This document shows positions 1 through 64,000 of a DNA stretch of 64,000 nt, piece by piece. The position numbers and the translations under genes were made by a program. The stretch spans positions 62,001-126,000 of the forward strand of contig NZ_JACWMW010000004.1 in NCBI RefSeq assembly GCF_014773275.1, in the 5' to 3' direction. The first letter of the stretch is position 1, and each line of letters begins with the position of its first letter. The stretch comes from Mucilaginibacter rigui (lineage in GTDB: Bacteria > Bacteroidota > Bacteroidia > Sphingobacteriales > Sphingobacteriaceae). The notes under the pieces are model-generated. The model saw only the letters and a program-made list of their open reading frames with translations. It was not told where the DNA came from and did no database searches.

Positions 1-1
1 A

Positions 2-499
2 AATATCCAACTGCTGAAATATTTTATAAAGGGTAAGGATGCAGAGCAAACTAATTTATATTGGTCAGGTATACAAGTGGTCCCTGTATTATTGTTTGGT
101 TATGTAAGCCTGGGTATTTATATGAACTTATCTGTTTGGTATAAACTTACCGATCAGACCAAATATGGATTATACATATCTGGCATAGGTGCTTTGCTTA
201 CAATCGTGCTTAACATTATTTTTATCCCTTACTATGGCTACATAGCTTCGGCTTGGATCTCATTAGCTGCTTATGCCAGCATGATGATCATGTCGTACAT
301 CTGGGGGCAAAAAAATTATCCTATCCCGTATGATATTAAAAAGAACCTGACCTATATTATATTATCAGCTGCACTCGTTTATATATCGTTCACAGTTTTT
401 AAGCGCAATATATTTATTGGCAATGGCTTGTTAATACTGTTTGGATTGGGCGCGTTGTACACCGAACGTAAAGAACTAAAAGCTATCTTTAACAGATAA
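2..499 (+). CDS. Polysaccharide flippase (Wzx/MATE-like), C-terminal part
   Basis: This is the 3' end of a gene that begins before the window; the frame is open from base 2. The visible ~165 residues are very hydrophobic and form about four transmembrane helices separated by short basic loops, ending in a charged tail (YTERKELKAIFNR). The pattern of repeated helices with Tyr/Gly-rich turns fits the C-terminal half of polysaccharide biosynthesis (Wzx-like) flippases, which move lipid-linked sugars across the inner membrane. No catalytic motif is visible, so the family call rests on hydrophobic pattern and on its place just upstream of a TPR/DUF4292/EnvC envelope block. Another multi-pass transporter is possible. 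Confidence 0.6.
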   Translation, partial: NIQLLKYFIKGKDAEQTNLYWSGIQVVPVLLFGYVSLGIYMNLSVWYKLTDQTKYGLYISGIGALLTIVLNIIFIPYYGYIASAWISLAAYASMMIMSYIWGQKNYPIPYDIKKNLTYIILSAALVYISFTVFKRNIFIGNGLLILFGLGALYTERKELKAIFNR

Positions 500-516
500 A
501 AGCATTGGGCAGATAA

Positions 517-2253
517 ATGAAATTAGCCGCAGCCATTATATTACTTACAGGGGTATCATTTACCTGCCTGGCGCAAAACAAGCCGGGGAAGGCTAATAGT
601 GCCATAGTAAGTGCCGCAAAACCAATGACAGCCGCCGATAGCGGTATGGTAAAACAACTCTTCTTTTCGGCCCTGCGCGAAAAAACGGTGGAGAACACCA
701 AACTGGCTGCCGAGCTTTTTAACCGCATTTTGCAGATAGACCCCACAAATGATGCCACTATGTTTGAGTTGGCTAACCTGGAGAAAGCGCAGAATAACTA
801 CCCGGTTATGCAAAACCTGCTGGAGCGGGCAGTTACTGTAAACCCTAATAATGAATGGTACTGGATAGCCCTTGCCGGTAGCTATGAAAAAAGCAACGAC
901 CTGGATAAGCTGGAGAATGTTTTTAACGAACTTATTCGCCTTGACCCAAGTAAGCCCGACTACTATTACGATAAGGCCAACGCCCTGTTCATCCAAAAAA
1001 GGTACGACGAGGCATTGGCCATGTATGATAAAGTAGAAGAACTTGCCGGCCCAAGCGAAGACCTGCTGCTTAATCGCCAAAAAAATTATATCAGGCAGGG
1101 TAATATTAAAAAGGCCATTGCCGCGCTTGATGAATTAATATTGGTTAACCCATTACAGGTAAAATATTACCTGATGCAAGCCGAGATATACAACACCAAT
1201 AATTTAAATGATAAAGCACTCGCGGTATTGCAAAAAGCAAAAGCGATCGATTCGAAAAACGGGTTGATACATCTGGCGCTTTCAGATATCTACCGCGAAA
1301 AAAACAACATTGAGGCAAGCTATGACGAATTGATAGCAGCTTTTGCTATTCCCGACCTGGACATCGATCAAAAGATCAGGATAATTTTGGGCTATGTTCC
1401 TAAATTCCCCGATGCAAATGCAAAGGCCAGCGCGCTTGAACTGAGCCGCATCCTCACCGTTGCACATCCTGCCGAAAGTAAAGCATTTGCCATATACGGC
1501 GATATGCTGCTGCAAAGCGAAAAAATAAGTGATGCCAAAACAGCCTATAAAAAAGCCATTAGTTTAGATAACCAGGCCTACAGCGTGCAGGAGCAACTGG
1601 TGAGGATAGATCTTGGCGAAAACGACCTGGACGCAGCCATTAAAGATGGTGAAAGCTCACTCTCGTTTTTTCCTAATCAGGCATGGATGAATTATATGGT
1701 AGGTGTGGCCTGGCAGCAAAAACGCGATTATAACAAAGCCATATCCTATTTACGCACAGCCACAGTTTTAGAAACGCAGGACAAAGACCTGCTTTCGCAA
1801 AGTTTTTCGGCCCTGGGCGATTGTTACCACTCACTTGGCGATAATAAAAGCTCGGATAGCGCCTATGAAAAAGCCATCGCCATAAACCCTGATAATGCGT
1901 TTACACTGAACAATTACGCCTACTATTTGTCGTTAAGGAATGAACGCTTAGAAAACGCGGCGCAAATGTCAAAGCATAGCACCGACCTGCAGCCCAACAC
2001 AGCATCGTTTGAAGATACGTATGCCTGGATCCTGTTTAAGCAGAAAAAATATACCGAAGCTAAACTTTGGATAGAAAAATCACTCCTACATGATAAAGGA
2101 GCCAGCGCCACAAAAACAGAACATTATGGCGACATCCTGTTTTTTTTAGGAGATACCGACGGCGCCCTGCAAAACTGGACAAAAGCAAAAACGCAGGGTG
2201 GTAAGTCGCCGGTTTTAGAACGAAAGATAAATGAAAAGAAATATTCTGAATAA
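517..2253 (+). CDS. Secreted TPR-repeat protein
   Basis: 578 residues. The first ~20 form a signal peptide ending near CLAQ, so the protein is exported, probably to the periplasm or outer membrane. The rest is a run of tetratricopeptide repeats, seen as recurring A..L...P.N...Y...A segments such as AYEKAIAINPDNAFTLNNYA near residue 450. TPR arrays are protein-binding scaffolds, so no enzyme activity is suggested. It starts 18 bp after the flippase and its last 23 bases overlap the following lipoprotein gene, which implies co-transcription and probably translational coupling. A role in envelope biogenesis is inferred from the neighbours. Confidence 0.85.
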   Translation: MKLAAAIILLTGVSFTCLAQNKPGKANSAIVSAAKPMTAADSGMVKQLFFSALREKTVENTKLAAELFNRILQIDPTNDATMFELANLEKAQNNYPVMQNLLERAVTVNPNNEWYWIALAGSYEKSNDLDKLENVFNELIRLDPSKPDYYYDKANALFIQKRYDEALAMYDKVEELAGPSEDLLLNRQKNYIRQGNIKKAIAALDELILVNPLQVKYYLMQAEIYNTNNLNDKALAVLQKAKAIDSKNGLIHLALSDIYREKNNIEASYDELIAAFAIPDLDIDQKIRIILGYVPKFPDANAKASALELSRILTVAHPAESKAFAIYGDMLLQSEKISDAKTAYKKAISLDNQAYSVQEQLVRIDLGENDLDAAIKDGESSLSFFPNQAWMNYMVGVAWQQKRDYNKAISYLRTATVLETQDKDLLSQSFSALGDCYHSLGDNKSSDSAYEKAIAINPDNAFTLNNYAYYLSLRNERLENAAQMSKHSTDLQPNTASFEDTYAWILFKQKKYTEAKLWIEKSLLHDKGASATKTEHYGDILFFLGDTDGALQNWTKAKTQGGKSPVLERKINEKKYSE

Positions 2254-3031
2254 AATAGCCGTTGTTTTTTGCATCCTGGCACTGGTTGCCTGTAAATCGA
2301 AAAAGCTGGTTGTTGTAAACCGCCCTACCACCGCAGTAGATTCTGCCGCAATTAATAAAGAGAATAGTATTCATGCAAGGCTGGCTGCTATCCAGTCGCA
2401 GCAGGTTTCGTTTAATACCTTCTCGGGCAAGGCAAAAACCAAATTGGATATAAACGGCAACAGTAATGATGTTACGCTAAACATCCGCGTAGCGCGCGAC
2501 CAAAAGATCTGGATCTCGGTAACCGCTATTATTGGTATAGAAGTAGCCCGTGCGCAAATCACGCCCGATAGTATTATTGTCGTGAACCGGTTGCAAAGTG
2601 TTTATCTTAAGAAACCGTTTAGCTATGTGTACACCTATGCCAGCAGGCAAATTACCTTTAAAACACTGCAAGCATTACTGGTTGGCAATGCCATCCCCGA
2701 GGTGCTGAACAGCAAGCCTGATTTTGATGCCGAGGGTAATAATACTGTACTAAGCGGCACTTTGCAGGATCTGGTATACAAGCTTTTGTTAGGCCCTGAT
2801 ATGAAAGTTACGCAAACCAACCTGTCAAACCAGTTTGGTGGTAAATCCTTACAGGTGGCCAATAATGTTTTTATACAGGCCGATAACCGGGTTATCCCTT
2901 CGCAGATAGATATTTCATCAACAGCGGGCGATAAAAAGATCAGGTTAAACCTGCGTTATACACAGGCCGAGTTTGATAAGCAACTCGATTATCCTTTTAG
3001 TATCCCAAAAAGTTACGAACCTGCTAATTAA
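2231..3031 (+). CDS. DUF4292 outer-membrane lipoprotein (LolB-like)
   Basis: 266 residues with a lipoprotein signal peptide: basic start, hydrophobic core, and lipobox LVAC with the lipid-bearing Cys at residue 21. The mature part has alternating beta-rich segments (for example KAKTKLDINGNSNDVTLNIR) like the half-barrel of DUF4292, a Bacteroidota family related in fold to LolA/LolB lipoprotein carriers. The likely role is lipoprotein handling or outer-membrane maintenance. The start codon lies inside the end of the TPR gene (23-bp overlap). An EnvC-like gene follows after 16 bp, so the three genes form one envelope operon. The family assignment is from memory of the sequence type. Confidence 0.75.
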   Translation: MKRNILNKIAVVFCILALVACKSKKLVVVNRPTTAVDSAAINKENSIHARLAAIQSQQVSFNTFSGKAKTKLDINGNSNDVTLNIRVARDQKIWISVTAIIGIEVARAQITPDSIIVVNRLQSVYLKKPFSYVYTYASRQITFKTLQALLVGNAIPEVLNSKPDFDAEGNNTVLSGTLQDLVYKLLLGPDMKVTQTNLSNQFGGKSLQVANNVFIQADNRVIPSQIDISSTAGDKKIRLNLRYTQAEFDKQLDYPFSIPKSYEPAN

Positions 3032-3047
3032 ATTATATTTTTGGTGA

Positions 3048-4340
3048 ATGAAATTTTTTAGAGCCGCATTATTTCTTGTTTGCGTATTTGCAGCTACCGG
3101 TGTTTTTGCACAAAGCAGTGCCGAGCTTAAACGCAGGCGCGATAAATTAACCGATGAGTTAGAGCAACTTAACCGCGAGTACCAGGAAACGGCAAGCAAT
3201 AAAAAAGTATCATTAAAACAGCTTAACATACTTAAAGCACAAATAAACCTGCGCGAAGAAAAGATAACCAATATCAATTCAGAGGTAAGAAACTTAGATA
3301 ATCAAATCTCTGAGAGCAATAATACCGTACGTAGTTTACAAAGCCAGTTAGACCAGCTTAAAAAAGAATACGCAGGCATGGTTCTTTTTGCTTATCGTAA
3401 CCAAAGTGCCTACAATAAACTGATGTTTATTTTTGCATCAAAAGACTTTAACCAGGCATACAGGCGTTTAAAGTATTTACAGCAGTTTGGTACTTATCGC
3501 GAGCGGCAGGCCGGTTATATACAGGGCACACAAAAAGATCTGCATGTTAAGATAGTTGAGCTGGATAAGAACAAAAAAGAAAAAAGCGACCTGCTGCAAA
3601 GCCAGGAAAAAGAGAAAGAAGAGTTAGGAAAAGCTAAAAATAACCAGGTAAAAGTAATTACCGACCTGTCTAAACATCAGGGAGAGCTAAAGCAGCAGCA
3701 AAAAGACGTACGTAAAAGGATAGCTGCGGCTAACCGCGAGATACAGAATACGATAAGGCGCGAAATTGAAGAGTTAAGGCGCAAGGCCGAAGCAGAAGAG
3801 AGGGAAAGGGCCCGCATAGCCGCCGCGAAAGCGAAAGCCGAAAACCGTGAGGTAGTAGCCCCAACCAAAAAAGCGATAACCAAAAACTCAACAACAAGTG
3901 AGATCTTGAACTCGACACCTGAAGCGGCTAAACTGTCTAACGACTTTTTAGGCAACAGGGGGCGTTTGCCATGGCCGGTAGCAACAGGCCAGTTAATTCA
4001 TGGGTTTGGTAGCTATAAAGAAGATGGTATAAGCATTGATAACACCGGGTACGAGATAAGGACCAATAATGGGGCACCGGTTAGGGCCGTATTTGACGGA
4101 ACGGTGAAAACCATTGTTGATTTAGGCGGCAGTTATTTGGTGATCATTATACATGGGGAGTACTTTACATCTTACCAGAATTTAAGAACGGTTAACGTTA
4201 CTAAAGGGCAAAAAGTAAGTACTAAACAAACTATTGGTACTGCAGCGCTTGATCAGTTATCGGGCGATGCAACCATCATATTCTCTATCAATAAGGGCAG
4301 GGATTCGGTAGATCCTAAAATGTGGCTTGCACCAAATTGA
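3048..4340 (+). CDS. envC: EnvC-like murein hydrolase activator (degenerate LytM/M23)
   Basis: 430 residues. A signal peptide (cleavage near VFAQ) is followed by a long coiled coil at about residues 22-270, rich in K/E/Q, and a C-terminal LytM/M23-type domain at about 305-430. Active M23 peptidases have zinc ligands in HxxxD and HxH motifs. Here the HxH position reads IIFSIN and no HxxxD is visible, so the domain is probably not a peptidase. That is the layout of EnvC, which activates cell-wall amidases during division. It is the third gene of the TPR-DUF4292-EnvC operon. The start at 3048 gives a clean signal peptide. Confidence 0.85.
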   Translation: MKFFRAALFLVCVFAATGVFAQSSAELKRRRDKLTDELEQLNREYQETASNKKVSLKQLNILKAQINLREEKITNINSEVRNLDNQISESNNTVRSLQSQLDQLKKEYAGMVLFAYRNQSAYNKLMFIFASKDFNQAYRRLKYLQQFGTYRERQAGYIQGTQKDLHVKIVELDKNKKEKSDLLQSQEKEKEELGKAKNNQVKVITDLSKHQGELKQQQKDVRKRIAAANREIQNTIRREIEELRRKAEAEERERARIAAAKAKAENREVVAPTKKAITKNSTTSEILNSTPEAAKLSNDFLGNRGRLPWPVATGQLIHGFGSYKEDGISIDNTGYEIRTNNGAPVRAVFDGTVKTIVDLGGSYLVIIIHGEYFTSYQNLRTVNVTKGQKVSTKQTIGTAALDQLSGDATIIFSINKGRDSVDPKMWLAPN

Positions 4341-4366
4341 TTTTAAACCTTATAGTACTAATTGTT

Positions 4367-4374
4367 TATATTTG
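4367..4374 (+). promoter_or_regulatory. -7 box TATATTTG upstream of first tatA
   Basis: The octamer matches the Bacteroidota sigma-A -7 consensus TAnnTTTG and lies 19 bp before the first tatA start codon. No TTG is seen at the expected -33 distance, so only half of a promoter is supported. Confidence 0.35.
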
Positions 4375-4393
4375 TAACCTTAATTTATAAAAG

Positions 4394-4891
4394 ATGTTAA
4401 GTTCAGTGCTTTTATTTTTGAACATAGGTAGCGGTGAGATGATTTTGATCCTGTTTGCTGCTCTAATGCTTTTTGGTGGTAATAAGCTGCCTGAGCTTGC
4501 GCGCGGGTTGGGTAAAGGTATTCGCGATTTTAAGGATGCATCAGAAGATGTTAAACGAGAAATAAATAACCAGATAAACAATTACGAAGAAAAGAAACCC
4601 GAAAAAAAGGAAGAAGTTGCGGCTGAAATACCAGCCACTACCGAGCCTGAGCATACTTATGAACCGGTAGAAGGTACCATAGCTGCGTATAAGGGGTATA
4701 TTGCCGGTGCCGATGCTATTGAAGAGCCGGAAGTGGCTAAAACAGCCGAAGATGCTACTTATGAGCATAATGCGGAAGTAGAGCATCCCGAAGCAGAAAA
4801 AGTACACAGCCCTATCAATTTAACCAAAACAGAAGAAGAACCGGTTAAAAAAACTGCTGAAGAAGAATATAATAAAAACAAAAATATTTAA
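4394..4891 (+). CDS. tatA: Twin-arginine translocase TatA/TatE-like subunit with long acidic tail
   Basis: 165 residues. The N-terminus is a single transmembrane helix followed by the TatA hinge and amphipathic helix: FGGNKLPELARGLGKGIRDF at about residues 28-47. TatA proteins oligomerise to form the Tat pore for folded proteins. After residue ~60 comes an unusual ~100-residue acidic, low-complexity tail rich in E, A and T, roughly doubling the usual 60-90 residue length; TatB also has a long tail, so a TatB-like role is possible. A second, short TatA gene follows after 22 bp. No tatC lies in the window. Two ferritin-like proteins at 57-59 kb carry Tat-like leaders and are possible substrates. 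Confidence 0.85.
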   Translation: MLSSVLLFLNIGSGEMILILFAALMLFGGNKLPELARGLGKGIRDFKDASEDVKREINNQINNYEEKKPEKKEEVAAEIPATTEPEHTYEPVEGTIAAYKGYIAGADAIEEPEVAKTAEDATYEHNAEVEHPEAEKVHSPINLTKTEEEPVKKTAEEEYNKNKNI

Positions 4892-4913
4892 CATAACATA
4901 AAACTTAAAAATC

Positions 4914-5099
4914 ATGGGTGGATTAGGCGCACCAGAAATCATTCTGATCATCGTTGCAATATTAATTATGTTCGGCGGTAAAAAAATTCCTGAACTAATG
5001 AAAGGATTAGGCAGGGGCGTTAAAGAATTTAAAGACGCGCAGAACGGTGAAAGCAATACTGCAAATACTACTACTACAGAAGATAAAACCAAGGTTTAA
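4914..5099 (+). CDS. tatA: Twin-arginine translocase subunit TatA
   Basis: 61 residues, close to the minimal TatA size. A short N-terminal transmembrane helix ([20 protein letters not shown]) is followed by the amphipathic helix [13 protein letters not shown] and a small polar tail. It forms the protein-conducting part of the Tat system in the inner membrane. It lies 22 bp after the larger tatA and ahead of a strong terminator, so the two are probably one transcript. Two different TatA-type subunits side by side suggests a TatA/TatB-like division of labour, but sequence alone does not assign which does what. Confidence 0.9.
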
Positions 5100-5147
5100 T
5101 TTTCTGCCCTTTTATTGTACAGCTAAACTTTAGCTGTTTAAACGTGT

Positions 5148-5192
5148 AAACTTATCTGTTGAAATAGTTATGCTTCAACGGATAAGTTTTTT
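5148..5192 (+). terminator. Intrinsic terminator after the tatA pair
   Basis: A 16-bp stem (5148-5163 with 5074-type spacing to 5174-5189, one G-U pair) closes a 10-base loop and runs into a T-rich tract. A smaller perfect 9-bp hairpin (ACAGCTAAA/TTTAGCTGT, 5119-5137) precedes it. Together they separate the tat transcript from gatA, which starts just after. Confidence 0.8.
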
Positions 5193-5203
5193 ATTTTAGG
5201 CCC

Positions 5204-6628
5204 ATGGCTAAAAACTATACCTCTTATATAGAAATTAAGAGCGGGTTGAAAAGTGGGGAGATCACGGCTGAAAGCCTGGTAAAAGGTTACCTTCAGCAGA
5301 TAAAAACCAACACACATTTAAACGTGTTTAACGAGGTTTTTGAAGATGAGGCACTTGCCTCTGCAAAAAAAATTGATGCACGCATTAGCAACGGCACTGC
5401 CGGTAAGCTTGCCGGGATGGTTATCGCTATTAAAGATAACATTTGCTATAAAGGGCACAAGGTTTCCGCATCATCCAAAATTTTAGAAAATTTTACATCT
5501 ATATATTCAGCAACTGTTGTTGAGCGCTTGCTTGCGCAGGATGCCATTATTATTGGCCGCTGTAACTGTGATGAATTTGCTATGGGCGCCGCTAACGAGA
5601 ATTCGTTTTTTGGCCCGGTAAAAAATTATGCTGATGTAACCCGTGTTTCGGGTGGTTCATCGGGCGGCTCGGCAGTGGCGGTACAAGCCGGCATGTGCCA
5701 CGCCGCTCTCGGTACAGATACAGGTGGTTCGGTAAGACAACCCGCATCGTTTTGCGGGGTTGTCGGTTTAAAACCTACTTATGGCCGTATCTCGCGCCAT
5801 GGTGTAATCAGCTACGCCTCGTCATTTGACCAGGTAGGCCCGTTAACCAAATCAGTATCAGATGCGGCATTACTGCTTGAGGTTTTATCCGGGGTAGATG
5901 AATACGACAGCACGCTGTCGCAACACACCGTACCTGCTTCTGCCGATCTCAAAAAAGAAACAGGTAAAAAAAATATCGCCTATTTACAGGAAGCCTTATC
6001 AAGCCCGGGTGTTGACGCGGATGTAAAAGCCACCCTTACAACTTACATAGAAAAACTGCGTGCCGATGGCCACACGGTAAAGCCTATAACATTTGAATAC
6101 CTTGAATACCTGGTACCAACTTATTATATATTGGCCATGGCCGAGGCTTCATCAAACCTTGCCCGGTACGATGGTGTACATTACGGCTATCGTAGCCCCA
6201 ACGCTACCGACCTGCAATCAACCTACAAACTAAGCCGGTCCGAAGGTTTCGGTAAGGAAGTGAAACGCCGCATTATGCTGGGTACGTTTGTACTAAGCGC
6301 CGGGTATTACGATGCGTATTATGCCAAAGCCCAAAAAGTGCGCAGGCTTATCCAAAATAAAACCAACGAGATTTTAAAAGACTTTGATTTTATACTGACA
6401 CCCACTGCGCCCGAACCTGCCTTTGCGCTTGGTGTAAAAGAAAAAGACCCTGTGGTTACTTACCTGCACGATATTTTTACAGTGCAGGCCTCGTTGGTGG
6501 GCATGCCTGCCATTTCGCTTCCGGCAGGCAATAACAATAAAGGTTTGCCGTTAGGGTTACAATTATTAACTAAAAGTTTCGACGAGCAGGCGCTGCTTAA
6601 TTTTTCCGAATATTTTATGCAGCTATAA
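5204..6628 (+). CDS. gatA: Asp-tRNA(Asn)/Glu-tRNA(Gln) amidotransferase subunit A
   Basis: 474 residues, normal for GatA. The amidase-signature triad is visible: Lys77 in AIKDN, the cis-Ser in GGSSGGS (Ser152), and the nucleophile Ser176 in DTGGSVRQP. GatA releases ammonia from glutamine and channels it to GatB, which amidates mis-acylated Glu-tRNA(Gln) or Asp-tRNA(Asn). gatB and gatC are not in the window. The last 100 bases of this gene are repeated exactly at 8919-9020, next to the lytic transglycosylase gene, showing that the DNA between was inserted or duplicated here. The reading frame itself is intact. Confidence 0.95.
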   Translation: MAKNYTSYIEIKSGLKSGEITAESLVKGYLQQIKTNTHLNVFNEVFEDEALASAKKIDARISNGTAGKLAGMVIAIKDNICYKGHKVSASSKILENFTSIYSATVVERLLAQDAIIIGRCNCDEFAMGAANENSFFGPVKNYADVTRVSGGSSGGSAVAVQAGMCHAALGTDTGGSVRQPASFCGVVGLKPTYGRISRHGVISYASSFDQVGPLTKSVSDAALLLEVLSGVDEYDSTLSQHTVPASADLKKETGKKNIAYLQEALSSPGVDADVKATLTTYIEKLRADGHTVKPITFEYLEYLVPTYYILAMAEASSNLARYDGVHYGYRSPNATDLQSTYKLSRSEGFGKEVKRRIMLGTFVLSAGYYDAYYAKAQKVRRLIQNKTNEILKDFDFILTPTAPEPAFALGVKEKDPVVTYLHDIFTVQASLVGMPAISLPAGNNNKGLPLGLQLLTKSFDEQALLNFSEYFMQL

Positions 6629-6630
6629 TT
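6529..6630 (+). repeat. 102-bp direct repeat, copy 1 (3' end of gatA)
   Basis: These 102 bases, covering the last ~33 codons and stop of gatA plus 2 bases, are identical base for base to 8919-9020. The copies are 2390 bp apart in the same orientation. Identity stops sharply at both sides. Confidence 0.97.
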
Positions 6631-6759
6631 TTATTGTGGTGAATTAAATTTTGTGGATAATACTAAAAAAACATAGAGTGTTTTAACCTCTTAAGTTTTA
6701 CTTGTTTTCATTTGTATTTAATGATATATTCACTTCGTTAAAAATATTTACCTGTCACA

Positions 6760-8373
6760 ATGAAAAAACTTTATCCTAAGCAACAGTGCTTTTTTAAGCT
6801 ATGTATTGTATTACTTATCGCAGTTGTTGCTGTAATTTATGGTTGCCGTAAGGATATTTCCAAGCCTGGGGATAATCCCACTGCAACTATTACCGATCCT
6901 AAAATTGCCAAAGCAAAAAGCTGGTACGAAACTAACTACTCAAAACCCGGAGTAAAACCTTCATCGCAAAACACCAATGCCGTAGGCGATGACTTTGACC
7001 TGAGCCAATTTTTTAGTCCCGACTGGACAGCAGCCAAAAACTATACCCGCTTTAATGACGATGTTATAGAAATGCCGGTGGATGCCGCTTCGGCAATAGG
7101 GCTTAAAGTGGGTTCTGCATCGCAAAGTAACAGCCGTAGTTCGGTATTGATATTAAAGCGGGGCGATACTTACAAAGCCTATGTAATGACGATTGTTGGC
7201 TACCCCGAATATCTTAACGCCGATACATCAAAACTGGCGAATAACAGCTATGGCAAGCACGACGCTAACTTTAGCGGTATGGTATACTATACCACCCCGC
7301 AGGGCGAATTTGTAGACGGCTATACTTACAAAAACGGCGTTATTAAAGGGCAATTAGTAGATAACTATACTGCTACAACTACAGGGGGGCAGGCCATACA
7401 GAGCATAACCCCCAACTCGTACCAGGCAATTCAGGTTTGTACGGCATGGTACCAAAAAGTTGGCGAAGTTTGGGTATACTTAGATACACAATGCCATACA
7501 GAAGTTATTGAAGTGCCTGATCCAAGTACCCCTCTGCCACCAATTACCCCACCAAGTAGCGGTGGCGGCGGCGGCGGAGATTCACCAGGCAACCCGAATC
7601 CAGATTGTCCCCCGGGCAGTACGATACAAAGCGTAAAAGGCGGTAATGTTATCAACACCTTAAAAATAATGTTACGCCCGCCGGGCGATGGTGGTTTCCC
7701 GCCACCTGGTGGAGGAGATAATCCATGTACAATAAAACCGGTTGAAGACCCTTGTGATAAAATTAAGAGACAAAAAGCAAATGCTGATCTTAAAAGTCAA
7801 TTAACAGATTTAAAAAACAAACTTAATCTTAATTATGAAGCGGGATACGTGAAATTATCTAATTCCGCTCCACAGTATATAACAGGAACACCAAACACCC
7901 TTTCATGGAATGCGCCACAATTAGCAACTATTGTAAACGGTTCAATGGAGTATATAAATCATAATCACTACACAGCCCCTCAGTCATTGTCAACCTTTAG
8001 TGAAGATGATATAAAGGCGTTTTATCAGTATATTCATTATAATAAAGTAGTTAATGAAAATACGTTTACATTTTCGGTTGTTACCAGCCAAGGAATGTCG
8101 TATTCTTTAGTATTAAATGATAAGCAAAAATTCGATTCGTTTTATAATACCTATTTTTCAGACGCTATTGGTCAAAATCTTTTTAATGGCCTTTATAATA
8201 GTTATATTAGTGCAACAAATTCGCCAACAACTAATGAAGCAAATTTACTTTCAATGGTAAACTTACTTAATATGGGAGTGTCAGTAATGAAAGGCAATAC
8301 AGATTTCTCGAATTGGGTCGTTTCGTCGTATGACCCTATAACTAACACCATAACCTTTAAAAATTGTAACTAA
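6760..8373 (+). CDS. Large modular lipoprotein with JAMM-like C-terminal motif, unknown function
   Basis: 537 residues. A basic start and hydrophobic helix lead to lipobox VIYGC (Cys29), so it is predicted to be membrane-anchored. Residues ~50-255 form a domain I do not recognise. Then comes a Pro/Gly linker (~255-325), followed by a Lys/Asn-rich C-terminal domain containing INHNHYTA and, ten residues after the second His, SEDD. This HxH-x10-SxxD spacing resembles the metal site of JAB1/MPN+ (JAMM) peptidases, whose usual form is HxH-x7-SxxD; activity is inference. Base composition turns AT-rich at about 7740, exactly after the linker, as in proteins whose C-terminal module has been swapped. 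A small secreted-protein gene starts 2 bp later. The gene lies inside the 102-bp repeat bracket. Confidence 0.6.
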   Translation: MKKLYPKQQCFFKLCIVLLIAVVAVIYGCRKDISKPGDNPTATITDPKIAKAKSWYETNYSKPGVKPSSQNTNAVGDDFDLSQFFSPDWTAAKNYTRFNDDVIEMPVDAASAIGLKVGSASQSNSRSSVLILKRGDTYKAYVMTIVGYPEYLNADTSKLANNSYGKHDANFSGMVYYTTPQGEFVDGYTYKNGVIKGQLVDNYTATTTGGQAIQSITPNSYQAIQVCTAWYQKVGEVWVYLDTQCHTEVIEVPDPSTPLPPITPPSSGGGGGGDSPGNPNPDCPPGSTIQSVKGGNVINTLKIMLRPPGDGGFPPPGGGDNPCTIKPVEDPCDKIKRQKANADLKSQLTDLKNKLNLNYEAGYVKLSNSAPQYITGTPNTLSWNAPQLATIVNGSMEYINHNHYTAPQSLSTFSEDDIKAFYQYIHYNKVVNENTFTFSVVTSQGMSYSLVLNDKQKFDSFYNTYFSDAIGQNLFNGLYNSYISATNSPTTNEANLLSMVNLLNMGVSVMKGNTDFSNWVVSSYDPITNTITFKNCN

Positions 8374-8374
8374 T

Positions 8375-8860
8375 ATGAAAACCCTTTTAATAATATTATC
8401 AATCATATTTTGTGGCTGTGCAAATGCACAAATAAAAACATTAGACTTAAATCATGGTAAATATCTTGAAAATTCGTTTAAGGATGATTTTTTAGGTAAA
8501 TGGAAAGCCAATAAAAATGATTTCAAGGTCAGTATCAGTAAAGAAAAAAAGCATATTAAAAGAGGAACTATGGATGTTTACATAGATTTCTTAAATATCA
8601 GGATCACACATTTTTTAAGCAACGGGGTACAAGTAGCTAATAGATTTACTTCGGAAATGTCCTTAATCTCTGTTGGAAATAGCGACAGCTTTACAGGTAC
8701 TTTTAGAGATACAATATCTGGAAACAATATTAAAATAAACTTAAAACGTATAAATAGTAATGAACTTTTGTTTACTGCAAGTCTACCCGAAATAGATTTT
8801 ACAAACCATCCAGAAAATGGCACTATTTTTCCAAGAAAAGTAAATTTAGTAAGGGATTAA
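8375..8860 (+). CDS. Small secreted or lipid-anchored protein, partner of the preceding lipoprotein
   Basis: 161 residues. The leader (LIILSIIFCGCANAQ) could be cut as a lipoprotein at Cys or by signal peptidase I after ANA. The mature part is beta-rich and Lys/Asn-rich; the segment FLGKWKANKNDFKVSISKEK resembles the start of DUF6705-type Bacteroidota proteins, which I cannot confirm. It starts 2 bp after the stop of the large lipoprotein, so the two are surely co-expressed. By position it could be an immunity or accessory protein of that lipoprotein; this is inference. The sequence is AT-rich like the C-terminal part of its neighbour, in contrast to the surrounding core genes. Confidence 0.6.
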   Translation: MKTLLIILSIIFCGCANAQIKTLDLNHGKYLENSFKDDFLGKWKANKNDFKVSISKEKKHIKRGTMDVYIDFLNIRITHFLSNGVQVANRFTSEMSLISVGNSDSFTGTFRDTISGNNIKINLKRINSNELLFTASLPEIDFTNHPENGTIFPRKVNLVRD

Positions 8861-8918
8861 TTTACGGGGTCACAAAATGTCTCTTTTGCCGCGAGCTTTT
8901 AGCTCATGGTGCACATAA

Positions 8919-9020
8919 CAATAACAATAAAGGTTTGCCGTTAGGGTTACAATTATTAACTAAAAGTTTCGACGAGCAGGCGCTGCTTAATTTTTCCGAA
9001 TATTTTATGCAGCTATAATT
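8919..9020 (+). repeat. 102-bp direct repeat, copy 2 (gatA 3' fragment)
   Basis: An exact copy of 6529-6630. It is a dead fragment of gatA lying 58 bp before the lytic transglycosylase gene. It marks the right border of the two-gene insert and suggests that gatA and the transglycosylase gene were once direct neighbours. Confidence 0.97.
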
Positions 9021-9078
9021 ATTTAATATATTAGTAAATAATTGTCAGAAAACTTTTTTTGAGAGTTTACCCTAAAAT

Positions 9079-10329
9079 ATGAAGAGACTGTTTCCTTTTA
9101 TTATTTGTGCATTATTTATACAAATAGTTAAAGCAGATACCAAAGCCGTGTTTAATATGGCACCGGCAGATATAGTGCAGCAAGATACTAACGTGCTTTT
9201 GCCTGTTATACAGGCGCCGGTATCTATTTACCAAAACAATATTTTTAAACGCCGGCTCGATTCTATTCAGCACGAAGTGCCGTTAGATTATAATGGTTAC
9301 GTACAAGCTTATATAGACAATTATATGCGCCGCCGCGATGAAATGGGCCGCATGTTGGGCTTATCCAGATATTACTTCCCTATTTATGAGAAAGCGTTTC
9401 ACGATGCAGGTATCCCCGATGAGATCAAATACCTGTCGATAGTAGAGTCGGCGCTTAACCCGAATGCTATTTCGAGGGTAGGGGCAGCTGGTCCGTGGCA
9501 GTTCATGTCAGAAACAGCCAAGATCTACGGCCTTAGCATGACCGATTATGTTGACGACCGCCGCGACCCTATCCAGGCAAGCGCTGCCGCTGCTGCATAT
9601 CTAAAAGATGCTTACCTGCAATTTGGCGATTGGCTGCTGGCCATAGCATCATACAACTGTGGTAAAAGCAACGTGTTGCACGCGCTTGAGCAAACCGGCA
9701 CACACGATTACTGGTCGATCCGCGAACTGCTGCCTGCCGAAACACGCGGTTATGTGCCTGCATTTATCGCCATAAATTATGTGATGAAATATCACAAATA
9801 CCATTACATAGTTCCGCAAACGGGTAATTTAGCTATTGTTACCGATACCATTATGGTAAACAAGTTTGTATCGCTAAACCGCGTAGCACAGGCACTGGGT
9901 ATGCCATTAAAGGATGTTTGTACGTTGAATCCATCTTACAGGCAGCAACTGGTAAACGGTACAGCCGCCATTCCGCGCCGCATAGTTATCCCTAAAATTG
10001 ATAAAGAGCGCGATAATATTTTGCGCAATGCCATAGCCGATTTAAATGCGCCTATACCGGTGCTAAGGCCAATACAATATGTGGCAATTGTACCACCACC
10101 GCCGCCAATGCCTGTTAAACCGCCGGTAATGGCCGTGCAGCAGGCCGTTGTTGAGGGTAAAGTGGTTGCCCCAACTATACATACTACAAAAAAAGGCGAA
10201 ACACTTACCAGTATTGCCACCATGTATGGTGTAAAGGTTGAGCAATTGATGCAATGGAACAGGGCCTTAGGTAATAATGCAACACTGCCGCTATTGCCGG
10301 GCTTAGCTGTTAATATAGGCAGGGGATAA
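9079..10329 (+). CDS. mltD: Membrane-bound lytic murein transglycosylase (SLT + LysM, MltD-like)
   Basis: 416 residues with an N-terminal signal sequence (residues 1-20). The SLT domain spans about 95-240; the catalytic Glu is Glu123 in SIVESALNP, followed by GAAGPWQFM and the ASYNCG motif typical of family 1 transglycosylases. A Pro-rich linker (~335-360) leads to a single C-terminal LysM domain (KKGETLTSIATMYGVKVEQL) that binds peptidoglycan. The enzyme cleaves the MurNAc-GlcNAc bond to give 1,6-anhydro products. MltD of E. coli is similar but carries more LysM repeats. It is a single-gene unit ending in a strong terminator. Confidence 0.9.
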   Translation: MKRLFPFIICALFIQIVKADTKAVFNMAPADIVQQDTNVLLPVIQAPVSIYQNNIFKRRLDSIQHEVPLDYNGYVQAYIDNYMRRRDEMGRMLGLSRYYFPIYEKAFHDAGIPDEIKYLSIVESALNPNAISRVGAAGPWQFMSETAKIYGLSMTDYVDDRRDPIQASAAAAAYLKDAYLQFGDWLLAIASYNCGKSNVLHALEQTGTHDYWSIRELLPAETRGYVPAFIAINYVMKYHKYHYIVPQTGNLAIVTDTIMVNKFVSLNRVAQALGMPLKDVCTLNPSYRQQLVNGTAAIPRRIVIPKIDKERDNILRNAIADLNAPIPVLRPIQYVAIVPPPPPMPVKPPVMAVQQAVVEGKVVAPTIHTTKKGETLTSIATMYGVKVEQLMQWNRALGNNATLPLLPGLAVNIGRG

Positions 10330-10343
10330 AGATATTTTTGTGA

Positions 10344-10381
10344 AGCCCGGTTTTGATGTATTTCGAGACCGGGCTTTTTTT
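10344..10381 (+). terminator. Intrinsic terminator after the transglycosylase gene
   Basis: An 8-bp GC-rich stem (AGCCCGGT / ACCGGGCT) with a 16-base loop is followed by a run of seven T. Confidence 0.85.
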
Positions 10382-10435
10382 ATTAGCCACTTCAGGAAAA
10401 CTAATTGTAATTTTGGGGGCTGAATTATTGAGACC

Positions 10436-12736
10436 ATGAACAAACCCAATCGTAAACAGGACGCCTTAAACTATCACTCCAAAGGCCGCCCCGGTAAAAT
10501 ACAGGTAGTACCCACAAAGCCTACCAATTCTCAACGCGACTTAACTTTAGCCTATTCCCCTGGTGTTGCCGAGCCATGCCTGCGTATAGCCGATAATGTT
10601 GAAGATGTATATAAATACACCGCTAAAGGCAACCTGGTAGCGGTTATCAGCAATGGTACGGCGGTACTTGGCCTGGGCAATATTGGCCCCGAAGCCAGTA
10701 AACCGGTTATGGAGGGTAAGGGCCTTCTGTTTAAGATCTATGCGGATATTGATGTGTTCGATCTGGAGATAAACGCCAAAACGGTTGATGAATTTGTAAA
10801 TATTGTAAAGGCGCTTGAGCCAACTTTCGGGGGTGTTAACCTCGAAGATATATCTGCCCCAACCTGCTTTGAAATTGAGCGCAGGTTAAAGGCCGAAATG
10901 AAGATCCCGGTGATGCACGATGACCAGCACGGTACGGCAATCATATCGGGCGCGGCGTTGATGAATGCCTGCGAGATACAGGGGAAAAAACTTGACAAAA
11001 TAAAAATGGTTGTGAACGGTGCCGGCGCGGCAGCTGTGTCATGTACAAAAATGTACCTTTCTCTTGGGGTAAAAAAAGAGAACCTGGTAATGTTTGATAT
11101 TAATGGGTTATTGACCCCTAATCGTACCGACCTGGATGAAATGCGCCTGCAATTTGCCACAAACCGTAAAGATATTACCACCCTTGCCGATGCAATGAAA
11201 AATGCCGACGTATTTGTTGGCCTATCGGCAGGTAATGTGGTTACACAGGCAATGCTGGTAAGCATGGCTAAAAACCCAATTGTTTTTGCCATGGCCAACC
11301 CCGAGCCGGAAATAACCTACGATTTGGCTACAGCCGCACGTAAGGATATTATTATGGCCACCGGCCGTTCCGATTATCCTAACCAGGTTAACAATGTATT
11401 GGGTTTCCCGTACATTTTCCGTGGGGCGCTTGATGTAAGGGCTACTGCCATAAACGAAGAAATGAAGATAGCGGCGGTAAAGGCAATTGCCGAGATGGCT
11501 AAAAAGCCCGTACCCGAAGCCGTTAACTTAGCATATAATATTACCAACCTAAAGTTTGGGCGCGATTACATCATCCCTAAACCTATGGATCAGCGCCTCA
11601 TCACCGAGGTGTCTTCGGCAGTTGCAAAAGCGGCCATCGATTCGGGCGTTGCCCGCAAAACCATCACCGATTGGGATGCCTATAATGAGGAGTTACTATC
11701 ACGCTTAGGTAACAACAATAAGTTGCTGCGCGACATTACCAATAAGGCTAAACAGAACCCTAAACGTGTAGTATTTGCAGAGGCTGATACTTATAAAATA
11801 CTGCGTGCTGCACAAATTGTGAAGGATGAGGGGATTGCCACACCAATTTTATTGGGTAATGCAGAGAAGATAAGGACAATAATGCGCGAGAATGAGCTTG
11901 ATTTGGGCGATGTACAGATTATCGATCCAAGAATTGAGACCGAGCGAACGCTTGAGTTTGCGCAATTCCTGTTCAAAAAACGCCAGCGTAAAGGGGTAAC
12001 CTTGTTCGAAGCTAAAAAACTAATGATGGTTGACCGTAACTATTACGGCGCTTGCATGATCCACTTTGGCGAAGCAGATGCCTTAATATCGGGTTTAACC
12101 AAAGATTATGCAACCACCATTAAACCGGCCTTGCAGATAATAGGCACCGAAGCCGGTGTAAACCGTGTGGCTGGTATGTACCTGATGATAACCGAAAAGG
12201 GGCCTGTGTTTTTTGGTGATACCACGGTAAACGTAAACCCATCGGCACAGGAACTGGTAGATATTACCGTATTGATGGATCGCTCAATAAAACAATTGAA
12301 CATCCAGCCGCGTATAGCAGTATTGTCATACTCTAACTTTGGTTCTAACGCCGGCGATATACCCGAAAAAACGAGGGAAACGGTACGTATCCTTCATGAA
12401 AAGTATCCGGATATGATTGTGGATGGCGAAATGCAGGCTAACTTTGCTTTAAACTCATCATTGTTAGCTGATAACTTCCCGTTCTCTACTCTAAGTGGCA
12501 AACCCGCCAATACATTAATATTCCCGGGTTTGGCATCTGGTAACATTGCTTATAAGCTATTACAGGAAATTGGCGGCGCTGAGGCTGTAGGCCCTATTTT
12601 GCTGGGTATGAAAAAGCCGGTGCACGTATTACAATTAGGCAGTTCTGTTCGCGAGATAGTGAACATGGTTACCATTGCCGTAATAGATGCGCAGGTAAAG
12701 TGCGCTGAAGCCAAACCATCAAAAGCTAAAAAATAA
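10436..12736 (+). CDS. maeB: NADP-dependent malic enzyme with C-terminal phosphotransacetylase-like domain
   Basis: 766 residues. The N-terminal malic domain begins near [10 protein letters not shown], followed by the NAD(P)-binding domain with [10 protein letters not shown] at about residues 195-205. The C-terminal ~330 residues are homologous to phosphate acetyltransferase (PTA). In MaeB enzymes this extra domain is regulatory, sensing acetyl-CoA, and the protein converts malate to pyruvate and CO2 with reduction of NADP+. The length and domain order match the family. ruvA begins 3 bp after its stop, so the two are probably co-transcribed. A TAATTTTG box lies 20 bp before the start (10408-10415). 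Confidence 0.93.
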
Positions 12737-12739
12737 CCA

Positions 12740-13324
12740 ATGTACGATTATATTGATGGTAAACTTGCCTTTAAAGGCGCGGCGCATGTAGTAATAGATG
12801 CCGGCGGCGTTGGCTATCATATTAATATATCATTAAACACCTACTCGCAATTACCCGAGGGCGAGCGTTGCAAACTTTTTGTTTGGCTGCACGTAAAAGA
12901 GGATGCACACACCCTATATGGCTTTGCCAGCGAGGGCGAGCGCAGACTTTTCATGCATCTTATATCTATATCAGGCATAGGGCCAAATACCGGGCGTATG
13001 ATGTTGTCGTCTATAACCCCCGCCGAGATACAGGCGGCTATTGTGCAGGGCAACGTGGCAGCCATACAAAGGATAAAAGGGATCGGCCCAAAATCGGCCC
13101 AACGTGTGATTTTAGAACTGCAAGACAAGCTTAAAAAAGAAGGCCCTGATACGCTTACCGTAATGCCAGGGTTAAAAACGGCAAAAGATGAAGCTCTTTC
13201 TGCCCTTGTAATGCTTGGATTTGTTCGTAACGTTGCAGAGAAAGTATTGGAGCTGGAAATAGCTAAAAATACCGGGGTTTTAACTGTAGAACAATTGATT
13301 AAATCTGCATTAAAAAGCTTATAA
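12740..13324 (+). CDS. ruvA: Holliday junction branch migration protein RuvA
   Basis: 194 residues, the normal size. The N-terminal OB-fold starts MYDYIDGKLAFKG; the middle has two helix-hairpin-helix motifs (ISGIGPNTGRMML and IKGIGPKSAQRVILEL); the C-terminal ~45 residues form the RuvB-binding three-helix domain. RuvA tetramers bind four-way junctions and guide the RuvB motor during recombination repair. It is packed between maeB (3 bp gap) and sprA (23 bp gap); the ruvA-sprA adjacency is common in Bacteroidota. Confidence 0.96.
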   Translation: MYDYIDGKLAFKGAAHVVIDAGGVGYHINISLNTYSQLPEGERCKLFVWLHVKEDAHTLYGFASEGERRLFMHLISISGIGPNTGRMMLSSITPAEIQAAIVQGNVAAIQRIKGIGPKSAQRVILELQDKLKKEGPDTLTVMPGLKTAKDEALSALVMLGFVRNVAEKVLELEIAKNTGVLTVEQLIKSALKSL

Positions 13325-13347
13325 TTACTTTGCAATAAATAACACGC

Positions 13348-16300
13348 TTGATTAAAAATTTTACTACCAGGCTTTTTGTAGTTATACTCTTTGTATCTGC
13401 TTTAAGCGGGGTGGGAAAGTTATACGCACAACAAACACCGGTTCAGCCTACGCAAACCGGTCAGCAGTTCCCTACGCAACAGCAACCGCAATTTCCAAAT
13501 CAACAGCAGTCACAGTTCCCCAATCAGCAACGTACAGGGCAACAATCACAGCAAGCCACTAATCAGCAGCAAACGCAGTTCCAGCAGCCCGGCCAGCGCC
13601 CGGTAGCAACAAAGCCGCAGCAAACTGCGCCGGTTGCCGCCAAGGCAGATACCGGTAAAAAACTTGGCCCCATCAGTTTAACTGAGCCAATGAGCAAAAG
13701 GCAGCGCGAGGGGATTTTTTTTATCGACCCTCCGGGATTGATACGTACAGTTGAATATGATGCCGCTACAAATAAATATGTTTTATATGAACGGTTAGGT
13801 AACCTGCTTTACCGTGCGCCACAATATTTAACCTTTGGCGAATATTTAATGCTGATGCAAAGGGGCGTAAAGCGCGAATATTTTAAACAACTGGCAGATA
13901 ACTATGCCTATGAATCACAACAGCCGGGCTTTATACCGCAGATGAAGATAAGGAGCAAAACTTTTGAACAGATCTTTGGCAGCTCAAATATCAACATACG
14001 CCCGCAAGGGTCGGCAGAGGTGATCCTGGCCGGGCAGGTCAATAAAAACGAAAACCCGCTGTTTAATACCCGCCAACGTAACCAGTTTAACTTCAATTTC
14101 GATCAGCGGATCCAACTGAACGTTACCGGTGATATTGGCGATAAATTAAAGATCACCACAAATTATAATACCGAGGCGCAGTTTCAGTTTGAGAATCAGA
14201 TAAAGCTTGATTACACGGGGCATCCGGACGAGATCATCCAAAAGATAGAGGCGGGTACGGTTAGTATGCCGTTAAATACCACACTTATATCGGGCAGCCA
14301 GGCCTTGTTTGGTGTTAAAACCAAGCTAAAGTTTGGTAAGCTTGATGTAACCAGTATTTTCTCGCAACAGCGGTCGCAGGCAAAAAATATCACCATAAAA
14401 AACGGCGCGCAGGAGCAAAATATCAACATCACCGCTGCCGACTACGAAAGCAATAAACACTTTTTTTTATCGCAGTACTTCCGTAATAACTATAACAGGG
14501 CGCTGGCTAATATCCCTATTATCAGCTCTAACATCAACATTACAAAAATTGAGGTTTGGACAACCAACCGTACCAACGTCACAACCGACTCGCGCGATAT
14601 ACTGGCATTTTTAGATTTGGGCGAAAATAAACCCTTCAATACCTCAGTTGTAACAGGTGGTACAAGTGCTTACCCTGCAGGGTTTAAAGGCCCCGGCTTT
14701 CCGCAGCAATCAAATAACTTGTTAAATGTGTTGCCTGCCACTGCGCGTAATACTAACTCAAACGATGTGGCCAACCTTTTCAGGACCACGCGTGCTACAG
14801 ATAACTACGCCAAGCTTACCTATGCCCGTAAATTAACCGATAAAGAGTTTACCCTGCACCCGCAATTGGGTTATATATCATTAAATTATCCTTTAAATAA
14901 CGATGAGGTTTTGGCTGTTGCTTATCAGTACACCGTAAATGGTGTGCAGTACCAGGTGGGTGAGTTCTCGAGCGACAGGGCGGTTGACCCCGGCACCCCC
15001 ACCGTTTTATTTACCAAATTATTAAAAAACGAATTACTTAAAACTGACCTGCCTACCTGGGACCTGATGATGAAGAACATCTACTCGTTAGGCGCGTACC
15101 AGATAAGCTCAACAAATTTTAAGTTGAATGTATCCCGTTTGGATGATAAATCGGGCATCGAGAAAACCATTATGGACGAGGGGCAAAACACCAAAAGTAA
15201 ACGCTGGATGCAGCTTACAGGTGTAGATAACCTGGATCAACAAAATGATAAACGCCCGGATGGGTATTTTGATTTCTTGGAAGGTATCACCATCGATTCG
15301 CAAAACGGGCGCATTATGTTCCCGGTACTGGAGCCCTTTGGCAGCGACCTGGCTAAACAGTTTATCCCATCAGAAACCGACCTGGTGGCCCGGTATGTTT
15401 ATCAGCCGCTTTATGATTCTACAAAAACTATCGCGCAGCAATTTTTTCCTAAACTAAACAGGTATTTAATAAAGGGTACCTACACTTCGCAAAGCGGATC
15501 GGAATACCAGTTGAATGCAGTTAACATCCCGCAAGGGTCTGTTGTGGTTACGGCCGGTTCGGTTAAACTACAGGAGGGTAATGATTATACTATTGATTAC
15601 AGTGCGGGCCGTATCCGTATATTAAACCAGGCTTTGCTGGCATCGGGCCAAACCATCAATGTTAAGTTAGAGAATAACGAACTTTTTGGCGTACAGCAAA
15701 AATCATTGTTCGGCACCAGGCTTGATTATCATTTAAATGATAAATGGGCATTGGGCGCAACCATGATGCATCTTACTGAGCAGCCCATAACGCAAAATGA
15801 AATTGCCGGCGAGGAATCTATCTCAAATACCATCTGGGGTTTTGACGCTAACTATAGTTCGCAATCAAGGTTTTTAACCCGTTTGGTTGATAAGCTGCCA
15901 TTTATACATACCAAGGCGCCATCAAGCATAAACTTTAGCGGCGAGTTTGCCCAGTTACTACCGGGTAGCCCCGGCGCATTGAATTTTGCCGGCTCAAAAA
16001 ACGGTACTTCTTACCTGGACGACTTTGAGAACAGCCGTTCTGTTATCGATATAAAAAGTGCTATCAACTGGCAAATATCCGGCACACCGCAAATGTTTAG
16101 CGAGTCGGCCAATTTTGATGACCTAAGCTACGGCTATAACCGCGCCCGCTTGGCCTTTTACAACATCGACCCAATATTTTACACCAATTCGGGCTCTGTT
16201 AATGTATCGCGTAACGAGCTTTCTAACCATTACGTAAGGCAGGTTATAGAGCAGGAGGTGTTTCCATATAAACAATCAACCACCGGCCAGCCGTTAAGCT

Positions 16301-19300
16301 TATCAACCCTTAACCTTGCTTTTTACCCAACCGTGCGCGGGCCTTATAACTTTACCACTACAGGCCTTAATAATGATGGCACATTGCAGAACCCCAGGAA
16401 CCGCTGGGGAGGGATGTTCCGTAAGTTAGAAACCAACGATTTTGAATCGTTAAACGTAGGATATATAGAGTTTTGGATATTAGACCCGTTTATTTATAAA
16501 CCAAACTCAACAGGGGGCGATCTGTACTTTAACCTGGGGAGTGTATCTGAAGATATATTAAAGGATGGCAGGAAAAGCCTGGAGAATGCTTTACCGGTTG
16601 ATGGTTTAACCGCCGATAAGGTGGATGAGACCAACTGGGGGCGCGTATCAAAATTGCAGCCGGTTATTAATGCTTTTGATAACGACCCCAATTCGCGCAG
16701 GCTGCAGGATGTTGGTTTGGACGGACTGAATGACGACGGCGAAAAAGTGAAATTTGCACCTGTTATACAACAAGTGCAAGGCCAGCTAAACCAACAAGCC
16801 GCCGCCGTTTTTGCCGCCGATCCATCATCGGATGATTACCGTTATTACCAGGGCAGGGAACTTGACCAGGCCGGTGCCGGTATATTAGAACGCTACAGCC
16901 GTTATAACGGCACGGAAGGCAACTCTAAAACGGCCGAACAATCGCAGGCAGAGCTTGGGATCCAAACGTCGGCATCAACATCATTGCCCGACGGGGAAGA
17001 TATAAACCGCGATAATAACATGAGCCAAACGGATGAGTATTTTCAATACAAGGTATCTATAAGGCCGCAGGATATGGTGATAGGGCAAAATTATATTAAT
17101 GATAAAATAACCACTGCTGTAAAGTTGCCAAATGGCACCACTGAGGCGGTTACCTGGTACCAGTTCAGGATCCCGATAACCGATTACCAAAGCAAAGTAG
17201 GGAACATACAGGATTTTAAAGCCATCAGGTTTATGCGGATGTTCATGACCAATTTTGCCGATACATCTGTTTTGCGTTTTGCCACACTGCAACTGGCCCG
17301 CAGCGAATGGCGTACTTTTAACATTGAGAATAACCCGCTTAACGTAATTGCCGATCCGGCCATCACCAACCCTGTAATAGATGGGTCTACCCTTGATGTG
17401 CAGGCGGTTAATATTGAAGAGAACGGTAACCGCACGCCTATACCTTATGTAGTGCCGCCGGGCATTAACCGCCAGCGCAACTACAATAACCTGCAAACAG
17501 ATACCAAGCTTAACGAGCAATCGCTATCGTTAAATGTGGCCAACCTGCGCGATGGTTACTCAAGGGCGGCGTTCCGTACCTTCTTTAATGATTTGCGCGC
17601 ATACAAACGCATCCAGATGTTTATACATGCTGAAGGCGAGAATTTAAAAGATAAAGACCTGAATGGTTTTGTACGCCTGGGGGTTGACTACCAGGATAAC
17701 TATTACGAATACGAGGTGCCTTTAACTATAACCCAACCCGGCACCCGCGACCCCGGCGCTATATGGCCTGCAAATAACGAGCTTGACCTGCAACTTTCAT
17801 TGTTGGTTGATGCCAAACTTGCGCGTAACAACGCCAAACTAAACGGGCAGCCGTGGCCGTTCACCATCCCTTTTGTGTATACAGACGGACTTAATAAAGT
17901 AACCATTAAAGGGCAGCCCGATCTGAGCCGCCTGCGTACCATTATGCTGGGTGTGCGTAACCCCCTAAAAGGTACCGGTGCAAGTAATGACGATGGTTTA
18001 AATAAAACAGGTACGGTTTGGTTTGATGAACTGCGCTTAACTGATTTTGACCAGCGTGGAGGCTGGGCCGCAACAGCAAGGGTAGATGCCGCCCTGGCCG
18101 ATTTTGCAAACATAACCGTAGCGGGCAGTAAAAGCACCATTGGTTTTGGTACGCTGGATTCGAGGGTGGGCGACCGTAACCGAAGTGATAACCAGTCTAT
18201 CGATGCATCTGCAAGTGTGGAGCTGGGTAAGTTTTTCCCTGAGAAAAGTGGTATTCGCATCCCTGCTTATGTAAATATCTCAACCCAGATAAGTACGCCG
18301 CAGTATGACCCCGGGTCGCCCGATGTGGAGCTGAAAAAGTCGCTTGCCAACGCGCCAACCAGCCAGGCACGCGACTCGATAAAAAATGTAACAAAGGATT
18401 TTACCACGCGCAAAAGCATCAACTTTACCAACGTACATAAAGAGCGCACCAATCAATCAGCACCGGTGCATGTGTGGGATATTGAGAACTTTGCCGCCAC
18501 ATATGCCTATACCGAGTACCAACACCATGATTTTAATGTTGAGAACGATTTTTCTAAAACATACAGAGTAGCGTTAAGCTATAACTATAACAAGGAGCCC
18601 AAATATTACACGCCTTTTGCCAAAATTATTAAAAGCAACTTGCTTGCCCTGGCACGCGATTTTAACTTTAGCATCCTGCCGTCGCGGTTAAACTTCAGTA
18701 TTAGTTTCGATCGTTTCTACTCAGAGAACACCCTGCGTAATAACGACCCGAATAACTTTATACCGATACCAACATCGTTCAATAAAAACTTTAATATAAC
18801 CCGGGTTTACGGGATAGGATGGAACCTGTCGAAAGGGTTAACGCTGGATATCGACGCGACTAACCTATCGGTTGTGGACGAGCCTGCTGGACGTTTAAAC
18901 GGACTAAAGCGCGATACCCTTTGGGAAAACCTTTGGAAACTGGGCCGAACCACAAACTATAACCACACTATAAACTTAAATTATACGGCACCTATAAACA
19001 AAATACCGGGGCTTGACTGGACCGCCCTTACCGTGCGTTACAGTACCAATTTTAACTGGCAAACCCAGCCCGAATTTGCCATTAATGATCCAACTTATGA
19101 TGTGGGTAACAGCATCCAGAATGCGCGCACCATACAGCTAAACCCTAACCTTAACTTTGCTAATTTTTATAATAAGTTTGGCGCGCTGCGTAAAGGCAAA
19201 AATGAAAAGACAGGCGCCGCTAAATTCTTTTTGGGAATTTTAACCGGAATAAAAAATATAAGTGGTACGTACACCCGTACCGAGGGAACTTTCCTGCCGG

Positions 19301-20577
19301 GTTACCTGCCGCAATCAAACTTTTTTGGGCAGGATGTTAATTACAATGCGCCAGGTATAGGCTTCCTGTTGGGCAGCCAGGCCGATCTGCGTGCCAAAGC
19401 GGTAGCAAATGGATGGATCACAAAAGACACCCTGCAAAACCAACTGTATATAAAATCATTTAATGAAGATATCCGCCTGCGTAGCATTATAGAACCAATA
19501 GCCGACCTGCGGGTAGAACTCATAGCCTTTAAAACGCAGGACCGTAACTATCAAACCAATTTTAAATACCTTGCCAGTACCAATAGTATAGAAAACCTAA
19601 GCCCGGTAACTACGGGTACTTACAGTATCTCGTACATGTCGCTTGCTACTGCGTTCGCAAAATCAGGGGGGGTAAATAACACTTCGGCTACATACCAAAA
19701 GTTTTTAGAGAATCGTGCCATTATCTCCCAAAGACTGGGGCCTAAAAACCCTAATTCGGGTGGGGCAACCGGCGGCTTTGCCGATGGGTATGGCCCTAAT
19801 GCGCAAAATGTATTGGTGCCAGCTTTCCTGGCGGCTTATGCGGGCAAAGATGCAGGCTCGGCAAGTACAAACCAGTTCCCCAAAATACCCATACCAAACT
19901 GGCAAATATCATATGGTGGTTTAGGCAAGCTGCCATTCTTCACAGATCTTTTCGATTCATTCGATCTGAAGCATGGCTACCGGTCGTCATATACTGTGGG
20001 TAGTTTTACTACTTTGTTGCAATACCAGGAAGCCAACGGTGCGGCAATTTCAAGGGATGCCAATAATGATTTCCTGCCTTTTTACCAGTTTTCGCAGGTG
20101 GCCATATTTGAGCAATTTGTACCCTTGCTTGGTGCTGATGTGCGTTTCAAAAACAGCATGACGGCCAACTTTGAATACCGCAAAACCCGCTCATTAAACT
20201 TAAGCTTGTTAAATAGCCAACTGGCACAGCAGGAAGAAAATATTTTGGTTTTTGGGTTTGGCTATCGCCCTAAAAATTTCAGGATGCCATGGGGGTTATT
20301 CGGCACCGGTAACCGTACCGATAATGATATAAACTTTAAACTTGATGTAGCCGTACGTGATAACAAAACATTGATTTACCGTGCCGATGTAGCAGCGGCT
20401 GAAGTATCATCGGGTGCAAAAAATATCACCATGCGTCCCTCTATTGATTATGTGATAAATCAGCGTTTTAATCTTAACCTGTTTTACGATAGTAATATTA
20501 CCAAGCCGTATACCTCGCAGTCGTTTAATACATCGTTTACCAACTTTGGTATTAATTTAAAGCTCTTGTTGCAGTAA
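13348..20577 (+). CDS. sprA: SprA, type IX secretion translocon / gliding motility protein
   Basis: 2409 residues. SprA is the very large outer-membrane beta-barrel through which type IX secretion substrates cross the outer membrane; it is also needed for gliding in Flavobacterium. After a signal peptide (residues 1-27, ending KLYAQ) comes a Gln/Pro-rich low-complexity stretch (~28-95), then the long SprA_N regions and repeated amphipathic beta-strands to a C-terminus typical of barrels (NFGINLKLLLQ). No in-frame ATG precedes the signal peptide; the start is TTG at 13348, with an in-frame stop 12 bp upstream. The gene alone occupies over 7 kb and follows ruvA closely. Confidence 0.93.
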   Translation: MIKNFTTRLFVVILFVSALSGVGKLYAQQTPVQPTQTGQQFPTQQQPQFPNQQQSQFPNQQRTGQQSQQATNQQQTQFQQPGQRPVATKPQQTAPVAAKADTGKKLGPISLTEPMSKRQREGIFFIDPPGLIRTVEYDAATNKYVLYERLGNLLYRAPQYLTFGEYLMLMQRGVKREYFKQLADNYAYESQQPGFIPQMKIRSKTFEQIFGSSNINIRPQGSAEVILAGQVNKNENPLFNTRQRNQFNFNFDQRIQLNVTGDIGDKLKITTNYNTEAQFQFENQIKLDYTGHPDEIIQKIEAGTVSMPLNTTLISGSQALFGVKTKLKFGKLDVTSIFSQQRSQAKNITIKNGAQEQNINITAADYESNKHFFLSQYFRNNYNRALANIPIISSNINITKIEVWTTNRTNVTTDSRDILAFLDLGENKPFNTSVVTGGTSAYPAGFKGPGFPQQSNNLLNVLPATARNTNSNDVANLFRTTRATDNYAKLTYARKLTDKEFTLHPQLGYISLNYPLNNDEVLAVAYQYTVNGVQYQVGEFSSDRAVDPGTPTVLFTKLLKNELLKTDLPTWDLMMKNIYSLGAYQISSTNFKLNVSRLDDKSGIEKTIMDEGQNTKSKRWMQLTGVDNLDQQNDKRPDGYFDFLEGITIDSQNGRIMFPVLEPFGSDLAKQFIPSETDLVARYVYQPLYDSTKTIAQQFFPKLNRYLIKGTYTSQSGSEYQLNAVNIPQGSVVVTAGSVKLQEGNDYTIDYSAGRIRILNQALLASGQTINVKLENNELFGVQQKSLFGTRLDYHLNDKWALGATMMHLTEQPITQNEIAGEESISNTIWGFDANYSSQSRFLTRLVDKLPFIHTKAPSSINFSGEFAQLLPGSPGALNFAGSKNGTSYLDDFENSRSVIDIKSAINWQISGTPQMFSESANFDDLSYGYNRARLAFYNIDPIFYTNSGSVNVSRNELSNHYVRQVIEQEVFPYKQSTTGQPLSLSTLNLAFYPTVRGPYNFTTTGLNNDGTLQNPRNRWGGMFRKLETNDFESLNVGYIEFWILDPFIYKPNSTGGDLYFNLGSVSEDILKDGRKSLENALPVDGLTADKVDETNWGRVSKLQPVINAFDNDPNSRRLQDVGLDGLNDDGEKVKFAPVIQQVQGQLNQQAAAVFAADPSSDDYRYYQGRELDQAGAGILERYSRYNGTEGNSKTAEQSQAELGIQTSASTSLPDGEDINRDNNMSQTDEYFQYKVSIRPQDMVIGQNYINDKITTAVKLPNGTTEAVTWYQFRIPITDYQSKVGNIQDFKAIRFMRMFMTNFADTSVLRFATLQLARSEWRTFNIENNPLNVIADPAITNPVIDGSTLDVQAVNIEENGNRTPIPYVVPPGINRQRNYNNLQTDTKLNEQSLSLNVANLRDGYSRAAFRTFFNDLRAYKRIQMFIHAEGENLKDKDLNGFVRLGVDYQDNYYEYEVPLTITQPGTRDPGAIWPANNELDLQLSLLVDAKLARNNAKLNGQPWPFTIPFVYTDGLNKVTIKGQPDLSRLRTIMLGVRNPLKGTGASNDDGLNKTGTVWFDELRLTDFDQRGGWAATARVDAALADFANITVAGSKSTIGFGTLDSRVGDRNRSDNQSIDASASVELGKFFPEKSGIRIPAYVNISTQISTPQYDPGSPDVELKKSLANAPTSQARDSIKNVTKDFTTRKSINFTNVHKERTNQSAPVHVWDIENFAATYAYTEYQHHDFNVENDFSKTYRVALSYNYNKEPKYYTPFAKIIKSNLLALARDFNFSILPSRLNFSISFDRFYSENTLRNNDPNNFIPIPTSFNKNFNITRVYGIGWNLSKGLTLDIDATNLSVVDEPAGRLNGLKRDTLWENLWKLGRTTNYNHTINLNYTAPINKIPGLDWTALTVRYSTNFNWQTQPEFAINDPTYDVGNSIQNARTIQLNPNLNFANFYNKFGALRKGKNEKTGAAKFFLGILTGIKNISGTYTRTEGTFLPGYLPQSNFFGQDVNYNAPGIGFLLGSQADLRAKAVANGWITKDTLQNQLYIKSFNEDIRLRSIIEPIADLRVELIAFKTQDRNYQTNFKYLASTNSIENLSPVTTGTYSISYMSLATAFAKSGGVNNTSATYQKFLENRAIISQRLGPKNPNSGGATGGFADGYGPNAQNVLVPAFLAAYAGKDAGSASTNQFPKIPIPNWQISYGGLGKLPFFTDLFDSFDLKHGYRSSYTVGSFTTLLQYQEANGAAISRDANNDFLPFYQFSQVAIFEQFVPLLGADVRFKNSMTANFEYRKTRSLNLSLLNSQLAQQEENILVFGFGYRPKNFRMPWGLFGTGNRTDNDINFKLDVAVRDNKTLIYRADVAAAEVSSGAKNITMRPSIDYVINQRFNLNLFYDSNITKPYTSQSFNTSFTNFGINLKLLLQ

Positions 20578-20598
20578 GATAATCCGCGAACCTATACC

Positions 20599-20650
20599 TT
20601 GCGCTCGTCTGTGACGAGTGCTTAACATGGTTCAGCGATTATATCGCTAC
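20599..20650 (+). repeat. REP palindrome, left
   Basis: It contains the imperfect palindrome GCTCGTCTGTGACGAGTGC and a second one, AGCGATTATATCGCT. Both can fold as hairpins, as expected for REP sequences recognised by RAYT proteins. Confidence 0.8.
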
Positions 20651-20668
20651 AATTATTATTTTATAGCT

Positions 20669-21250
20669 ATGTCACATCAATACAGAATCAGGGATATTGA
20701 AGAGGTTTACTTTGTAACGTTTACAATAGTTGATTGGATAGACGTTTTTACAAGGCCGGCTTATAAGGAGTTAATAATTGATTCACTCAAATATTGTCAG
20801 CAAAATAAGGGCCTTGAGATATATGCGTATTGCTTAATGACCAATCATCTTCATTTATTAGTATCGGCACAACTTCCGGCAAAGCTTTCAGATATTATTC
20901 GTGATTTTAAAAAGCATACTAATAAGCAGATCATGAAATTAATGGAAACAGAAAATGAAAGCCGTAAAGATTGGATAGTTTACCGGTTTCAGTATCATGC
21001 AAAGTATAATGTCAGGATACAGGATTATAAAGTGTGGCAGGACGGTTATCACGGGATAGCTTGTGATAAGCCTAATATTTTGCTTCAAAAGTTGGATTAT
21101 ATTCATCATAATCCCGTTAAAGCGGGCATTGTTGCTTTACCAGAGCATTATCTATACAGTTCGGCTGTTAATTATGCAGGTGAAAAGGGCTTACTTGATG
21201 TGTTGTTATTAGATACTGGGTTTTACGTTGCAAACGTAAAACCATATTAA
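20669..21250 (+). CDS. REP-associated tyrosine transposase (Y1_Tnp/IS200-like)
   Basis: 193 residues from the chosen ATG; an upstream ATG in frame would add 17 residues unlike the family. The HUH metal motif is HLH at residues 60-62 within MTNHLHLLV. The probable nucleophile is Tyr144 in DYIHHNPVKAG. Such single-tyrosine transposases cut and join single-stranded DNA at REP hairpins and are usually domesticated, present in single copy. The stop codon lies inside the inverted repeat at 21247-21273. The gene is intact, so the element may still act on REP copies elsewhere in the genome. Confidence 0.9.
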   Translation: MSHQYRIRDIEEVYFVTFTIVDWIDVFTRPAYKELIIDSLKYCQQNKGLEIYAYCLMTNHLHLLVSAQLPAKLSDIIRDFKKHTNKQIMKLMETENESRKDWIVYRFQYHAKYNVRIQDYKVWQDGYHGIACDKPNILLQKLDYIHHNPVKAGIVALPEHYLYSSAVNYAGEKGLLDVLLLDTGFYVANVKPY

Positions 21251-21273
21251 GCACTCGTCACAGACGAGCGCAA
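21247..21273 (+). repeat. 27-bp inverted copy of the left REP
   Basis: Exact reverse complement of 20599-20625. Together the two copies could pair over 27 bp around the transposase gene. Confidence 0.95.
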
Positions 21274-21290
21274 GTTATGTTTATCTTTCA

Positions 21291-21341
21291 TTGCGCTCGT
21301 TATAACAAGCGCTTAACTTGTGTAAGCGATTGTATCGCTAC
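21291..21341 (+). repeat. REP palindrome, right
   Basis: Imperfect direct copy of the left REP, beginning TTGCGCTCGT and ending in AGCGATTGTATCGCTAC. The first palindrome has compensating changes (TATAACA loop), which suggests the hairpin is maintained. Confidence 0.8.
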
Positions 21342-21344
21342 TGT

Positions 21345-23153
21345 TTAACCCTTCTTGCCTCCCTTTTTCTTCTCCACCGCTTCTTTAAACTTCTTGTCCT
21401 CTTTTTCCTTTTCTTTTACGGCTTTCTTAACAATTTTTTCCTGCTCTTTTTTGTCCTCGGTATTTGTTTGCTGGTTTAGTTTTTTCTCCTGGGCAGGGCC
21501 TACGCCCGCGCAGTTTTTGATGCCGTTAAGCAGCACATGCCAAACCGTTTTAAAGAAGGGGAAATTAGCCGGGCGGATGTAAACCTCATTAGCCAGGCGT
21601 GGCGTTTTATTGCCATCATCGGGGTTATCGTGTTTTAATATCACGGCATTAGCCAGCGCGCTGATAAGCGTTTTCTTGGTGTAATCGGGCCGTAGTATAT
21701 CAACCTTTAAGCCTTTATATAGAAAAGATACGGTGCCTTTTGAAAGCTTTTGCGTGCTGTGTATATCAAAATCGAAGCTGTTTAACCTGCCATCGGTTAT
21801 TTTAACCATTGAGAGGGGCATCAGCACCGGGTTAACATCGCTCATGTTCATGGGCGCAAGGTGCCCCTTGTAAGCGTAGTTATAAGTAGCATCGTTAAGG
21901 TTAAACACAAAGTGCAGATCGAGTTTGGCCTTTCCCATAAAATAGCTGGTGATGTTAGCAGTAGCAATATTGTTCTTTTTTAGCTTATCCGCACGGTTGG
22001 TAAGGTTGAGGAACCGGCCTGAAATGTTGTTAAACTTTAAATGCCCAAACTTTTTTGAGGTTTTATTAAGCTGCGAATACACCACATTCATACGTTTCAT
22101 ATCCAGCGTATCAATATTAAGCGTTGCTTTAATAGCATGGCGAATGGCCCAATGGGGAAACGTTACCAGCCTGTCGGTAGTTTGCAAGGCGCCATTATAG
22201 TTACTGAAGACTTCGAAATATCCTTTATCAATCACAAGTTTTTTAATATCAATACTTTGCGATTTTTGATAATTGATGTAATCAAAATTTTTTAATTGTG
22301 CCGAATCAATGTGCAGGGTAAAGCGGTCCTTTTTACTTTTTTCAAAAAACGCGGCACGGTCTATTGGTTTAAGATCAATCCCGGTAATGGCAAGGTTTTT
22401 TGTTTGGGTAGATAGCTTTACCGATTTAACTTTAAAGGTATATAAGCCGCTTGCAGCTTTACTGTTGTAGTTTTTTAATTCGGTAGTAACATCTTTACAA
22501 TATAAAAAGCGCGTGGTATCTGTTTGCGTTGCCGAATCTATCAGCAGGTCGGTGGCCTTTATATCCATCTCCTTAAGTTCGGATATCGCCAGCTTTGGCC
22601 CTGTATAGTTTTTTTGCTTGTAATTTATATTGGTAAAAAGGATCTCGCCTATATGCACCAGCTTAAAGCTTTTTGAGATTTTTTGGTAAAGTGTTCGTTT
22701 GTCTTTTTTGGCGGTATCGGTATCCTTATCAGCATACTTGCTTATTTGTATTTCGGGTTCGTTTAAGGTGATGCGGCCAACGTTCAGTTTCTTTTTAAAG
22801 TAGAATTCAAAAGGGTGGGCGTTTGATATCACCAGTCGTTTCACATGTAATTCGTACAAACTGCCGGGGGCGCCGCCTTGCTTTTTCATTTGGCTATATA
22901 CAGCCGTATCGGGTTTAAAGGTAATATCGTATAGCACTGCTTTACCTTGCAGTATGTTCAGGTCAAGGTTGCTGTAGTTTATGGTGTATAAGCTATCAGT
23001 GCCTTTTAAAACGGCTTCTTTTACTTTGGCCGAAAGTTTCGGGGCTAAAAAACTATTGATAATTAATACCGCCACTATAGTAAGCAGTACTACAGCGCCG
23101 ATAACTATCAGCAATATTTTTTGCCAGCGGTGTTTTAAAAAGGTAGTTGCCAT
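21345..23153 (-). CDS. AsmA/DUF748-like membrane-anchored protein
   Basis: 602 residues. A single N-terminal transmembrane helix ([20 protein letters not shown], residues ~14-33) anchors a long beta-rich body with the alternating pattern of AsmA-type proteins ([20 protein letters not shown] near 57-76). AsmA-like proteins span the periplasm and are linked to phospholipid transport to the outer membrane. The last ~50 residues are an almost purely charged tail ([18 protein letters not shown]), unusual for the family. The gene is divergent from miaB with a 145-bp shared upstream region. The family call rests on pattern; a general DUF748-type protein is the alternative. Confidence 0.7.
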
Positions 23154-23274
23154 GTTTGTTCGCTTTGCTTATGTTCCCAGCGACCTTAATGGCGGCTTGT
23201 TGCAGATATATAACAACATAAACCGAAAATTGTTAAGCGCTGACAAAGTGTCACATCATTATATAAAAATTGTG

Positions 23275-23282
23275 TATTTTTG
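23275..23282 (+). promoter_or_regulatory. -7 box TATTTTTG upstream of miaB
   Basis: It matches the Bacteroidota -7 consensus and lies 16 bp before the miaB start. No TTG is found at the standard 19-bp distance. Confidence 0.35.
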
Positions 23283-23298
23283 TAGTTCAATTTTTTAC

Positions 23299-24753
23299 AT
23301 GACAATGGATTTGCTTATACCGGATAAAGTGCACGATGAGACAAGGCAGGGCGAGGCTTTAATTTTAGAGCCTGTTGGTAAAACAAATGGCCGTAAGCTT
23401 TATATAGAAAGCTATGGCTGCGCCATGAATTTCTCTGATAGTGAGATAGTAGCTTCGATATTGGCCGAAAAGGGCTTTGAGACCACGTCAGATTTTAACA
23501 GTGCTGATGTTGTTTTCATCAACACCTGCTCTATACGTGAGAATGCCGAAGTACGTGTGCGTAACCGCCTGAAAGAATTTGCAGGTGCTAAATTCAGGAA
23601 CCCCGGTATGGTGGTTGGTGTGCTGGGCTGCATGGCCGAACGTTTAAAGGCTAAATTTTTAGAAGAAGAAAAACTGGTTGATGTTGTGGTTGGCCCCGAT
23701 GCTTACCGCGACCTGCCAAACTTAATAGAACAGGTTGATGGCGGCCAGCGCGCAGTTAACGTATTGCTTAGCCGCGAGGAAACCTATGCCGATATTAGCC
23801 CCGTGCGTTTAAACAGCAATGGCATTAACGCCTTTGTATCTATTATGCGTGGCTGCGATAATATGTGCAGCTTTTGCGTAGTGCCATTTACCCGTGGCCG
23901 CGAACGCAGCCGCGACGCACACTCGGTTGTGGCCGAGTGTAAAGACCTGTTTGATAAAGGCTACCGCGAAGTTACTTTGTTAGGCCAGAACGTAGACTCA
24001 TACAAATGGAGCGGGCAGTTAGCCGAAGGCGTTGAGCCTTTAGCCGTTGGCGATGAAATTACCGTTGTGAATTTTGCCAACCTGTTAGAGATGGTAGCAC
24101 TGGTTAGCCCGGAGTTGCGCGTGCGTTTCTCAACATCACACCCCAAAGATATTACCGACGAAGTTTTACATACCATTGCTAAATACGAGAATATTTGCAA
24201 TTATATACACCTGCCGGTACAAAGCGGTAACAGCCGGATACTGGATATCATGAACCGTACTTACGACCGTGAGTGGTATATGAACCGTATTGATGCCATT
24301 CGCAGGATAATACCTGATTGCGCGGTATCAACAGATGTGATAACAGGGTTTTGTACCGAAACAGATGAGGAGCATAACGATACTGTAACCATGATGGATT
24401 ACGTGAAGTACGATTTTGCCTACATGTTTAAATATAGCGAAAGGCCGGGTACTTTAGCCGCAAAACGCTACGCCGATGATATACCCGAGGATGTAAAACA
24501 ACGCCGCCTGGCACAAATTGTAGCCAAGCAACAGGAGTATTCATTTTACCGCATGCAGGCGCGGATTGGTAAAGTTGAGAAAGTGCTGATAGAAGGCTTC
24601 TCCAAGAAATCAGACAAAGACTATTGCGGCCGCAGCGACCAGAACGCTATGGTGATATTCCCGGTAAGCGAGAATTATAAACCAGGCCAGTATGTAAACG
24701 TATTGGTAGAGAGAACAACGTCGGCAACGCTGATAGGAACTATTGTAGAATAG
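23299..24753 (+). CDS. miaB: tRNA-2-methylthio-N6-isopentenyladenosine synthase MiaB
   Basis: 484 residues from ATG 23299; the open frame extends upstream but the extra part overlaps the divergent gene and is not MiaB-like. The N-terminal methylthiotransferase domain has the cluster cysteines Cys41, Cys77 and Cys111. The radical-SAM CxxxCxxC motif is Cys186/190/193 in [12 protein letters not shown]-terminal TRAM domain ends the protein. MiaB adds the 2-methylthio group to i6A37 of tRNAs reading UNN codons. Its TAG stop touches an inverted repeat that begins the four-helix-bundle element. Confidence 0.96.
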
Positions 24754-24770
24754 AATCAAGAATCAAGAGA
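24752..24770 (+). repeat. Left imperfect inverted repeat of the four-helix-bundle element
   Basis: AGAATCAAGAATCAAGAGA pairs with 25145-25163 over about 16 of 19 positions in inverted orientation. It overlaps the stop codon of miaB. Confidence 0.7.
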
Positions 24771-24828
24771 CAAGACAGGAAATTGCAAGAGACATAACTT
24801 TAAGAGTTTAAAAGTATGGCAAAAAGCG

Positions 24829-25152
24829 ATGGATCTGACAGACATGACTTTTGAATTTTGCAAAGAATTACCAGCTAATGAAAGATATAATCTTATAGAT
24901 CAAATTAACAGGTGTTCTGTCCCTTCAAACATAGCAGAAGGTTCAGGTAAAAATACCAGTAAGCATTTTGCAGAGTTTTTGTCTATATCGATATCTTCAT
25001 CTTTTGAACTCGAAACACACTTATTAATATGTGAGCGAAGAAAATATGGGTCTGAAGAAAAATTAAGAAATTGCCTGGAGCTTTTGTCTGAAGTTCAAAG
25101 AATGATATTCTCATTTAGAGAGTACGTTCTGAAAGCCGAAGCGATTTCTTGA
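24829..25152 (+). CDS. Four-helix-bundle protein (23S rRNA intervening-sequence type), possibly start-lost
   Basis: 107 residues from the only in-frame ATG. Family members normally begin about twelve residues earlier with a MHNFxxLxVWQKAM-type start. That stretch is present here in frame (HNFKSLKVWQKAMDL) but without a start codon, so translation either begins at Met 24829, lacking the first helix turn, or the start has been lost. The core motif PSNIAEGSGKNTSKHFAEFL is intact, although CSVPSNIAEG appears two residues shorter than the usual SVSIPSNIAEG. The family forms pentameric helical bundles of unknown role and was first seen in insertions in 23S rRNA genes. This copy is free-standing between imperfect inverted repeats. 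Confidence 0.7.
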   Translation: MDLTDMTFEFCKELPANERYNLIDQINRCSVPSNIAEGSGKNTSKHFAEFLSISISSSFELETHLLICERRKYGSEEKLRNCLELLSEVQRMIFSFREYVLKAEAIS

Positions 25153-25163
25153 TTCTTGACTCT
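25145..25163 (+). repeat. Right imperfect inverted repeat of the four-helix-bundle element
   Basis: TTTCTTGATTCTTGACTCT is the inverted partner of 24752-24770. It overlaps the stop codon of the small gene. A third related TCTTGACTCT follows at once. Confidence 0.7.
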
Positions 25164-25186
25164 AACATCTTGACTCTTTTTTAAAT

Positions 25187-26440
25187 ATGGAAGTACAAGA
25201 CATCAAACAACGCTTTGGCATCATCGGTAATTCGCCGTTGCTGAACAGGGCTATAAATATTGCAAACCAGGTTGCACCTACTGATATCTCGGTATTAATT
25301 ACCGGCGAGAGCGGGAGTGGTAAAGAAGTTTTTTCGCATATCATCCACCAGATGAGTCCGCGTAAGCATGGGCCGTTCATAGCGGTTAACTGCGGGGCCA
25401 TCCCCGAGGGCACGATCGATTCAGAACTATTCGGGCACGAAAAAGGCGCCTACACAGGTGCCGTTGGCGAGCGTAAAGGTTATTTTGAAACAGTTAACGG
25501 CGGTACCATATTTTTGGATGAAATAGCCGAGATGCCCCTGGGTACACAGGCGCGTTTGCTGCGCGTATTAGAATCCGGCCAGTACATCAGGGTGGGTTCA
25601 TCAAAGGTTGAGAAAACCAATGTGCGTGTTATTGCTGCAACCAATGTAGATGTTTATGATGCGGTAAAAGCTGGTAAATTCCGTGAGGATCTTTACTACC
25701 GTTTAAACACCGTGCCTTTAAAGATCCCGCCATTACGCGAGAGGAAGGAAGATGTGTTCCTGCTGTTCCGCAAATTCACAGCAGACTTTACCGATAAATA
25801 CCGTACCCCGCCCATTCAGTTAGATGAAGAGGCGCAGCAGGTACTTATTAATTACTCGTGGCCTGGTAACGTAAGGCAATTGAAAAATATGGCCGAGCAA
25901 CTTGCCGTGTTAGAACGCGACAGGGTAATAACCGCGCAAACCCTTTTAACCTACATCCCGCATGAAGCTGGCCGTACAAATCTGCCTATGCGTTTGGATA
26001 ACCAGCCAAAAGAGGATTTCTCTGAAAGGGATATCCTGTATAAGGTACTGTTTGATATGAAAAGGGATATGGTAGAGCTGAAAAAATTGGTTGCCGAAAT
26101 TATTGAGCATGGCGGTGTAAGCACAAATTTCCAGAACAATTCTACAGCGTTAACACAATTGTATCGCGATATTGAATTGCCATCGGTTAATACCCACGAA
26201 ACACAATTTACATTGCAGCAACCCGTTAACAATAGCGTTAGCAGCAGTAATAATAATACAGATTACAACATCACACACGATGCTGAAGAGGTGGAGGAAT
26301 CGTTATCGCTGATAGAGAAAGAATCCGACCTGATACGCAAAGCACTTAAAAAGCATAAAGGCAAACGCAAATTGGCTGCTAATGAGCTGGGCATATCAGA
26401 AAGAACTTTATATCGTAAAATAAAAGAATTAGATTTATAA
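25187..26440 (+). CDS. Sigma-54-dependent transcriptional activator (AAA+ and Fis HTH, no receiver domain)
   Basis: 417 residues. The AAA+ domain starts almost at residue 1: Walker A GESGSGKE at 40-47, the sigma-54 contact loop GAYTGA at 87-92, and Walker B FLDEIAEM near 110. A linker rich in N, S and T (~325-365) leads to a C-terminal Fis-type helix-turn-helix (KLAANELGISERTLYRKIKE). It opens promoters bound by RNA polymerase-sigma-54 using ATP. With no response-regulator or sensor domain, its control must be by level or by a partner. lptE starts 7 bp after its stop, so it heads the lptE-secG operon. Confidence 0.93.
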   Translation: MEVQDIKQRFGIIGNSPLLNRAINIANQVAPTDISVLITGESGSGKEVFSHIIHQMSPRKHGPFIAVNCGAIPEGTIDSELFGHEKGAYTGAVGERKGYFETVNGGTIFLDEIAEMPLGTQARLLRVLESGQYIRVGSSKVEKTNVRVIAATNVDVYDAVKAGKFREDLYYRLNTVPLKIPPLRERKEDVFLLFRKFTADFTDKYRTPPIQLDEEAQQVLINYSWPGNVRQLKNMAEQLAVLERDRVITAQTLLTYIPHEAGRTNLPMRLDNQPKEDFSERDILYKVLFDMKRDMVELKKLVAEIIEHGGVSTNFQNNSTALTQLYRDIELPSVNTHETQFTLQQPVNNSVSSSNNNTDYNITHDAEEVEESLSLIEKESDLIRKALKKHKGKRKLAANELGISERTLYRKIKELDL

Positions 26441-26447
26441 GTAACAA

Positions 26448-26975
26448 ATGAGGAAGAGGCTGTTTTTAAGTTTATTGGTTTTGGGTACCGTAGTTATGTT
26501 GTTTAACTCGTGTGCCTATAAGTTATCGCTTAACGGCGCTTCTATACCGCCCGATCTGAAAACCATCGATATCCAGTTTTTTGAGAATAACGCGCAATTG
26601 GTAGTGCCTACACTAAGCCAAACATTTACCGAAGCATTAAAAAATCGTATCCGTACGCAAACAAACATCAGTATTATAAGGGGCGAAGCCAATGCTACCA
26701 TGAGCGGAGCTATTACAGGTTACAGCATTGCACCGGTTTCTATACAGGCAACAAACAGCAACACCGCGCCAATTGCCGGTGCAAGCCGTTTAACTATAAC
26801 AGTTCAGGTAAAATATGTTTACGATGCCGATAAAAAGCTTAGTTTTGAAGAATCGTTCACAAAATCTAAAGATTTTACCGGCGATAGTGCATCGCAGGAA
26901 CAAACTTTGATACCGGAGATTGTTAAACAATTAACAGACGATATTTTTAACAGAGCCTTCGCCAATTGGAATTGA
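26448..26975 (+). CDS. lptE: LPS-assembly lipoprotein LptE
   Basis: 175 residues with a lipoprotein signal (lipobox LFNSC). The mature start CAYKLSLNGASIPPDLKTI is typical of Bacteroidota LptE. LptE plugs the LptD barrel in the outer membrane and helps place lipopolysaccharide on the cell surface. It lies 7 bp after the sigma-54 activator and 21 bp before the next gene, within an apparent activator-lptE-hypothetical-secG operon. Divergence from proteobacterial LptE is large, so the call leans on the N-terminal pattern and the conserved context. Confidence 0.85.
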   Translation: MRKRLFLSLLVLGTVVMLFNSCAYKLSLNGASIPPDLKTIDIQFFENNAQLVVPTLSQTFTEALKNRIRTQTNISIIRGEANATMSGAITGYSIAPVSIQATNSNTAPIAGASRLTITVQVKYVYDADKKLSFEESFTKSKDFTGDSASQEQTLIPEIVKQLTDDIFNRAFANWN

Positions 26976-26996
26976 TAGGATATTTTTTAAACCAGC

Positions 26997-28616
26997 GTGG
27001 ATCAATACGTAGATAACAGGCAGAAAGAGATTTTATGGGACATATTAGCCAACCCGGCTAATAATGGCGCGGCATATACACAAAGCCTGGAGCGCCTGGT
27101 GCAGCAACACCCCCAAAGCGGATTGCTACAGGTACTATTGGCACGCACGGGCGATAAGCAACTGTTAAATAAAGCATCGGTTTACTATAAACCGCGTACA
27201 CTGTACAAGTTGATAAACAACCCCGGTGATTTGCCGATAGTTGACAAGGACGCCATTAAATACTCTCCGGAGGGTATTGTTGAACATTCAACTTATTCTA
27301 ATACAAACACTCCCGCCGATACAGTTATTGCTGTTATAGAAATTGCAGAAGCGGAGGCAGCTGATACGGCACAGGAAGCCATTATTGCCATAGATGATGA
27401 TAACACTGAAGAGGCATTTGCCGAGCCGATAGCAGAAATTTCAGAGGAGCCGGCAACAGAAAATGAAATTGATAATAGCTATGTCCCGTTCGTTATACAA
27501 CAGGAAGAAGTTAAACCTGAAGCAGTAGGTGATGGGGATGTAGCACAACAGGATATACATATTGCGCAAGAACCGGTTTCACTGCCGGAGCCGCAAGCAA
27601 CAGAAGAGCCCGTTGAAAACATAACGGGCGAGACCTATACCCGCGGTTCAAGGTTCCCGAAGAGGGATGTTCCCAGCAACATTACAATACCAGAGCCCGA
27701 GTACCCGCAACAGCAGCAGGATATTGAAGATGATGTGTATGATGAAATTGTAAGTATTGAGGATATTGGTTTTGAGGCTATTGCAAGTGAACAGACCGCC
27801 GAGCCCTTAACTGAAGCCCGGTTTAGCGACCCAACAGCAGAGAGCGGCCCCGAAGAAGAGGAAGCATCTGCTGTGCTTTTCCATCAGCCGGAAGGTGTTG
27901 TTGAACCTGTTACAGATCATTCAAAAACAATAGAGCAGGAAGATCGCCTGATATTGGGTGGCATTGTAAATACCGACTACCTGAGGTTTGATAAAAAGCT
28001 CGATGAACTGCGTAATAACACGGCTGCAGAACCTGCAAAGGTAACAGAGCCGCAACAACAACCGCCACAAACAGAGCCTGCGGCAGAAACGCAGGGTGTA
28101 TCGCGCTACGATGATGATAAAATGCCATATACTTTTTTGTGGTGGCTTAACAAAACCCGTAAAGAACACGCCGAAAACCTGCAGCCCTATGCAACTCATA
28201 ACCGGAGTACAGAACCCGACAGGCGCCAAAAAGCAGGTAGTGCTGATGAACTGCAACAGCAGTATTACGAGAATATATTCAGCCTTACATCAGTAAGCGG
28301 GGTAGACAGGGAAGCCGACCCGGCAGCGGTAGCGTTCGATCCTAATAAAAAAGAGGATATTATTATTGAGCGGTTCATCCATACCGAGCCGCAGATAAAA
28401 CCACTTTCGGCAGATAAGCTGGATAACGAGAATAAAGCCAAAAAAAGTTCGGAAGACCTGAACGATTTTGTTACCGAAACACTTGCCCGCATTTATACCG
28501 ACCAGATGCTATATCATAAGGCGATAGCCACTTATAAAAAATTGATATTGAAATATCCGGAAAAAAAGCTTTACTTTGCAGCCCAGATTGAACAGTTAGA
28601 AAAGAAAACCAATTGA
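26997..28616 (+). CDS. Acidic low-complexity protein with C-terminal TPR-like helices, unknown function
   Basis: 539 residues from a GTG start; no ATG fits the frame. Residues 1-80 are helical and TPR-like (LERLVQQHPQSGLLQVLLAR). The middle 300 residues are strongly acidic and disordered, dominated by E, A, P and T. The last 60 residues (DQMLYHKAIATYKKLILKYP) look like a TPR hairpin. No signal peptide is seen, so it is likely cytoplasmic. It lies between lptE and secG (12 bp before secG), a position that suggests a link with the Sec or LPS export machinery. I do not recognise a named family. Confidence 0.75.
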   Translation: MDQYVDNRQKEILWDILANPANNGAAYTQSLERLVQQHPQSGLLQVLLARTGDKQLLNKASVYYKPRTLYKLINNPGDLPIVDKDAIKYSPEGIVEHSTYSNTNTPADTVIAVIEIAEAEAADTAQEAIIAIDDDNTEEAFAEPIAEISEEPATENEIDNSYVPFVIQQEEVKPEAVGDGDVAQQDIHIAQEPVSLPEPQATEEPVENITGETYTRGSRFPKRDVPSNITIPEPEYPQQQQDIEDDVYDEIVSIEDIGFEAIASEQTAEPLTEARFSDPTAESGPEEEEASAVLFHQPEGVVEPVTDHSKTIEQEDRLILGGIVNTDYLRFDKKLDELRNNTAAEPAKVTEPQQQPPQTEPAAETQGVSRYDDDKMPYTFLWWLNKTRKEHAENLQPYATHNRSTEPDRRQKAGSADELQQQYYENIFSLTSVSGVDREADPAAVAFDPNKKEDIIIERFIHTEPQIKPLSADKLDNENKAKKSSEDLNDFVTETLARIYTDQMLYHKAIATYKKLILKYPEKKLYFAAQIEQLEKKTN

Positions 28617-28628
28617 TATAATAAAGAA

Positions 28629-28988
28629 ATGTATTTAGTATTGATCGTCATCACGATAATTTTATGTGTCCTTTTAGGGCTTATCGTATTAATCCAAAAC
28701 CCTAAAGGTGGCGGTTTAGCTTCAAATTTTTCAGGTTCGTCGCAATTAATGGGCGTGCAAAAAACCGGCGACTTTTTAGAAAAAGGTACCTGGGTGCTGG
28801 CTATCAGCATTATGGTATTATCGCTAATCATTAATGTATCTGTTAAAGGTGGTGCGCAAAAAAGCGACGACCCGGCGCAAATGGAACTGATCAAAAAAGC
28901 GTCTAAACCATCTGCAGCACCTGCAGCAGCACCATTAAATGTGCCTGCTACAACACCTGCACCGGCAAACAATACTCCTAAAAAGTAA
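28629..28988 (+). CDS. secG: Preprotein translocase subunit SecG
   Basis: 119 residues. Two transmembrane helices (about 2-22 and 55-75) are joined by the SecG-typical loop QNPKGGGLASNFSGSSQLMG. A Pro/Ala-rich tail of ~40 residues follows. SecG stimulates SecA-driven export by the SecYEG channel. It is the last gene of its operon, ahead of a very strong terminator. Confidence 0.94.
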   Translation: MYLVLIVITIILCVLLGLIVLIQNPKGGGLASNFSGSSQLMGVQKTGDFLEKGTWVLAISIMVLSLIINVSVKGGAQKSDDPAQMELIKKASKPSAAPAAAPLNVPATTPAPANNTPKK

Positions 28989-29002
28989 TAAAGTATTAAG
29001 CA

Positions 29003-29050
29003 TACGTAAAAAGGCCGTATCATAATTAAATGATACGGCCTTTTTACGTA
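29003..29050. terminator. Strong bidirectional hairpin terminator after secG
   Basis: A perfect 21-bp stem (29003-29023 with 29030-29050) has a 6-base loop. The lower stem is A5/T5, so it can act as a T-tract terminator on both strands. Confidence 0.9.
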
Positions 29051-29174
29051 TAATTTGCCAGCTTTGAATCTGCTGTATCTTAAGGGTTAATAAAATTATG
29101 ATTATTTAATATTTTGTTAATAATTTAACTTTATATTTCGCATGTATTAATAATCTACCTCGACTCCTTATTAC

Positions 29175-29646
29175 ATGCGAAGATTCCTACATAAACCTTA
29201 TTGGCGTAAATCTATTTTTTTATTAATTTTCTTAACAACCATCGTGTTCGGTTGTAAAAAAGATCTTTATGATTCAAAAAGTAAATACACTGTTGACAAT
29301 TCTCTTTTACAAAATTTAAAAGATGAATTTGCAAAGAACAGTTTAGTAATATCGAGTTTGAACAGGCCATATTTACTGATATTGTGTATAACTACAGAAC
29401 TGGGTTTGAATATGGAACACCAGCACAAAAAGTTGCTTATGAAAGTTGGCTAACGGCCCTACAAATGGATTTACCTCTTATCCTAAATTGACAGCAGGTA
29501 CAGCAGCCTATAATAACTTTATTACACAATACAATAGCTTTTTAACACAATACAGCACCAATTTGGCTAATCCTTATAACGGGCCGACTATCAGCCTGAA
29601 CCCTACAGCGCTAATCAATATATTAAACCAATCAAGTTGTAACTAA
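29175..29646 (+). pseudogene. Frameshifted small lipoprotein gene
   Basis: Three reading frames in series appear to be parts of one gene. The first, from ATG 29175, encodes a lipoprotein start (lipobox IVFGC followed by KKD). From about 29345 the convincing protein continues in a second frame (FEQAIFTDIVYNYRTGFEYG). From about 29443 it continues in a third frame (NGPTNGFTSYPKLTAG) to the stop at 29646. Two frameshifts would explain this. The layout copies the 6760-8860 locus: a lipoprotein ending in ...CN, then a small secreted protein a few bases later. Sequencing error cannot be excluded. Only a short protein ending at 29453 could be made as it stands. Confidence 0.65.
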
Positions 29647-29648
29647 TC

Positions 29649-30176
29649 ATGAAAGCAAGATTTTATATTATCCTTGTCTCTTTTCTTTATAGCGTGCCAA
29701 GTTGCGCACAGGCCAAATTTACAGAAGGAGTAAATATCGTAAATAATCAAAAATTTGAGGTGGCCAGATCAACGATGGCGTTTAATGATAAAAAACCATG
29801 GTACATTTTCCCTCAAAAAAACAAATATAAAGGGCCTATCCCACGGCCTGCGGATAATTATAAGTTCCCAATGCGCAGATCTGATATCCATGTTGATAAT
29901 GACATGACAAGCACCATTGTTTACCGCGTTTTAAAAGATAAAAAGGAGGCCTTACATAATAAAAATGAAAAACTCGGTATATTGTTTGTTTTCGAAACAA
30001 ACGGCATATTAACAGATGCTAATTACACTTTAGCTGAAGATTCCATTATTACCTTATCAGAAATAGAGCAAATAGATACCGCCCTTAGGCAGGAAATAAA
30101 AGCAAGCTTTACCGGTCAGGATTATACACATTATGTAGCTGTAGATTATAATCTTCCAAGGAGTATAAGCTTTTAA
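29649..30176 (+). CDS. Small secreted protein, unknown function
   Basis: 175 residues with a signal peptide (IILVSFLYSVPSCAQA). The mature part is polar and beta-rich, with KKPWYIFPQKNKYKGPIPRP near residue 50 and a C-terminal QDYTHYVAVDYNLPRS. I do not recognise a family. It starts 2 bp after the frameshifted lipoprotein gene, mirroring the arrangement at 8375. It is AT-rich relative to the core genes, like the other accessory loci. Its own frame is intact, so it could still be expressed from the promoter of the broken gene. Confidence 0.65.
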   Translation: MKARFYIILVSFLYSVPSCAQAKFTEGVNIVNNQKFEVARSTMAFNDKKPWYIFPQKNKYKGPIPRPADNYKFPMRRSDIHVDNDMTSTIVYRVLKDKKEALHNKNEKLGILFVFETNGILTDANYTLAEDSIITLSEIEQIDTALRQEIKASFTGQDYTHYVAVDYNLPRSISF

Positions 30177-30285
30177 GAAATATATAAATGTCGCCCTTCT
30201 TGCTTTGGTTTATGGCATAATGTTGTACGCCAGCAAAGTTTATTGAAGGTGAAACTACGGTGATTTTTTTAATTTTAATGTAATT

Positions 30286-30325
30286 CAGCAAAGGCTTTGG
30301 ACTATCCTCCAAAGCCTTTTTTGCT
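30286..30325 (+). terminator. Intrinsic terminator before groES
   Basis: A 10-bp stem AAGGCTTTGG/CCAAAGCCTT with an 8-base loop is followed by six T. Flanking CAGCA/TGCTG can extend the pairing. It ends the transcript of the small secreted-protein gene and isolates groES-groEL. Confidence 0.85.
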
Positions 30326-30512
30326 GAAATTAGGTTAACTGCCATGATGGCACTTCGCCCCCAAATAAAAACCAATAGGTTGTACCCTTACCCCTAAAAG
30401 GTGACAATTGAACAGTAATTATGCCAATAAGGAAATATATTACTGCTTGGCATAATTGATGTGAAAACCATAAACGAAAACTTAAAATTTTAAAAATTCA
30501 ATTAGTATTACT

Positions 30513-30806
30513 ATGTCATTAAACATTAAACCCCTTGCGGATAGAGTGGTTGTTGAAGCCGCTGCTGCAGAAACCAAAACCGCTTCTGGTATTTACATTC
30601 CTGAAACTGCACAGGAGAAACCACAAAAAGGAACTATAGTGGCTGTTGGCCCTGGCAAGTATGCTGATGTATCCGGCACCCTTATCCCAATGACCACCAA
30701 AATTGGTGATGCTATACTGTACGGAAAATATGCAGGTACCGAGGTCAATATCGATGGTAAAGAATACCTGATCATGCGCGAATCTGACATCTACGCGGTC
30801 CTTTAA
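30513..30806 (+). CDS. groES: Co-chaperonin GroES
   Basis: 97 residues, the normal length. It begins [13 protein letters not shown] and carries the mobile loop region near [20 protein letters not shown], which binds GroEL, and the roof-loop segment. GroES caps the GroEL cavity during ATP-driven folding. groEL follows after 141 bp. No CIRCE operator (TTAGCACTC-N9-GAGTGCTAA) is present in the ~190 bp upstream, so heat control must use another mechanism. Confidence 0.97.
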
Positions 30807-30947
30807 TCAATTACTGATTTTAGTGAAGGAATGAATAAGTGAGTTATTCTTTCGCAACAATTTAAAACAAAACTTTACAAATTAAAAAACACATAGGTTA
30901 TAGAGTGGTGAATTAATTACTAACTCAATAATTCAATAATTAAAAAC

Positions 30948-32585
30948 ATGGCAAAACAAGTTAAATATAATGTTGAAGCACGTGACGCTTTAAAGCGTGG
31001 TGTTGATATTTTAGCTAATGCGGTTAAAGTTACATTAGGTCCTAAAGGCCGTCACGTAATTATCGATAAAAAGTTTGGTTCACCGGCGGTTACTAAAGAT
31101 GGTGTAACTGTAGCTAAAGAAATTGAACTGAAAGACCCTATTGAAAACATGGGTGCCCAAATGGTTAAAGAAGTTGCATCAAAAACTGCTGATATTGCAG
31201 GTGATGGTACTACTACTGCTACCGTTTTAGCGCAGGCTATTGTTACAGCAGGTATTAAAAACGTTGCAGCAGGTGCAAACCCAATGGATTTGAAACGCGG
31301 TATTGATAAAGCTGTTGCCGAAGTTGTTAAAAACTTAAAAGCACAGTCACAAACCGTTGGCGAAGACAACAACAAAATTAAACAGGTAGCTTCTATATCT
31401 GCTAATAACGATGAAGTTATTGGCTCATTAATAGCTGAAGCTATGGCTAAAGTTGGTACTTCAGGTGTTATCACTGTTGAAGAAGCAAAAGGTACCGAAA
31501 CCGAAGTTAAAACTGTAGAAGGTATGCAGTTTGACCGTGGTTACCTTTCTCCGTACTTTGTAACCAATTCAGACAAAATGGAAGTGGAATTAGAAAACCC
31601 TTACATCTTGATCTATGATAAAAAGATCTCTTCAATGAAGGAATTACTTCCTATTCTGGAGAAACAAGTACAAACAGGCAAACCTTTATTGATCATTGCT
31701 GAAGACCTTGACGGCGAAGCTTTAGCTACTTTGGTAGTTAACAAGATCCGTGGTTCACTGAAAGTTGCTGCTGTTAAAGCACCCGGCTTTGGTGACCGCC
31801 GTAAAGCAATGTTAGAGGATATCGCTGTATTAACCGGCGGTACTGTAATATCTGAAGAGCGTGGTTATAAATTAGAGAGCGCTGACCTTTCAATGTTAGG
31901 CCAGGCAGAAAAGATCACTATCGATAAAGACAACACTACACTGGTTAACGGTGCAGGTGATGCTGAATTGATCAAAGGCCGTGTTGGTGAGATCCGCGCG
32001 CAGATCGAAACTACTACTTCTGATTACGACAAAGAAAAATTACAGGAGCGTTTAGCTAAATTATCTGGCGGTGTTGCTGTATTGTACATAGGTGCTGCAT
32101 CTGAAGTAGAGATGAAAGAGAAGAAAGACCGTGTTGACGATGCTTTACATGCAACCCGTGCGGCTGTTGAAGAAGGTATTGTTGCTGGTGGTGGCGTTGC
32201 CTTCATCCGTGCGGTAGCTGCTTTGGCTGACCTTAAAGGCGCTAACGAAGATGAGAATACTGGTATCCAGATCATCCGTCGCGCTATCGAAGAGCCTCTT
32301 CGCCAGATCTGTGATAACGCAGGTATCGAAGGTTCTATCATTGTACAAAAAGTTAAAGAAGGTAGTGCCGATTTTGGTTACAACGCACGTACCGATAAAT
32401 ACGAAAACTTAATTGGCGCCGGTGTTATCGACCCAACTAAAGTAAGCCGTGTAGCTTTAGAAAATGCAGCGTCCATCGCTTCAATGCTGTTAACCACCGA
32501 GTGTGTGTTGGCAGATGAGCCTGAAGACGAAAAAGGCGGCGGCATGCCACCAATGGGCGGCGGCGGCATGGGCGGCATGATGTAA
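30948..32585 (+). CDS. groEL: Chaperonin GroEL
   Basis: 545 residues. Typical motifs are present: [16 protein letters not shown] and [11 protein letters not shown] near the N-terminus, the ATP-binding [11 protein letters not shown] near residue 86, and [12 protein letters not shown] near 405. The C-terminal Gly/Met tail ([16 protein letters not shown]) lines the folding cavity. It forms the double-ring chaperonin with GroES. Codon use is strongly biased, as expected for a highly expressed gene. It ends in a hairpin terminator. Confidence 0.98.
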
Positions 32586-32618
32586 TCATCACCGGCCACG
32601 GGCCAAATACTAAATAAC

Positions 32619-32652
32619 AAACCCCTTGTCTGTTTTTACAGACAAGGGGTTT
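32619..32652 (+). terminator. Intrinsic terminator after groEL
   Basis: A 14-bp stem (AAACCCCTTGTCTG with CAGACAAGGGGTTT) with a 5-base loop runs into TTTTG-T tract. Confidence 0.88.
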
Positions 32653-32798
32653 TGTTTTATACACTCATTGTGTACATTTTAAGCGTTTTTATACACTCCG
32701 GCCAAATGGTTTATCCCCCAAAATAACGCATTGTGTTATTTTTATGTAACATAATAGCTATTTACCCGGTTAGGCATGGCATTTGAATAATAGCCGGT

Positions 32799-32897
32799 AT
32801 GAAACAAATAGTAAATAAAAGGAAGCATATACATAGCCGCATTGTAGAATGGGTGCTGTTTAAAGGCCCCGAGCTGTTTGTAACCCTGTACAGTTAA
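32799..32897 (+). CDS. Possible 32-residue small protein upstream of mscS
   Basis: An open frame from ATG 32799 to TAA 32897 encodes a basic N-terminus (MKQIVNKRKHIHSR) and a hydrophobic C-terminus (VLFKGPELFVTLYS). It lies between the groEL terminator and mscS and ends 25 bp before mscS. It may be a chance frame or a short leader. No independent support is seen. Confidence 0.2.
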   Translation: MKQIVNKRKHIHSRIVEWVLFKGPELFVTLYS

Positions 32898-32907
32898 AAA
32901 AAAATCA

Positions 32908-32915
32908 TAATTTTG
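32908..32915 (+). promoter_or_regulatory. -7 box TAATTTTG just before mscS
   Basis: It matches TAnnTTTG, ending 7 bp before the mscS ATG. If used, the mRNA would be almost leaderless. The -33 position shows CTG instead of TTG at 19-bp spacing. Confidence 0.3.
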
Positions 32916-32922
32916 GCCCCCT

Positions 32923-33711
32923 ATGGAGCTAAAAGACATCTATAATACCCTGCATATTTGGCTTGTAAATTATGGGCCAAAATTCTTATTCGGTATCATC
33001 TTATTTTTTGTAGGCCTTTGGGTTATTGCGTTCATTAAAGCGCGGTTAACGCATAGGATGAGCAAGCGCGAGATCCACTCTTCGTTACAACCTTTTTTTC
33101 TTAGCCTTTCAATAACAGCGTTATACGCTATTCTTATTATTACTGTATTTAATGTTATAGGTTTCCAGCTTACATTTATTAGTACGGTTGTTGGTGCTTT
33201 GGGTGTGGCAGCGGGTTTAGCGTTATCTGGTACGCTGCAAAACTTTGCGGGCGGAGTTTTGATATTGTTACTTAAACCTTTTGAAATTGAAGACCACATC
33301 ATCGCGCAGGGCCAGGATGGCCGGGTGCAGTCTATCCAGCTTTTTTACACGGAAATACTCACCGCCGATAACAAAACGGTTATCATCCCAAATGGTAAAC
33401 TTTTTAATGAAGTGATAACGAATATTGGCCGCCAGGGCAAACGCCGTTTAGATATTGATTTTAAGCTTAATTATGGAGTGGATGTTGATCAGGTAAAAGG
33501 CATTTTGGTTGACGCCATAAAAAGTGTACCTAATGTTTTGGGCGAGCCTGCTACCAAAGTTGGAGTGCTTCTTTTAGAAGCAGACGGCATGCGTTTTACC
33601 GTGCGTGTATGGGTAGATCCCGCCCATTTTTTGGCTACCAAAATGGCACTGCAGGAAAAGATAATTAATGATATCAAAGCCGCCGGGATCAAATTCCCGG
33701 GGATGGCGTAA
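32923..33711 (+). CDS. mscS: Small-conductance mechanosensitive channel (MscS family)
   Basis: 262 residues. Three transmembrane helices come first, and the third is the glycine/alanine-rich pore helix VVGALGVAAGLALSGTLQNF at about residues 87-106. The cytoplasmic beta domain (ILLLKPFEIEDHIIAQGQDG; PNGKLFNEVITN) and the C-terminal alpha/beta region follow. MscS channels open under membrane tension to release solutes after hypo-osmotic shock. The gene stands alone and converges on the DUF58 gene. Confidence 0.93.
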   Translation: MELKDIYNTLHIWLVNYGPKFLFGIILFFVGLWVIAFIKARLTHRMSKREIHSSLQPFFLSLSITALYAILIITVFNVIGFQLTFISTVVGALGVAAGLALSGTLQNFAGGVLILLLKPFEIEDHIIAQGQDGRVQSIQLFYTEILTADNKTVIIPNGKLFNEVITNIGRQGKRRLDIDFKLNYGVDVDQVKGILVDAIKSVPNVLGEPATKVGVLLLEADGMRFTVRVWVDPAHFLATKMALQEKIINDIKAAGIKFPGMA

Positions 33712-33712
33712 G

Positions 33713-33759
33713 AGAATCAAGAGTCGGGAACCAAGGCTTTTTTCTTGTATCTTGATTCT
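33713..33759. repeat. Short AATCAAGA-type inverted repeat, possible solo relative of the four-helix-bundle element
   Basis: AGAATCAAGA (33713-33722) and TCTTGATTCT (33750-33759) form a perfect 10-bp inverted repeat. More copies of the motif (TCTTGAGTCTT) follow to 33775. The sequence resembles the ends of the element at 24752-25163 and likewise sits directly at a stop codon (mscS). It could also act as a bidirectional terminator for the two convergent genes. Confidence 0.6.
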
Positions 33760-33778
33760 AATAGTCTTGAGTCTTCCG

Positions 33779-35125
33779 TTATATCCTCTGCTTCGCCTTT
33801 AATTCCAGATACCTGTTGATGGTATTGATAGTAAGGTTTTGCGGCGCGCTTAATATGGACTGTATACCATGTTTGGCCAGCTCTTTAACAATCATTTTTT
33901 TGTCGTAAGCGAACTTTTCGGCAATGGTTTTTATATAGATGCCTTCTACATCCCGGGCCGGCTGCTCGCTTAAATGCTTTAGCTCGGTATTCTCAAAAAA
34001 CACAACCAGCAATAAATGGAATTTGGCTATCCGTTTTAAAAATGGCAGCTGCCTTTGCAGTGCGTTCATACTTTCGTAATTGGTAAAAAACACCACCAGG
34101 CTGCGTTGCTTCACTACATTGCGTATGGTGCTGTAAAGCGCTTCCATATTGGTTTCCAGGTAGCGTGTTTTCTCTTTATACAGTACCTCCAGTATCTTGT
34201 TCATTTGCGTAGGCCGGCGGTCGGCAGGGATAACTGCGCCAATTTTTTCGGCCACGGTGATCAGCCCGGCCTTATCCTCTTTAAGCAGGGCTATGTTTGA
34301 TAGCACAAGGCTGGCGTTGATGGCATAATCCAGCAAGCTTAAGCCATCAAAGGGCATTTTCATGGCGCGCGATTTATCAACAACACAATACACTTGCTGC
34401 GATTTCTCGTCGGTGTAAAAGTTGGTCATTAAGCTGCCCTGCCTGGCGGTAGCCTTCCAGTTAATGGTACGGTAATCATCGCCGGGTACATAGGTTTTTA
34501 CCTGCTCAAACTCCATACTATGGCCAAGCCGCCTTATTTTTTTGATGCCTATCTCGTTCAGCCGGTTTGATATGGCCATCAGCTCGTATTTGCGCATCTG
34601 CAGGAACGATGGATACACGGGCAATGTCTCGGCCTGCTCAAAGTTAAAACGGCGGCTAATAAGCCCTAATGGCGAACGGGCGAACACCCTTACCATCCCA
34701 AAATCATATTCACCACGTTTGGTAGGGCGCAGCATGTAGCTGATAAGCTTATGTTCGCCGGGTTTCAGGATGGTTTTAAACCACACATCCCGCTTTTGAA
34801 ACTGAAACGGGATCTCGTCAATTATCCCTGCCGATATGGTAAAAGGATAGTTGCTCTCTATATAAACCCCCAGTTCATTATCGTCGCTGTTGCTTAACCG
34901 CTCGGGCGCATGGCGTTTGGCAAATATGGTTTTTGATGGGCGGTACAGCATCAGCAGGTCTGCAAACGTAAGCAACAGCAGTGCCCAGAATGCCAGCTCG
35001 GGCACTATCCCAAGCCATGGGAAAAAGAACGACAACAGGAAAAGCACGGCGCAGCCACCCAGCCCGGTAAACAACCTGCCGGTTAAAAATAAATTGGTAT
35101 AAAATAGGCCGAAGAGTTTTTTCAC
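33779..35125 (-). CDS. DUF58 domain protein (MoxR-associated)
   Basis: 448 residues. Two N-terminal transmembrane helices (about 10-55) are followed by a beta-rich region and the DUF58 core with SMEFEQVKTYVPGDDYRTINWK at about 205-226, the family hallmark (GDDxRxIxW). DUF58 proteins have a vWA-like fold and work with MoxR AAA+ ATPases, probably in envelope protein maturation or stress response. It is the last gene of a leftward operon, 5 bp after moxR. Confidence 0.92.
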   Translation of the reverse strand: MKKLFGLFYTNLFLTGRLFTGLGGCAVLFLLSFFFPWLGIVPELAFWALLLLTFADLLMLYRPSKTIFAKRHAPERLSNSDDNELGVYIESNYPFTISAGIIDEIPFQFQKRDVWFKTILKPGEHKLISYMLRPTKRGEYDFGMVRVFARSPLGLISRRFNFEQAETLPVYPSFLQMRKYELMAISNRLNEIGIKKIRRLGHSMEFEQVKTYVPGDDYRTINWKATARQGSLMTNFYTDEKSQQVYCVVDKSRAMKMPFDGLSLLDYAINASLVLSNIALLKEDKAGLITVAEKIGAVIPADRRPTQMNKILEVLYKEKTRYLETNMEALYSTIRNVVKQRSLVVFFTNYESMNALQRQLPFLKRIAKFHLLLVVFFENTELKHLSEQPARDVEGIYIKTIAEKFAYDKKMIVKELAKHGIQSILSAPQNLTINTINRYLELKAKQRI

Positions 35126-35130
35126 CTGTG

Positions 35131-36108
35131 TTATCGTGGTACTTCAATTTTTTGGATGATCTGGCTAATCACTTCATCAGGTGTTACACCTTCCATTTCT
35201 TTATCGGGCGTAAGCATAATGCGGTGCCTTAGTACAGGTTTTGCTACGCTGATAATATCATCGGGGGTAACAAAGTCGCGGCCTTTAATAGCTGCCATTG
35301 CCTTGGCCGCATTAACAATTGCCAGCGACGCCCGTGGGGAGCCACCCAGAAACAACGATTTATTGCTCCGGCTTTCATGAATTATCTGCGCGGTAAAGGC
35401 CAATATTTTGGGTTCTACATAAAGTTCCCTAACCTGTTTACGCAGGCTTACAATATCGGCACCGGCCAAAACAGCATCAATATGGCTAAGCTGCTCGGTA
35501 GTTTTTTGCTGATGCTGTTGGGTAACAATAGCTATCTCTTCCTCCAGTGTTGGGTATTTGATCTCTATCTTAAACAGGAAACGGTCAAGCTGTGCTTCGG
35601 GCAGGCGATAGGTGCCTTCCTGCTCAACCGGGTTTTGCGTGGCCAGTACAATAAATGGCTCGTCCATTGTATAGGTCTGCCCGTCTATCGTTAGCTGGCG
35701 CTCTTCCATCACCTCAAATAAAGCCGATTGTGTTTTGGCAGGCGCACGGTTTATCTCATCAATCAGGATAATGTTTCCGAATATCGGCCCGCGCTTAAAC
35801 TCAAACTCAGTGCTTTTGGGGTTAAATACCGATGTGCCCAGCACGTCAGACGGCATCAGATCCGGCGTGAACTGGATGCGCGAGTATTTGGCCTCAATGG
35901 CTTTGGCAACAAGCTTGGCGGTTAGGGTTTTGGCAACGCCGGGTACACCTTCTATCAGGATATGCCCGTCGGCCAGTATGCCGGCAATCACCAGTTCAAT
36001 AACATCCTGCTGGCCCACAATTATCCGGGCAAGGGTTGCTTTTATTTTATCTACAGCCGCGCTTAATTTGCTAAGGTCTGTTCTTTGTTCAAAATTCTCA
36101 TTTTCCAT
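35131..36108 (-). CDS. moxR: MoxR-family AAA+ ATPase
   Basis: 325 residues. The AAA_3 module shows Walker A GVPGVAKT near residue 55, Walker B ILIDEINRAP near 120, and VLATQNPVEQEGTYRLPEAQ near 155-175 followed by DRFLFK. MoxR ATPases act as chaperones with vWA or DUF58 partners. It overlaps the upstream DUF4350 gene by 11 bp and precedes the DUF58 gene by 5 bp, so a complex with the DUF58 protein is likely. Confidence 0.95.
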   Translation of the reverse strand: MENENFEQRTDLSKLSAAVDKIKATLARIIVGQQDVIELVIAGILADGHILIEGVPGVAKTLTAKLVAKAIEAKYSRIQFTPDLMPSDVLGTSVFNPKSTEFEFKRGPIFGNIILIDEINRAPAKTQSALFEVMEERQLTIDGQTYTMDEPFIVLATQNPVEQEGTYRLPEAQLDRFLFKIEIKYPTLEEEIAIVTQQHQQKTTEQLSHIDAVLAGADIVSLRKQVRELYVEPKILAFTAQIIHESRSNKSLFLGGSPRASLAIVNAAKAMAAIKGRDFVTPDDIISVAKPVLRHRIMLTPDKEMEGVTPDEVISQIIQKIEVPR

Positions 36109-37282
36109 ATGATCCGGATTGGATATAAAATTTTTCTATTAATTGGTTCAATACAATAAGTTCATGATCGCTAACGCGCGATTGCTGGCTCATGTAATTA
36201 ATATGGCTCACTAAATCTCTCGCCAGCGATTCATCAACACCAGTTTTATTGATAAAGCTCACCAAAAAATCGTTGTTGTAATTGCCTGTTTTTAAGCCGA
36301 ACACATTGCGCAGGTGCTCGCCAAAATACACTATTTTTTTTGCGGCTATGTTGCTGTTATCACGCTGCTCATAATATACCTGGCCCACTACGCTTACAAA
36401 CTCTACGGTAGCGTTTTTTAAAGGCTCTATCACCGGGATAATGCGTTGGCGCCGTTTTATTTCGTAAATAACAAAAAGCAGCAGGCTGGCCAAACTAATA
36501 TAGTAGGCCCATTGCAGGCCGGGGTTGTTAAAGAAAACCCGCATTGGCGATTGGTCGGCACTTACATCGTGGTTTTGGTATAGGTCCCAATAAATATTTT
36601 CGGTTACCGGCAGGTAAGAAAGCACTTTAGCAGGATATTCACTGCCGTTGGGTTTAAGCAGGCTATAATTGGTTAATATTTGAGGGTTTGCAAATAAAAA
36701 CAGGCTGCCTTTGCCAAACTTAAACCGCAAATAATTGCTTTTGCCGTATTGGTTTTGGCTGATGGATGTGCCCCTGGCTGTATCAAATTTACTGAAGTAT
36801 TGAGAGCTGATGTTGTTATCGAATTTATAACCGGCCGCTTTTTTTAGTTGCGGATTGGTGAAGTTAAGGCCCTGGTTTTTCTTATCATATTCAACGCCGG
36901 TTTCTAATTTCAGCGAGTCGCTGATGTAGCCATCAAAGTTAAAAGCCGAAATAAATACCGAGTTGCCGGCACTTATATACTTGACCATTGCCTTAAAGTC
37001 GATTTTACTGAAAGTTGCATTTTGGGCTATCACAATGTAACTGCCGCCCGTTAAATTACCGTTGGTAAACACGTCATAAGGCGATCTACTGATGTTCTTT
37101 ACCTGCGCCCCGGGGAAAATATCCTTCAGCCGGTTATAAAATACATAAGTGCCATAGGGGATCTTGTCGTTATATGACAGGGTGGTGGCCCAGTTTACAG
37201 GGTTTGGCCTGTTAAATTGGGCTACCAGGTAAATGAGCAACAACGCCGAGCCAACAGAAATATAGATCTTAAAATCTTTCAT
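36098..37282 (-). CDS. DUF4350 membrane protein
   Basis: 394 residues. A first transmembrane helix (residues ~9-23) precedes a large external domain with DKIPYGTYVFYNRLKDIFP, typical of DUF4350. A second helix lies near 265-282 (ISLASLLLFVIYEIKRRQR), and the cytoplasmic C-terminal third is helical. DUF4350 proteins occur next to MoxR/DUF58/DUF4129 genes and are of unknown role. The start codon overlaps the stop of the DUF4129 gene by 4 bp. Confidence 0.85.
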   Translation of the reverse strand: MKDFKIYISVGSALLLIYLVAQFNRPNPVNWATTLSYNDKIPYGTYVFYNRLKDIFPGAQVKNISRSPYDVFTNGNLTGGSYIVIAQNATFSKIDFKAMVKYISAGNSVFISAFNFDGYISDSLKLETGVEYDKKNQGLNFTNPQLKKAAGYKFDNNISSQYFSKFDTARGTSISQNQYGKSNYLRFKFGKGSLFLFANPQILTNYSLLKPNGSEYPAKVLSYLPVTENIYWDLYQNHDVSADQSPMRVFFNNPGLQWAYYISLASLLLFVIYEIKRRQRIIPVIEPLKNATVEFVSVVGQVYYEQRDNSNIAAKKIVYFGEHLRNVFGLKTGNYNNDFLVSFINKTGVDESLARDLVSHINYMSQQSRVSDHELIVLNQLIEKFYIQSGSYGK

Positions 37283-38031
37283 GCTGTCCCCTCCTTAAAA
37301 TTGTTGAACAGCAGGCTTATGTTTTTAAACACATCGCCGTTTATGGCAAAATCGCCATACCAAACATATTCAAACTTATGGGTGAGATTTTTAAAAGCTT
37401 CGCGCTGGTTAATGTCGGCAAGTTCGTTTATGTAAGTGGTGTTTGTTTTATTAAGCTGCCAGTCAATAAGCCCTTTATCACTTAATTGCTTCAGGCTTTT
37501 AAGGTACAGCATCCGTACGGCCAGCCTGTAGTTGTTTACGGCCACGGCTTTCTCTATCTCTGTATCAAAATCAATTTCGTGGATGTTCTCTTCAGATTCT
37601 GCATAGGCCAGCTTCGCTACCTGCGGGTTACGCCTAAAAGTATTCAGCACGTTTATACCGGCAAGCTTTAATACTAAAAATATAATAGCGGCAACACCCA
37701 GGGCAATAAAAAAGTATTTTAAAAATACCATAAAGTTGCTGGTTAGTTTTTTGTCTTTAAAGTCAAATAAACTCCAGAACCATCTCCAAAAGCGTGTCCA
37801 TAAAGATGGGCCGCCATCATAATTTTCGCGGTAAACAAACTCGGGCCGTTTTTTGTAGGCGTTAAGGGCAGTGGTGTCAAACTGCCTTGGCGTAACCGTG
37901 GCGGTGTCTGTTACCAAAACAGCTTTTGGTTTAACTGCCATTTTTACCACAGGTTTAGGCACAGGCGTTTTACCTGCATAACCGTGGATGCAAAAAAGCA
38001 TAAAAATAAACAGGCAAACAGTACGCCGCAT
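37279..38031 (-). CDS. DUF4129-type membrane protein
   Basis: 250 residues. A signal sequence (MRRTVCLFIFMLFCIHGYAG) is followed by a short polar region with RPEFVYRENYDGGPSLWTRF, a transmembrane helix near 115-133, and a cytoplasmic helical tail with AVRMLYLKSLKQLSDKGLID. That tail is the DUF4129 pattern (related to transglutaminase-associated domains). It ends in a 4-bp overlap with DUF4350 and directly abuts the preceding gene. The operon context supports a role with MoxR. Confidence 0.8.
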   Translation of the reverse strand: MRRTVCLFIFMLFCIHGYAGKTPVPKPVVKMAVKPKAVLVTDTATVTPRQFDTTALNAYKKRPEFVYRENYDGGPSLWTRFWRWFWSLFDFKDKKLTSNFMVFLKYFFIALGVAAIIFLVLKLAGINVLNTFRRNPQVAKLAYAESEENIHEIDFDTEIEKAVAVNNYRLAVRMLYLKSLKQLSDKGLIDWQLNKTNTTYINELADINQREAFKNLTHKFEYVWYGDFAINGDVFKNISLLFNNFKEGTA

Positions 38032-38925
38032 TTAGTATTCTTCGGTAGGTAAATTGGTTTGCTCGCCAGGGGTGCTGCCAAACTTGTTGATACGATCAAG
38101 CAAGCTGGTACCTTCTTTATGTTCGGCAAGGTTAAAGTAGCACAAGCTGATGCCAACAGTTGGTATAATAAGTAAAACCTGCGCAAAGGTTTGTAGTATA
38201 ACCGAAAATAGAATTGTGCCTGTTGATAACTGCGGTATTTTTTGCGGCCTCAACCAAACGCTTGCCATATTAACCGCAGATGCAGGTATTGTGATAACAA
38301 TTATCATTACGTAAACAATTATCCATATTACTAAAACAGCCCCGGCAGTTGCCCACCAATTCTCTTTTATTAGTTGAAAGCTGCGATTAAAAGCATAGCC
38401 AAAAGTGGCGTTCTCCATAACCATTATCGGGAATATTAAACCCATGATAGGGAAAAGGTATATGCCTGGTATTAAGCATAATACAAAACCGCCACCTACT
38501 AGCAAACCTATTATAATGGAGCCTCCTAATATCCGCAGAAAATAGTATTTAAAATATCCCCATACCTCATCTGTAGTTGGGGCTACATTGCCCTTTTGTT
38601 TATAAAGGGCCATATAACTTAAAACTGTAACGCTGATTGCGCTCATTGTTAATAACGAAAATACCATGGTAGCTACATAGCTCACCCAAAAATCGGACAT
38701 GGATGAACTAAATGTTTGCGGCCCGCCGGCGCTGGCCTCGTTAAAAACATGCATTATTTTGTATTGCTGCAAAAAAGATATAGCCGATAGCGCTATCAGG
38801 AAAAAGCCGCAAAAAATAAAAAAGCTTTTTAGCAACTCTTTAAAATTCTGGCGGATAAACTGGAAGGTGTCGCTTATAATTTCGCCAAAATCCCGCAGTT
38901 TGGCTAATTCAATTTTTGGTTCCAT
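38032..38925 (-). CDS. Multi-pass membrane protein of the MoxR cluster
   Basis: 297 residues from the ATG at 38925; a longer frame would overlap SpoIIM by 86 bp and add non-conserved residues. An amphipathic start (KLRDFGEIISDTFQFIRQNF) precedes about six transmembrane helices, with a Gly-rich hairpin IIIGLLVGGGFVLCLIPGIY. This resembles glycerophosphodiesterase-type membrane domains without the enzyme part. It starts within the last 17 bp of the SpoIIM gene. The function is unknown; the context suggests an envelope role. Confidence 0.75.
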   Translation of the reverse strand: MEPKIELAKLRDFGEIISDTFQFIRQNFKELLKSFFIFCGFFLIALSAISFLQQYKIMHVFNEASAGGPQTFSSSMSDFWVSYVATMVFSLLTMSAISVTVLSYMALYKQKGNVAPTTDEVWGYFKYYFLRILGGSIIIGLLVGGGFVLCLIPGIYLFPIMGLIFPIMVMENATFGYAFNRSFQLIKENWWATAGAVLVIWIIVYVMIIVITIPASAVNMASVWLRPQKIPQLSTGTILFSVILQTFAQVLLIIPTVGISLCYFNLAEHKEGTSLLDRINKFGSTPGEQTNLPTEEY

Positions 38926-39868
38926 ATAAGGTTTTTTTATAAATTCTGTTTGGATAAATAACCACGTACCACACCAGGAATATAAGCGAGCCAATTAAAA
39001 TACAGCTGCTTAACCATATAGGCATTTCGGTATGGCGGGTTACAAAGCTTTCAAAAAAAGCGGCAACAATAAATATAGGCACCAGCCCAACAGCTATCTT
39101 CATGCCATCGGCAGCGCCTTTTTTTAGTGATACCATGCGAGTAAATGTTTTGGGGAATAAAAGGCTGTTACCCAGCACAAGGCCCGCCGCGCCTGCTATT
39201 ACAATGGCCGAGATCTCCAGCGTGCCGTGGATCCAGATAACCAGTACCGATTTCATGCCCAGCCCTTTGCTGAAAAAGTAATACTGAAACGAACCCAGCA
39301 TTAAACCGTTACGCAGCAAAAAATACACCGAGCCAACCGAAAAAATAATACCGGCAGCAAACGTTACCAGCGATACATAAATATTATTGGCTGCAATGCC
39401 AAAAAACATCACCACTTCGCCCTGGCTTTTATAAACGCCGAAGGGGTCGCCTTTGGCAATGTTGGCGTTAGTCATGTTAATATAGTCGTCGCCCATTATC
39501 AGCCTCACAAAGTTGTCGTCATATTTGGCAGATAAGGCCCCCATTAAACAAAAAACAATAAAAAAGATGAAAGAGTACATTACCTGCTTTTGGTAGGTTT
39601 TGAATAGAATGGGTAATTCAAACTGCCAGAAAGAGATAAAGCGGTTGCCTTTTTCGCTTTTGTTTTTGTAGATGGATTGATGGAATTTTGATGCCAGCCC
39701 GTTTAGGTAAGCTGTTGTTTTTGATTTTGGGTAAAAAGTTTTGGCGTAGGCCAGGTCGTCAGTTATTTGAATAAAATTATCCGCAAGCTCATCCGGGTCG
39801 TTCGTGGCAGATTGCTCAAAATATTCCCATTTTTTGGCATTCTGTTTTACAAATAAGGGCTCGCGCAT
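38909..39868 (-). CDS. Stage II sporulation protein M-like (SpoIIM) membrane protein
   Basis: 319 residues. It starts MREPLFVKQNAKKWEYFEQ and has a cytoplasmic helical region followed by about five transmembrane helices with WIHGTLEISAIVIAGAAGL near 215-235, the SpoIIM hallmark. In Bacteroidota, which do not sporulate, such proteins pair with RDD proteins and MoxR clusters. It is the first gene of the leftward operon and is divergent from the RDD gene (96 bp apart). Confidence 0.88.
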   Translation of the reverse strand: MREPLFVKQNAKKWEYFEQSATNDPDELADNFIQITDDLAYAKTFYPKSKTTAYLNGLASKFHQSIYKNKSEKGNRFISFWQFELPILFKTYQKQVMYSFIFFIVFCLMGALSAKYDDNFVRLIMGDDYINMTNANIAKGDPFGVYKSQGEVVMFFGIAANNIYVSLVTFAAGIIFSVGSVYFLLRNGLMLGSFQYYFFSKGLGMKSVLVIWIHGTLEISAIVIAGAAGLVLGNSLLFPKTFTRMVSLKKGAADGMKIAVGLVPIFIVAAFFESFVTRHTEMPIWLSSCILIGSLIFLVWYVVIYPNRIYKKTLYGTKN

Positions 39869-39951
39869 TAATTATTAGTGATATATAGTTTGATGCCGTT
39901 AAAATAAAGACAAATTTTTATAATTCAACGAAAAGCTGTTAATTCAGCATA

Positions 39952-39959
39952 TATATTTG
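39952..39959 (+). promoter_or_regulatory. -7 box TATATTTG upstream of the RDD gene
   Basis: Exact match to TAnnTTTG ending 5 bp before the ATG at 39965. No TTG is found at the expected -33 spacing. Confidence 0.3.
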
Positions 39960-39964
39960 TTAAC

Positions 39965-40696
39965 ATGCAAACCATACGGATAACCACATCCCAAAATATT
40001 GATATTGATTATGAGCTGGCCGGTTTAGGTGAACGTATTGTTGCCAGCCTTATTGATTTTGGCATTTTTATACTGATAGCCGTGCTCTGCGCAATAGCCG
40101 GGGTGTCTTTACACGCAGAGGATGTACTTGGTGTGGTTTTTATATTTGTTTACGCCGCGCTTTATGTGTTTTATGACCTTGCCTGCGAGGTTTTCATGAA
40201 CGGCCAGTCGGTAGGGAAAAAGGTAATGAAGATAAAGGTGATGAGTTTAGATGGCTCGCAACCACGCCTTGGGCAATATTTATTACGATGGCTGTTCAGA
40301 ATAATTGATTTTGGTGTTACCGGGGGGGCTGTGGCCCTTGTTGTAGCAGCCATAAGCGAGAAGGTGCAGCGTATAGGCGATTTGGTTGCCGGCACCATCT
40401 TAATAAAAACCGAACTGCGCACAAAAATAGAGCATGTTGCCTTTCGCCCGGCCTTTAATGATTACCAACCGGTATTTGCCAATGTTGCCGAATTAAGTGA
40501 ACAGGATATAGAGCTGATAAACGAAGTGATAAACAGCTATATTAAAACCGGGAATAATGTGCTGGTATATAATATGGCCCTGCGTACCAAAGAACGCCTT
40601 GGGGTAACACCGCCCGAAAACATGAACGATATGCGTTTCCTGCAAACGGTGCTTAAAGATTATGCCTTTAAAGCCACAGAAACAGAAGATATATAG
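39965..40696 (+). CDS. RDD family membrane protein
   Basis: 243 residues. The RDD domain starts with ELAGLGERIVASLIDFGIFI (first helix with Arg and Asp) and continues with NGQSVGKKVMKIKVMSLDG in the loop and RWLFRIIDF in the later helix. RDD proteins are small membrane proteins, some linked to ion exchange; their role in MoxR/SpoIIM clusters is unknown. The C-terminal ~90 residues are soluble and helical. It is divergent from SpoIIM and converges on the DUF2752 gene with a 2-bp gap. Confidence 0.9.
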   Translation: MQTIRITTSQNIDIDYELAGLGERIVASLIDFGIFILIAVLCAIAGVSLHAEDVLGVVFIFVYAALYVFYDLACEVFMNGQSVGKKVMKIKVMSLDGSQPRLGQYLLRWLFRIIDFGVTGGAVALVVAAISEKVQRIGDLVAGTILIKTELRTKIEHVAFRPAFNDYQPVFANVAELSEQDIELINEVINSYIKTGNNVLVYNMALRTKERLGVTPPENMNDMRFLQTVLKDYAFKATETEDI

Positions 40697-40698
40697 GA

Positions 40699-41028
40699 TT
40701 ACAGGCGCGCCATTTTTACAATATAACTAACCGTTATAATAAGCGCTACAACAATAAACATTGTTTTTTTTACAACATTTTTTGGGGTATCCAGCTTAAA
40801 CAGGCTATCTGCAAGCCACCAAGCCGATATGATGAGCAAAGGTATGGCAGGCGGATATAATAAAAAGCTTTGGCGGATATCGCCTTTTAACAAAGCTACC
40901 ATTGAGCGCTGAAAGCCGCAGCCGGGGCAATCTATCCCGGTTATATATTTAAAGGGGCAGGGGAGTAAATGATCCTGCAGCCAACTAATAAATAGCAGGC
41001 TGCAGGATGGTATATAATTTAAACCCAT
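40699..41028 (-). CDS. DUF2752 membrane protein
   Basis: 109 residues. The family signature is clear: PFKYITGIDCPGCGFQRSMV at residues ~25-44, with the CPGCG pair of cysteines. Two transmembrane helices follow (about 58-75 and 85-105). The function is unknown; the cysteines might bind metal or form a disulfide. Its start overlaps the stop of the upstream gene in the form TAATG, so the two are translationally coupled. Confidence 0.88.
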   Translation of the reverse strand: MGLNYIPSCSLLFISWLQDHLLPCPFKYITGIDCPGCGFQRSMVALLKGDIRQSFLLYPPAIPLLIISAWWLADSLFKLDTPKNVVKKTMFIVVALIITVSYIVKMARL

Positions 41029-41492
41029 TATTGTTGCGGCGGTGGTGGTGGGTTAAATGGATCTTTATAGGTAGCACCGGGGTCAAACGGGTTGTGCCCG
41101 GCAAAACCCGCCCCCGCAGGGCCTAAATAACGGTAGTTGCCAAAGCCTAAAACAGGATAAAATATAAACGGCAAAAAGATAAGCCCAACGGTAAAACCTT
41201 CGCTTTGGCCGTAGCTCTTGCTCAATAAATTGATCATTACAATGCCAATGTAAATATTAACGCAAGGCACTAAAAGAAGCAACAGCCATATCATGGGCTT
41301 ACCAATAATTTCGAGCATCACAATAACATTGTAAATTGGGATGATGGAAGCCCAGCCCGGTTTGCCGGCTTTTTCGTACACTTTCCACATGCCTGCAACG
41401 CTAATTATCCAAACAATTAAAGCAGGGATAGAAAAAAGCATCATAAAAATACCAACTAAATAGCCGGAGCTTGAAGAGTCGTAATTTTCCAT
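41028..41492 (-). CDS. DUF5684-type small membrane protein
   Basis: 154 residues. The sequence MWKVYEKAGKPGWASIIPIYNVIVMLEI near residues 33-60 is the mark of this family of three- to four-helix membrane proteins. The C-terminus is Pro-rich (NPFDPGATYKDPFNPPPPPQQ). The function is unknown. It forms a two-gene unit with the DUF2752 gene. Confidence 0.85.
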   Translation of the reverse strand: MENYDSSSSGYLVGIFMMLFSIPALIVWIISVAGMWKVYEKAGKPGWASIIPIYNVIVMLEIIGKPMIWLLLLLVPCVNIYIGIVMINLLSKSYGQSEGFTVGLIFLPFIFYPVLGFGNYRYLGPAGAGFAGHNPFDPGATYKDPFNPPPPPQQ

Positions 41493-41596
41493 TTTTTTTG
41501 ATTTGGTTTTAAGTGTGGTTTAAATTATTAATTCTAAGTGAAATTTTAAAATATTTAACAGAAAAATAATATAGATACTATTCATTAATTTTGGGC

Positions 41597-43027
41597 ATGC
41601 AACAACGGGAACAGATTTCAGTATTTGATATGTTTAAGATAGGCATAGGCCCGTCAAGCTCGCATACGCTTGGCCCATGGCGTGCCGCGCAACAATTTGT
41701 TGAACTGCTAAAACAAAAAGATGCACTGCCGCTCGTTGTACAGATTAAGATATTGCTGTATGGCTCGCTGGCTAAAACAGGCCGGGGCCACGGCACCGAT
41801 ATTGCCATACTGCTTGGCCTGAGCGGAGATGACCCGGTTACCTTTGAGGTGGATAAGATAGACAGCAAGATTGCCGGTATAACTAAAAACCACAAATTGC
41901 TTTTAGCAGGCGAAAAAGAGATCAGTTTTTTTACCGAAGACGACCTGCTTTTCCTGTTTGCCGAGAGTTTACCATATCACCCTAATGCAGTAACGTTCCA
42001 GGCGTTTCTGAGTAATGAAACTGCGGTATCGGCCACGTTCTATTCTATAGGCGGTGGTTTTGTGGTAAAAGAAGGCGCACAAACCCAGCACAAAGCCGAG
42101 GTTGACCTGCCATTCCCTATTGATACCGCCGGCGACCTGCTGCACTGGTGTATTAAAACCGGGCTCAAGGTATCTGAAGTGGTGATGGAGAATGAGCTTG
42201 CCTGGCGCAGCGAACAGGAAACCCGTAACGGCGTACTCAATATATTTAGAGTGATGCAGGAATGTATATACCGCGGCTGCCATACCGCAGGCAACCTGCC
42301 GGGGGGGCTTAATGTGGCCCGCCGTGCATCAGCATTAAATAAACGCTTGTTAAAAGGCCATACCTATACCAACTACACCGAATGGGTGCAGGCCATGCGC
42401 CAAACGGGTAACGGTTTCCAGAATATACTTGACTGGGTAAGCTGCTTCGCGCTGGCCGTGAATGAGGAGAACGCCTCATTCGGCCGCGTAGTTACGGCAC
42501 CAACCAATGGCGCTGCAGGGGTTATACCTGCCGTGCTTCAATATTATATTTCATTTTGCGATGGGTTTGATGATCAAAAGATAATCCAGTTTTTGTTCAC
42601 CGCATCCGAAGTGGGCAGTATCTTCAAAAAAGGGGCTACCATATCTGCCGCCATGGGTGGTTGCCAGGCCGAGATAGGCGTGTCATCGGCCATGGCAGCA
42701 GCAGCCCTTACCGAGTGTTTAGGCGGCAGCCAGCGCCAGGTATTGATGGCCGCCGAGATTGCCATGGAACACCACCTGGGCCTCACCTGCGACCCTATTG
42801 GCGGCTTAGTGCAGGTGCCCTGCATTGAGCGTAACACCATGGGCGCCATAAAAGCTATCACTGCAAGCCAGCTGGCCCTGCAAAGCAACCCCGATAAAGC
42901 CAAGGTAAGCCTTGATGCCGTGGTGCGCACCATGTGGCAAACCGCCCAGGATATGAACTCCAAATACAAGGAAACATCTGATGGCGGGCTGGCTATAAAT
43001 ATCCCGATTAGCTTGCCGGAGTGTTAG
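41597..43027 (+). CDS. sdaA: L-serine ammonia-lyase
   Basis: 476 residues from ATG 41597; an in-frame TTG 6 bp earlier is rejected. It is a single-chain enzyme with the beta domain first ([17 protein letters not shown] at the N-terminus) and the alpha domain second. Cysteines likely to hold the iron-sulfur cluster lie at [25 protein letters not shown] and [10 protein letters not shown]. It converts L-serine to pyruvate and ammonia. It stands alone. A TAATTTTG box lies only 3 bp before the start codon (41586-41593). Confidence 0.93.
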
Positions 43028-43181
43028 GGGAGATATTTGGAGGTTTACTAGGGATTAGTAAAGTGAATATTCTCGTATATAGCATCCCTAACATGCTTTG
43101 GCAATTGGTAATAATCCGATTTTCTTATTGTAATTAATGTGATAGAGAAAAGGGTATATTTAAAAAAATAATAATTATTCA

Positions 43182-44894
43182 ATGGAGCCTATTTCTGCAA
43201 TTAAGTTTCAAAGCCTATTAAGTGATGGTGAAGACTTGATAGACAAAGAAATATCTGGAGATGTTAGGATCTATGCAAACCCATTTGGAATATATTTACT
43301 TATAGAGCGATGTGTATTTAATGGTAGTTTAACTTTGAATGATGTTGAATTCAATAAAGACGTTGTGTTTAGGAATTGTGTTTTTAACGGTATTGTTTCA
43401 TTCTATAATGTAACATTTTCAAAGAAACTCGAATTTGCAAACAGTCGATCAAATGATAGATTAGAAATTGCGAATTGCGTTTTTAGTGAATTGTATTTTA
43501 AAGGTGGTAAATTTAACAATGTTCAATTTAAAGGAATATTAAACGAAGTTGCAAATGTTAAAACGCTTATTGAATTTCAAAGCGGCACATATGAACGATT
43601 AGGGTTTTATTGTAAAGAAATAACTTGTCCAATCCAATTTAGTGGGGGGAGCTATGAGTTTATTTTCTTCGAAAAAACCAAATTTTATAATAGTCTTTCG
43701 ATTGACGGTTTGCAATTGGTGATTAAAAGGTTTTATTTTCAATCTGTTGACTTCTTTGACAGAATTAGCTTTTCAGAATGCCTTATAGATGGGGACGTTA
43801 ATTTCCATAATGTAAGTTTTAATGAACAAGTAATATTTAATAGAAACTTCACTTGTGACGCTTTATATTTTAGTAATGTAATAGCTAAACAAGACGTGTC
43901 TTTAAACTATGGAGGGAATCTCTCTTGGTTAGATATTAGCACTTGTGATTTTCAAACAAGTTTAAATTGTTACAACTATAACGCCTATGACCTAGCCCAA
44001 GGCGAGCGTAAATTGACTTGCAATATTAATGGAATAGTTCGTGGCAACATTCTATTGGAAGGTATTCCGGTATCATCATTAACAATTAGCGGAGTGAACT
44101 TTGGGAATGTAATTTTTAAAAAAATAGAAACCCATTTTATAACAATAGTAGATTTTAATAATCATAATAAGCTAACATTTAGCGGATTGAAGTTAAATGG
44201 TTTATATAATGTATTTATAATATTTGATTCTAATGTAAATTCAACTGAATTTGTAAATATCGATTTCAGAAAATTTCATGAGTTTGTTATTTCCAAAAGT
44301 GAAGTAAGTAATATTTTATTATCAAATTCTATATTACCATCCAAATTACAAATAGGGACAAAGCATCCCCAATATGGATATGTAATAAAAGCAGATGAAA
44401 AGATAAATGATAACACATATTTCAGGGAGAGTTATAGACAATTAAAGTTGGCGATGGAAAAACAGGGAAATAAATCATATGCACTTGCCTTTAAAGCTAA
44501 AGAGATGTTTTATCTTAGAAGGGAGGTTCCGTTTGGGTGGGATAAAGTATTACTTTATTTAAATTATTGGTCTAACAATAATGGTTTAAGTTGGTCAAGA
44601 GGATTAATATTTACATTTTTAATTTCTTGGATTATGTTTCTATTATATGAACACACGTTGATCCATTCAAGCTTCTATTGGTCTTTATCTATTACAAAAA
44701 CAGAAGCAATTCAAGGATTCAGAAATGGGTTTGATGGCTTTTTAAATTTTTTGGCCTCATTCCCATTATTCAAGAAATTAGAAAATGATAAAAATACAGC
44801 AGCGACAAATGCTGTTTTTATTGCAAGTAGAATTTTAATTGGGTATGGTATTTACCAAACAATTACAGCCTTTCGAAAATTTGGGAGTAAATAA
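43182..44894 (+). CDS. Pentapeptide-repeat-like beta-helix protein with C-terminal membrane domain
   Basis: 570 residues. The first ~390 form irregular short repeats with F/L/C every five residues (for example CVFNGSLTLNDVEFNKDVVF), as in right-handed quadrilateral beta-helices of pentapeptide-repeat proteins. A helical linker (YFRESYRQLKLAMEKQGNKS, ~405-425) leads to a transmembrane helix near 475-492 and another near 545-565. No signal peptide is seen, so the beta-helix is probably cytoplasmic. The gene is far more AT-rich than its neighbours and stands alone between serine deaminase and DUF488, suggesting recent transfer. The function is unknown. Confidence 0.7.
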   Translation: MEPISAIKFQSLLSDGEDLIDKEISGDVRIYANPFGIYLLIERCVFNGSLTLNDVEFNKDVVFRNCVFNGIVSFYNVTFSKKLEFANSRSNDRLEIANCVFSELYFKGGKFNNVQFKGILNEVANVKTLIEFQSGTYERLGFYCKEITCPIQFSGGSYEFIFFEKTKFYNSLSIDGLQLVIKRFYFQSVDFFDRISFSECLIDGDVNFHNVSFNEQVIFNRNFTCDALYFSNVIAKQDVSLNYGGNLSWLDISTCDFQTSLNCYNYNAYDLAQGERKLTCNINGIVRGNILLEGIPVSSLTISGVNFGNVIFKKIETHFITIVDFNNHNKLTFSGLKLNGLYNVFIIFDSNVNSTEFVNIDFRKFHEFVISKSEVSNILLSNSILPSKLQIGTKHPQYGYVIKADEKINDNTYFRESYRQLKLAMEKQGNKSYALAFKAKEMFYLRREVPFGWDKVLLYLNYWSNNNGLSWSRGLIFTFLISWIMFLLYEHTLIHSSFYWSLSITKTEAIQGFRNGFDGFLNFLASFPLFKKLENDKNTAATNAVFIASRILIGYGIYQTITAFRKFGSK

Positions 44895-44989
44895 AACTTG
44901 TTAGGTTAATTCTCCTTTTAGGCAGTACTACCTTTCAAATAATTCTTCACATACTATGTAGTTGCCGAGTATAGTTACCTACGATATTA

Positions 44990-45346
44990 TTATTTAAGCA
45001 ACAAGTTTAAAAACTGCTGTAATACCAGTGCGTGGTTATGCTCTTCATCATGTGCTGCATACACCAGGGTAATTACCTTATGCTTTTTTATGAGCGTTAA
45101 TAAAATGTCTACCGCATCATTTTTAGCAAGTTCTAAAGTATATTTTAGTTGAAACTGGTTCCACTTTTCGGGGTCGTGATCAAACCATTTCCGCAATTTA
45201 TTTGATGGGGCAATGGCTGTTATCCATTCATCATAAGGTAATGGATCTTTCTTTAATCCCCGTGGCCAATAGCGGTCAATCAAAATACGGAAGCTATCTT
45301 TTTCGCCTGCCGGTTCATAGATCCGTTTGATGTTTATTTTAGCCAT
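44990..45346 (-). CDS. DUF488 family protein (YeaO-like)
   Basis: 118 residues. The pattern KRIYEPAGEKDSFRILIDR and WPRGLKKDPLPYDEWI at the N-terminus, and LVYAAHDEEHNHALVLQQFL at the C-terminus, are typical of the short DUF488 family. No catalytic role is known. It is a single gene with no operon partner. Confidence 0.9.
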   Translation of the reverse strand: MAKINIKRIYEPAGEKDSFRILIDRYWPRGLKKDPLPYDEWITAIAPSNKLRKWFDHDPEKWNQFQLKYTLELAKNDAVDILLTLIKKHKVITLVYAAHDEEHNHALVLQQFLNLLLK

Positions 45347-45681
45347 TATCCATTTTAAATAGGTGCTGTAAAGATAATAATTCTCCCAGGGTGGCCCGTC
45401 CCAATTTGTCCCGATCAGAACAAAAGGGAACAGGCCTTAAAAAATAATTAATCGTTAATGAGTAATATAAATAATATCCCTTTAAGCCGTTATCGACAGG
45501 TTTAAAAGCTAAAAAGGTCGGACTAAGGCCGGATTAAGGTCGAAAAAGGGCGAAAAAAGTATCATTATTTACCCGTATTGTTTCTTGTCCCATTTTCAAA
45601 AAAATAGAGGCGTTTGTTGAGATACTGAAATGGTTTTGTTTTCAAAATGGAACAAAACAGAAATAGAGTGCGGTTTACCCG
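45347..45681. other. Gene-free stretch with a short tandem repeat and an imperfect inverted repeat
   Basis: No convincing gene is seen. Bases ~45513-45558 contain about four degenerate ~11-bp units of the form AAGGtCGgAtT. Further on, CCCATTTTCAAAA (~45589) and TTTTCAAAATGG (~45639) form an imperfect inverted repeat. The purpose is unknown. Confidence 0.6.
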
Positions 45682-46404
45682 CTAATATTTCACCTGTGCA
45701 TCTATCAACGGTAGCAGCTGGCTTACCCACATGCTATACATATTGGCCGATGGGTGCAGGCCATCGTTAGCTATGAGGCCGCTTTCGTAACTTGCCCGGC
45801 GCGATGATGGGGTGATATCCACATAGGTTACGCCCAGTTTTTCAGTCTCTTGTTTGTTGATGGCGTTAAACTGATCTATCTGCGTGCCTACCACCTGCGC
45901 ATCATATCCTCCATTTTTAGCGAAGGGGGTAACGCCCCAGTCGGGTATGGAAAGTACGAATACATGTTGCTTATTATTGCCTGCGTAGCTAATGGCGGTG
46001 TTTAAAAGTTCAATAAATTCGGTGCGGTAATCGTCCTTGCTATAGCCCCTAAACTGGTTGTTTACACCAATAAGCAGGGTTACAATGTTGTATTGGTGGT
46101 TTTTTAAATCGCGCGCTACGATGGCTTTTTTAAGGTCGCCGGTGGTCCAGCCGGTAACGGCAATAATGTCGGGTCTTTTTACAAAATGATTGGTAGCGTT
46201 GAGCCTCAATGCTAACTGGTACGGGAACGATTGATCCTGCGTCACCGCTTCGCCAATGGTGTATGAGTCGCCCAGGGCCAGGTAGGTTAATGAATCGGGG
46301 ATATGCATATTGTTATATGTGGTCTTGATAACCTGTTGTGGCTCGGATGCTTTTGTGCATGCAGCCAGTGTGCCAATCAAAAATAGTATTGCAAATGCCC
46401 TCAT
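45682..46404 (-). CDS. SGNH/GDSL-type hydrolase lipoprotein
   Basis: 240 residues with lipobox LAAC (Cys16). The GDSL block is LALGDSYTIGE with nucleophile Ser47. Block III is LLIGVNNQF, and block V is DGLHP with Asp214 and His217 completing the triad. SGNH hydrolases cleave esters or acetyl groups of lipids and sugars; this one should face the periplasm or cell surface. Its start overlaps the stop of lipB by 4 bp (ATGA), so it is co-translated in the ppt-lipB-SGNH operon. Confidence 0.9.
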   Translation of the reverse strand: MRAFAILFLIGTLAACTKASEPQQVIKTTYNNMHIPDSLTYLALGDSYTIGEAVTQDQSFPYQLALRLNATNHFVKRPDIIAVTGWTTGDLKKAIVARDLKNHQYNIVTLLIGVNNQFRGYSKDDYRTEFIELLNTAISYAGNNKQHVFVLSIPDWGVTPFAKNGGYDAQVVGTQIDQFNAINKQETEKLGVTYVDITPSSRRASYESGLIANDGLHPSANMYSMWVSQLLPLIDAQVKY

Positions 46405-47135
46405 GCTATCATCTCCATACCAAAAAGTACGGAAATATGATGCTTAAGGATTTCTTTAACTTCGTTTATGTCAACTTTGCGGCCCAGTTCAAGTTCCATA
46501 GAAGTTACAGCTTTGTCGTCTATCCCGCAGGGTACAATGTTTTTAAAGTAACCCAGGTCGGTATTTACGTTAAAAGCAAGGCCATGCATGGTAACCCAGC
46601 GGCTGCAGCGTACGCCCATGGCGCAGATCTTGCGGGCGCGTTCGTTATCGGCATCAAACCAAACACCGGTATAACCCGGGTAACGGCCTGCGGTTAAGCC
46701 ATAATCTGCAAGGGTGAGTATAATGGTATCTTCCAGTGTGCGCAGGTACAGGTGGATATCGGTAAAAAAGTTATCAAGATCTAATATCGGGTAGCTCACT
46801 ATCTGGCCGGGGCCGTGGTAGGTAATATCGCCGCCGCGGTTTATGGGGTAGTAAACAGCGTTTTTTTCTTTCAGGCCTTGCTCGTCTAACAACAAATGTT
46901 CGGCTTTGCCACTTTTGCCAAGGGTATAAACATGCGGGTGTTCGCAAAAAATAAGGTAATTGGGCGTAGCAATTTCCTCTTCGGGTTCGGCATCGCCGGC
47001 GGCGGCATCAAGCGAGCGGTTCCGGATCTCGGTTTTTAACTTAACGGTTTCGGCAAACAGGGCCTCCTGGCGGTCCCAGGCCACCTGGTAATCCGTTAAT
47101 CCCCAATCCTGAAATATTACCTTTTTATTCTTCAT
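46401..47135 (-). CDS. lipB: Octanoyltransferase LipB
   Basis: 244 residues. The active-site region RGGDITYHGPGQIVSYPI and the residues Lys in RKICAMGVR and Cys in NIVPCGI identify LipB. It moves octanoate from acyl carrier protein onto lipoyl domains, the first step of lipoate synthesis. An acidic insertion (AAAGDAEPEEEIATP) near residues 40-54 makes it slightly longer than usual. The phosphopantetheinyl transferase gene lies 3 bp upstream, which fits since that enzyme makes holo-ACP, the donor. Confidence 0.95.
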   Translation of the reverse strand: MKNKKVIFQDWGLTDYQVAWDRQEALFAETVKLKTEIRNRSLDAAAGDAEPEEEIATPNYLIFCEHPHVYTLGKSGKAEHLLLDEQGLKEKNAVYYPINRGGDITYHGPGQIVSYPILDLDNFFTDIHLYLRTLEDTIILTLADYGLTAGRYPGYTGVWFDADNERARKICAMGVRCSRWVTMHGLAFNVNTDLGYFKNIVPCGIDDKAVTSMELELGRKVDINEVKEILKHHISVLFGMEMIA

Positions 47136-47138
47136 TTA

Positions 47139-47777
47139 TTATCCCTTCACGTATCCTATCATGTAATCTTCATACTGCAGGTACCCAACTTCGTAGTCAA
47201 TATTTACCTCGCCTTTGTGTAGTTTGGCGTCAAGCACATCATGGTGCTGAAAGGTAAACGGGTGCAGCGTTATATTATCGGCAAAGCTAACTTCCTTTTG
47301 GCCATAGCATTTATAAACGGCTTCTTTGGCGCACCAGCATACATACAGGTGCTGAATTTTGCGTTCCTCTTCAATAAAAGCCAGTTCTTCGGGCCGCATA
47401 AATTTGGTAGCAATGCGCTCAACTTTTTCTTTTATCTGCTCAATATCAATACCAACAGGGCTGGTTTTGCTTATCATTACTGCGGCATAATCAAACGAGT
47501 GACTAAGCGAGATATGGTAGGGCAGGCTTACCAAATAAGGTTTGCCATGGCTATCAACCTTGGCGTCGATGTAATCATCGGTCCCCAGCATTTTGCGTAA
47601 TAATACGCGCGTGCCCAGCCAGTGCAGATAGCGTTTGCTTTTGCTTAGTTTTTTGGTGTAGGCTTTCTCGGTTTCGTCAAGTTGAAGCTGTTTGTACAGA
47701 TCGTCGGCGGTTTCTTCAATCCTCCACAGCGCAAATTCTGTATCATCATCAATCTGTTGTCGGTACGCTATAGCCAT
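47139..47777 (-). CDS. 4'-phosphopantetheinyl transferase superfamily protein
   Basis: 212 residues from the ATG at 47777; an upstream TTG in frame adds ten unconserved residues. The two metal/CoA motifs are GIDIEQIKEKVERI and WCAKEAVYKCYG, with the order and spacing of the Sfp-type family. It transfers phosphopantetheine from CoA to a serine of carrier proteins. It heads the operon with lipB and the SGNH lipoprotein. Whether its target is fatty-acid ACP or another carrier is not shown by the sequence. Confidence 0.92.
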   Translation of the reverse strand: MAIAYRQQIDDDTEFALWRIEETADDLYKQLQLDETEKAYTKKLSKSKRYLHWLGTRVLLRKMLGTDDYIDAKVDSHGKPYLVSLPYHISLSHSFDYAAVMISKTSPVGIDIEQIKEKVERIATKFMRPEELAFIEEERKIQHLYVCWCAKEAVYKCYGQKEVSFADNITLHPFTFQHHDVLDAKLHKGEVNIDYEVGYLQYEDYMIGYVKG

Positions 47778-47919
47778 GACTGGTAAAATTGCAAAAAAGG
47801 TTGCCAATATATATCAGCTAAATATAATAATTAACCAATTTTTTTTGGTAAGTGTAACTAATGGATATAAACATACGTCATACTTATACTAAACGTTTTA
47901 TGATCACAATTGGCACAAA

Positions 47920-48033
47920 ATGAAGAAGATATACATAGCAGCCGCGGTTTTAATAGCCGTTGCCATAACAGAAGGGTGCATGAAGCAGCGCATAGCCGAA
48001 ACACATGCAGCAAAAACTGTAAAGCATATTTAA
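47920..48033 (+). CDS. Tiny lipoprotein, 37 residues
   Basis: The frame from ATG 47920 encodes a basic start, a hydrophobic core and a lipobox-like ITEGC, then MKQRIAETHAAKTVKHI. The mature peptide would have 18 residues on a lipid anchor. It is followed by its own hairpin terminator at 48085, so it may be an independent transcript. Small lipoproteins of this kind (entericidin-like) are often missed. No homologue is recognised. Confidence 0.55.
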   Translation: MKKIYIAAAVLIAVAITEGCMKQRIAETHAAKTVKHI

Positions 48034-48084
48034 TGCAGGTAAGATAAGTGTGCGTTAATACTGCCCAAAAGGATGGTATAATTT

Positions 48085-48122
48085 AGCCGCATTGTACAAT
48101 AGTACATGCGGCTTTGTTGTTT
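48085..48122 (+). terminator. Intrinsic terminator after the tiny lipoprotein gene
   Basis: A 12-bp stem with one bulged T (AGCCGCA-t-TGTAC / GTACATGCGGCT) and a 4-base loop is followed by TTTGTTGTTT. Confidence 0.8.
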
Positions 48123-48129
48123 ATTACTG

Positions 48130-48160
48130 TTGAAAGTTAGGCCAATTAATCATAATTTAG
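48130..48160 (+). promoter_or_regulatory. Probable promoter of dcd
   Basis: A -33 TTG (48130-48132) lies 20 bp before TAATTTAG (48153-48160), which has one mismatch to TAnnTTTG. It ends 15 bp before the dcd start. Confidence 0.4.
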
Positions 48161-48175
48161 GGCAGCAATTTACTT

Positions 48176-48712
48176 ATGATTTTATCAGACAAACGCATCC
48201 TAGAAGAGATTGAAAAAGGGACTATTATAATTGAGCCGTTTAAGCCCGAATGCCTGGGTACAAATTCGTACGATGTGCATTTAGGCAAGCACCTGGCCAC
48301 ATATAAGGATAGGGTTTTAGATGCCAAGCTGCATAATGAGATCATAGGGTTTGAGATCCCGAAAGAAGGGTTTGTATTACAGCCGGGTACTTTATACCTG
48401 GGGGTAACGGTAGAATATACCGAAACCCACAAGCATGTGCCTTTTTTAGAAGGGAAATCAAGCACGGGCCGCTTAGGGATTGATATACATGCAACCGCCG
48501 GTAAAGGCGATGTAGGCTTTTGCAACACCTGGACGCTGGAGATATCATGCGCACAGCCGGTAAAGATCTATGCCGGTATGCCCATTGGCCAGCTGATATA
48601 TTTTGTTGTGGAAGGCGATATAGAAACCATGTATAATACCAAAAGCAACGCTAAATATAATAACCCTACAACACGCCCTGTAGAGAGCATGATGTGGAAA
48701 AATAAGTTTTAA
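48176..48712 (+). CDS. dcd: dCTP deaminase
   Basis: 178 residues. The family motifs FLEGKSSTGRLGIDIHATAG and GDVGFCNTWTLEI carry the catalytic Glu and nucleotide-binding residues, and the C-terminus RPVESMMWKNKF is typical. It converts dCTP to dUTP, feeding dUMP synthesis for thymidylate. It is a single gene 61 bp ahead of the plug-domain gene. Confidence 0.94.
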   Translation: MILSDKRILEEIEKGTIIIEPFKPECLGTNSYDVHLGKHLATYKDRVLDAKLHNEIIGFEIPKEGFVLQPGTLYLGVTVEYTETHKHVPFLEGKSSTGRLGIDIHATAGKGDVGFCNTWTLEISCAQPVKIYAGMPIGQLIYFVVEGDIETMYNTKSNAKYNNPTTRPVESMMWKNKF

Positions 48713-48773
48713 TGCGGCGGGTTTAGCACAATTGCCCCGCAGCATTGTTTATAATTTCATCTACCTGTAAATT

Positions 48774-51467
48774 ATGGCATACAAACGTTTTATAGCGGGG
48801 CTGTTATTAGCCATTGGGGTTATCGGGGTATACAGTTTTAATTCTGATGATGATATTATTGCGCGTGTACAGCGCCAACTGGATAAATGGACAGACAGTA
48901 ACCCCGTAGAAAAGGTACACCTGCACTTTGATAAGCCATACTACACCGCCGGCGACGATATCTGGTTTAAAGCCTATGTAATTACCGGCCCCTTACATCG
49001 CCTGCAGCCCGATAGCGGCATCTTAAATGTTGAACTGATAGACGAGCAGGATTCCATTAAACAAAACCTGAAACTACAACTGCATAACGGCCTTGCCTAC
49101 GGCGATTTCGCCCTGCCCGATACCCTGCACGAGGGAAATTACCGTATAAGGGCATACACTCAATATATGTTAAATGCCGGCAGCGATTATATTTTCGATA
49201 AGGCCATCAGTATTGGGAATGTTATTACCAATAAGGTTTTTACAAAAACAACATTTACCACCACCACCCAAAACGGGCGAGATGTAGTAAGCGCCGATAT
49301 TAATTATGCCGATGCCAGCGGTACAGCGTACTCCGGCAATGCGGTAAGCTATTCGGTTATGCTGAATAATACGGTTGTGGCCAAAGGCAGGGGCGTTACT
49401 GATGCCAAAGGCAACCTGCATATTAATTTACCTGCCGACAATGCCGTTTTATTAAAACAAGGCCGGATTGTTACCGGTATAGCCGGTACAGGAGACGGCA
49501 CGGTACACAAAAGTATACCTATACATACCATGGCGGGTTATGCCGACGTGCAGTTTTTTGCCGAGGGCGGTAATATGATAAATGGGTTCCCGGCCAGGAT
49601 GGCTTTTAAAGCCATTGGCACCGATGGCCTGGGCATAGCTATTAAAGGCACAGTAACCAACAGTAAAGGCGAAGAGGTAGCACAGATTGCCACCTCACAT
49701 TTAGGGATGGGCGCGTTTGATTTTACACCAGAAAGCGGCGATGCTTATAAGGCAAATATGAGTTATCCTGATGGCTCAAAAGCATCGGTAGCGCTTCCAA
49801 AAGCTGCCGATAAGGGCTATGTTTTAAGGGTTATTGAACAAGGGAAAAGCCAGCTGCGGATAGCCATCGCAGCGGCAAAAGGTACAACAGGCCGGTTTGT
49901 GTTGGTTGGGCAAAGTGCCGGCAAGGTGTACTATTCGGCTAAGAGTACATCGGGCGATACATTTTCTACCATTGTTCCTAAAAATAAGTTCCCTTCGGGG
50001 ATAGCGCAGTTTACGCTGTTCTCAGAATCGGGCGAGCCGCTGAACGAGCGTTTGGTATTTATCCAAAACCCGGAAGATAAATTAAACTTATTGGTAACCG
50101 CCGATAACCAAAGCTACGCGCCAAGGCAGAAGGTTAAACTTAATATTGATGCCAGGGATAACGGGGATAAGCCTGTAGTAGGTAGTTTCTCCATAGCAGT
50201 AACAGACGAAAGCAAAGTGCCGATTGATGAAAATACTGAAAACAATATTTTTGCCAACCTGCTGCTCTCGTCAGATCTAAAAGGGTATATAGAGCAACCC
50301 GCTTATTATTTTAACGGAAGCGAAGAAGCGCACGCCGACCTGGACGTTTTAATGCTTACCCAGGGCTACCACCGGTTTGAGTGGAAGAATGTGTTGAATG
50401 ATACGCCATCGCCTAATCAATACGCGGTACAAAAAAGTTTTACTATTTCGGGCAGGGTAACTACACCATCGGGCGCGCCGGTTGCCAATGGCAAGGTGGA
50501 ACTGATAAATTTTGATGATGGCTTGTTAAAGGTTGATACGGTAACCGACCCAAACGGCCGCTTTGCGTTTACAGATGTTATATATGCCGATAGTCTGAAA
50601 TTTGTGATCCAGGCGCGTAACGCAAAAAACAAAAGGGATGTTGTGATAAAAATGGATACCGTGCCCCCACCTTCTGCATCCAATTATAAAAACATTGCAG
50701 ACTTTGCTTCAAATACGGGCAGCGCTGTTACCATATATGCCCAAAACAGCAAGCAATTGTACTTTGAGCAAATAAAAGCAGGCCAGGGGAATCATGTAAT
50801 CAGCCTAAGGGAAGTATTGATAAGGGAAAAGCGCATCGCATTAAAACACTCGGCAAATTTAAATGGCCCGGGTAATGCCGACCAGGTTTTGCTGAGTAAA
50901 GACCTGGTGAATTATGGCTGTGTACGATTGTCCGATTGCTTGCAGGGGCGATTGCTTGGTGTGCTATTTAACAATGGCGTACCGGTTACTACACGTGGCG
51001 GCGGCCGTATGCTTGTAGTGATTGATGGGATGTACTCTGATGCTGCGTTTATGAACAGCTTAAACATAAACGATGTGCAATCTATTGAAGTGTTGCGTAA
51101 CATAGGTACAGCGGGTATTTATGGTGGCCGCGGTGCTAATGGCGTATTGGTTATTACAACCAAACGCGGTGATGAACCAACCTACTATCCGCAGCAGTTT
51201 GGCAGGGGCATAGTACCTTACCATCCAAAGGGTATTTATAAATCGCGTATATTCTACTCACCCAAATACGATGCTAAAACCAATCAAAAAATTGCCGACC
51301 TGCGCACCACCGTTTTCTGGAAGCCCGATGTTGTAACCCCGGGCGGTAAAGCATCTGTTGAATATTTTAATGCGGGTAGCCCCGGCACTTACCGTGTAGT
51401 GATTGAAGGTATTGATAGCGAAGGCAATATTGGCAGGCAAGTATTGCGATACAAAGTATTAAATTAG
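48774..51467 (+). CDS. MG2 / carboxypeptidase-regulatory / TonB-plug domain protein without a barrel
   Basis: 897 residues. After a signal or anchor (LLLAIGVIGVYSF) comes an MG2-like domain beginning VEKVHLHFDKPYYTAGDDIW near residue 42, the mark of alpha-2-macroglobulin-type proteins. A carboxypeptidase-regulatory-like beta domain lies at about 558-640 (SGRVTTPSGAPVANGKVEL), and a TonB receptor plug at about 720-800 (VIDGMYSDAAFMNSLNINDV; IYGGRGANGVLVITTKRG). The 22-strand barrel is absent, so it is not a transporter by itself. Such plug-only proteins are frequent in Bacteroidota; their role, perhaps surface protein binding, is unclear. A damaged tandem copy follows. Confidence 0.85.
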   Translation: MAYKRFIAGLLLAIGVIGVYSFNSDDDIIARVQRQLDKWTDSNPVEKVHLHFDKPYYTAGDDIWFKAYVITGPLHRLQPDSGILNVELIDEQDSIKQNLKLQLHNGLAYGDFALPDTLHEGNYRIRAYTQYMLNAGSDYIFDKAISIGNVITNKVFTKTTFTTTTQNGRDVVSADINYADASGTAYSGNAVSYSVMLNNTVVAKGRGVTDAKGNLHINLPADNAVLLKQGRIVTGIAGTGDGTVHKSIPIHTMAGYADVQFFAEGGNMINGFPARMAFKAIGTDGLGIAIKGTVTNSKGEEVAQIATSHLGMGAFDFTPESGDAYKANMSYPDGSKASVALPKAADKGYVLRVIEQGKSQLRIAIAAAKGTTGRFVLVGQSAGKVYYSAKSTSGDTFSTIVPKNKFPSGIAQFTLFSESGEPLNERLVFIQNPEDKLNLLVTADNQSYAPRQKVKLNIDARDNGDKPVVGSFSIAVTDESKVPIDENTENNIFANLLLSSDLKGYIEQPAYYFNGSEEAHADLDVLMLTQGYHRFEWKNVLNDTPSPNQYAVQKSFTISGRVTTPSGAPVANGKVELINFDDGLLKVDTVTDPNGRFAFTDVIYADSLKFVIQARNAKNKRDVVIKMDTVPPPSASNYKNIADFASNTGSAVTIYAQNSKQLYFEQIKAGQGNHVISLREVLIREKRIALKHSANLNGPGNADQVLLSKDLVNYGCVRLSDCLQGRLLGVLFNNGVPVTTRGGGRMLVVIDGMYSDAAFMNSLNINDVQSIEVLRNIGTAGIYGGRGANGVLVITTKRGDEPTYYPQQFGRGIVPYHPKGIYKSRIFYSPKYDAKTNQKIADLRTTVFWKPDVVTPGGKASVEYFNAGSPGTYRVVIEGIDSEGNIGRQVLRYKVLN

Positions 51468-51493
51468 CGCTACACACATCTGCTTTATTAATT

Positions 51494-52932
51494 ATGGCCT
51501 TTAAACGTTTAGGAATCGCGTTGCTTTTTGTGATCAGTGTTGTTGTTTTTTATAGCTTTAATAACGATGATGATATACTTACCAAAGTAAAGCCACAGAT
51601 AACGGGGACGAACCAGCTGAAAGTAACCTGTCGGTATCGGTAATTGACGAGAGTAAGGTGCCGGTTGATGAAAACCTGGAAAATAATATTATGGCCAGTC
51701 TGTTGTTAACATCAGACATTAAAGGGTATGTTGAACAGCCAGCTTATTATTTCAATAATGTAAGCGAGAAAACCCGCGCCGACCTGGATGCGCTGATGCT
51801 TACCCAGGGTTACCGCCGTTTTGAATGGAAGAGTGTATTGAGCGGTGCAACAGTAGCAGATAAATACCCGCACCAAACAGCGTTTAATATATCGGGTACG
51901 GTCTTTTCCAAAAAAGGCAAACCGTTAGCAAACTGTAAAGTTGAATTGGTTGACTATGAAAACGCGCTAAACAATGTCGATGCACTAACCGACGAAAACG
52001 GGCATTTTAAATTTGATGAAATTGTATATCCCGATAGCAGCAGTTTTTTCATATATGCGCGGGGAGATAAATTCAATAAGGATGCCATTATAAAAATGGA
52101 TCCGCATCAGGAGGAGCCGTCAGTCGCAAGGTATAAAAACGCGGCTGATTTTAATATAGTAAACATAGCTGAAAACAAAACGGCGTACGAGAAAAGTAGC
52201 AAACAGCTATTTGCCGAACAAATGAAATTTGGCCTTGGCAACCACGCTATAAAGTTAAAAGAGGTTGTTATAAAAGATAAGTTTAAAACTGTTAAATACT
52301 CCGCAAATACACACCCCGATTTAACTGACCAGGTTTTAACGGGTAAAGATATTGGTAGTGGCTGCAGATACTTTGTTGATTGCTTGCAGGGGCGCGTTGC
52401 CGGGGTTTCATTTAAAGGGGGGAAGCCTTATTCTAACCGTACAGACAGACCTATGCTTACTATTGTAGATGGGATTCCCGATCCGGAAGGAATGGTTTTG
52501 TCGAGGTTAAACAGTAACGATGTAGAGGGAGTTGAGGTGATACGCGGGGGTAAAGTTAGTATATATGGCTTTGGTAGTGGCAACGGGGTAATATTTGTAA
52601 CTACCAGGCGTACGCTTACTACCGGGCGCGAGCTTACTAAAGCAAGTGCGGATGCGCCGCAGCGTATTGAAAAGGGTGTTATCCGTTATAAGCCTAAAGG
52701 GGTGTATACTGCGCGTGTGTTTTATTCGCCGCTTTATGATGCTAACACAAACCATACACTTGCCGATTTACGCACAACCATTTTTTGGCAACCAAACGTA
52801 GTAACTAATGATGGTAAAGCATCAGTTGAGTTTGCTAATGCAGGCAGTACAGGCACATATCGCGTGGTTGTTGAAGGCATCAGCAGCGAAGGTAGTATTG
52901 GCCGGCAGGTGTTTAGGTACAAGGTGGAGTAA
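51494..52932 (+). pseudogene. Tandem paralogue of the plug-domain gene, internally deleted
   Basis: ATG 51494 starts a leader very like that of the upstream gene (MAFKRLGIALLF...YSFNNDDDILTKV). At about 51585-51590 the sequence jumps to the part that matches residue ~460 of the intact copy (TDNGDEPAES...DESKVPVDEN), in a different frame. About 430 codons, including the MG2 domain, are missing and the frame is broken. The remaining 424-codon frame (from 51658, plug region and C-terminus) is open to 52932 but lacks a signal peptide, so the product is probably non-functional. Confidence 0.85.
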
Positions 52933-52934
52933 AG

Positions 52935-52973
52935 TCAACAGTCAAAAGTCGCCCGGCGAACTTTGACTGTTGA
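52935..52973. terminator. Bidirectional hairpin between convergent genes
   Basis: A 12-bp perfect stem (TCAACAGTCAAA / TTTGACTGTTGA), extended by three pairs past a bulge, is followed by T-rich sequence on the plus strand. It separates the pseudogene from the convergent glycine-rich gene. Confidence 0.7.
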
Positions 52974-52980
52974 TAGTGTT

Positions 52981-53844
52981 TTATTTTTGACTTAACGAGA
53001 ATTTTTCCCAAAAATCAATTGATTTAAATATCTCGCTGCGGTCGGCACTACTGCTATTGCCGCCACGGCCCATGCCGCCACTACGGCCACCTCTTCCGCC
53101 GCCACCCATACCACCGCGGCCTCCACCGCCGCCCATGCCGCCACGGCTACCCATACCACCACGGCCACCCTGTATATCGCCGCTTTGGGCGCTGCGATCA
53201 GGTTTTTGCATGCCATTGATCTTGAAATTAAAGGCCCAGTCGTTTTTTGCAATATCATCTGCATGGAAAAACTTTAAGGGGATGGCCGCTTCATAAACCA
53301 GGTTGCCATCGGCATCATAATCAATAGCTGCTTTAATGCCATAGGTGTTTGATGTGGTTATCATCTCGTTCTCAATATCCTTAAAGCCGGTCATTTTTAT
53401 GCTTCGCAGCGTTGTGATGCGCTCACGTGTAAGTTCTTCGCGCTCCTCTTTGGTTATTTCGCCATTGCCATCCTCTTTAAAGCCTGCAAAGGCTGGTGCC
53501 GGGGTGCCGGGGTAACGCAGCGGGAAGGTCATGCTAAAGGTTTCCTTCTTTTTGCCGTGGGTATCAATACTAATGGTAATGCCGGCATTTAATACGCGTG
53601 CCTGCTCCAGCCTGTCGTTAATGCGGATGGCTGCATACAGGTTCTCTTTATCATTTGCCAGGGTGTATTTAATATTTTTTTCTTCGTTACGGTATCGCAG
53701 GCTATCGCCCCAGTCGGTAAGGTTGCCATCAATAACAAGGTTTGCAGGCGGTTGTAAAAGGCTTTGATGTTGTTTTGACTGGGCGTTAACATTAGCCGAT
53801 ATAGCTAACATTATAACAGGAAGCAGTAGGGGGCTACATTTCAT
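52981..53844 (-). CDS. Secreted CBM9/DOMON-like protein with Gly/Arg-rich tail
   Basis: 287 residues. A signal peptide ending near NVNA precedes a beta-sandwich-like domain (NLVIDGNLTDWGDSLRYRN; NLYAAIRINDRLEQARVLN; GITISIDTHGKK) that resembles the family 9 carbohydrate-binding or DOMON fold. Residues ~215-265 are a low-complexity GGRGGMG stretch of about 50 residues, followed by a short helical end. Substrate unknown. The Gly-rich tail is GC-rich and repetitive, so it is prone to length change. It converges on the plug-domain pseudogene. Confidence 0.7.
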   Translation of the reverse strand: MKCSPLLLPVIMLAISANVNAQSKQHQSLLQPPANLVIDGNLTDWGDSLRYRNEEKNIKYTLANDKENLYAAIRINDRLEQARVLNAGITISIDTHGKKKETFSMTFPLRYPGTPAPAFAGFKEDGNGEITKEEREELTRERITTLRSIKMTGFKDIENEMITTSNTYGIKAAIDYDADGNLVYEAAIPLKFFHADDIAKNDWAFNFKINGMQKPDRSAQSGDIQGGRGGMGSRGGMGGGGGRGGMGGGGRGGRSGGMGRGGNSSSADRSEIFKSIDFWEKFSLSQK

Positions 53845-53934
53845 TTTGTGTGATTTTATTAAGGATAAGTGTATTGCGTGTAATTTTTATAGAATGATAA
53901 ACACCATTTTAATACATTTATTACTGTTTTTGAG

Positions 53935-53942
53935 TAAATTTG
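53935..53942 (+). promoter_or_regulatory. -7 box TAAATTTG upstream of clpS
   Basis: Exact match to TAnnTTTG, ending 9 bp before the clpS ATG. The -33 element is not recognisable. Confidence 0.3.
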
Positions 53943-53951
53943 CTGATACAT

Positions 53952-54233
53952 ATGCCAACCGAAGTACAGGAACAGACACTCACCTTTGAAGAACTAATGG
54001 CCGGGCTTAAAGAAATGCACCGCCTTATTTTATGGAATGATGACCATAATACTTTTGAGCATGTTATCCATTGCATGATGAAGTACCTGGATTATACCGA
54101 GGGGCAGGCCGAAAAAATTGCCTGGAAAGTGCATAACGAAGGTAAGTGCCCGGTATTGGAAGGCTCTTTTACCGAAATGGAGGTTTACCGCAAAATATTA
54201 CAGCAGGAAGGCTTAACCGTTAGTGTTGAGTAA
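53952..54233 (+). CDS. clpS: ATP-dependent Clp protease adaptor ClpS
   Basis: 93 residues from ATG 53952; the longer frame begins with TTG and is not needed. The ClpS signature ILWNDDHNTFEHVI and the later EGQAEKIAWKVHNEGKCPV are present. ClpS binds N-degron substrates and hands them to ClpAP. It is short and has the normal polar N-terminal extension that enters the ClpA pore. A small glycine-zipper-like gene follows after 8 bp. Confidence 0.95.
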   Translation: MPTEVQEQTLTFEELMAGLKEMHRLILWNDDHNTFEHVIHCMMKYLDYTEGQAEKIAWKVHNEGKCPVLEGSFTEMEVYRKILQQEGLTVSVE

Positions 54234-54241
54234 CACACATC

Positions 54242-54409
54242 TTGAGAAATCAAAAAAACTTAACCATATTTTTGGCTGTGGGTGTAGCAATTGGTGTAGC
54301 TACGCATAATATTGCAATTGGTACAGCCATAGGTATTGCCATTGGTGTGGCGCTTGATGCACGTGCGGCGAAGAATAACCTTAAAAATCAGGAAGAAGAT
54401 AATAATTAA
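54242..54409 (+). CDS. Small glycine-zipper-like membrane protein, 55 residues
   Basis: A TTG-started frame gives a short basic start (RNQKNLTIF) followed by a glycine/alanine-rich membrane segment with GxxxG-like spacing (VGVAIGVATHNIAIGTAIGI) and a polar tail rich in N, K and E. It is 8 bp after clpS and ends before a clear terminator, so it lies on the same transcript. Small hydrophobic proteins with glycine zippers can self-assemble in membranes; the role here is unknown. Confidence 0.55.
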   Translation: MRNQKNLTIFLAVGVAIGVATHNIAIGTAIGIAIGVALDARAAKNNLKNQEEDNN

Positions 54410-54446
54410 GATTTAAATAAATCGGAATAAACTGGTTATTGGCATA

Positions 54447-54484
54447 AAAAAGGCTCCCAAAAAATTGTTGGGAGCCTTTTTGTT
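54447..54484. terminator. Bidirectional intrinsic terminator after clpS
   Basis: A stem of 11 or more bp (AAAAGGCTCCCAA with TTGGGAGCCTTTT) and a 7-base loop, with A- and T-runs on the two sides. It serves the clpS transcript and the convergent oxygenase gene. Confidence 0.88.
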
Positions 54485-54489
54485 TTGAT

Positions 54490-55452
54490 CTATTTTTTTA
54501 AACCTATTTCGCGTAAGCGCTCATCAAGATACTCGCCGGCGGTAATATCGGTATATAGCTTAGGGTGTTGCTCATCAATGGTTGATGGCAGGCTTGTAAG
54601 GTCCATAGTTGTTTTTGGATGCAAAAAGAATGGTACCGAAAAGCGCGAGTTCTTCATTTGCTCTCGCGGTGGGTTAACCACCCTGTGCGTGGTAGATTTT
54701 AGCTTGTTGTTTGTTAAACGCTGCAGCATATCGCCTACGTTAACTACCAGGTCTTCGCCAAAGGCAGTAACCGGGAACCAGGTATTATCGCGGGTAAGCA
54801 GTTCCAGCCCATCGGCACTTGCGCCTATTAACAGGGTTATCAGGTTTATATCCTCATGGGCACCGGCGCGTACTGCATCATCAGGCAATGCATCCGGGTT
54901 TTCAATAGGGAAGTAATGCAGGGTACGCAATATAGAATTACCGTTATGTACCTTATCGTCAAAATAATTTTCGGGAAGGCCTAAGTAAACGGATATGGCG
55001 CGTAATAAATGTGTGCCGGCGGCTTCCAGCTTTTTATAAACCTCTAATGTAGTAGTGTTAAACTCGGGCAGCTCTTCAACTACAATATTATCAGGGTAGG
55101 TTTCTTTTATCGGGTCGCTATCGGTTACGGTTTGGCCTATTTGCCAAAACTCTTTCAGATCGGGCACTTTAAAACCCTTGGCGGTTTCTTTATTTTTACC
55201 CGTGTAACCACGCTGGCCAGCCAGGCCGGGTATCTCATATTTATCTTTTACTTCCTCAGGTAAAGCAAAAAGCGCCTTTACCTGGGTATAAAGTTTATCC
55301 ATTAATTCTTTACTAAGGCCATGGTTGGTTATAGTTACAAAACCTGTTTCATTAAAAGCTTTGCCAATGCTGTCCGAGAAAGCTTTACGCTCTTCGGCTG
55401 TGCCATTTATATAAGTATTAAGATCAAGACGAGGGATGTTTACTGTACTCAT
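54490..55452 (-). CDS. Isopenicillin-N-synthase-like Fe(II)/2-oxoglutarate oxygenase
   Basis: 320 residues from ATG 55452; seven upstream residues in frame are not needed. The N-terminal DIOX_N domain starts IPRLDLNTYINGT. The iron ligands are His199 and Asp201 in AHEDINL and His256 in STTHRV; the 2-oxoglutarate-binding pair is Arg270-x-Ser272 in RFSVPFF. It should hydroxylate or oxidise a small molecule using O2. The substrate is unknown, and the name reflects fold rather than antibiotic production. A TAATTTTG box lies 18 bp upstream on the minus strand (55471-55478). It is not part of a clear operon. Confidence 0.88.
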   Translation of the reverse strand: MSTVNIPRLDLNTYINGTAEERKAFSDSIGKAFNETGFVTITNHGLSKELMDKLYTQVKALFALPEEVKDKYEIPGLAGQRGYTGKNKETAKGFKVPDLKEFWQIGQTVTDSDPIKETYPDNIVVEELPEFNTTTLEVYKKLEAAGTHLLRAISVYLGLPENYFDDKVHNGNSILRTLHYFPIENPDALPDDAVRAGAHEDINLITLLIGASADGLELLTRDNTWFPVTAFGEDLVVNVGDMLQRLTNNKLKSTTHRVVNPPREQMKNSRFSVPFFLHPKTTMDLTSLPSTIDEQHPKLYTDITAGEYLDERLREIGLKK

Positions 55453-55636
55453 AGTTTGAATATTAAAAGCCAAAATTATCTAAAAATTTGCTCAGATACC
55501 TGGTTGCATTAATAAATATGTGTTATACTGTAATTGTTTTATGACAATGGGCATAAAACAATTACAGGGTTAAACGTTTGTGGGTAAAGCAAGTCAATAT
55601 ACCATACAAACAACCAAACCAATTATACTAAGTATT

Positions 55637-57358
55637 ATGAAAAGTTTAAAAAAAATATGGGGAATAGCCTTAGTAGCTTTTCTGCTGATCATATCGGCAC
55701 CCCATAAAACAATGGCCCAGGAGGGCGAATATATATCCGATCAGGAGTTTTACGACGAACTACAGCCTTACGGTACATGGATCTACGACCCGCAATACGG
55801 TAACGTTTGGATACCTGACGTAGAAGAGGATTTTAGGCCCTATGCCACCCGTGGCTACTGGGCAATGACCACCTATGGGAATACATGGGTATCTGATTAC
55901 CCCTGGGGGTGGGCAACCTTCCATTACGGCAGGTGGCATTTTGATAACTATTACGGATGGGAGTGGGTTCCCGGAAATGAATGGGCCCCTGCATGGGTTA
56001 GCTGGAGGAACGGCGGTGGCTATTATGGCTGGGCACCTATGGAACCGGGCGTAAGTATAGATATGTCATTCGGTGATAATTACAGTGTACCTAATGATTA
56101 CTGGGTGTTTGCACCCTATGCTTATATAAACTATACTAATATTTATAATTATTATGTGCCGCGTACCCGGGTGAGGAACATTATCCGTAATACTACATGG
56201 ATAAGGAACCGGTATACCTATAATAACCGCACCTATATAACCGGCCCGCACCGGGATGAGATACAACGATATACCAAACGCCCTGTACGTGTTTATAATA
56301 TCAATAATGTAAGCAGGCCATCGCGTATAACCGTAAATAATAACAATATTAATATTTACAGGCCGGCAGTTAGGCCAAATACAAATGCACGCCCGGCGCG
56401 CGTGGTAGATGGTGCAGCTTATAAAGAGCAAAACCCGGCACAGCGTATTGGCAGCAGGGACCGCCAAAAAGGGACCGTATATAATGCTGCTAACGCAGCC
56501 AGGCTTGCCGCAGCCGCCAGGAACATTAACCCTGGTACAAAGGTAGTGCGTATAAATAATAATAACCCAAGGCCCGCTACTGCCCCAGCAAATAATAGCC
56601 GCCCTGCAAGTCCTGCAGTTGCCGGCGATGCACAGCAACAGCAACGTGCTATTGACAGGCAGCAAGGCGCCGTACAACAACAGCGGGTACGCCAGCAGCA
56701 GCAAACCCGTGAACAACAAAGACAAGTAATGGAGCAGCAACAAGGCGCGCAACAGCAAACCGGGCAACAAAAACAACAGCTTGAGCAACAACGGCAGCAA
56801 CAACAAATGCGCCAGCAGCAAATCGAGCAACAAAAACAGGCAAGGGAGCAACAACGCGCTAACAGGCCTGCTGTTACCGATAATACAAGGCAGCTTGAAC
56901 AGCAACGCCAGCAGGTAGAACAGCAGCGCCAGCAGCAGGAGCAAATGCGCCAACAACAACAACAGCAAGCAAGAGAGCAGGTGCGCCAACAGCAACAGCA
57001 GGTAAAAGAACAACAGCAACAAGCACAAGAGCAGCAACGCCAGCAGGTAGAACAACAGCGCCAGCAGCAGGAGCAAATGCGCCAGCAACAACAACAGCAA
57101 GCAAGAGAGCAGGTGCGCCAGCAGCAAGAGCAAGCGCGCCAGCAGCAACAGGAGCAGCAACGCCAGCAACAGCAGCAAGCACGTGAACAACAACGCCAGC
57201 AACAGGAGCAGCAACGCCAGCAACAACAGCAAGCCCGTGAACAACAACGCCAGCAGCAGGAGCGGCAGCGTCAGCAACAACAGGAGGCCCGCGAACAACA
57301 GCGCCAGCAACAGGCACAACCGGCTGCGGCGCCATCAGGGCGCCCGGTGCGTAATTAA
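55637..57358 (+). CDS. WxxGxW-type (DUF6600-like) secreted protein with 230-residue Gln-rich tail
   Basis: 573 residues from ATG 55637, which gives a proper signal peptide (LVAFLLIISAPHKTMAQ); upstream codons do not. Residues ~35-170 are rich in W, Y and G (YGTWIYDPQYGNVWIPDVEE; GNTWVSDYPWGWATFHYGRW), typical of the WxxGxW/DUF6600 families. A basic Asn/Arg region follows. Residues ~330-563 are almost only Q, R, E, A and M in coiled-coil-like repeats (QQRQQQEQMRQQQQQQ), including a ~95-bp block repeated about 130 bp apart. The function is unknown; an envelope role is likely. The tail length is expected to vary between strains. Confidence 0.8.
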   Translation: MKSLKKIWGIALVAFLLIISAPHKTMAQEGEYISDQEFYDELQPYGTWIYDPQYGNVWIPDVEEDFRPYATRGYWAMTTYGNTWVSDYPWGWATFHYGRWHFDNYYGWEWVPGNEWAPAWVSWRNGGGYYGWAPMEPGVSIDMSFGDNYSVPNDYWVFAPYAYINYTNIYNYYVPRTRVRNIIRNTTWIRNRYTYNNRTYITGPHRDEIQRYTKRPVRVYNINNVSRPSRITVNNNNINIYRPAVRPNTNARPARVVDGAAYKEQNPAQRIGSRDRQKGTVYNAANAARLAAAARNINPGTKVVRINNNNPRPATAPANNSRPASPAVAGDAQQQQRAIDRQQGAVQQQRVRQQQQTREQQRQVMEQQQGAQQQTGQQKQQLEQQRQQQQMRQQQIEQQKQAREQQRANRPAVTDNTRQLEQQRQQVEQQRQQQEQMRQQQQQQAREQVRQQQQQVKEQQQQAQEQQRQQVEQQRQQQEQMRQQQQQQAREQVRQQQEQARQQQQEQQRQQQQQAREQQRQQQEQQRQQQQQAREQQRQQQERQRQQQQEAREQQRQQQAQPAAAPSGRPVRN

Positions 57359-57380
57359 GATATATGATTTTCTTAAACAA

Positions 57381-57416
57381 AAAGAGCGAACGGTATTATA
57401 CCGTTCGCTCTTTTTG
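57381..57416. terminator. Bidirectional intrinsic terminator
   Basis: A perfect 13-bp or longer stem (AAAGAGCGAACGG with CCGTTCGCTCTTT), 7-base loop, T-run on the plus side and A-run on the other. It serves the Gln-rich gene and the convergent ferritin-like gene. Confidence 0.9.
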
Positions 57417-57432
57417 TTTAATTGTAACAGTG

Positions 57433-58284
57433 TTAGTCAGTTACAATAAATGATCCAATAACTAAGGCAACAACTTCGTCTTTAGTTAACGGTTCGTCAA
57501 ATGATGCAGTAGCAACACCCACGCTTGCTTTAAGTGCTGAAACTAAGTTTACACCACCCTGGGTTACATTTTCTTCACCTTTATAATTGTTATTTGCTGC
57601 TGCTACTCCTGTATCATTACCAAGTGTAGCAGTACTTACAATATATGGCTTGATGTTGGCATCGTGCCCTAAATCATGACGCAGTTTACGTATGGCAGAT
57701 GCATGCCTTGCCTCAACCGCGTGTATTGATAATGCCGGGGTCAGGATGTCCTTATTACCTATCAGATTAGGGGCCTGGCCTTTGTAAGCACGCACTCCTG
57801 TATCTTCAAGTACTTGTGCCACGGCCAAAAATGTTGCATAGTTTGAAAGCACATCCTGAAAAGGGCCGTTACCTTTATTGTTACCACCGGTAAAGTCATA
57901 AGTTGCGGGGCCTACAGGAGTGCCATTAAGCGATGTAATAACAGTTGTTAGAAAGTTAACGTGTGCATTTTCATCCCTTTTAATAAGGTTTAGGTAACTG
58001 GTATCACCTGCGGGTATTAAACCTGTTTTTGCTGCACCTGCATTATAGAATGCAGCTTCCAGATGCTCTAAGGTTAAAGCAAAGTTTAAAACCTCAACTA
58101 CAGATGATGATGCCTGGCCATAGGCTTTTTTAAATAAGGTACCCAAGGCAAATGGCATGGCAGCAACGGCTACTTTTGAACCAAAGCTGGTTATATTTTT
58201 GATTGCGGCACGGCGGGGGTTTAACCTTTCGTGTATTTCCGGGTCAACTTTTTCTATTTCGTCTATTATGTTAAATAAATTCAT
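57433..58284 (-). CDS. Ferritin-like domain protein (desiccation-related type), second of pair
   Basis: 283 residues. After a polar start (residues 1-25) comes PRRAAIKNITSFGSKVAVA, a Tat-like leader set unusually far in, then the ferritin-like four-helix region: LEHLEAAFYNAG near 95, DENAHVNFLTTV near 125, EDTGVRAYKGQ near 170 and VEARHASAIRKL near 200. The Glu and His residues resemble a di-metal site of the DUF4439/PCC13-62 group. The C-terminal region is extended. It follows its relative with a 12-bp gap, so the two are co-transcribed. The substrate or stored metal is unknown. Confidence 0.8.
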   Translation of the reverse strand: MNLFNIIDEIEKVDPEIHERLNPRRAAIKNITSFGSKVAVAAMPFALGTLFKKAYGQASSSVVEVLNFALTLEHLEAAFYNAGAAKTGLIPAGDTSYLNLIKRDENAHVNFLTTVITSLNGTPVGPATYDFTGGNNKGNGPFQDVLSNYATFLAVAQVLEDTGVRAYKGQAPNLIGNKDILTPALSIHAVEARHASAIRKLRHDLGHDANIKPYIVSTATLGNDTGVAAANNNYKGEENVTQGGVNLVSALKASVGVATASFDEPLTKDEVVALVIGSFIVTD

Positions 58285-58296
58285 GGCGATGTTTAA

Positions 58297-58995
58297 TTAT
58301 GGTTTATAATTATAATTAACTGCGCTAACCTTGGTTTTAAGGAAACCATTAGCACCTGCAAGCACTTCGGCAATGGTGGCAGATTTATTTAATCCGTCTC
58401 CGTCTACCTGGTCGCTGCCAACAAAACTACCAGGAGTAATTAAGTTAGAAATTAAAGCCGCGTGGCGTGCTTCAACTGATACAATTTTACCGGCAATAGT
58501 TAAGTAACCGGCATCTTTAATTAAATAGCCTGCACCATCATAAGCCTGCACACCAGTGTCCTCTAACAATTTAGCAGCGTTGAGTACGCTGGTACGGTCA
58601 GAGAAGTTAATAGTAGAAAAATCTGTTGTGAGAGTGCCAATCGCCTTAGAACCCAATGCAGCCTTGAAAAAATCGCGGTGCAAAACTTCATGATCGCGAA
58701 TATCTGTCAGATAGGCGGTTTCAATACTGCTTATGCCGCTGTATGGAGTAGCCACAACCTGTAAATAAAAAGCTGCCTCTAATTGCTCAAGGGCGTAGGC
58801 AAAATTCAATATGCCCGGATCGCCGGAGCCTATATCCGTTCCGCCGCCTGGGGTTATAAAAATGGGATCGTTTTTTGAGCATGAAGCCGCAGTGCCCATT
58901 ACCGCTACAGCCGCCGCACTTGCACCGGCATAGCGCAAGAACGACCTTCTGGCCATATTTGCCCCGCCTGTGATGGGGTTAATTTCTGTTTTCAT
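58297..58995 (-). CDS. Ferritin-like domain Tat lipoprotein, first of pair
   Basis: 232 residues. The leader ARRSFLRYAGASAAAVAV carries a clear twin-arginine motif (RRSFLRY) followed by a lipobox-like TAASC, so the protein is probably folded in the cytoplasm, exported by Tat and lipid-anchored. The ferritin-like helices are seen as LEQLEAAFYLQV near 70, DHEVLHRDFFKA near 107, EDTGVQAYDG near 145 and SVEARHAALISNL near 175. The match in all four helices to the downstream protein shows a gene duplication. Two tatA genes lie at 4.4-5.1 kb. Confidence 0.85.
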   Translation of the reverse strand: MKTEINPITGGANMARRSFLRYAGASAAAVAVMGTAASCSKNDPIFITPGGGTDIGSGDPGILNFAYALEQLEAAFYLQVVATPYSGISSIETAYLTDIRDHEVLHRDFFKAALGSKAIGTLTTDFSTINFSDRTSVLNAAKLLEDTGVQAYDGAGYLIKDAGYLTIAGKIVSVEARHAALISNLITPGSFVGSDQVDGDGLNKSATIAEVLAGANGFLKTKVSAVNYNYKP

Positions 58996-59406
58996 AGTTA
59001 GTTTGTTTTTAGTAGATGATTTTTGTATAATCTATTACATTCACTTACGCACAATGTTTTAACTCAGATTTTAAAAATTATCCTTTATAGCAAATTGGAG
59101 TGAGAAAGTTTATTGCACAAAAAAGGCCGAAAAACTCTCGCAGTATTTCGGCCCTACATCTACCTATGAAAAACTCCCTTTGAGAAGGGTTATTAACATG
59201 TATACAAATGCAATGCCTGTTTTAGAAACTACCATTACGCGTTCAAAATGCGTATTTATGTAATCCGCTGTTTTTATTGTGTAGAAATAGGTTCTCACAC
59301 TGTAGAAAAAAAAATCCCCTTGTATAAAAGCTTGGTTTACAAATACCCTTTGTAACGAACTATGTAATTTTTAGAAACTTATTATAAATAACAATGTTAC
59401 AGTATT
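58996..59406. other. Gene-free upstream region of the ferritin-like pair
   Basis: No protein-coding frame is convincing in these 411 bp. It should hold the promoter of the leftward ferritin-like pair and that of the rightward 103-residue gene. It also contains two minus-strand hairpins with T-runs (59119-59153 and ~59173-59193), which terminate no known gene. Confidence 0.6.
59119..59153 (-). terminator. Orphan minus-strand intrinsic terminator
   Basis: Read on the minus strand, an 8-bp GC-rich stem (GGCCGAAA/TTTCGGCC) is followed by six T. There is no minus-strand gene ending nearby; the closest (HlyD) ends 600 bp away, beyond an opposed gene. A second hairpin (CCCTT/AAGGG then five T) lies just upstream. 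Confidence 0.65.
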
Positions 59407-59718
59407 ATGGATTACAATGTGTATTTATTGGCTACCGACCCTAATAACCCCTGCAGGGATGTAATACACTCCAGGGATACTGATTTAAAGATCAGGGTTT
59501 TTTGCTTAAGCGAAGACCGCTTTAGCCCAAGCGACAGTGAAATACAACTATATGGATATGCGCATGATAAGCTGTACGTTTTTGAAACCATTAATATTAC
59601 GGCAGATGATGCCCTTGATGTTGTGGGTGCAATACAGTGGTATGCCGAATATATAGATTTCCCCGAGATGGAAATTTTACCTGAAGACCCGCGCGGAAGC
59701 CAGAATATAGCCATGTAA
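59407..59718 (+). CDS. Hypothetical protein, 103 residues
   Basis: A soluble acidic protein with mixed alpha/beta pattern and no signal peptide: KIRVFCLSEDRFSPSDSEIQ in the middle and ADDALDVVGAIQWYAEYIDF near the end. I do not recognise the family. It is the only rightward gene between two leftward units and converges on the HlyD gene (34-bp gap). The AT-rich upstream region gives no clear promoter. Nothing in the sequence marks it as a precursor for the nearby peptide exporter: no double-glycine leader is visible. Confidence 0.65.
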   Translation: MDYNVYLLATDPNNPCRDVIHSRDTDLKIRVFCLSEDRFSPSDSEIQLYGYAHDKLYVFETINITADDALDVVGAIQWYAEYIDFPEMEILPEDPRGSQNIAM

Positions 59719-59752
59719 TAGCAACCGATTTTAGAGCAGACTATAAAAGTTA

Positions 59753-61051
59753 TTAGTTGGTATTTATAGCCTTTATAATATTGCGTGTTAACCGTTGCAA
59801 AATGGTTGCATCTTCGGTTATTATTTCGGCATCAGCTATCATCCCCTGTTTTAGGTTTACAGGTTTTTTCATGTCGGATGTTTTTGAGGTAAACACTACC
59901 CTCGACGTGAAAATGCTATCCTTAAGTGGTACATCAGATATGTATGAGATAGTTCCTTTCATCATACCAAATTCTTCAAAACGGTAGCTCCTTAGTTTTA
60001 CCAGTACCTGCTGCCCTTGTTTTACTTTACCCAAATTATCCTGTGGGATGTTCATCTCTCCAAAAAACTTTTCATTACCGGTGTTGATATAAAACACATC
60101 CTGATTTGGTGATACAACCTGGTTTTCCTGCACATTACCTGCAAAAGTTACTCTGCCTGCTTCTGATGCAATTAATACATATTTATTTTTCCAGTCTTCG
60201 GCCTGGCTTATGAGGCTGTTAAGTGCCTGCGAAAACTTATCTTTTTCTTCAGTAACCTGGTTATCAAGTTCAAGAATCTCTTTTTGCTTGGCCAATAAAT
60301 TGGTGTGTGCCGTAATTAGGGATGCATCGGTTTGCAATAATGGCGCTTTGCGGGCAATATATTTACTTTCCTGCTGCCTTAACTCGGCAGGGGTTTCTAC
60401 TTTTTGCTTTTCGAGCTTTTTATGCATGTTATACTCTTCTTCGGCCAGGTCCGCATCCCTTTGCTGTAGTTTTTTTTCGGCCCGTAGCTGGTTGGTCTGT
60501 TTACTAAGTGCGTCAACATCCTGCAATAAATAGGTCCGTTTTTTTACCAGGAAACCGTTCTCGACAGAGGCACTGTAATTAATATACGACTGGATGAATG
60601 TTTGATATGCTGCCTGCAACTCTCCAAGCTCATTATCATTTGCTTTATTAAAAAATGCTTTATCAAGTAAATTGCCTGCCAGCATCTGATCATGCAGTTT
60701 TTTTAGCCCTGTTAATAGCGATAGCACTTCAGCATGATTGGCTGTGCTTTCTATATAAGCTAAGGGTTGCCCTGCCACAACGGTTTGGTTGTTGGTAACC
60801 AGCAGCTTATCTAACCTGCCGTTTATTTTAGGCACAATAGGTTTAGCTACGTTTGGCGAAGATATTTTTAACTGCGATTTTACAATATCGGGGTATTTTA
60901 TAAATGCTGATAAGCTTAACAGCAACACTAATATGCTAAAAAACAGTGTAATGCCCCAACGAAGCAGCCATGACGGCACCGCAGTTATAATATCCTGCAT
61001 GTCATCACTATGCCTGGCTTGCTGGTTTAATTCTGTTATAGTATTTGGCAT
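59753..61051 (-). CDS. HlyD-type membrane fusion protein
   Basis: 432 residues. A transmembrane helix near 30-50 (WGITLFFSILVLLLSLSAFI) is followed by a biotinyl-lipoyl-like half (VVAGQPLAYIES), a long coiled-coil hairpin at about 130-280 rich in K, E, L and Q, the second lipoyl half (GRVTFAGNVQENQVVSPNQD) and a beta barrel. HlyD proteins link inner-membrane ABC exporters to an outer-membrane channel. It follows the C39-peptidase ABC gene in the same operon (48-bp gap). No TolC gene is present in the window. Confidence 0.92.
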   Translation of the reverse strand: MPNTITELNQQARHSDDMQDIITAVPSWLLRWGITLFFSILVLLLSLSAFIKYPDIVKSQLKISSPNVAKPIVPKINGRLDKLLVTNNQTVVAGQPLAYIESTANHAEVLSLLTGLKKLHDQMLAGNLLDKAFFNKANDNELGELQAAYQTFIQSYINYSASVENGFLVKKRTYLLQDVDALSKQTNQLRAEKKLQQRDADLAEEEYNMHKKLEKQKVETPAELRQQESKYIARKAPLLQTDASLITAHTNLLAKQKEILELDNQVTEEKDKFSQALNSLISQAEDWKNKYVLIASEAGRVTFAGNVQENQVVSPNQDVFYINTGNEKFFGEMNIPQDNLGKVKQGQQVLVKLRSYRFEEFGMMKGTISYISDVPLKDSIFTSRVVFTSKTSDMKKPVNLKQGMIADAEIITEDATILQRLTRNIIKAINTN

Positions 61052-61099
61052 GTTTTTGTTCTAAATTTTTAGGTGAAGCAATTAAGTTTCAGTATGGCA

Positions 61100-63277
61100 T
61101 TAAGCCCCTAATTCCAGTTGATTTTTTACCAGTTTATAATAATCGCCTTTTAACGCGGTAAGTTCCAGGTGGGTGCCTTGCTCAATAATGCGGCCCTTGT
61201 CAAGTAAAATAATATTATCGGCATGGCTTACAGTACTTAGCCGATGAGCCACAATAACCACTGTGCGGCCTGTAAAAAATTCTTTCATGTTATCCATTAT
61301 CACGCGTTCGTTATTGGCATCAAGGGCATTGGTGGCCTCGTCAAATAAAATATACTCGGGGTTTTTATAAACCGCCCGGGCTATTAAAAGGCGTTGCCGC
61401 TGGCCCTGGCTTATACCGTTACCTTCGGCCCCTATCTTGGTTTTTAAGCCCAGTGGCAGTCCGTCAATAAAGTCCTGTATGTTGGCAACATGGATAGCAT
61501 GGCTTAGTTTATCTTTGTCGGGATAATCATCACCTACTGATATGTTGCGTTCTATCGAATCTGAAAAGATAAATCCATCCTGCATAACAACACCACAGTG
61601 GCTGCGCCACGTTTTAAACCCGATGTTAGCAAGCGATTGGCTGCCTATTTTAATATCGCCTTTCTCGGGCTCGTAAAACCTGAGCAACAGTTTTAATATG
61701 GTAGTTTTACCGCTGCCGCTCATACCCACTATAGCGGTGGTTTTCCCCTGCGGGATTTCGAGGTTTATGTTTTCAAGAACCGGGTCATTCCCGGCACCCG
61801 GGTAACGGAAGGTGAGGTTATTTAAACTTAAACCACGGTTTTGGGGCAGGGTATGGTTATATTCTTTATCTATTGGTTCTTCATCAGCCATTTCGTGGAT
61901 CTCGTTGAGGCGTTCCAGGCTGATCTTGGCGTCCTGAAATCCCTGTATAAAGCCCAGGAATTGTTGTATTGGCCCATTTAGCTGCCCAATGATATATTGT
62001 ACCGCTATCATCCCGCCCAGGCTAAGCTGCCCATCTATAACAGCTTTAGCACTTAAAAAGGTTATAAGCAGGTTAGTAGACTCATTAATAAAGGTTGAGC
62101 CCCCTTGCTGGTATTGGCTTAACGCCAGGTTTTTAACGTTAAATTTAAACAACCGGGCTTGCAGGTGTTCCCATTCCCAGCGTTTTTGCTGCTCGCAGTT
62201 ATTCAGTTTTATCTCCTGCATGCCACTTACCAGCTGCACAATGCTGCTTTGGTTTTTGGAGGAGATCTCGAAGCTTTTATAATTAAGATCGCGCCGGCGT
62301 TTTAAAAAGGCGAAGATCCACCCCATGTATAGCACGCTGCTTACAACGTACACAAAAAATATAGCGATATTATAGTAAGCCAATACTACAGAAAATACAA
62401 GGAGGTTAAACATCGAAAACAGGGTGCTTAGGGTAGAGCCTGTTAAAAAAGACTCGATACGGCGCTGGTCGCTCATGCGCTGCATAATATCGCCCGTCAT
62501 TTTGGTATCGAAAAAACTCATGGGTAATTTCATCAGCTTGATCAAAAAATCGGTTAGGATGGAAATGTTTACCCGGGTGCTGATGTGGAGCAGTATCCAT
62601 GAGCGTATAAATTCGACACTAACCCTGCCAATAATAAGTGCCGCCTGTGCAATAATTACAATATATACAAAGTTTAGGTTGCGGGTGTTTATACCAATAT
62701 CAACTACAGATTGTGTTAAAAATGGCGCAACCAATTGCAGTAGGGTACCTATGCCCAAACCGAAAAGTAGTTGTATTACCAGTTGCCGATAAGTAACCAG
62801 GTAGCGCAGTAAAAAACTCCAGCTTATTTCGGTGCCTTTCTCATCCTCCTGTTCGTAAAAGTAAGGAGTGGCGCTTAGCAGTAAAGCGATGCCCTCGCCG
62901 TTGGTGGTGTCGGCCAGCCAGTTCTTGGCAAATTCGGCCTCGGTTAAAGTTACCAACCCGCTGCCGGGGTCGGCAATGTAGTATTTGCCTTTCTTTATTT
63001 TGTAAAGCACCACAAAGTGGTTTTGGCGCCAGTGTAAAATACAGGGTAATTCGGCCTCTTTTAAGTTATCTATAGTAAGCTTAGCACCCAATGACCTGAA
63101 GCCTATTTTTTCGGATGCATCGCTAATCCCCAATAAGGATACCCCTTCGCGATTTATCTCGCAAAGCTGCCTTAAAGTTTGTACTTTAAAATTGCGGCCA
63201 AAATGTTTAGCAACCATGCGTAGGCATGTTGGGCCGCAGTCCATTTGATCGGGTTGTTTATAATAAGGGAATCCCAT
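61100..63277 (-). CDS. Peptidase-containing ABC exporter (C39 + membrane + ATPase)
   Basis: 725 residues. The N-terminal C39 peptidase has Gln8, Cys14 in QPDQMDCGPTCLRM, His87 in HFVVLY and Asp103 in ADPGSG. A six-helix ABC membrane domain spans ~165-440, and the ATPase has Walker A GMSGSGKTT, signature ISQGQRQRL and Walker B YILFDEATNALD. Such exporters cut double-glycine leaders from peptides, typically bacteriocins or modified peptides, while pumping them out. The catalytic set is complete, so it should be active. It is first in the operon with the HlyD gene. No leader-peptide gene with a GG site is seen near. Confidence 0.95.
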   Translation of the reverse strand: MGFPYYKQPDQMDCGPTCLRMVAKHFGRNFKVQTLRQLCEINREGVSLLGISDASEKIGFRSLGAKLTIDNLKEAELPCILHWRQNHFVVLYKIKKGKYYIADPGSGLVTLTEAEFAKNWLADTTNGEGIALLLSATPYFYEQEDEKGTEISWSFLLRYLVTYRQLVIQLLFGLGIGTLLQLVAPFLTQSVVDIGINTRNLNFVYIVIIAQAALIIGRVSVEFIRSWILLHISTRVNISILTDFLIKLMKLPMSFFDTKMTGDIMQRMSDQRRIESFLTGSTLSTLFSMFNLLVFSVVLAYYNIAIFFVYVVSSVLYMGWIFAFLKRRRDLNYKSFEISSKNQSSIVQLVSGMQEIKLNNCEQQKRWEWEHLQARLFKFNVKNLALSQYQQGGSTFINESTNLLITFLSAKAVIDGQLSLGGMIAVQYIIGQLNGPIQQFLGFIQGFQDAKISLERLNEIHEMADEEPIDKEYNHTLPQNRGLSLNNLTFRYPGAGNDPVLENINLEIPQGKTTAIVGMSGSGKTTILKLLLRFYEPEKGDIKIGSQSLANIGFKTWRSHCGVVMQDGFIFSDSIERNISVGDDYPDKDKLSHAIHVANIQDFIDGLPLGLKTKIGAEGNGISQGQRQRLLIARAVYKNPEYILFDEATNALDANNERVIMDNMKEFFTGRTVVIVAHRLSTVSHADNIILLDKGRIIEQGTHLELTALKGDYYKLVKNQLELGA

Positions 63278-63361
63278 CAGGCTATTTAAAAAAGATAAAC
63301 ATAGGTTATTGTTGTAGTAGTTAAATATATACCCCTTGGGGCAATAAACCTAAAGGTATTT

Positions 63362-63393
63362 TAAAATCACGTAATTATACGTGGTTTTAAAGG
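63362..63393. promoter_or_regulatory. 14-bp inverted repeat upstream of the ABC exporter
   Basis: TTTAAAATCACGTA and its near-perfect inverse TACGTGGTTTTAAA (one G-U) flank a 4-base spacer, about 85-115 bp upstream of the exporter start. No T-run follows on either strand, so an operator for a dimeric regulator or an RNA structure is more likely than a terminator. A CCCCTTGGGG palindrome lies nearby at 63332. Confidence 0.45.
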
Positions 63394-63583
63394 TGCGTTA
63401 TAACAATATTATCACGAAGCACTCGGCTTGGTGAAAAAGTCAATATTTTGCTAATCCCCATATTTTACACGCTAAATGCTATAGCTTTTTTGTTAAAAGA
63501 GGCCCCGTAATGTAATGATAGGTCATTAGCCGAATTATAATAGGCTGTTTATCTATCTGTTAAAAATAATTTTAAATTATTTT

Positions 63584-63613
63584 TTGAACAATTGATCGCA
63601 ATTTCTATATTTG
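63584..63613 (+). promoter_or_regulatory. Complete Bacteroidota promoter of tRNA-Val
   Basis: -33 TTG (63584-63586), 19-bp spacer, and -7 TATATTTG (63606-63613), a perfect match to consensus and spacing. The tRNA begins 16 bp later. Confidence 0.85.
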
Positions 63614-63628
63614 CAGTCCCAAAACGAA

Positions 63629-63703
63629 GGGAGTTTAGCTCAGCTGGTTCAGAGCATCTGCCTTACAAGCAGAGGGTCACTGGTTCGAACCCAGTAACTC
63701 CCA
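63629..63703 (+). tRNA. tRNA-Val (anticodon TAC)
   Basis: 75 bases folding into a cloverleaf: acceptor stem GGGAGTT/AACTCCC with discriminator A, D-arm GCTC/GAGC, anticodon stem TCTGC/GCAGA with loop CTTACAA (anticodon TAC at 63664-63666), and T-arm ACTGG/CCAGT with loop TTCGAAC. The 3' CCA is not encoded. The 3' half is a likely integrase target, because an integrase gene starts about 110 bp downstream. Confidence 0.97.
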
Positions 63704-63704
63704 C

Positions 63705-63734
63705 AAAGCCTTACAGAAATGTAAGGCTTTTTTT
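63705..63734 (+). terminator. Intrinsic terminator of tRNA-Val
   Basis: A perfect 10-bp stem AAAGCCTTAC/GTAAGGCTTT with a 6-base loop, followed by a run of seven T. Confidence 0.9.
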
Positions 63735-63815
63735 GTTTGATACCTGACTTAAAAGGTTAATTCCCTTTAATGTTAGTTCGTTGTTAGTACATCGGGTAAC
63801 CATAAACTCCAAAAA

Positions 63816-64000
63816 TTGGTTTACTTTAAAGTGCTTCTTAACGATAAGAGGCAAAAGTCAGATGACATTTACCCCGTTGTAGTTAGGGTAACACACAATC
63901 GCAACAATACTACTTTTAATACAGGCATTAGGGTAAAAAGCACTATGTGGGATAGTAGTTCTTTATCTATTAAAGGGAGTCACCGCGATGCCCAACCTTA
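63816..64000 (+). CDS. Tyrosine integrase, N-terminal arm domain (cut by window end)
   Basis: The visible ~62 residues read VYFKVLLNDKRQKSDDIYPV then VVRVTHNRNNTTFNTGIRVK, the typical Arm DNA-binding domain that opens Bacteroidota tyrosine recombinases of integrative elements and conjugative transposons. The catalytic domain lies beyond the window. The frame is open from the stop at 63774-63776 but has no ATG; TTG 63816 is the best start, otherwise the true start is lost. Its position just after tRNA-Val and in the same direction fits an element integrated at the tRNA 3' end. Confidence 0.8.
   Translation, partial: MVYFKVLLNDKRQKSDDIYPVVVRVTHNRNNTTFNTGIRVKSTMWDSSSLSIKGSHRDAQP

Follow-up and report, generated by a model that had tools for sequence, protein, structure and literature searches.

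A predicted surface lipoprotein toxin with a replaceable JAMM-fold domain and a DUF6705 partner in Mucilaginibacter rigui

The window, i.e. the whole stretch of 64,000 nucleotides of Mucilaginibacter rigui DNA analysed in this work, carries two adjacent genes encoding a 537 amino acid lipoprotein and a small secreted protein of the DUF6705 family. With a probability that we put at nearly 0.8, the pair is a polymorphic toxin-immunity module, in which a JAMM-fold tip would act on the envelope or periplasm of related neighbouring cells and the DUF6705 protein would neutralise it. Carriers of the N-terminal part of the lipoprotein swap their C-terminal domains, these domains are paired with specific partner genes, the domain present in the window combines a JAMM fold with an invariant site, and the gene pair is inserted between two genes which are neighbours in related genomes.

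Gene organisation of the locus

The pair is composed of the following elements.

6760..8373, + strand: lipoprotein gene, predicted toxin, 537 amino acids (open reading frame and sequence comparison)
6760..6846, + strand: type II signal peptide, predicted from sequence to end at the lipidated Cys29 (IYGC followed by RKD, mature start C-R-K-D)
6844..7557, + strand: constant N-terminal module, to about residue 255 (profile search; no Pfam family)
7530..7743, + strand: linker rich in Pro and Gly (paralogue comparison)
7744..8370, + strand: replaceable C-terminal JAMM-fold domain (CTD), residues 329-537, 209 residues (profile, alignment and AlphaFold2 model)
8375..8860, + strand: DUF6705 (PF20448) secreted protein, 161 amino acids, predicted cognate immunity protein (Pfam, above cut-off)

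The original prediction, made from the sequence of the window, had described an open reading frame of 537 residues with an N-terminal module, a Pro/Gly linker and an AT-rich C-terminal domain, and this description is accurate. GC content drops at about position 7744 from 45.7% (nucleotides 6760-7744) to 31.6% (7745-8373), and the CTD starts at EDPCDKIK. In the downstream gene, which starts 2 nt past the toxin stop, GC content is 28.6%. Searches of Pfam and NCBIfam with the whole toxin, the CTD and the constant module assigned no family.

The constant module is present in 28 of the 201 genomes sampled from the family, and within Mucilaginibacter a profile search found it in 55/149 genomes. Comparison with a paralogue (dN 0.05, dS 0.35) indicates purifying selection. 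Its AlphaFold2 model has a pLDDT of 68 and the best Z score, 5.0, is to unrelated barrels; since model confidence is low and there is no clear fold match, no fold is claimed for this module.

In most carriers of the constant module the lipidated Cys is part of the sequence C-[RK]-K-[DE]-x. The published minimum of the surface export signal (LES) of Bacteroidota lipoproteins is K-(D/E)2; the C-R-K-D-I of the toxin, with one acidic residue only, resembles this minimum and does not fully meet it, so that the match to a canonical LES is partial. SusD proteins of the same M. rigui genome carry C-K-K-x-x-[DE]. From this signal the toxin is predicted to be lipidated and carried to the outer membrane, and a lipid-anchored, probably outward-facing location at the cell surface appears plausible. 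No obvious type IX sorting domain was seen in the toxin. About 5 kb away the window encodes a very large secreted protein (13348-20577), which by eye we take to resemble SprA of the type IX secretion system.

The JAMM-fold tip

Five elements of the CTD stand out in the alignment with its relatives.

7753..7755, + strand: Cys332 (CTD C4), at the N-terminal border of the domain, may form a disulfide with Cys536 (CTD alignment)
7837..7839, + strand: Glu360 (CTD E32), putative catalytic base (invariant, 30/30)
7960..7968, + strand: His401-x-His403 (CTD H73 and H75), putative zinc ligands (30/30)
7999..8010, + strand: Ser414-x-x-Asp417 (CTD S86 and D89), JAMM motif (Ser 29/30, Asp 30/30)
8365..8367, + strand: Cys536 (CTD C208), C-terminal edge of the CTD (CTD alignment)

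The sequence HNH followed ten residues later by SEDD had been pointed out as close to the metal site of JAB1/MPN+ peptidases. HNH corresponds to residues 401-403 and the gap is exactly ten. Conservation was read from 30 CTDs, 17-28% identical to the one in the window and aligned by overall homology; as Glu, HxH and Asp are invariant and Ser is kept in 29 of these 30 sequences, the motif is more than chance. The Cys near each end of the domain is kept in at least 90% of the 30 tips. Neither this pair (C4 and C208) nor the upstream Glu, nor the direct repeats around the insert described below, had been part of the original prediction. Classical JAMM proteins have the spacing HxH-x7-SxxD, whereas the CTD in the window has HxH-x10-S-x2-D and the gap ranges from 6 to more than 20 among its relatives. 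On account of this non-canonical spacing we limit the claim to a JAMM-fold domain, as distinct from a classical MPN+ domain.

The AlphaFold2 model of the CTD (pLDDT 91.7, pTM 0.88) was compared with known structures, and the fold turned out to be related to JAMM. In VIA-align the best match is Sst2/AMSH (Z 8.1, 146 residues, 4.3 A), next is PfJAMM1 (Z 7.2), and then come Rpn11, BRCC36, CSN5, EMC8/9, Prp8 and the bacterial BubCD. The 50 entries listed are all JAMM/MPN chains, as assigned from their titles; Z scores of about 8 are middling. Foldseek with the same model gave nothing significant, with no match under E 0.1, and the matches above came from the VIA re-alignment. When PDB sequences were searched with the profile of the CTD, a single match at E 0.58 was obtained, which was ignored. 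The JAB families of Pfam and NCBIfam do not match the window's own CTD, and some of the relatives have weak Pfam matches to Prok-JAB (0.002) and, in two relatives, to DUF4329 (4e-5), which overlaps Tox-JAB-2 of Zhang et al.

With AMSH/Sst2, PfJAMM1, Rpn11 and other JAMM peptidases the CTD has in common the fold and the E...HxH...SxxD site; it differs from them in sequence (about 8-14% identity), in spacing, in being part of a protein with an export signal and in the Cys pair at the domain ends. Model and site together suggest a JAMM-fold domain which is likely to be a zinc enzyme, most likely a metallopeptidase.

Since the best structural match is a deubiquitinase, the lipoprotein could also be seen as an effector directed against eukaryotes such as amoebae or plants, i.e. 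a JAMM deubiquitinase displayed on a surface lipoprotein in the manner of the Amoebophilus APD effectors. The combination of lipobox, constant domain and variable effector is indeed known from Amoebophilus, where APD1/2 are lipobox carriers with a constant domain, but the likeness to JAMM enzymes is at the level of the fold only (about 11% identity) and an immunity-like partner, which host-directed effectors do not need, is present nearly everywhere. We regard such a role as highly improbable.

Exchange of the C-terminal domains

The original prediction had proposed the layout of a polymorphic toxin, and a search for proteins sharing the N-terminal module gave many different CTDs followed by different downstream genes. 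One example is a paralogue on another contig of the same genome (G000:C6). It shares module and linker, but neither its CTD nor the small secreted genes downstream are those of the window, its partner belonging to a different family present in three tandem copies. BLASTN aligned the two loci with 88.7% DNA identity over window positions 6747-7782 and found nothing past it, so that homology stops at about 7782, just past the linker. Within the aligned part one tract is identical.

7079..7385, + strand: 307-bp tract identical to the G000:C6 paralogue, with diverged flanks (dS about 0.35)

Identity over 307 bp amid flanks of such divergence points to recent gene conversion or recombination. A third toxin locus of this genome (G000:C6, 684-686 kb) is frame-broken and has an HExxH tip and several orphan small secreted genes.

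The survey of tips covered 57 distinct intact carriers of the constant module, 52 of them with a close downstream gene. Instead of always carrying the same domain, the 57 carriers have CTDs which form at least 14 clusters; the kinds of tips include HExxH (a large group, 25), JAMM groups, ZnPLC-like, papain-like and REase-like tips and several without known type. The 52 carriers with a close partner comprise 14-18 CTD clusters and 25 partner clusters, and the distance between toxin and partner is -46 to +45 nt in all but one of them. A hydrophobic N-terminus is present in 50/52 partners.

Each of the 11 partner families with more than one member is confined to a single CTD cluster, and ten of the 11 stay pure when CTDs are clustered more strictly. 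When the CTD-partner pairing was shuffled, none of 20,000 permutations reached 11 (mean 1.8, maximum 7). In one carrier with a REase-like tip (L072) the gene that follows scores above the curated cut-off for Imm49 (E 3e-10), a curated immunity family of Pfam, and this partner is an independent anchor for the toxin-immunity biology of the carrier family. It has no signal peptide, for which reason carriers of the constant module may also deliver toxins to the cytoplasm.

The HExxH metallopeptidase-like group (L035, L036, L038, L040, L049 and others) is the commonest tip and is combined with at least eight partner families; the representative examined had no Pfam assignment. At loci L054 and L070 a tip of no known type, possibly membrane-active, is combined with a partner of about 142-156 amino acids which is predicted to cross the membrane several times.

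Distribution of the JAMM tip in Bacteroidota

A profile built from seven CTDs of the type present in the window was used to search 395 genomes of the phylum and matched 33 places in 16 genomes, with up to six in one genome. It also finds the tip of the M. rigui paralogue (E 1e-7); the two tips are therefore homologous, though highly diverged. Outside the genus, window-type tips are carried by several unrelated N-terminal families in other families and orders, none of which matches the Mucilaginibacter module, and in one case the carrier has a non-lipoprotein signal. The CTD had no match in plasmid and phage collections.

At L112, in a genome of the same class, a full-length gene is followed by truncated cassettes of linker, tip and partner, and at L113, in another genome, two adjacent genes have a common N-terminus and different tips. 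Orphan tip-immunity cassettes or immunity arrays are found at L112 and L219. Three marks of a polymorphic toxin system, namely a constant region with different tips, a tip-specific neighbouring gene and orphan cassettes or arrays, are present.

The carriers are lipoproteins whose tips look like hydrolases, and their genera have many digestive enzymes at the cell surface, which would also be compatible with a surface hydrolase serving nutrient acquisition or defence, the small protein being its inhibitor or chaperone and the variety of CTDs reflecting a range of substrates. Against this stand the Imm49 partner, the strict pairing of tips and partners across 11 families or more, the tandem partner arrays, the orphan cassettes, the very low GC content of the tip and the frequent broken copies, all of them typical of conflict systems, and we consider it improbable.

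DUF6705 as partner of the JAMM tip

All nine partners of window-type tips which were examined match DUF6705 (E up to 0.1), and a DUF6705-like partner lies beside 26/28 window-type tips. Seen from the other side, 47 of the 51 DUF6705 genes in the 395 genomes are located within 3.5 kb downstream of a JAMM tip detected by the profile. Two of the remaining four (L217 and L218) follow JAMM tips which the profile missed. Another, at L215, is the second of two small secreted genes that come after a lipoprotein gene (2890-4146, - strand) with an M23-type-looking C-terminus, a possible further toxin of the same class, and for the DUF6705 gene at L216 no toxin open reading frame was found in the stretch covered. 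JAMM tip and DUF6705, present in 16 and 17 genomes respectively, co-occur in 15 (P 4e-24). Given the position downstream of JAMM tips and the co-occurrence, DUF6705 is very probably the immunity family of this tip. The PDB sequence search with a DUF6705 profile gave nothing under 0.08, and the literature searched does not name DUF6705.

Insertion at the 3' end of gatA

The pair is located between gatA and an mltD-like gene and is flanked by a perfect direct repeat.

6529..6630, + strand: upstream copy of the 102-bp direct repeat, the last 100 bp of gatA with the stop codon plus 2 nt (102/102 identical to 8919-9020)
8919..9020, + strand: downstream copy of the 102-bp repeat (3' end of gatA), next to the start of the mltD-like gene (9079)

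In 29/29 relatives the insert is absent and the mltD-like gene follows gatA after 60-170 nt, and by this comparison the toxin-partner pair is an insertion. There is no integrase gene in the insert of the window.

Other toxin pairs are flanked by direct repeats as well. These repeats correspond to the 3' end of nusG (112 bp, 95%), to the 3' end of aspS or its terminator (113 bp, 88%, and 85 bp, 95%, in two genomes of two species with different tips) and to two bare intrinsic terminators (44 bp and 30 bp); the names nusG and aspS are what we take these flanking genes to be from reading their sequence. Repeat-flanked pairs outside the window include L075, L116/L263, L253, L038 and L049, with repeats of 30-113 bp. 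Direct repeats were detected at 8/81 toxin loci and at 4/134 controls (P 0.06), and these controls are not clean because all four control matches sit within toxin/immunity arrays. We regard flanking direct repeats as recurrent and not as the rule.

Relationship to known systems

Polymorphic toxins, lipoprotein toxins, lipobox carriers with constant domains and JAB tips on RHS carriers are each already known separately. Tox-JAB-1 with Imm65 and Tox-JAB-2 (DUF4329) have in common with our CTD a JAB/JAMM tip with E, HxH, S and D (PMC3482391). Tox-JAB-1 is described as restricted to Bacteroidetes and located on RHS carriers, its partner Imm65 having a signal peptide and a lipobox (PMC3482391); here, in contrast, the carrier is a short lipoprotein and the partner is DUF6705.

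In architecture the pair matches SitA of Myxococcus, a lipoprotein toxin with an N-terminal escort, a variable tip and an adjacent immunity gene (PMC5562445, PMC8546572). The tips of SitA, however, are cytoplasmically acting nucleases whose delivery depends on exchange of outer membrane by TraAB, and searches beyond Myxococcales gave no SitA homologues (PMC5562445, PMC8546572). BcpT of Phocaeicola is a Bacteroidota lipoprotein of about 500 amino acids, whose C-terminal part is active and is freed by proteolysis, and its immunity protein BcpI is a small lipoprotein encoded downstream, probably facing the periplasm (PMC9308784). Likeness to BcpT is by description of size and layout, and BcpT is described as a single plasmid-borne toxin. 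As in BcpI, the DUF6705 partner has an export signal and no acidic signal after the Cys. The system of Burroughs et al. 2025 (PMC12419801), like the one described here, has a lipobox carrier, a constant domain, variable tips and membrane or periplasmic immunity, the last being BamE-like. Its constant domain is cystatin-like; the low-confidence model of our module gave no clear match to this or another fold. The tips listed for it (Lipocone, ColM-like, START-like, papain-like and VanY-like) include no JAB, and no link to Mucilaginibacter or DUF6705 is made.

The suggestion that the effector is of a type not usually described therefore stands for the combination and not for its parts, since lipoprotein toxins (SitA, BcpT) and JAB-type tips (Tox-JAB-1/2) are each on record. 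The literature searched gave no match for this combination, for a role of DUF6705, for a Mucilaginibacter module with at least 14 tips or for insertions at 3' ends. The pair would belong to a large family of such predicted weapons in Bacteroidota which seems not to have been described.

Proposed function and site of action

In the mechanism which we propose, the toxin would sit in the outer membrane by its lipid, and the constant module would anchor or escort the replaceable tip. The tip, a putative disulfide-braced JAMM-fold zinc enzyme, would attack related cells nearby, at a target in their envelope or periplasm, following proteolytic release as in BcpT or membrane transfer as in SitA. DUF6705, exported to the periplasm, would neutralise the tip, so that the producing cell and its kin are protected. 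New tips could arise by swaps of CTD-immunity cassettes at the boundary between the linker and the DPC sequence, together with recombination between paralogous modules, and housekeeping genes also receive whole pairs, as units, at their 3' ends.

Extracytoplasmic action is favoured by the hydrophobic N-termini of 50 of the 52 partners and by the Cys pair. The JAMM tip might on the other hand be a nuclease acting in the cytoplasm, the exported partner blocking its entry or binding it on the way in. Zhang et al. (PMC3482391) regarded toxin JAB domains as RadC-like and possibly nucleases, SitA lipoprotein toxins do get to the cytoplasm, and the same constant module bears the REase-like tip whose partner has no signal peptide, which makes cytoplasmic delivery possible. 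The partners of JAMM tips, however, have signal peptides, the CTD is bracketed by the conserved Cys pair, and the tips by which it is replaced are mostly HExxH, papain-like and ZnPLC-like, which suit targets in the envelope. For these reasons we prefer proteolysis and judge a nuclease unlikely, though less so than the hydrolase or host-directed roles considered above.

A wider generalisation is offered tentatively, as somewhat short of an even chance: throughout the phylum Bacteroidota, surface lipoprotein toxins may carry extracytoplasmic, disulfide-braced JAMM tips with DUF6705 as immunity and their gene pairs may spread as units of 2-3 kb that lack an integrase gene, integrating next to housekeeping genes at the 3' end or the terminator, with direct repeats of up to about 110 bp left behind.

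These observations give the unannotated family DUF6705 a testable function and connect, as one predicted weapon system, a JAMM tip family which Pfam does not cover with a constant module of lipoproteins and with the partner proteins. To our knowledge most of what is known of JAMM enzymes concerns intracellular peptidases of the ubiquitin type, and if one of them acts in the envelope of rivals, the question of its substrate is posed directly. Present in about one third of the sampled Mucilaginibacter genomes and spread over Bacteroidota, such systems could shape competition between strains in soil and plant-associated communities.
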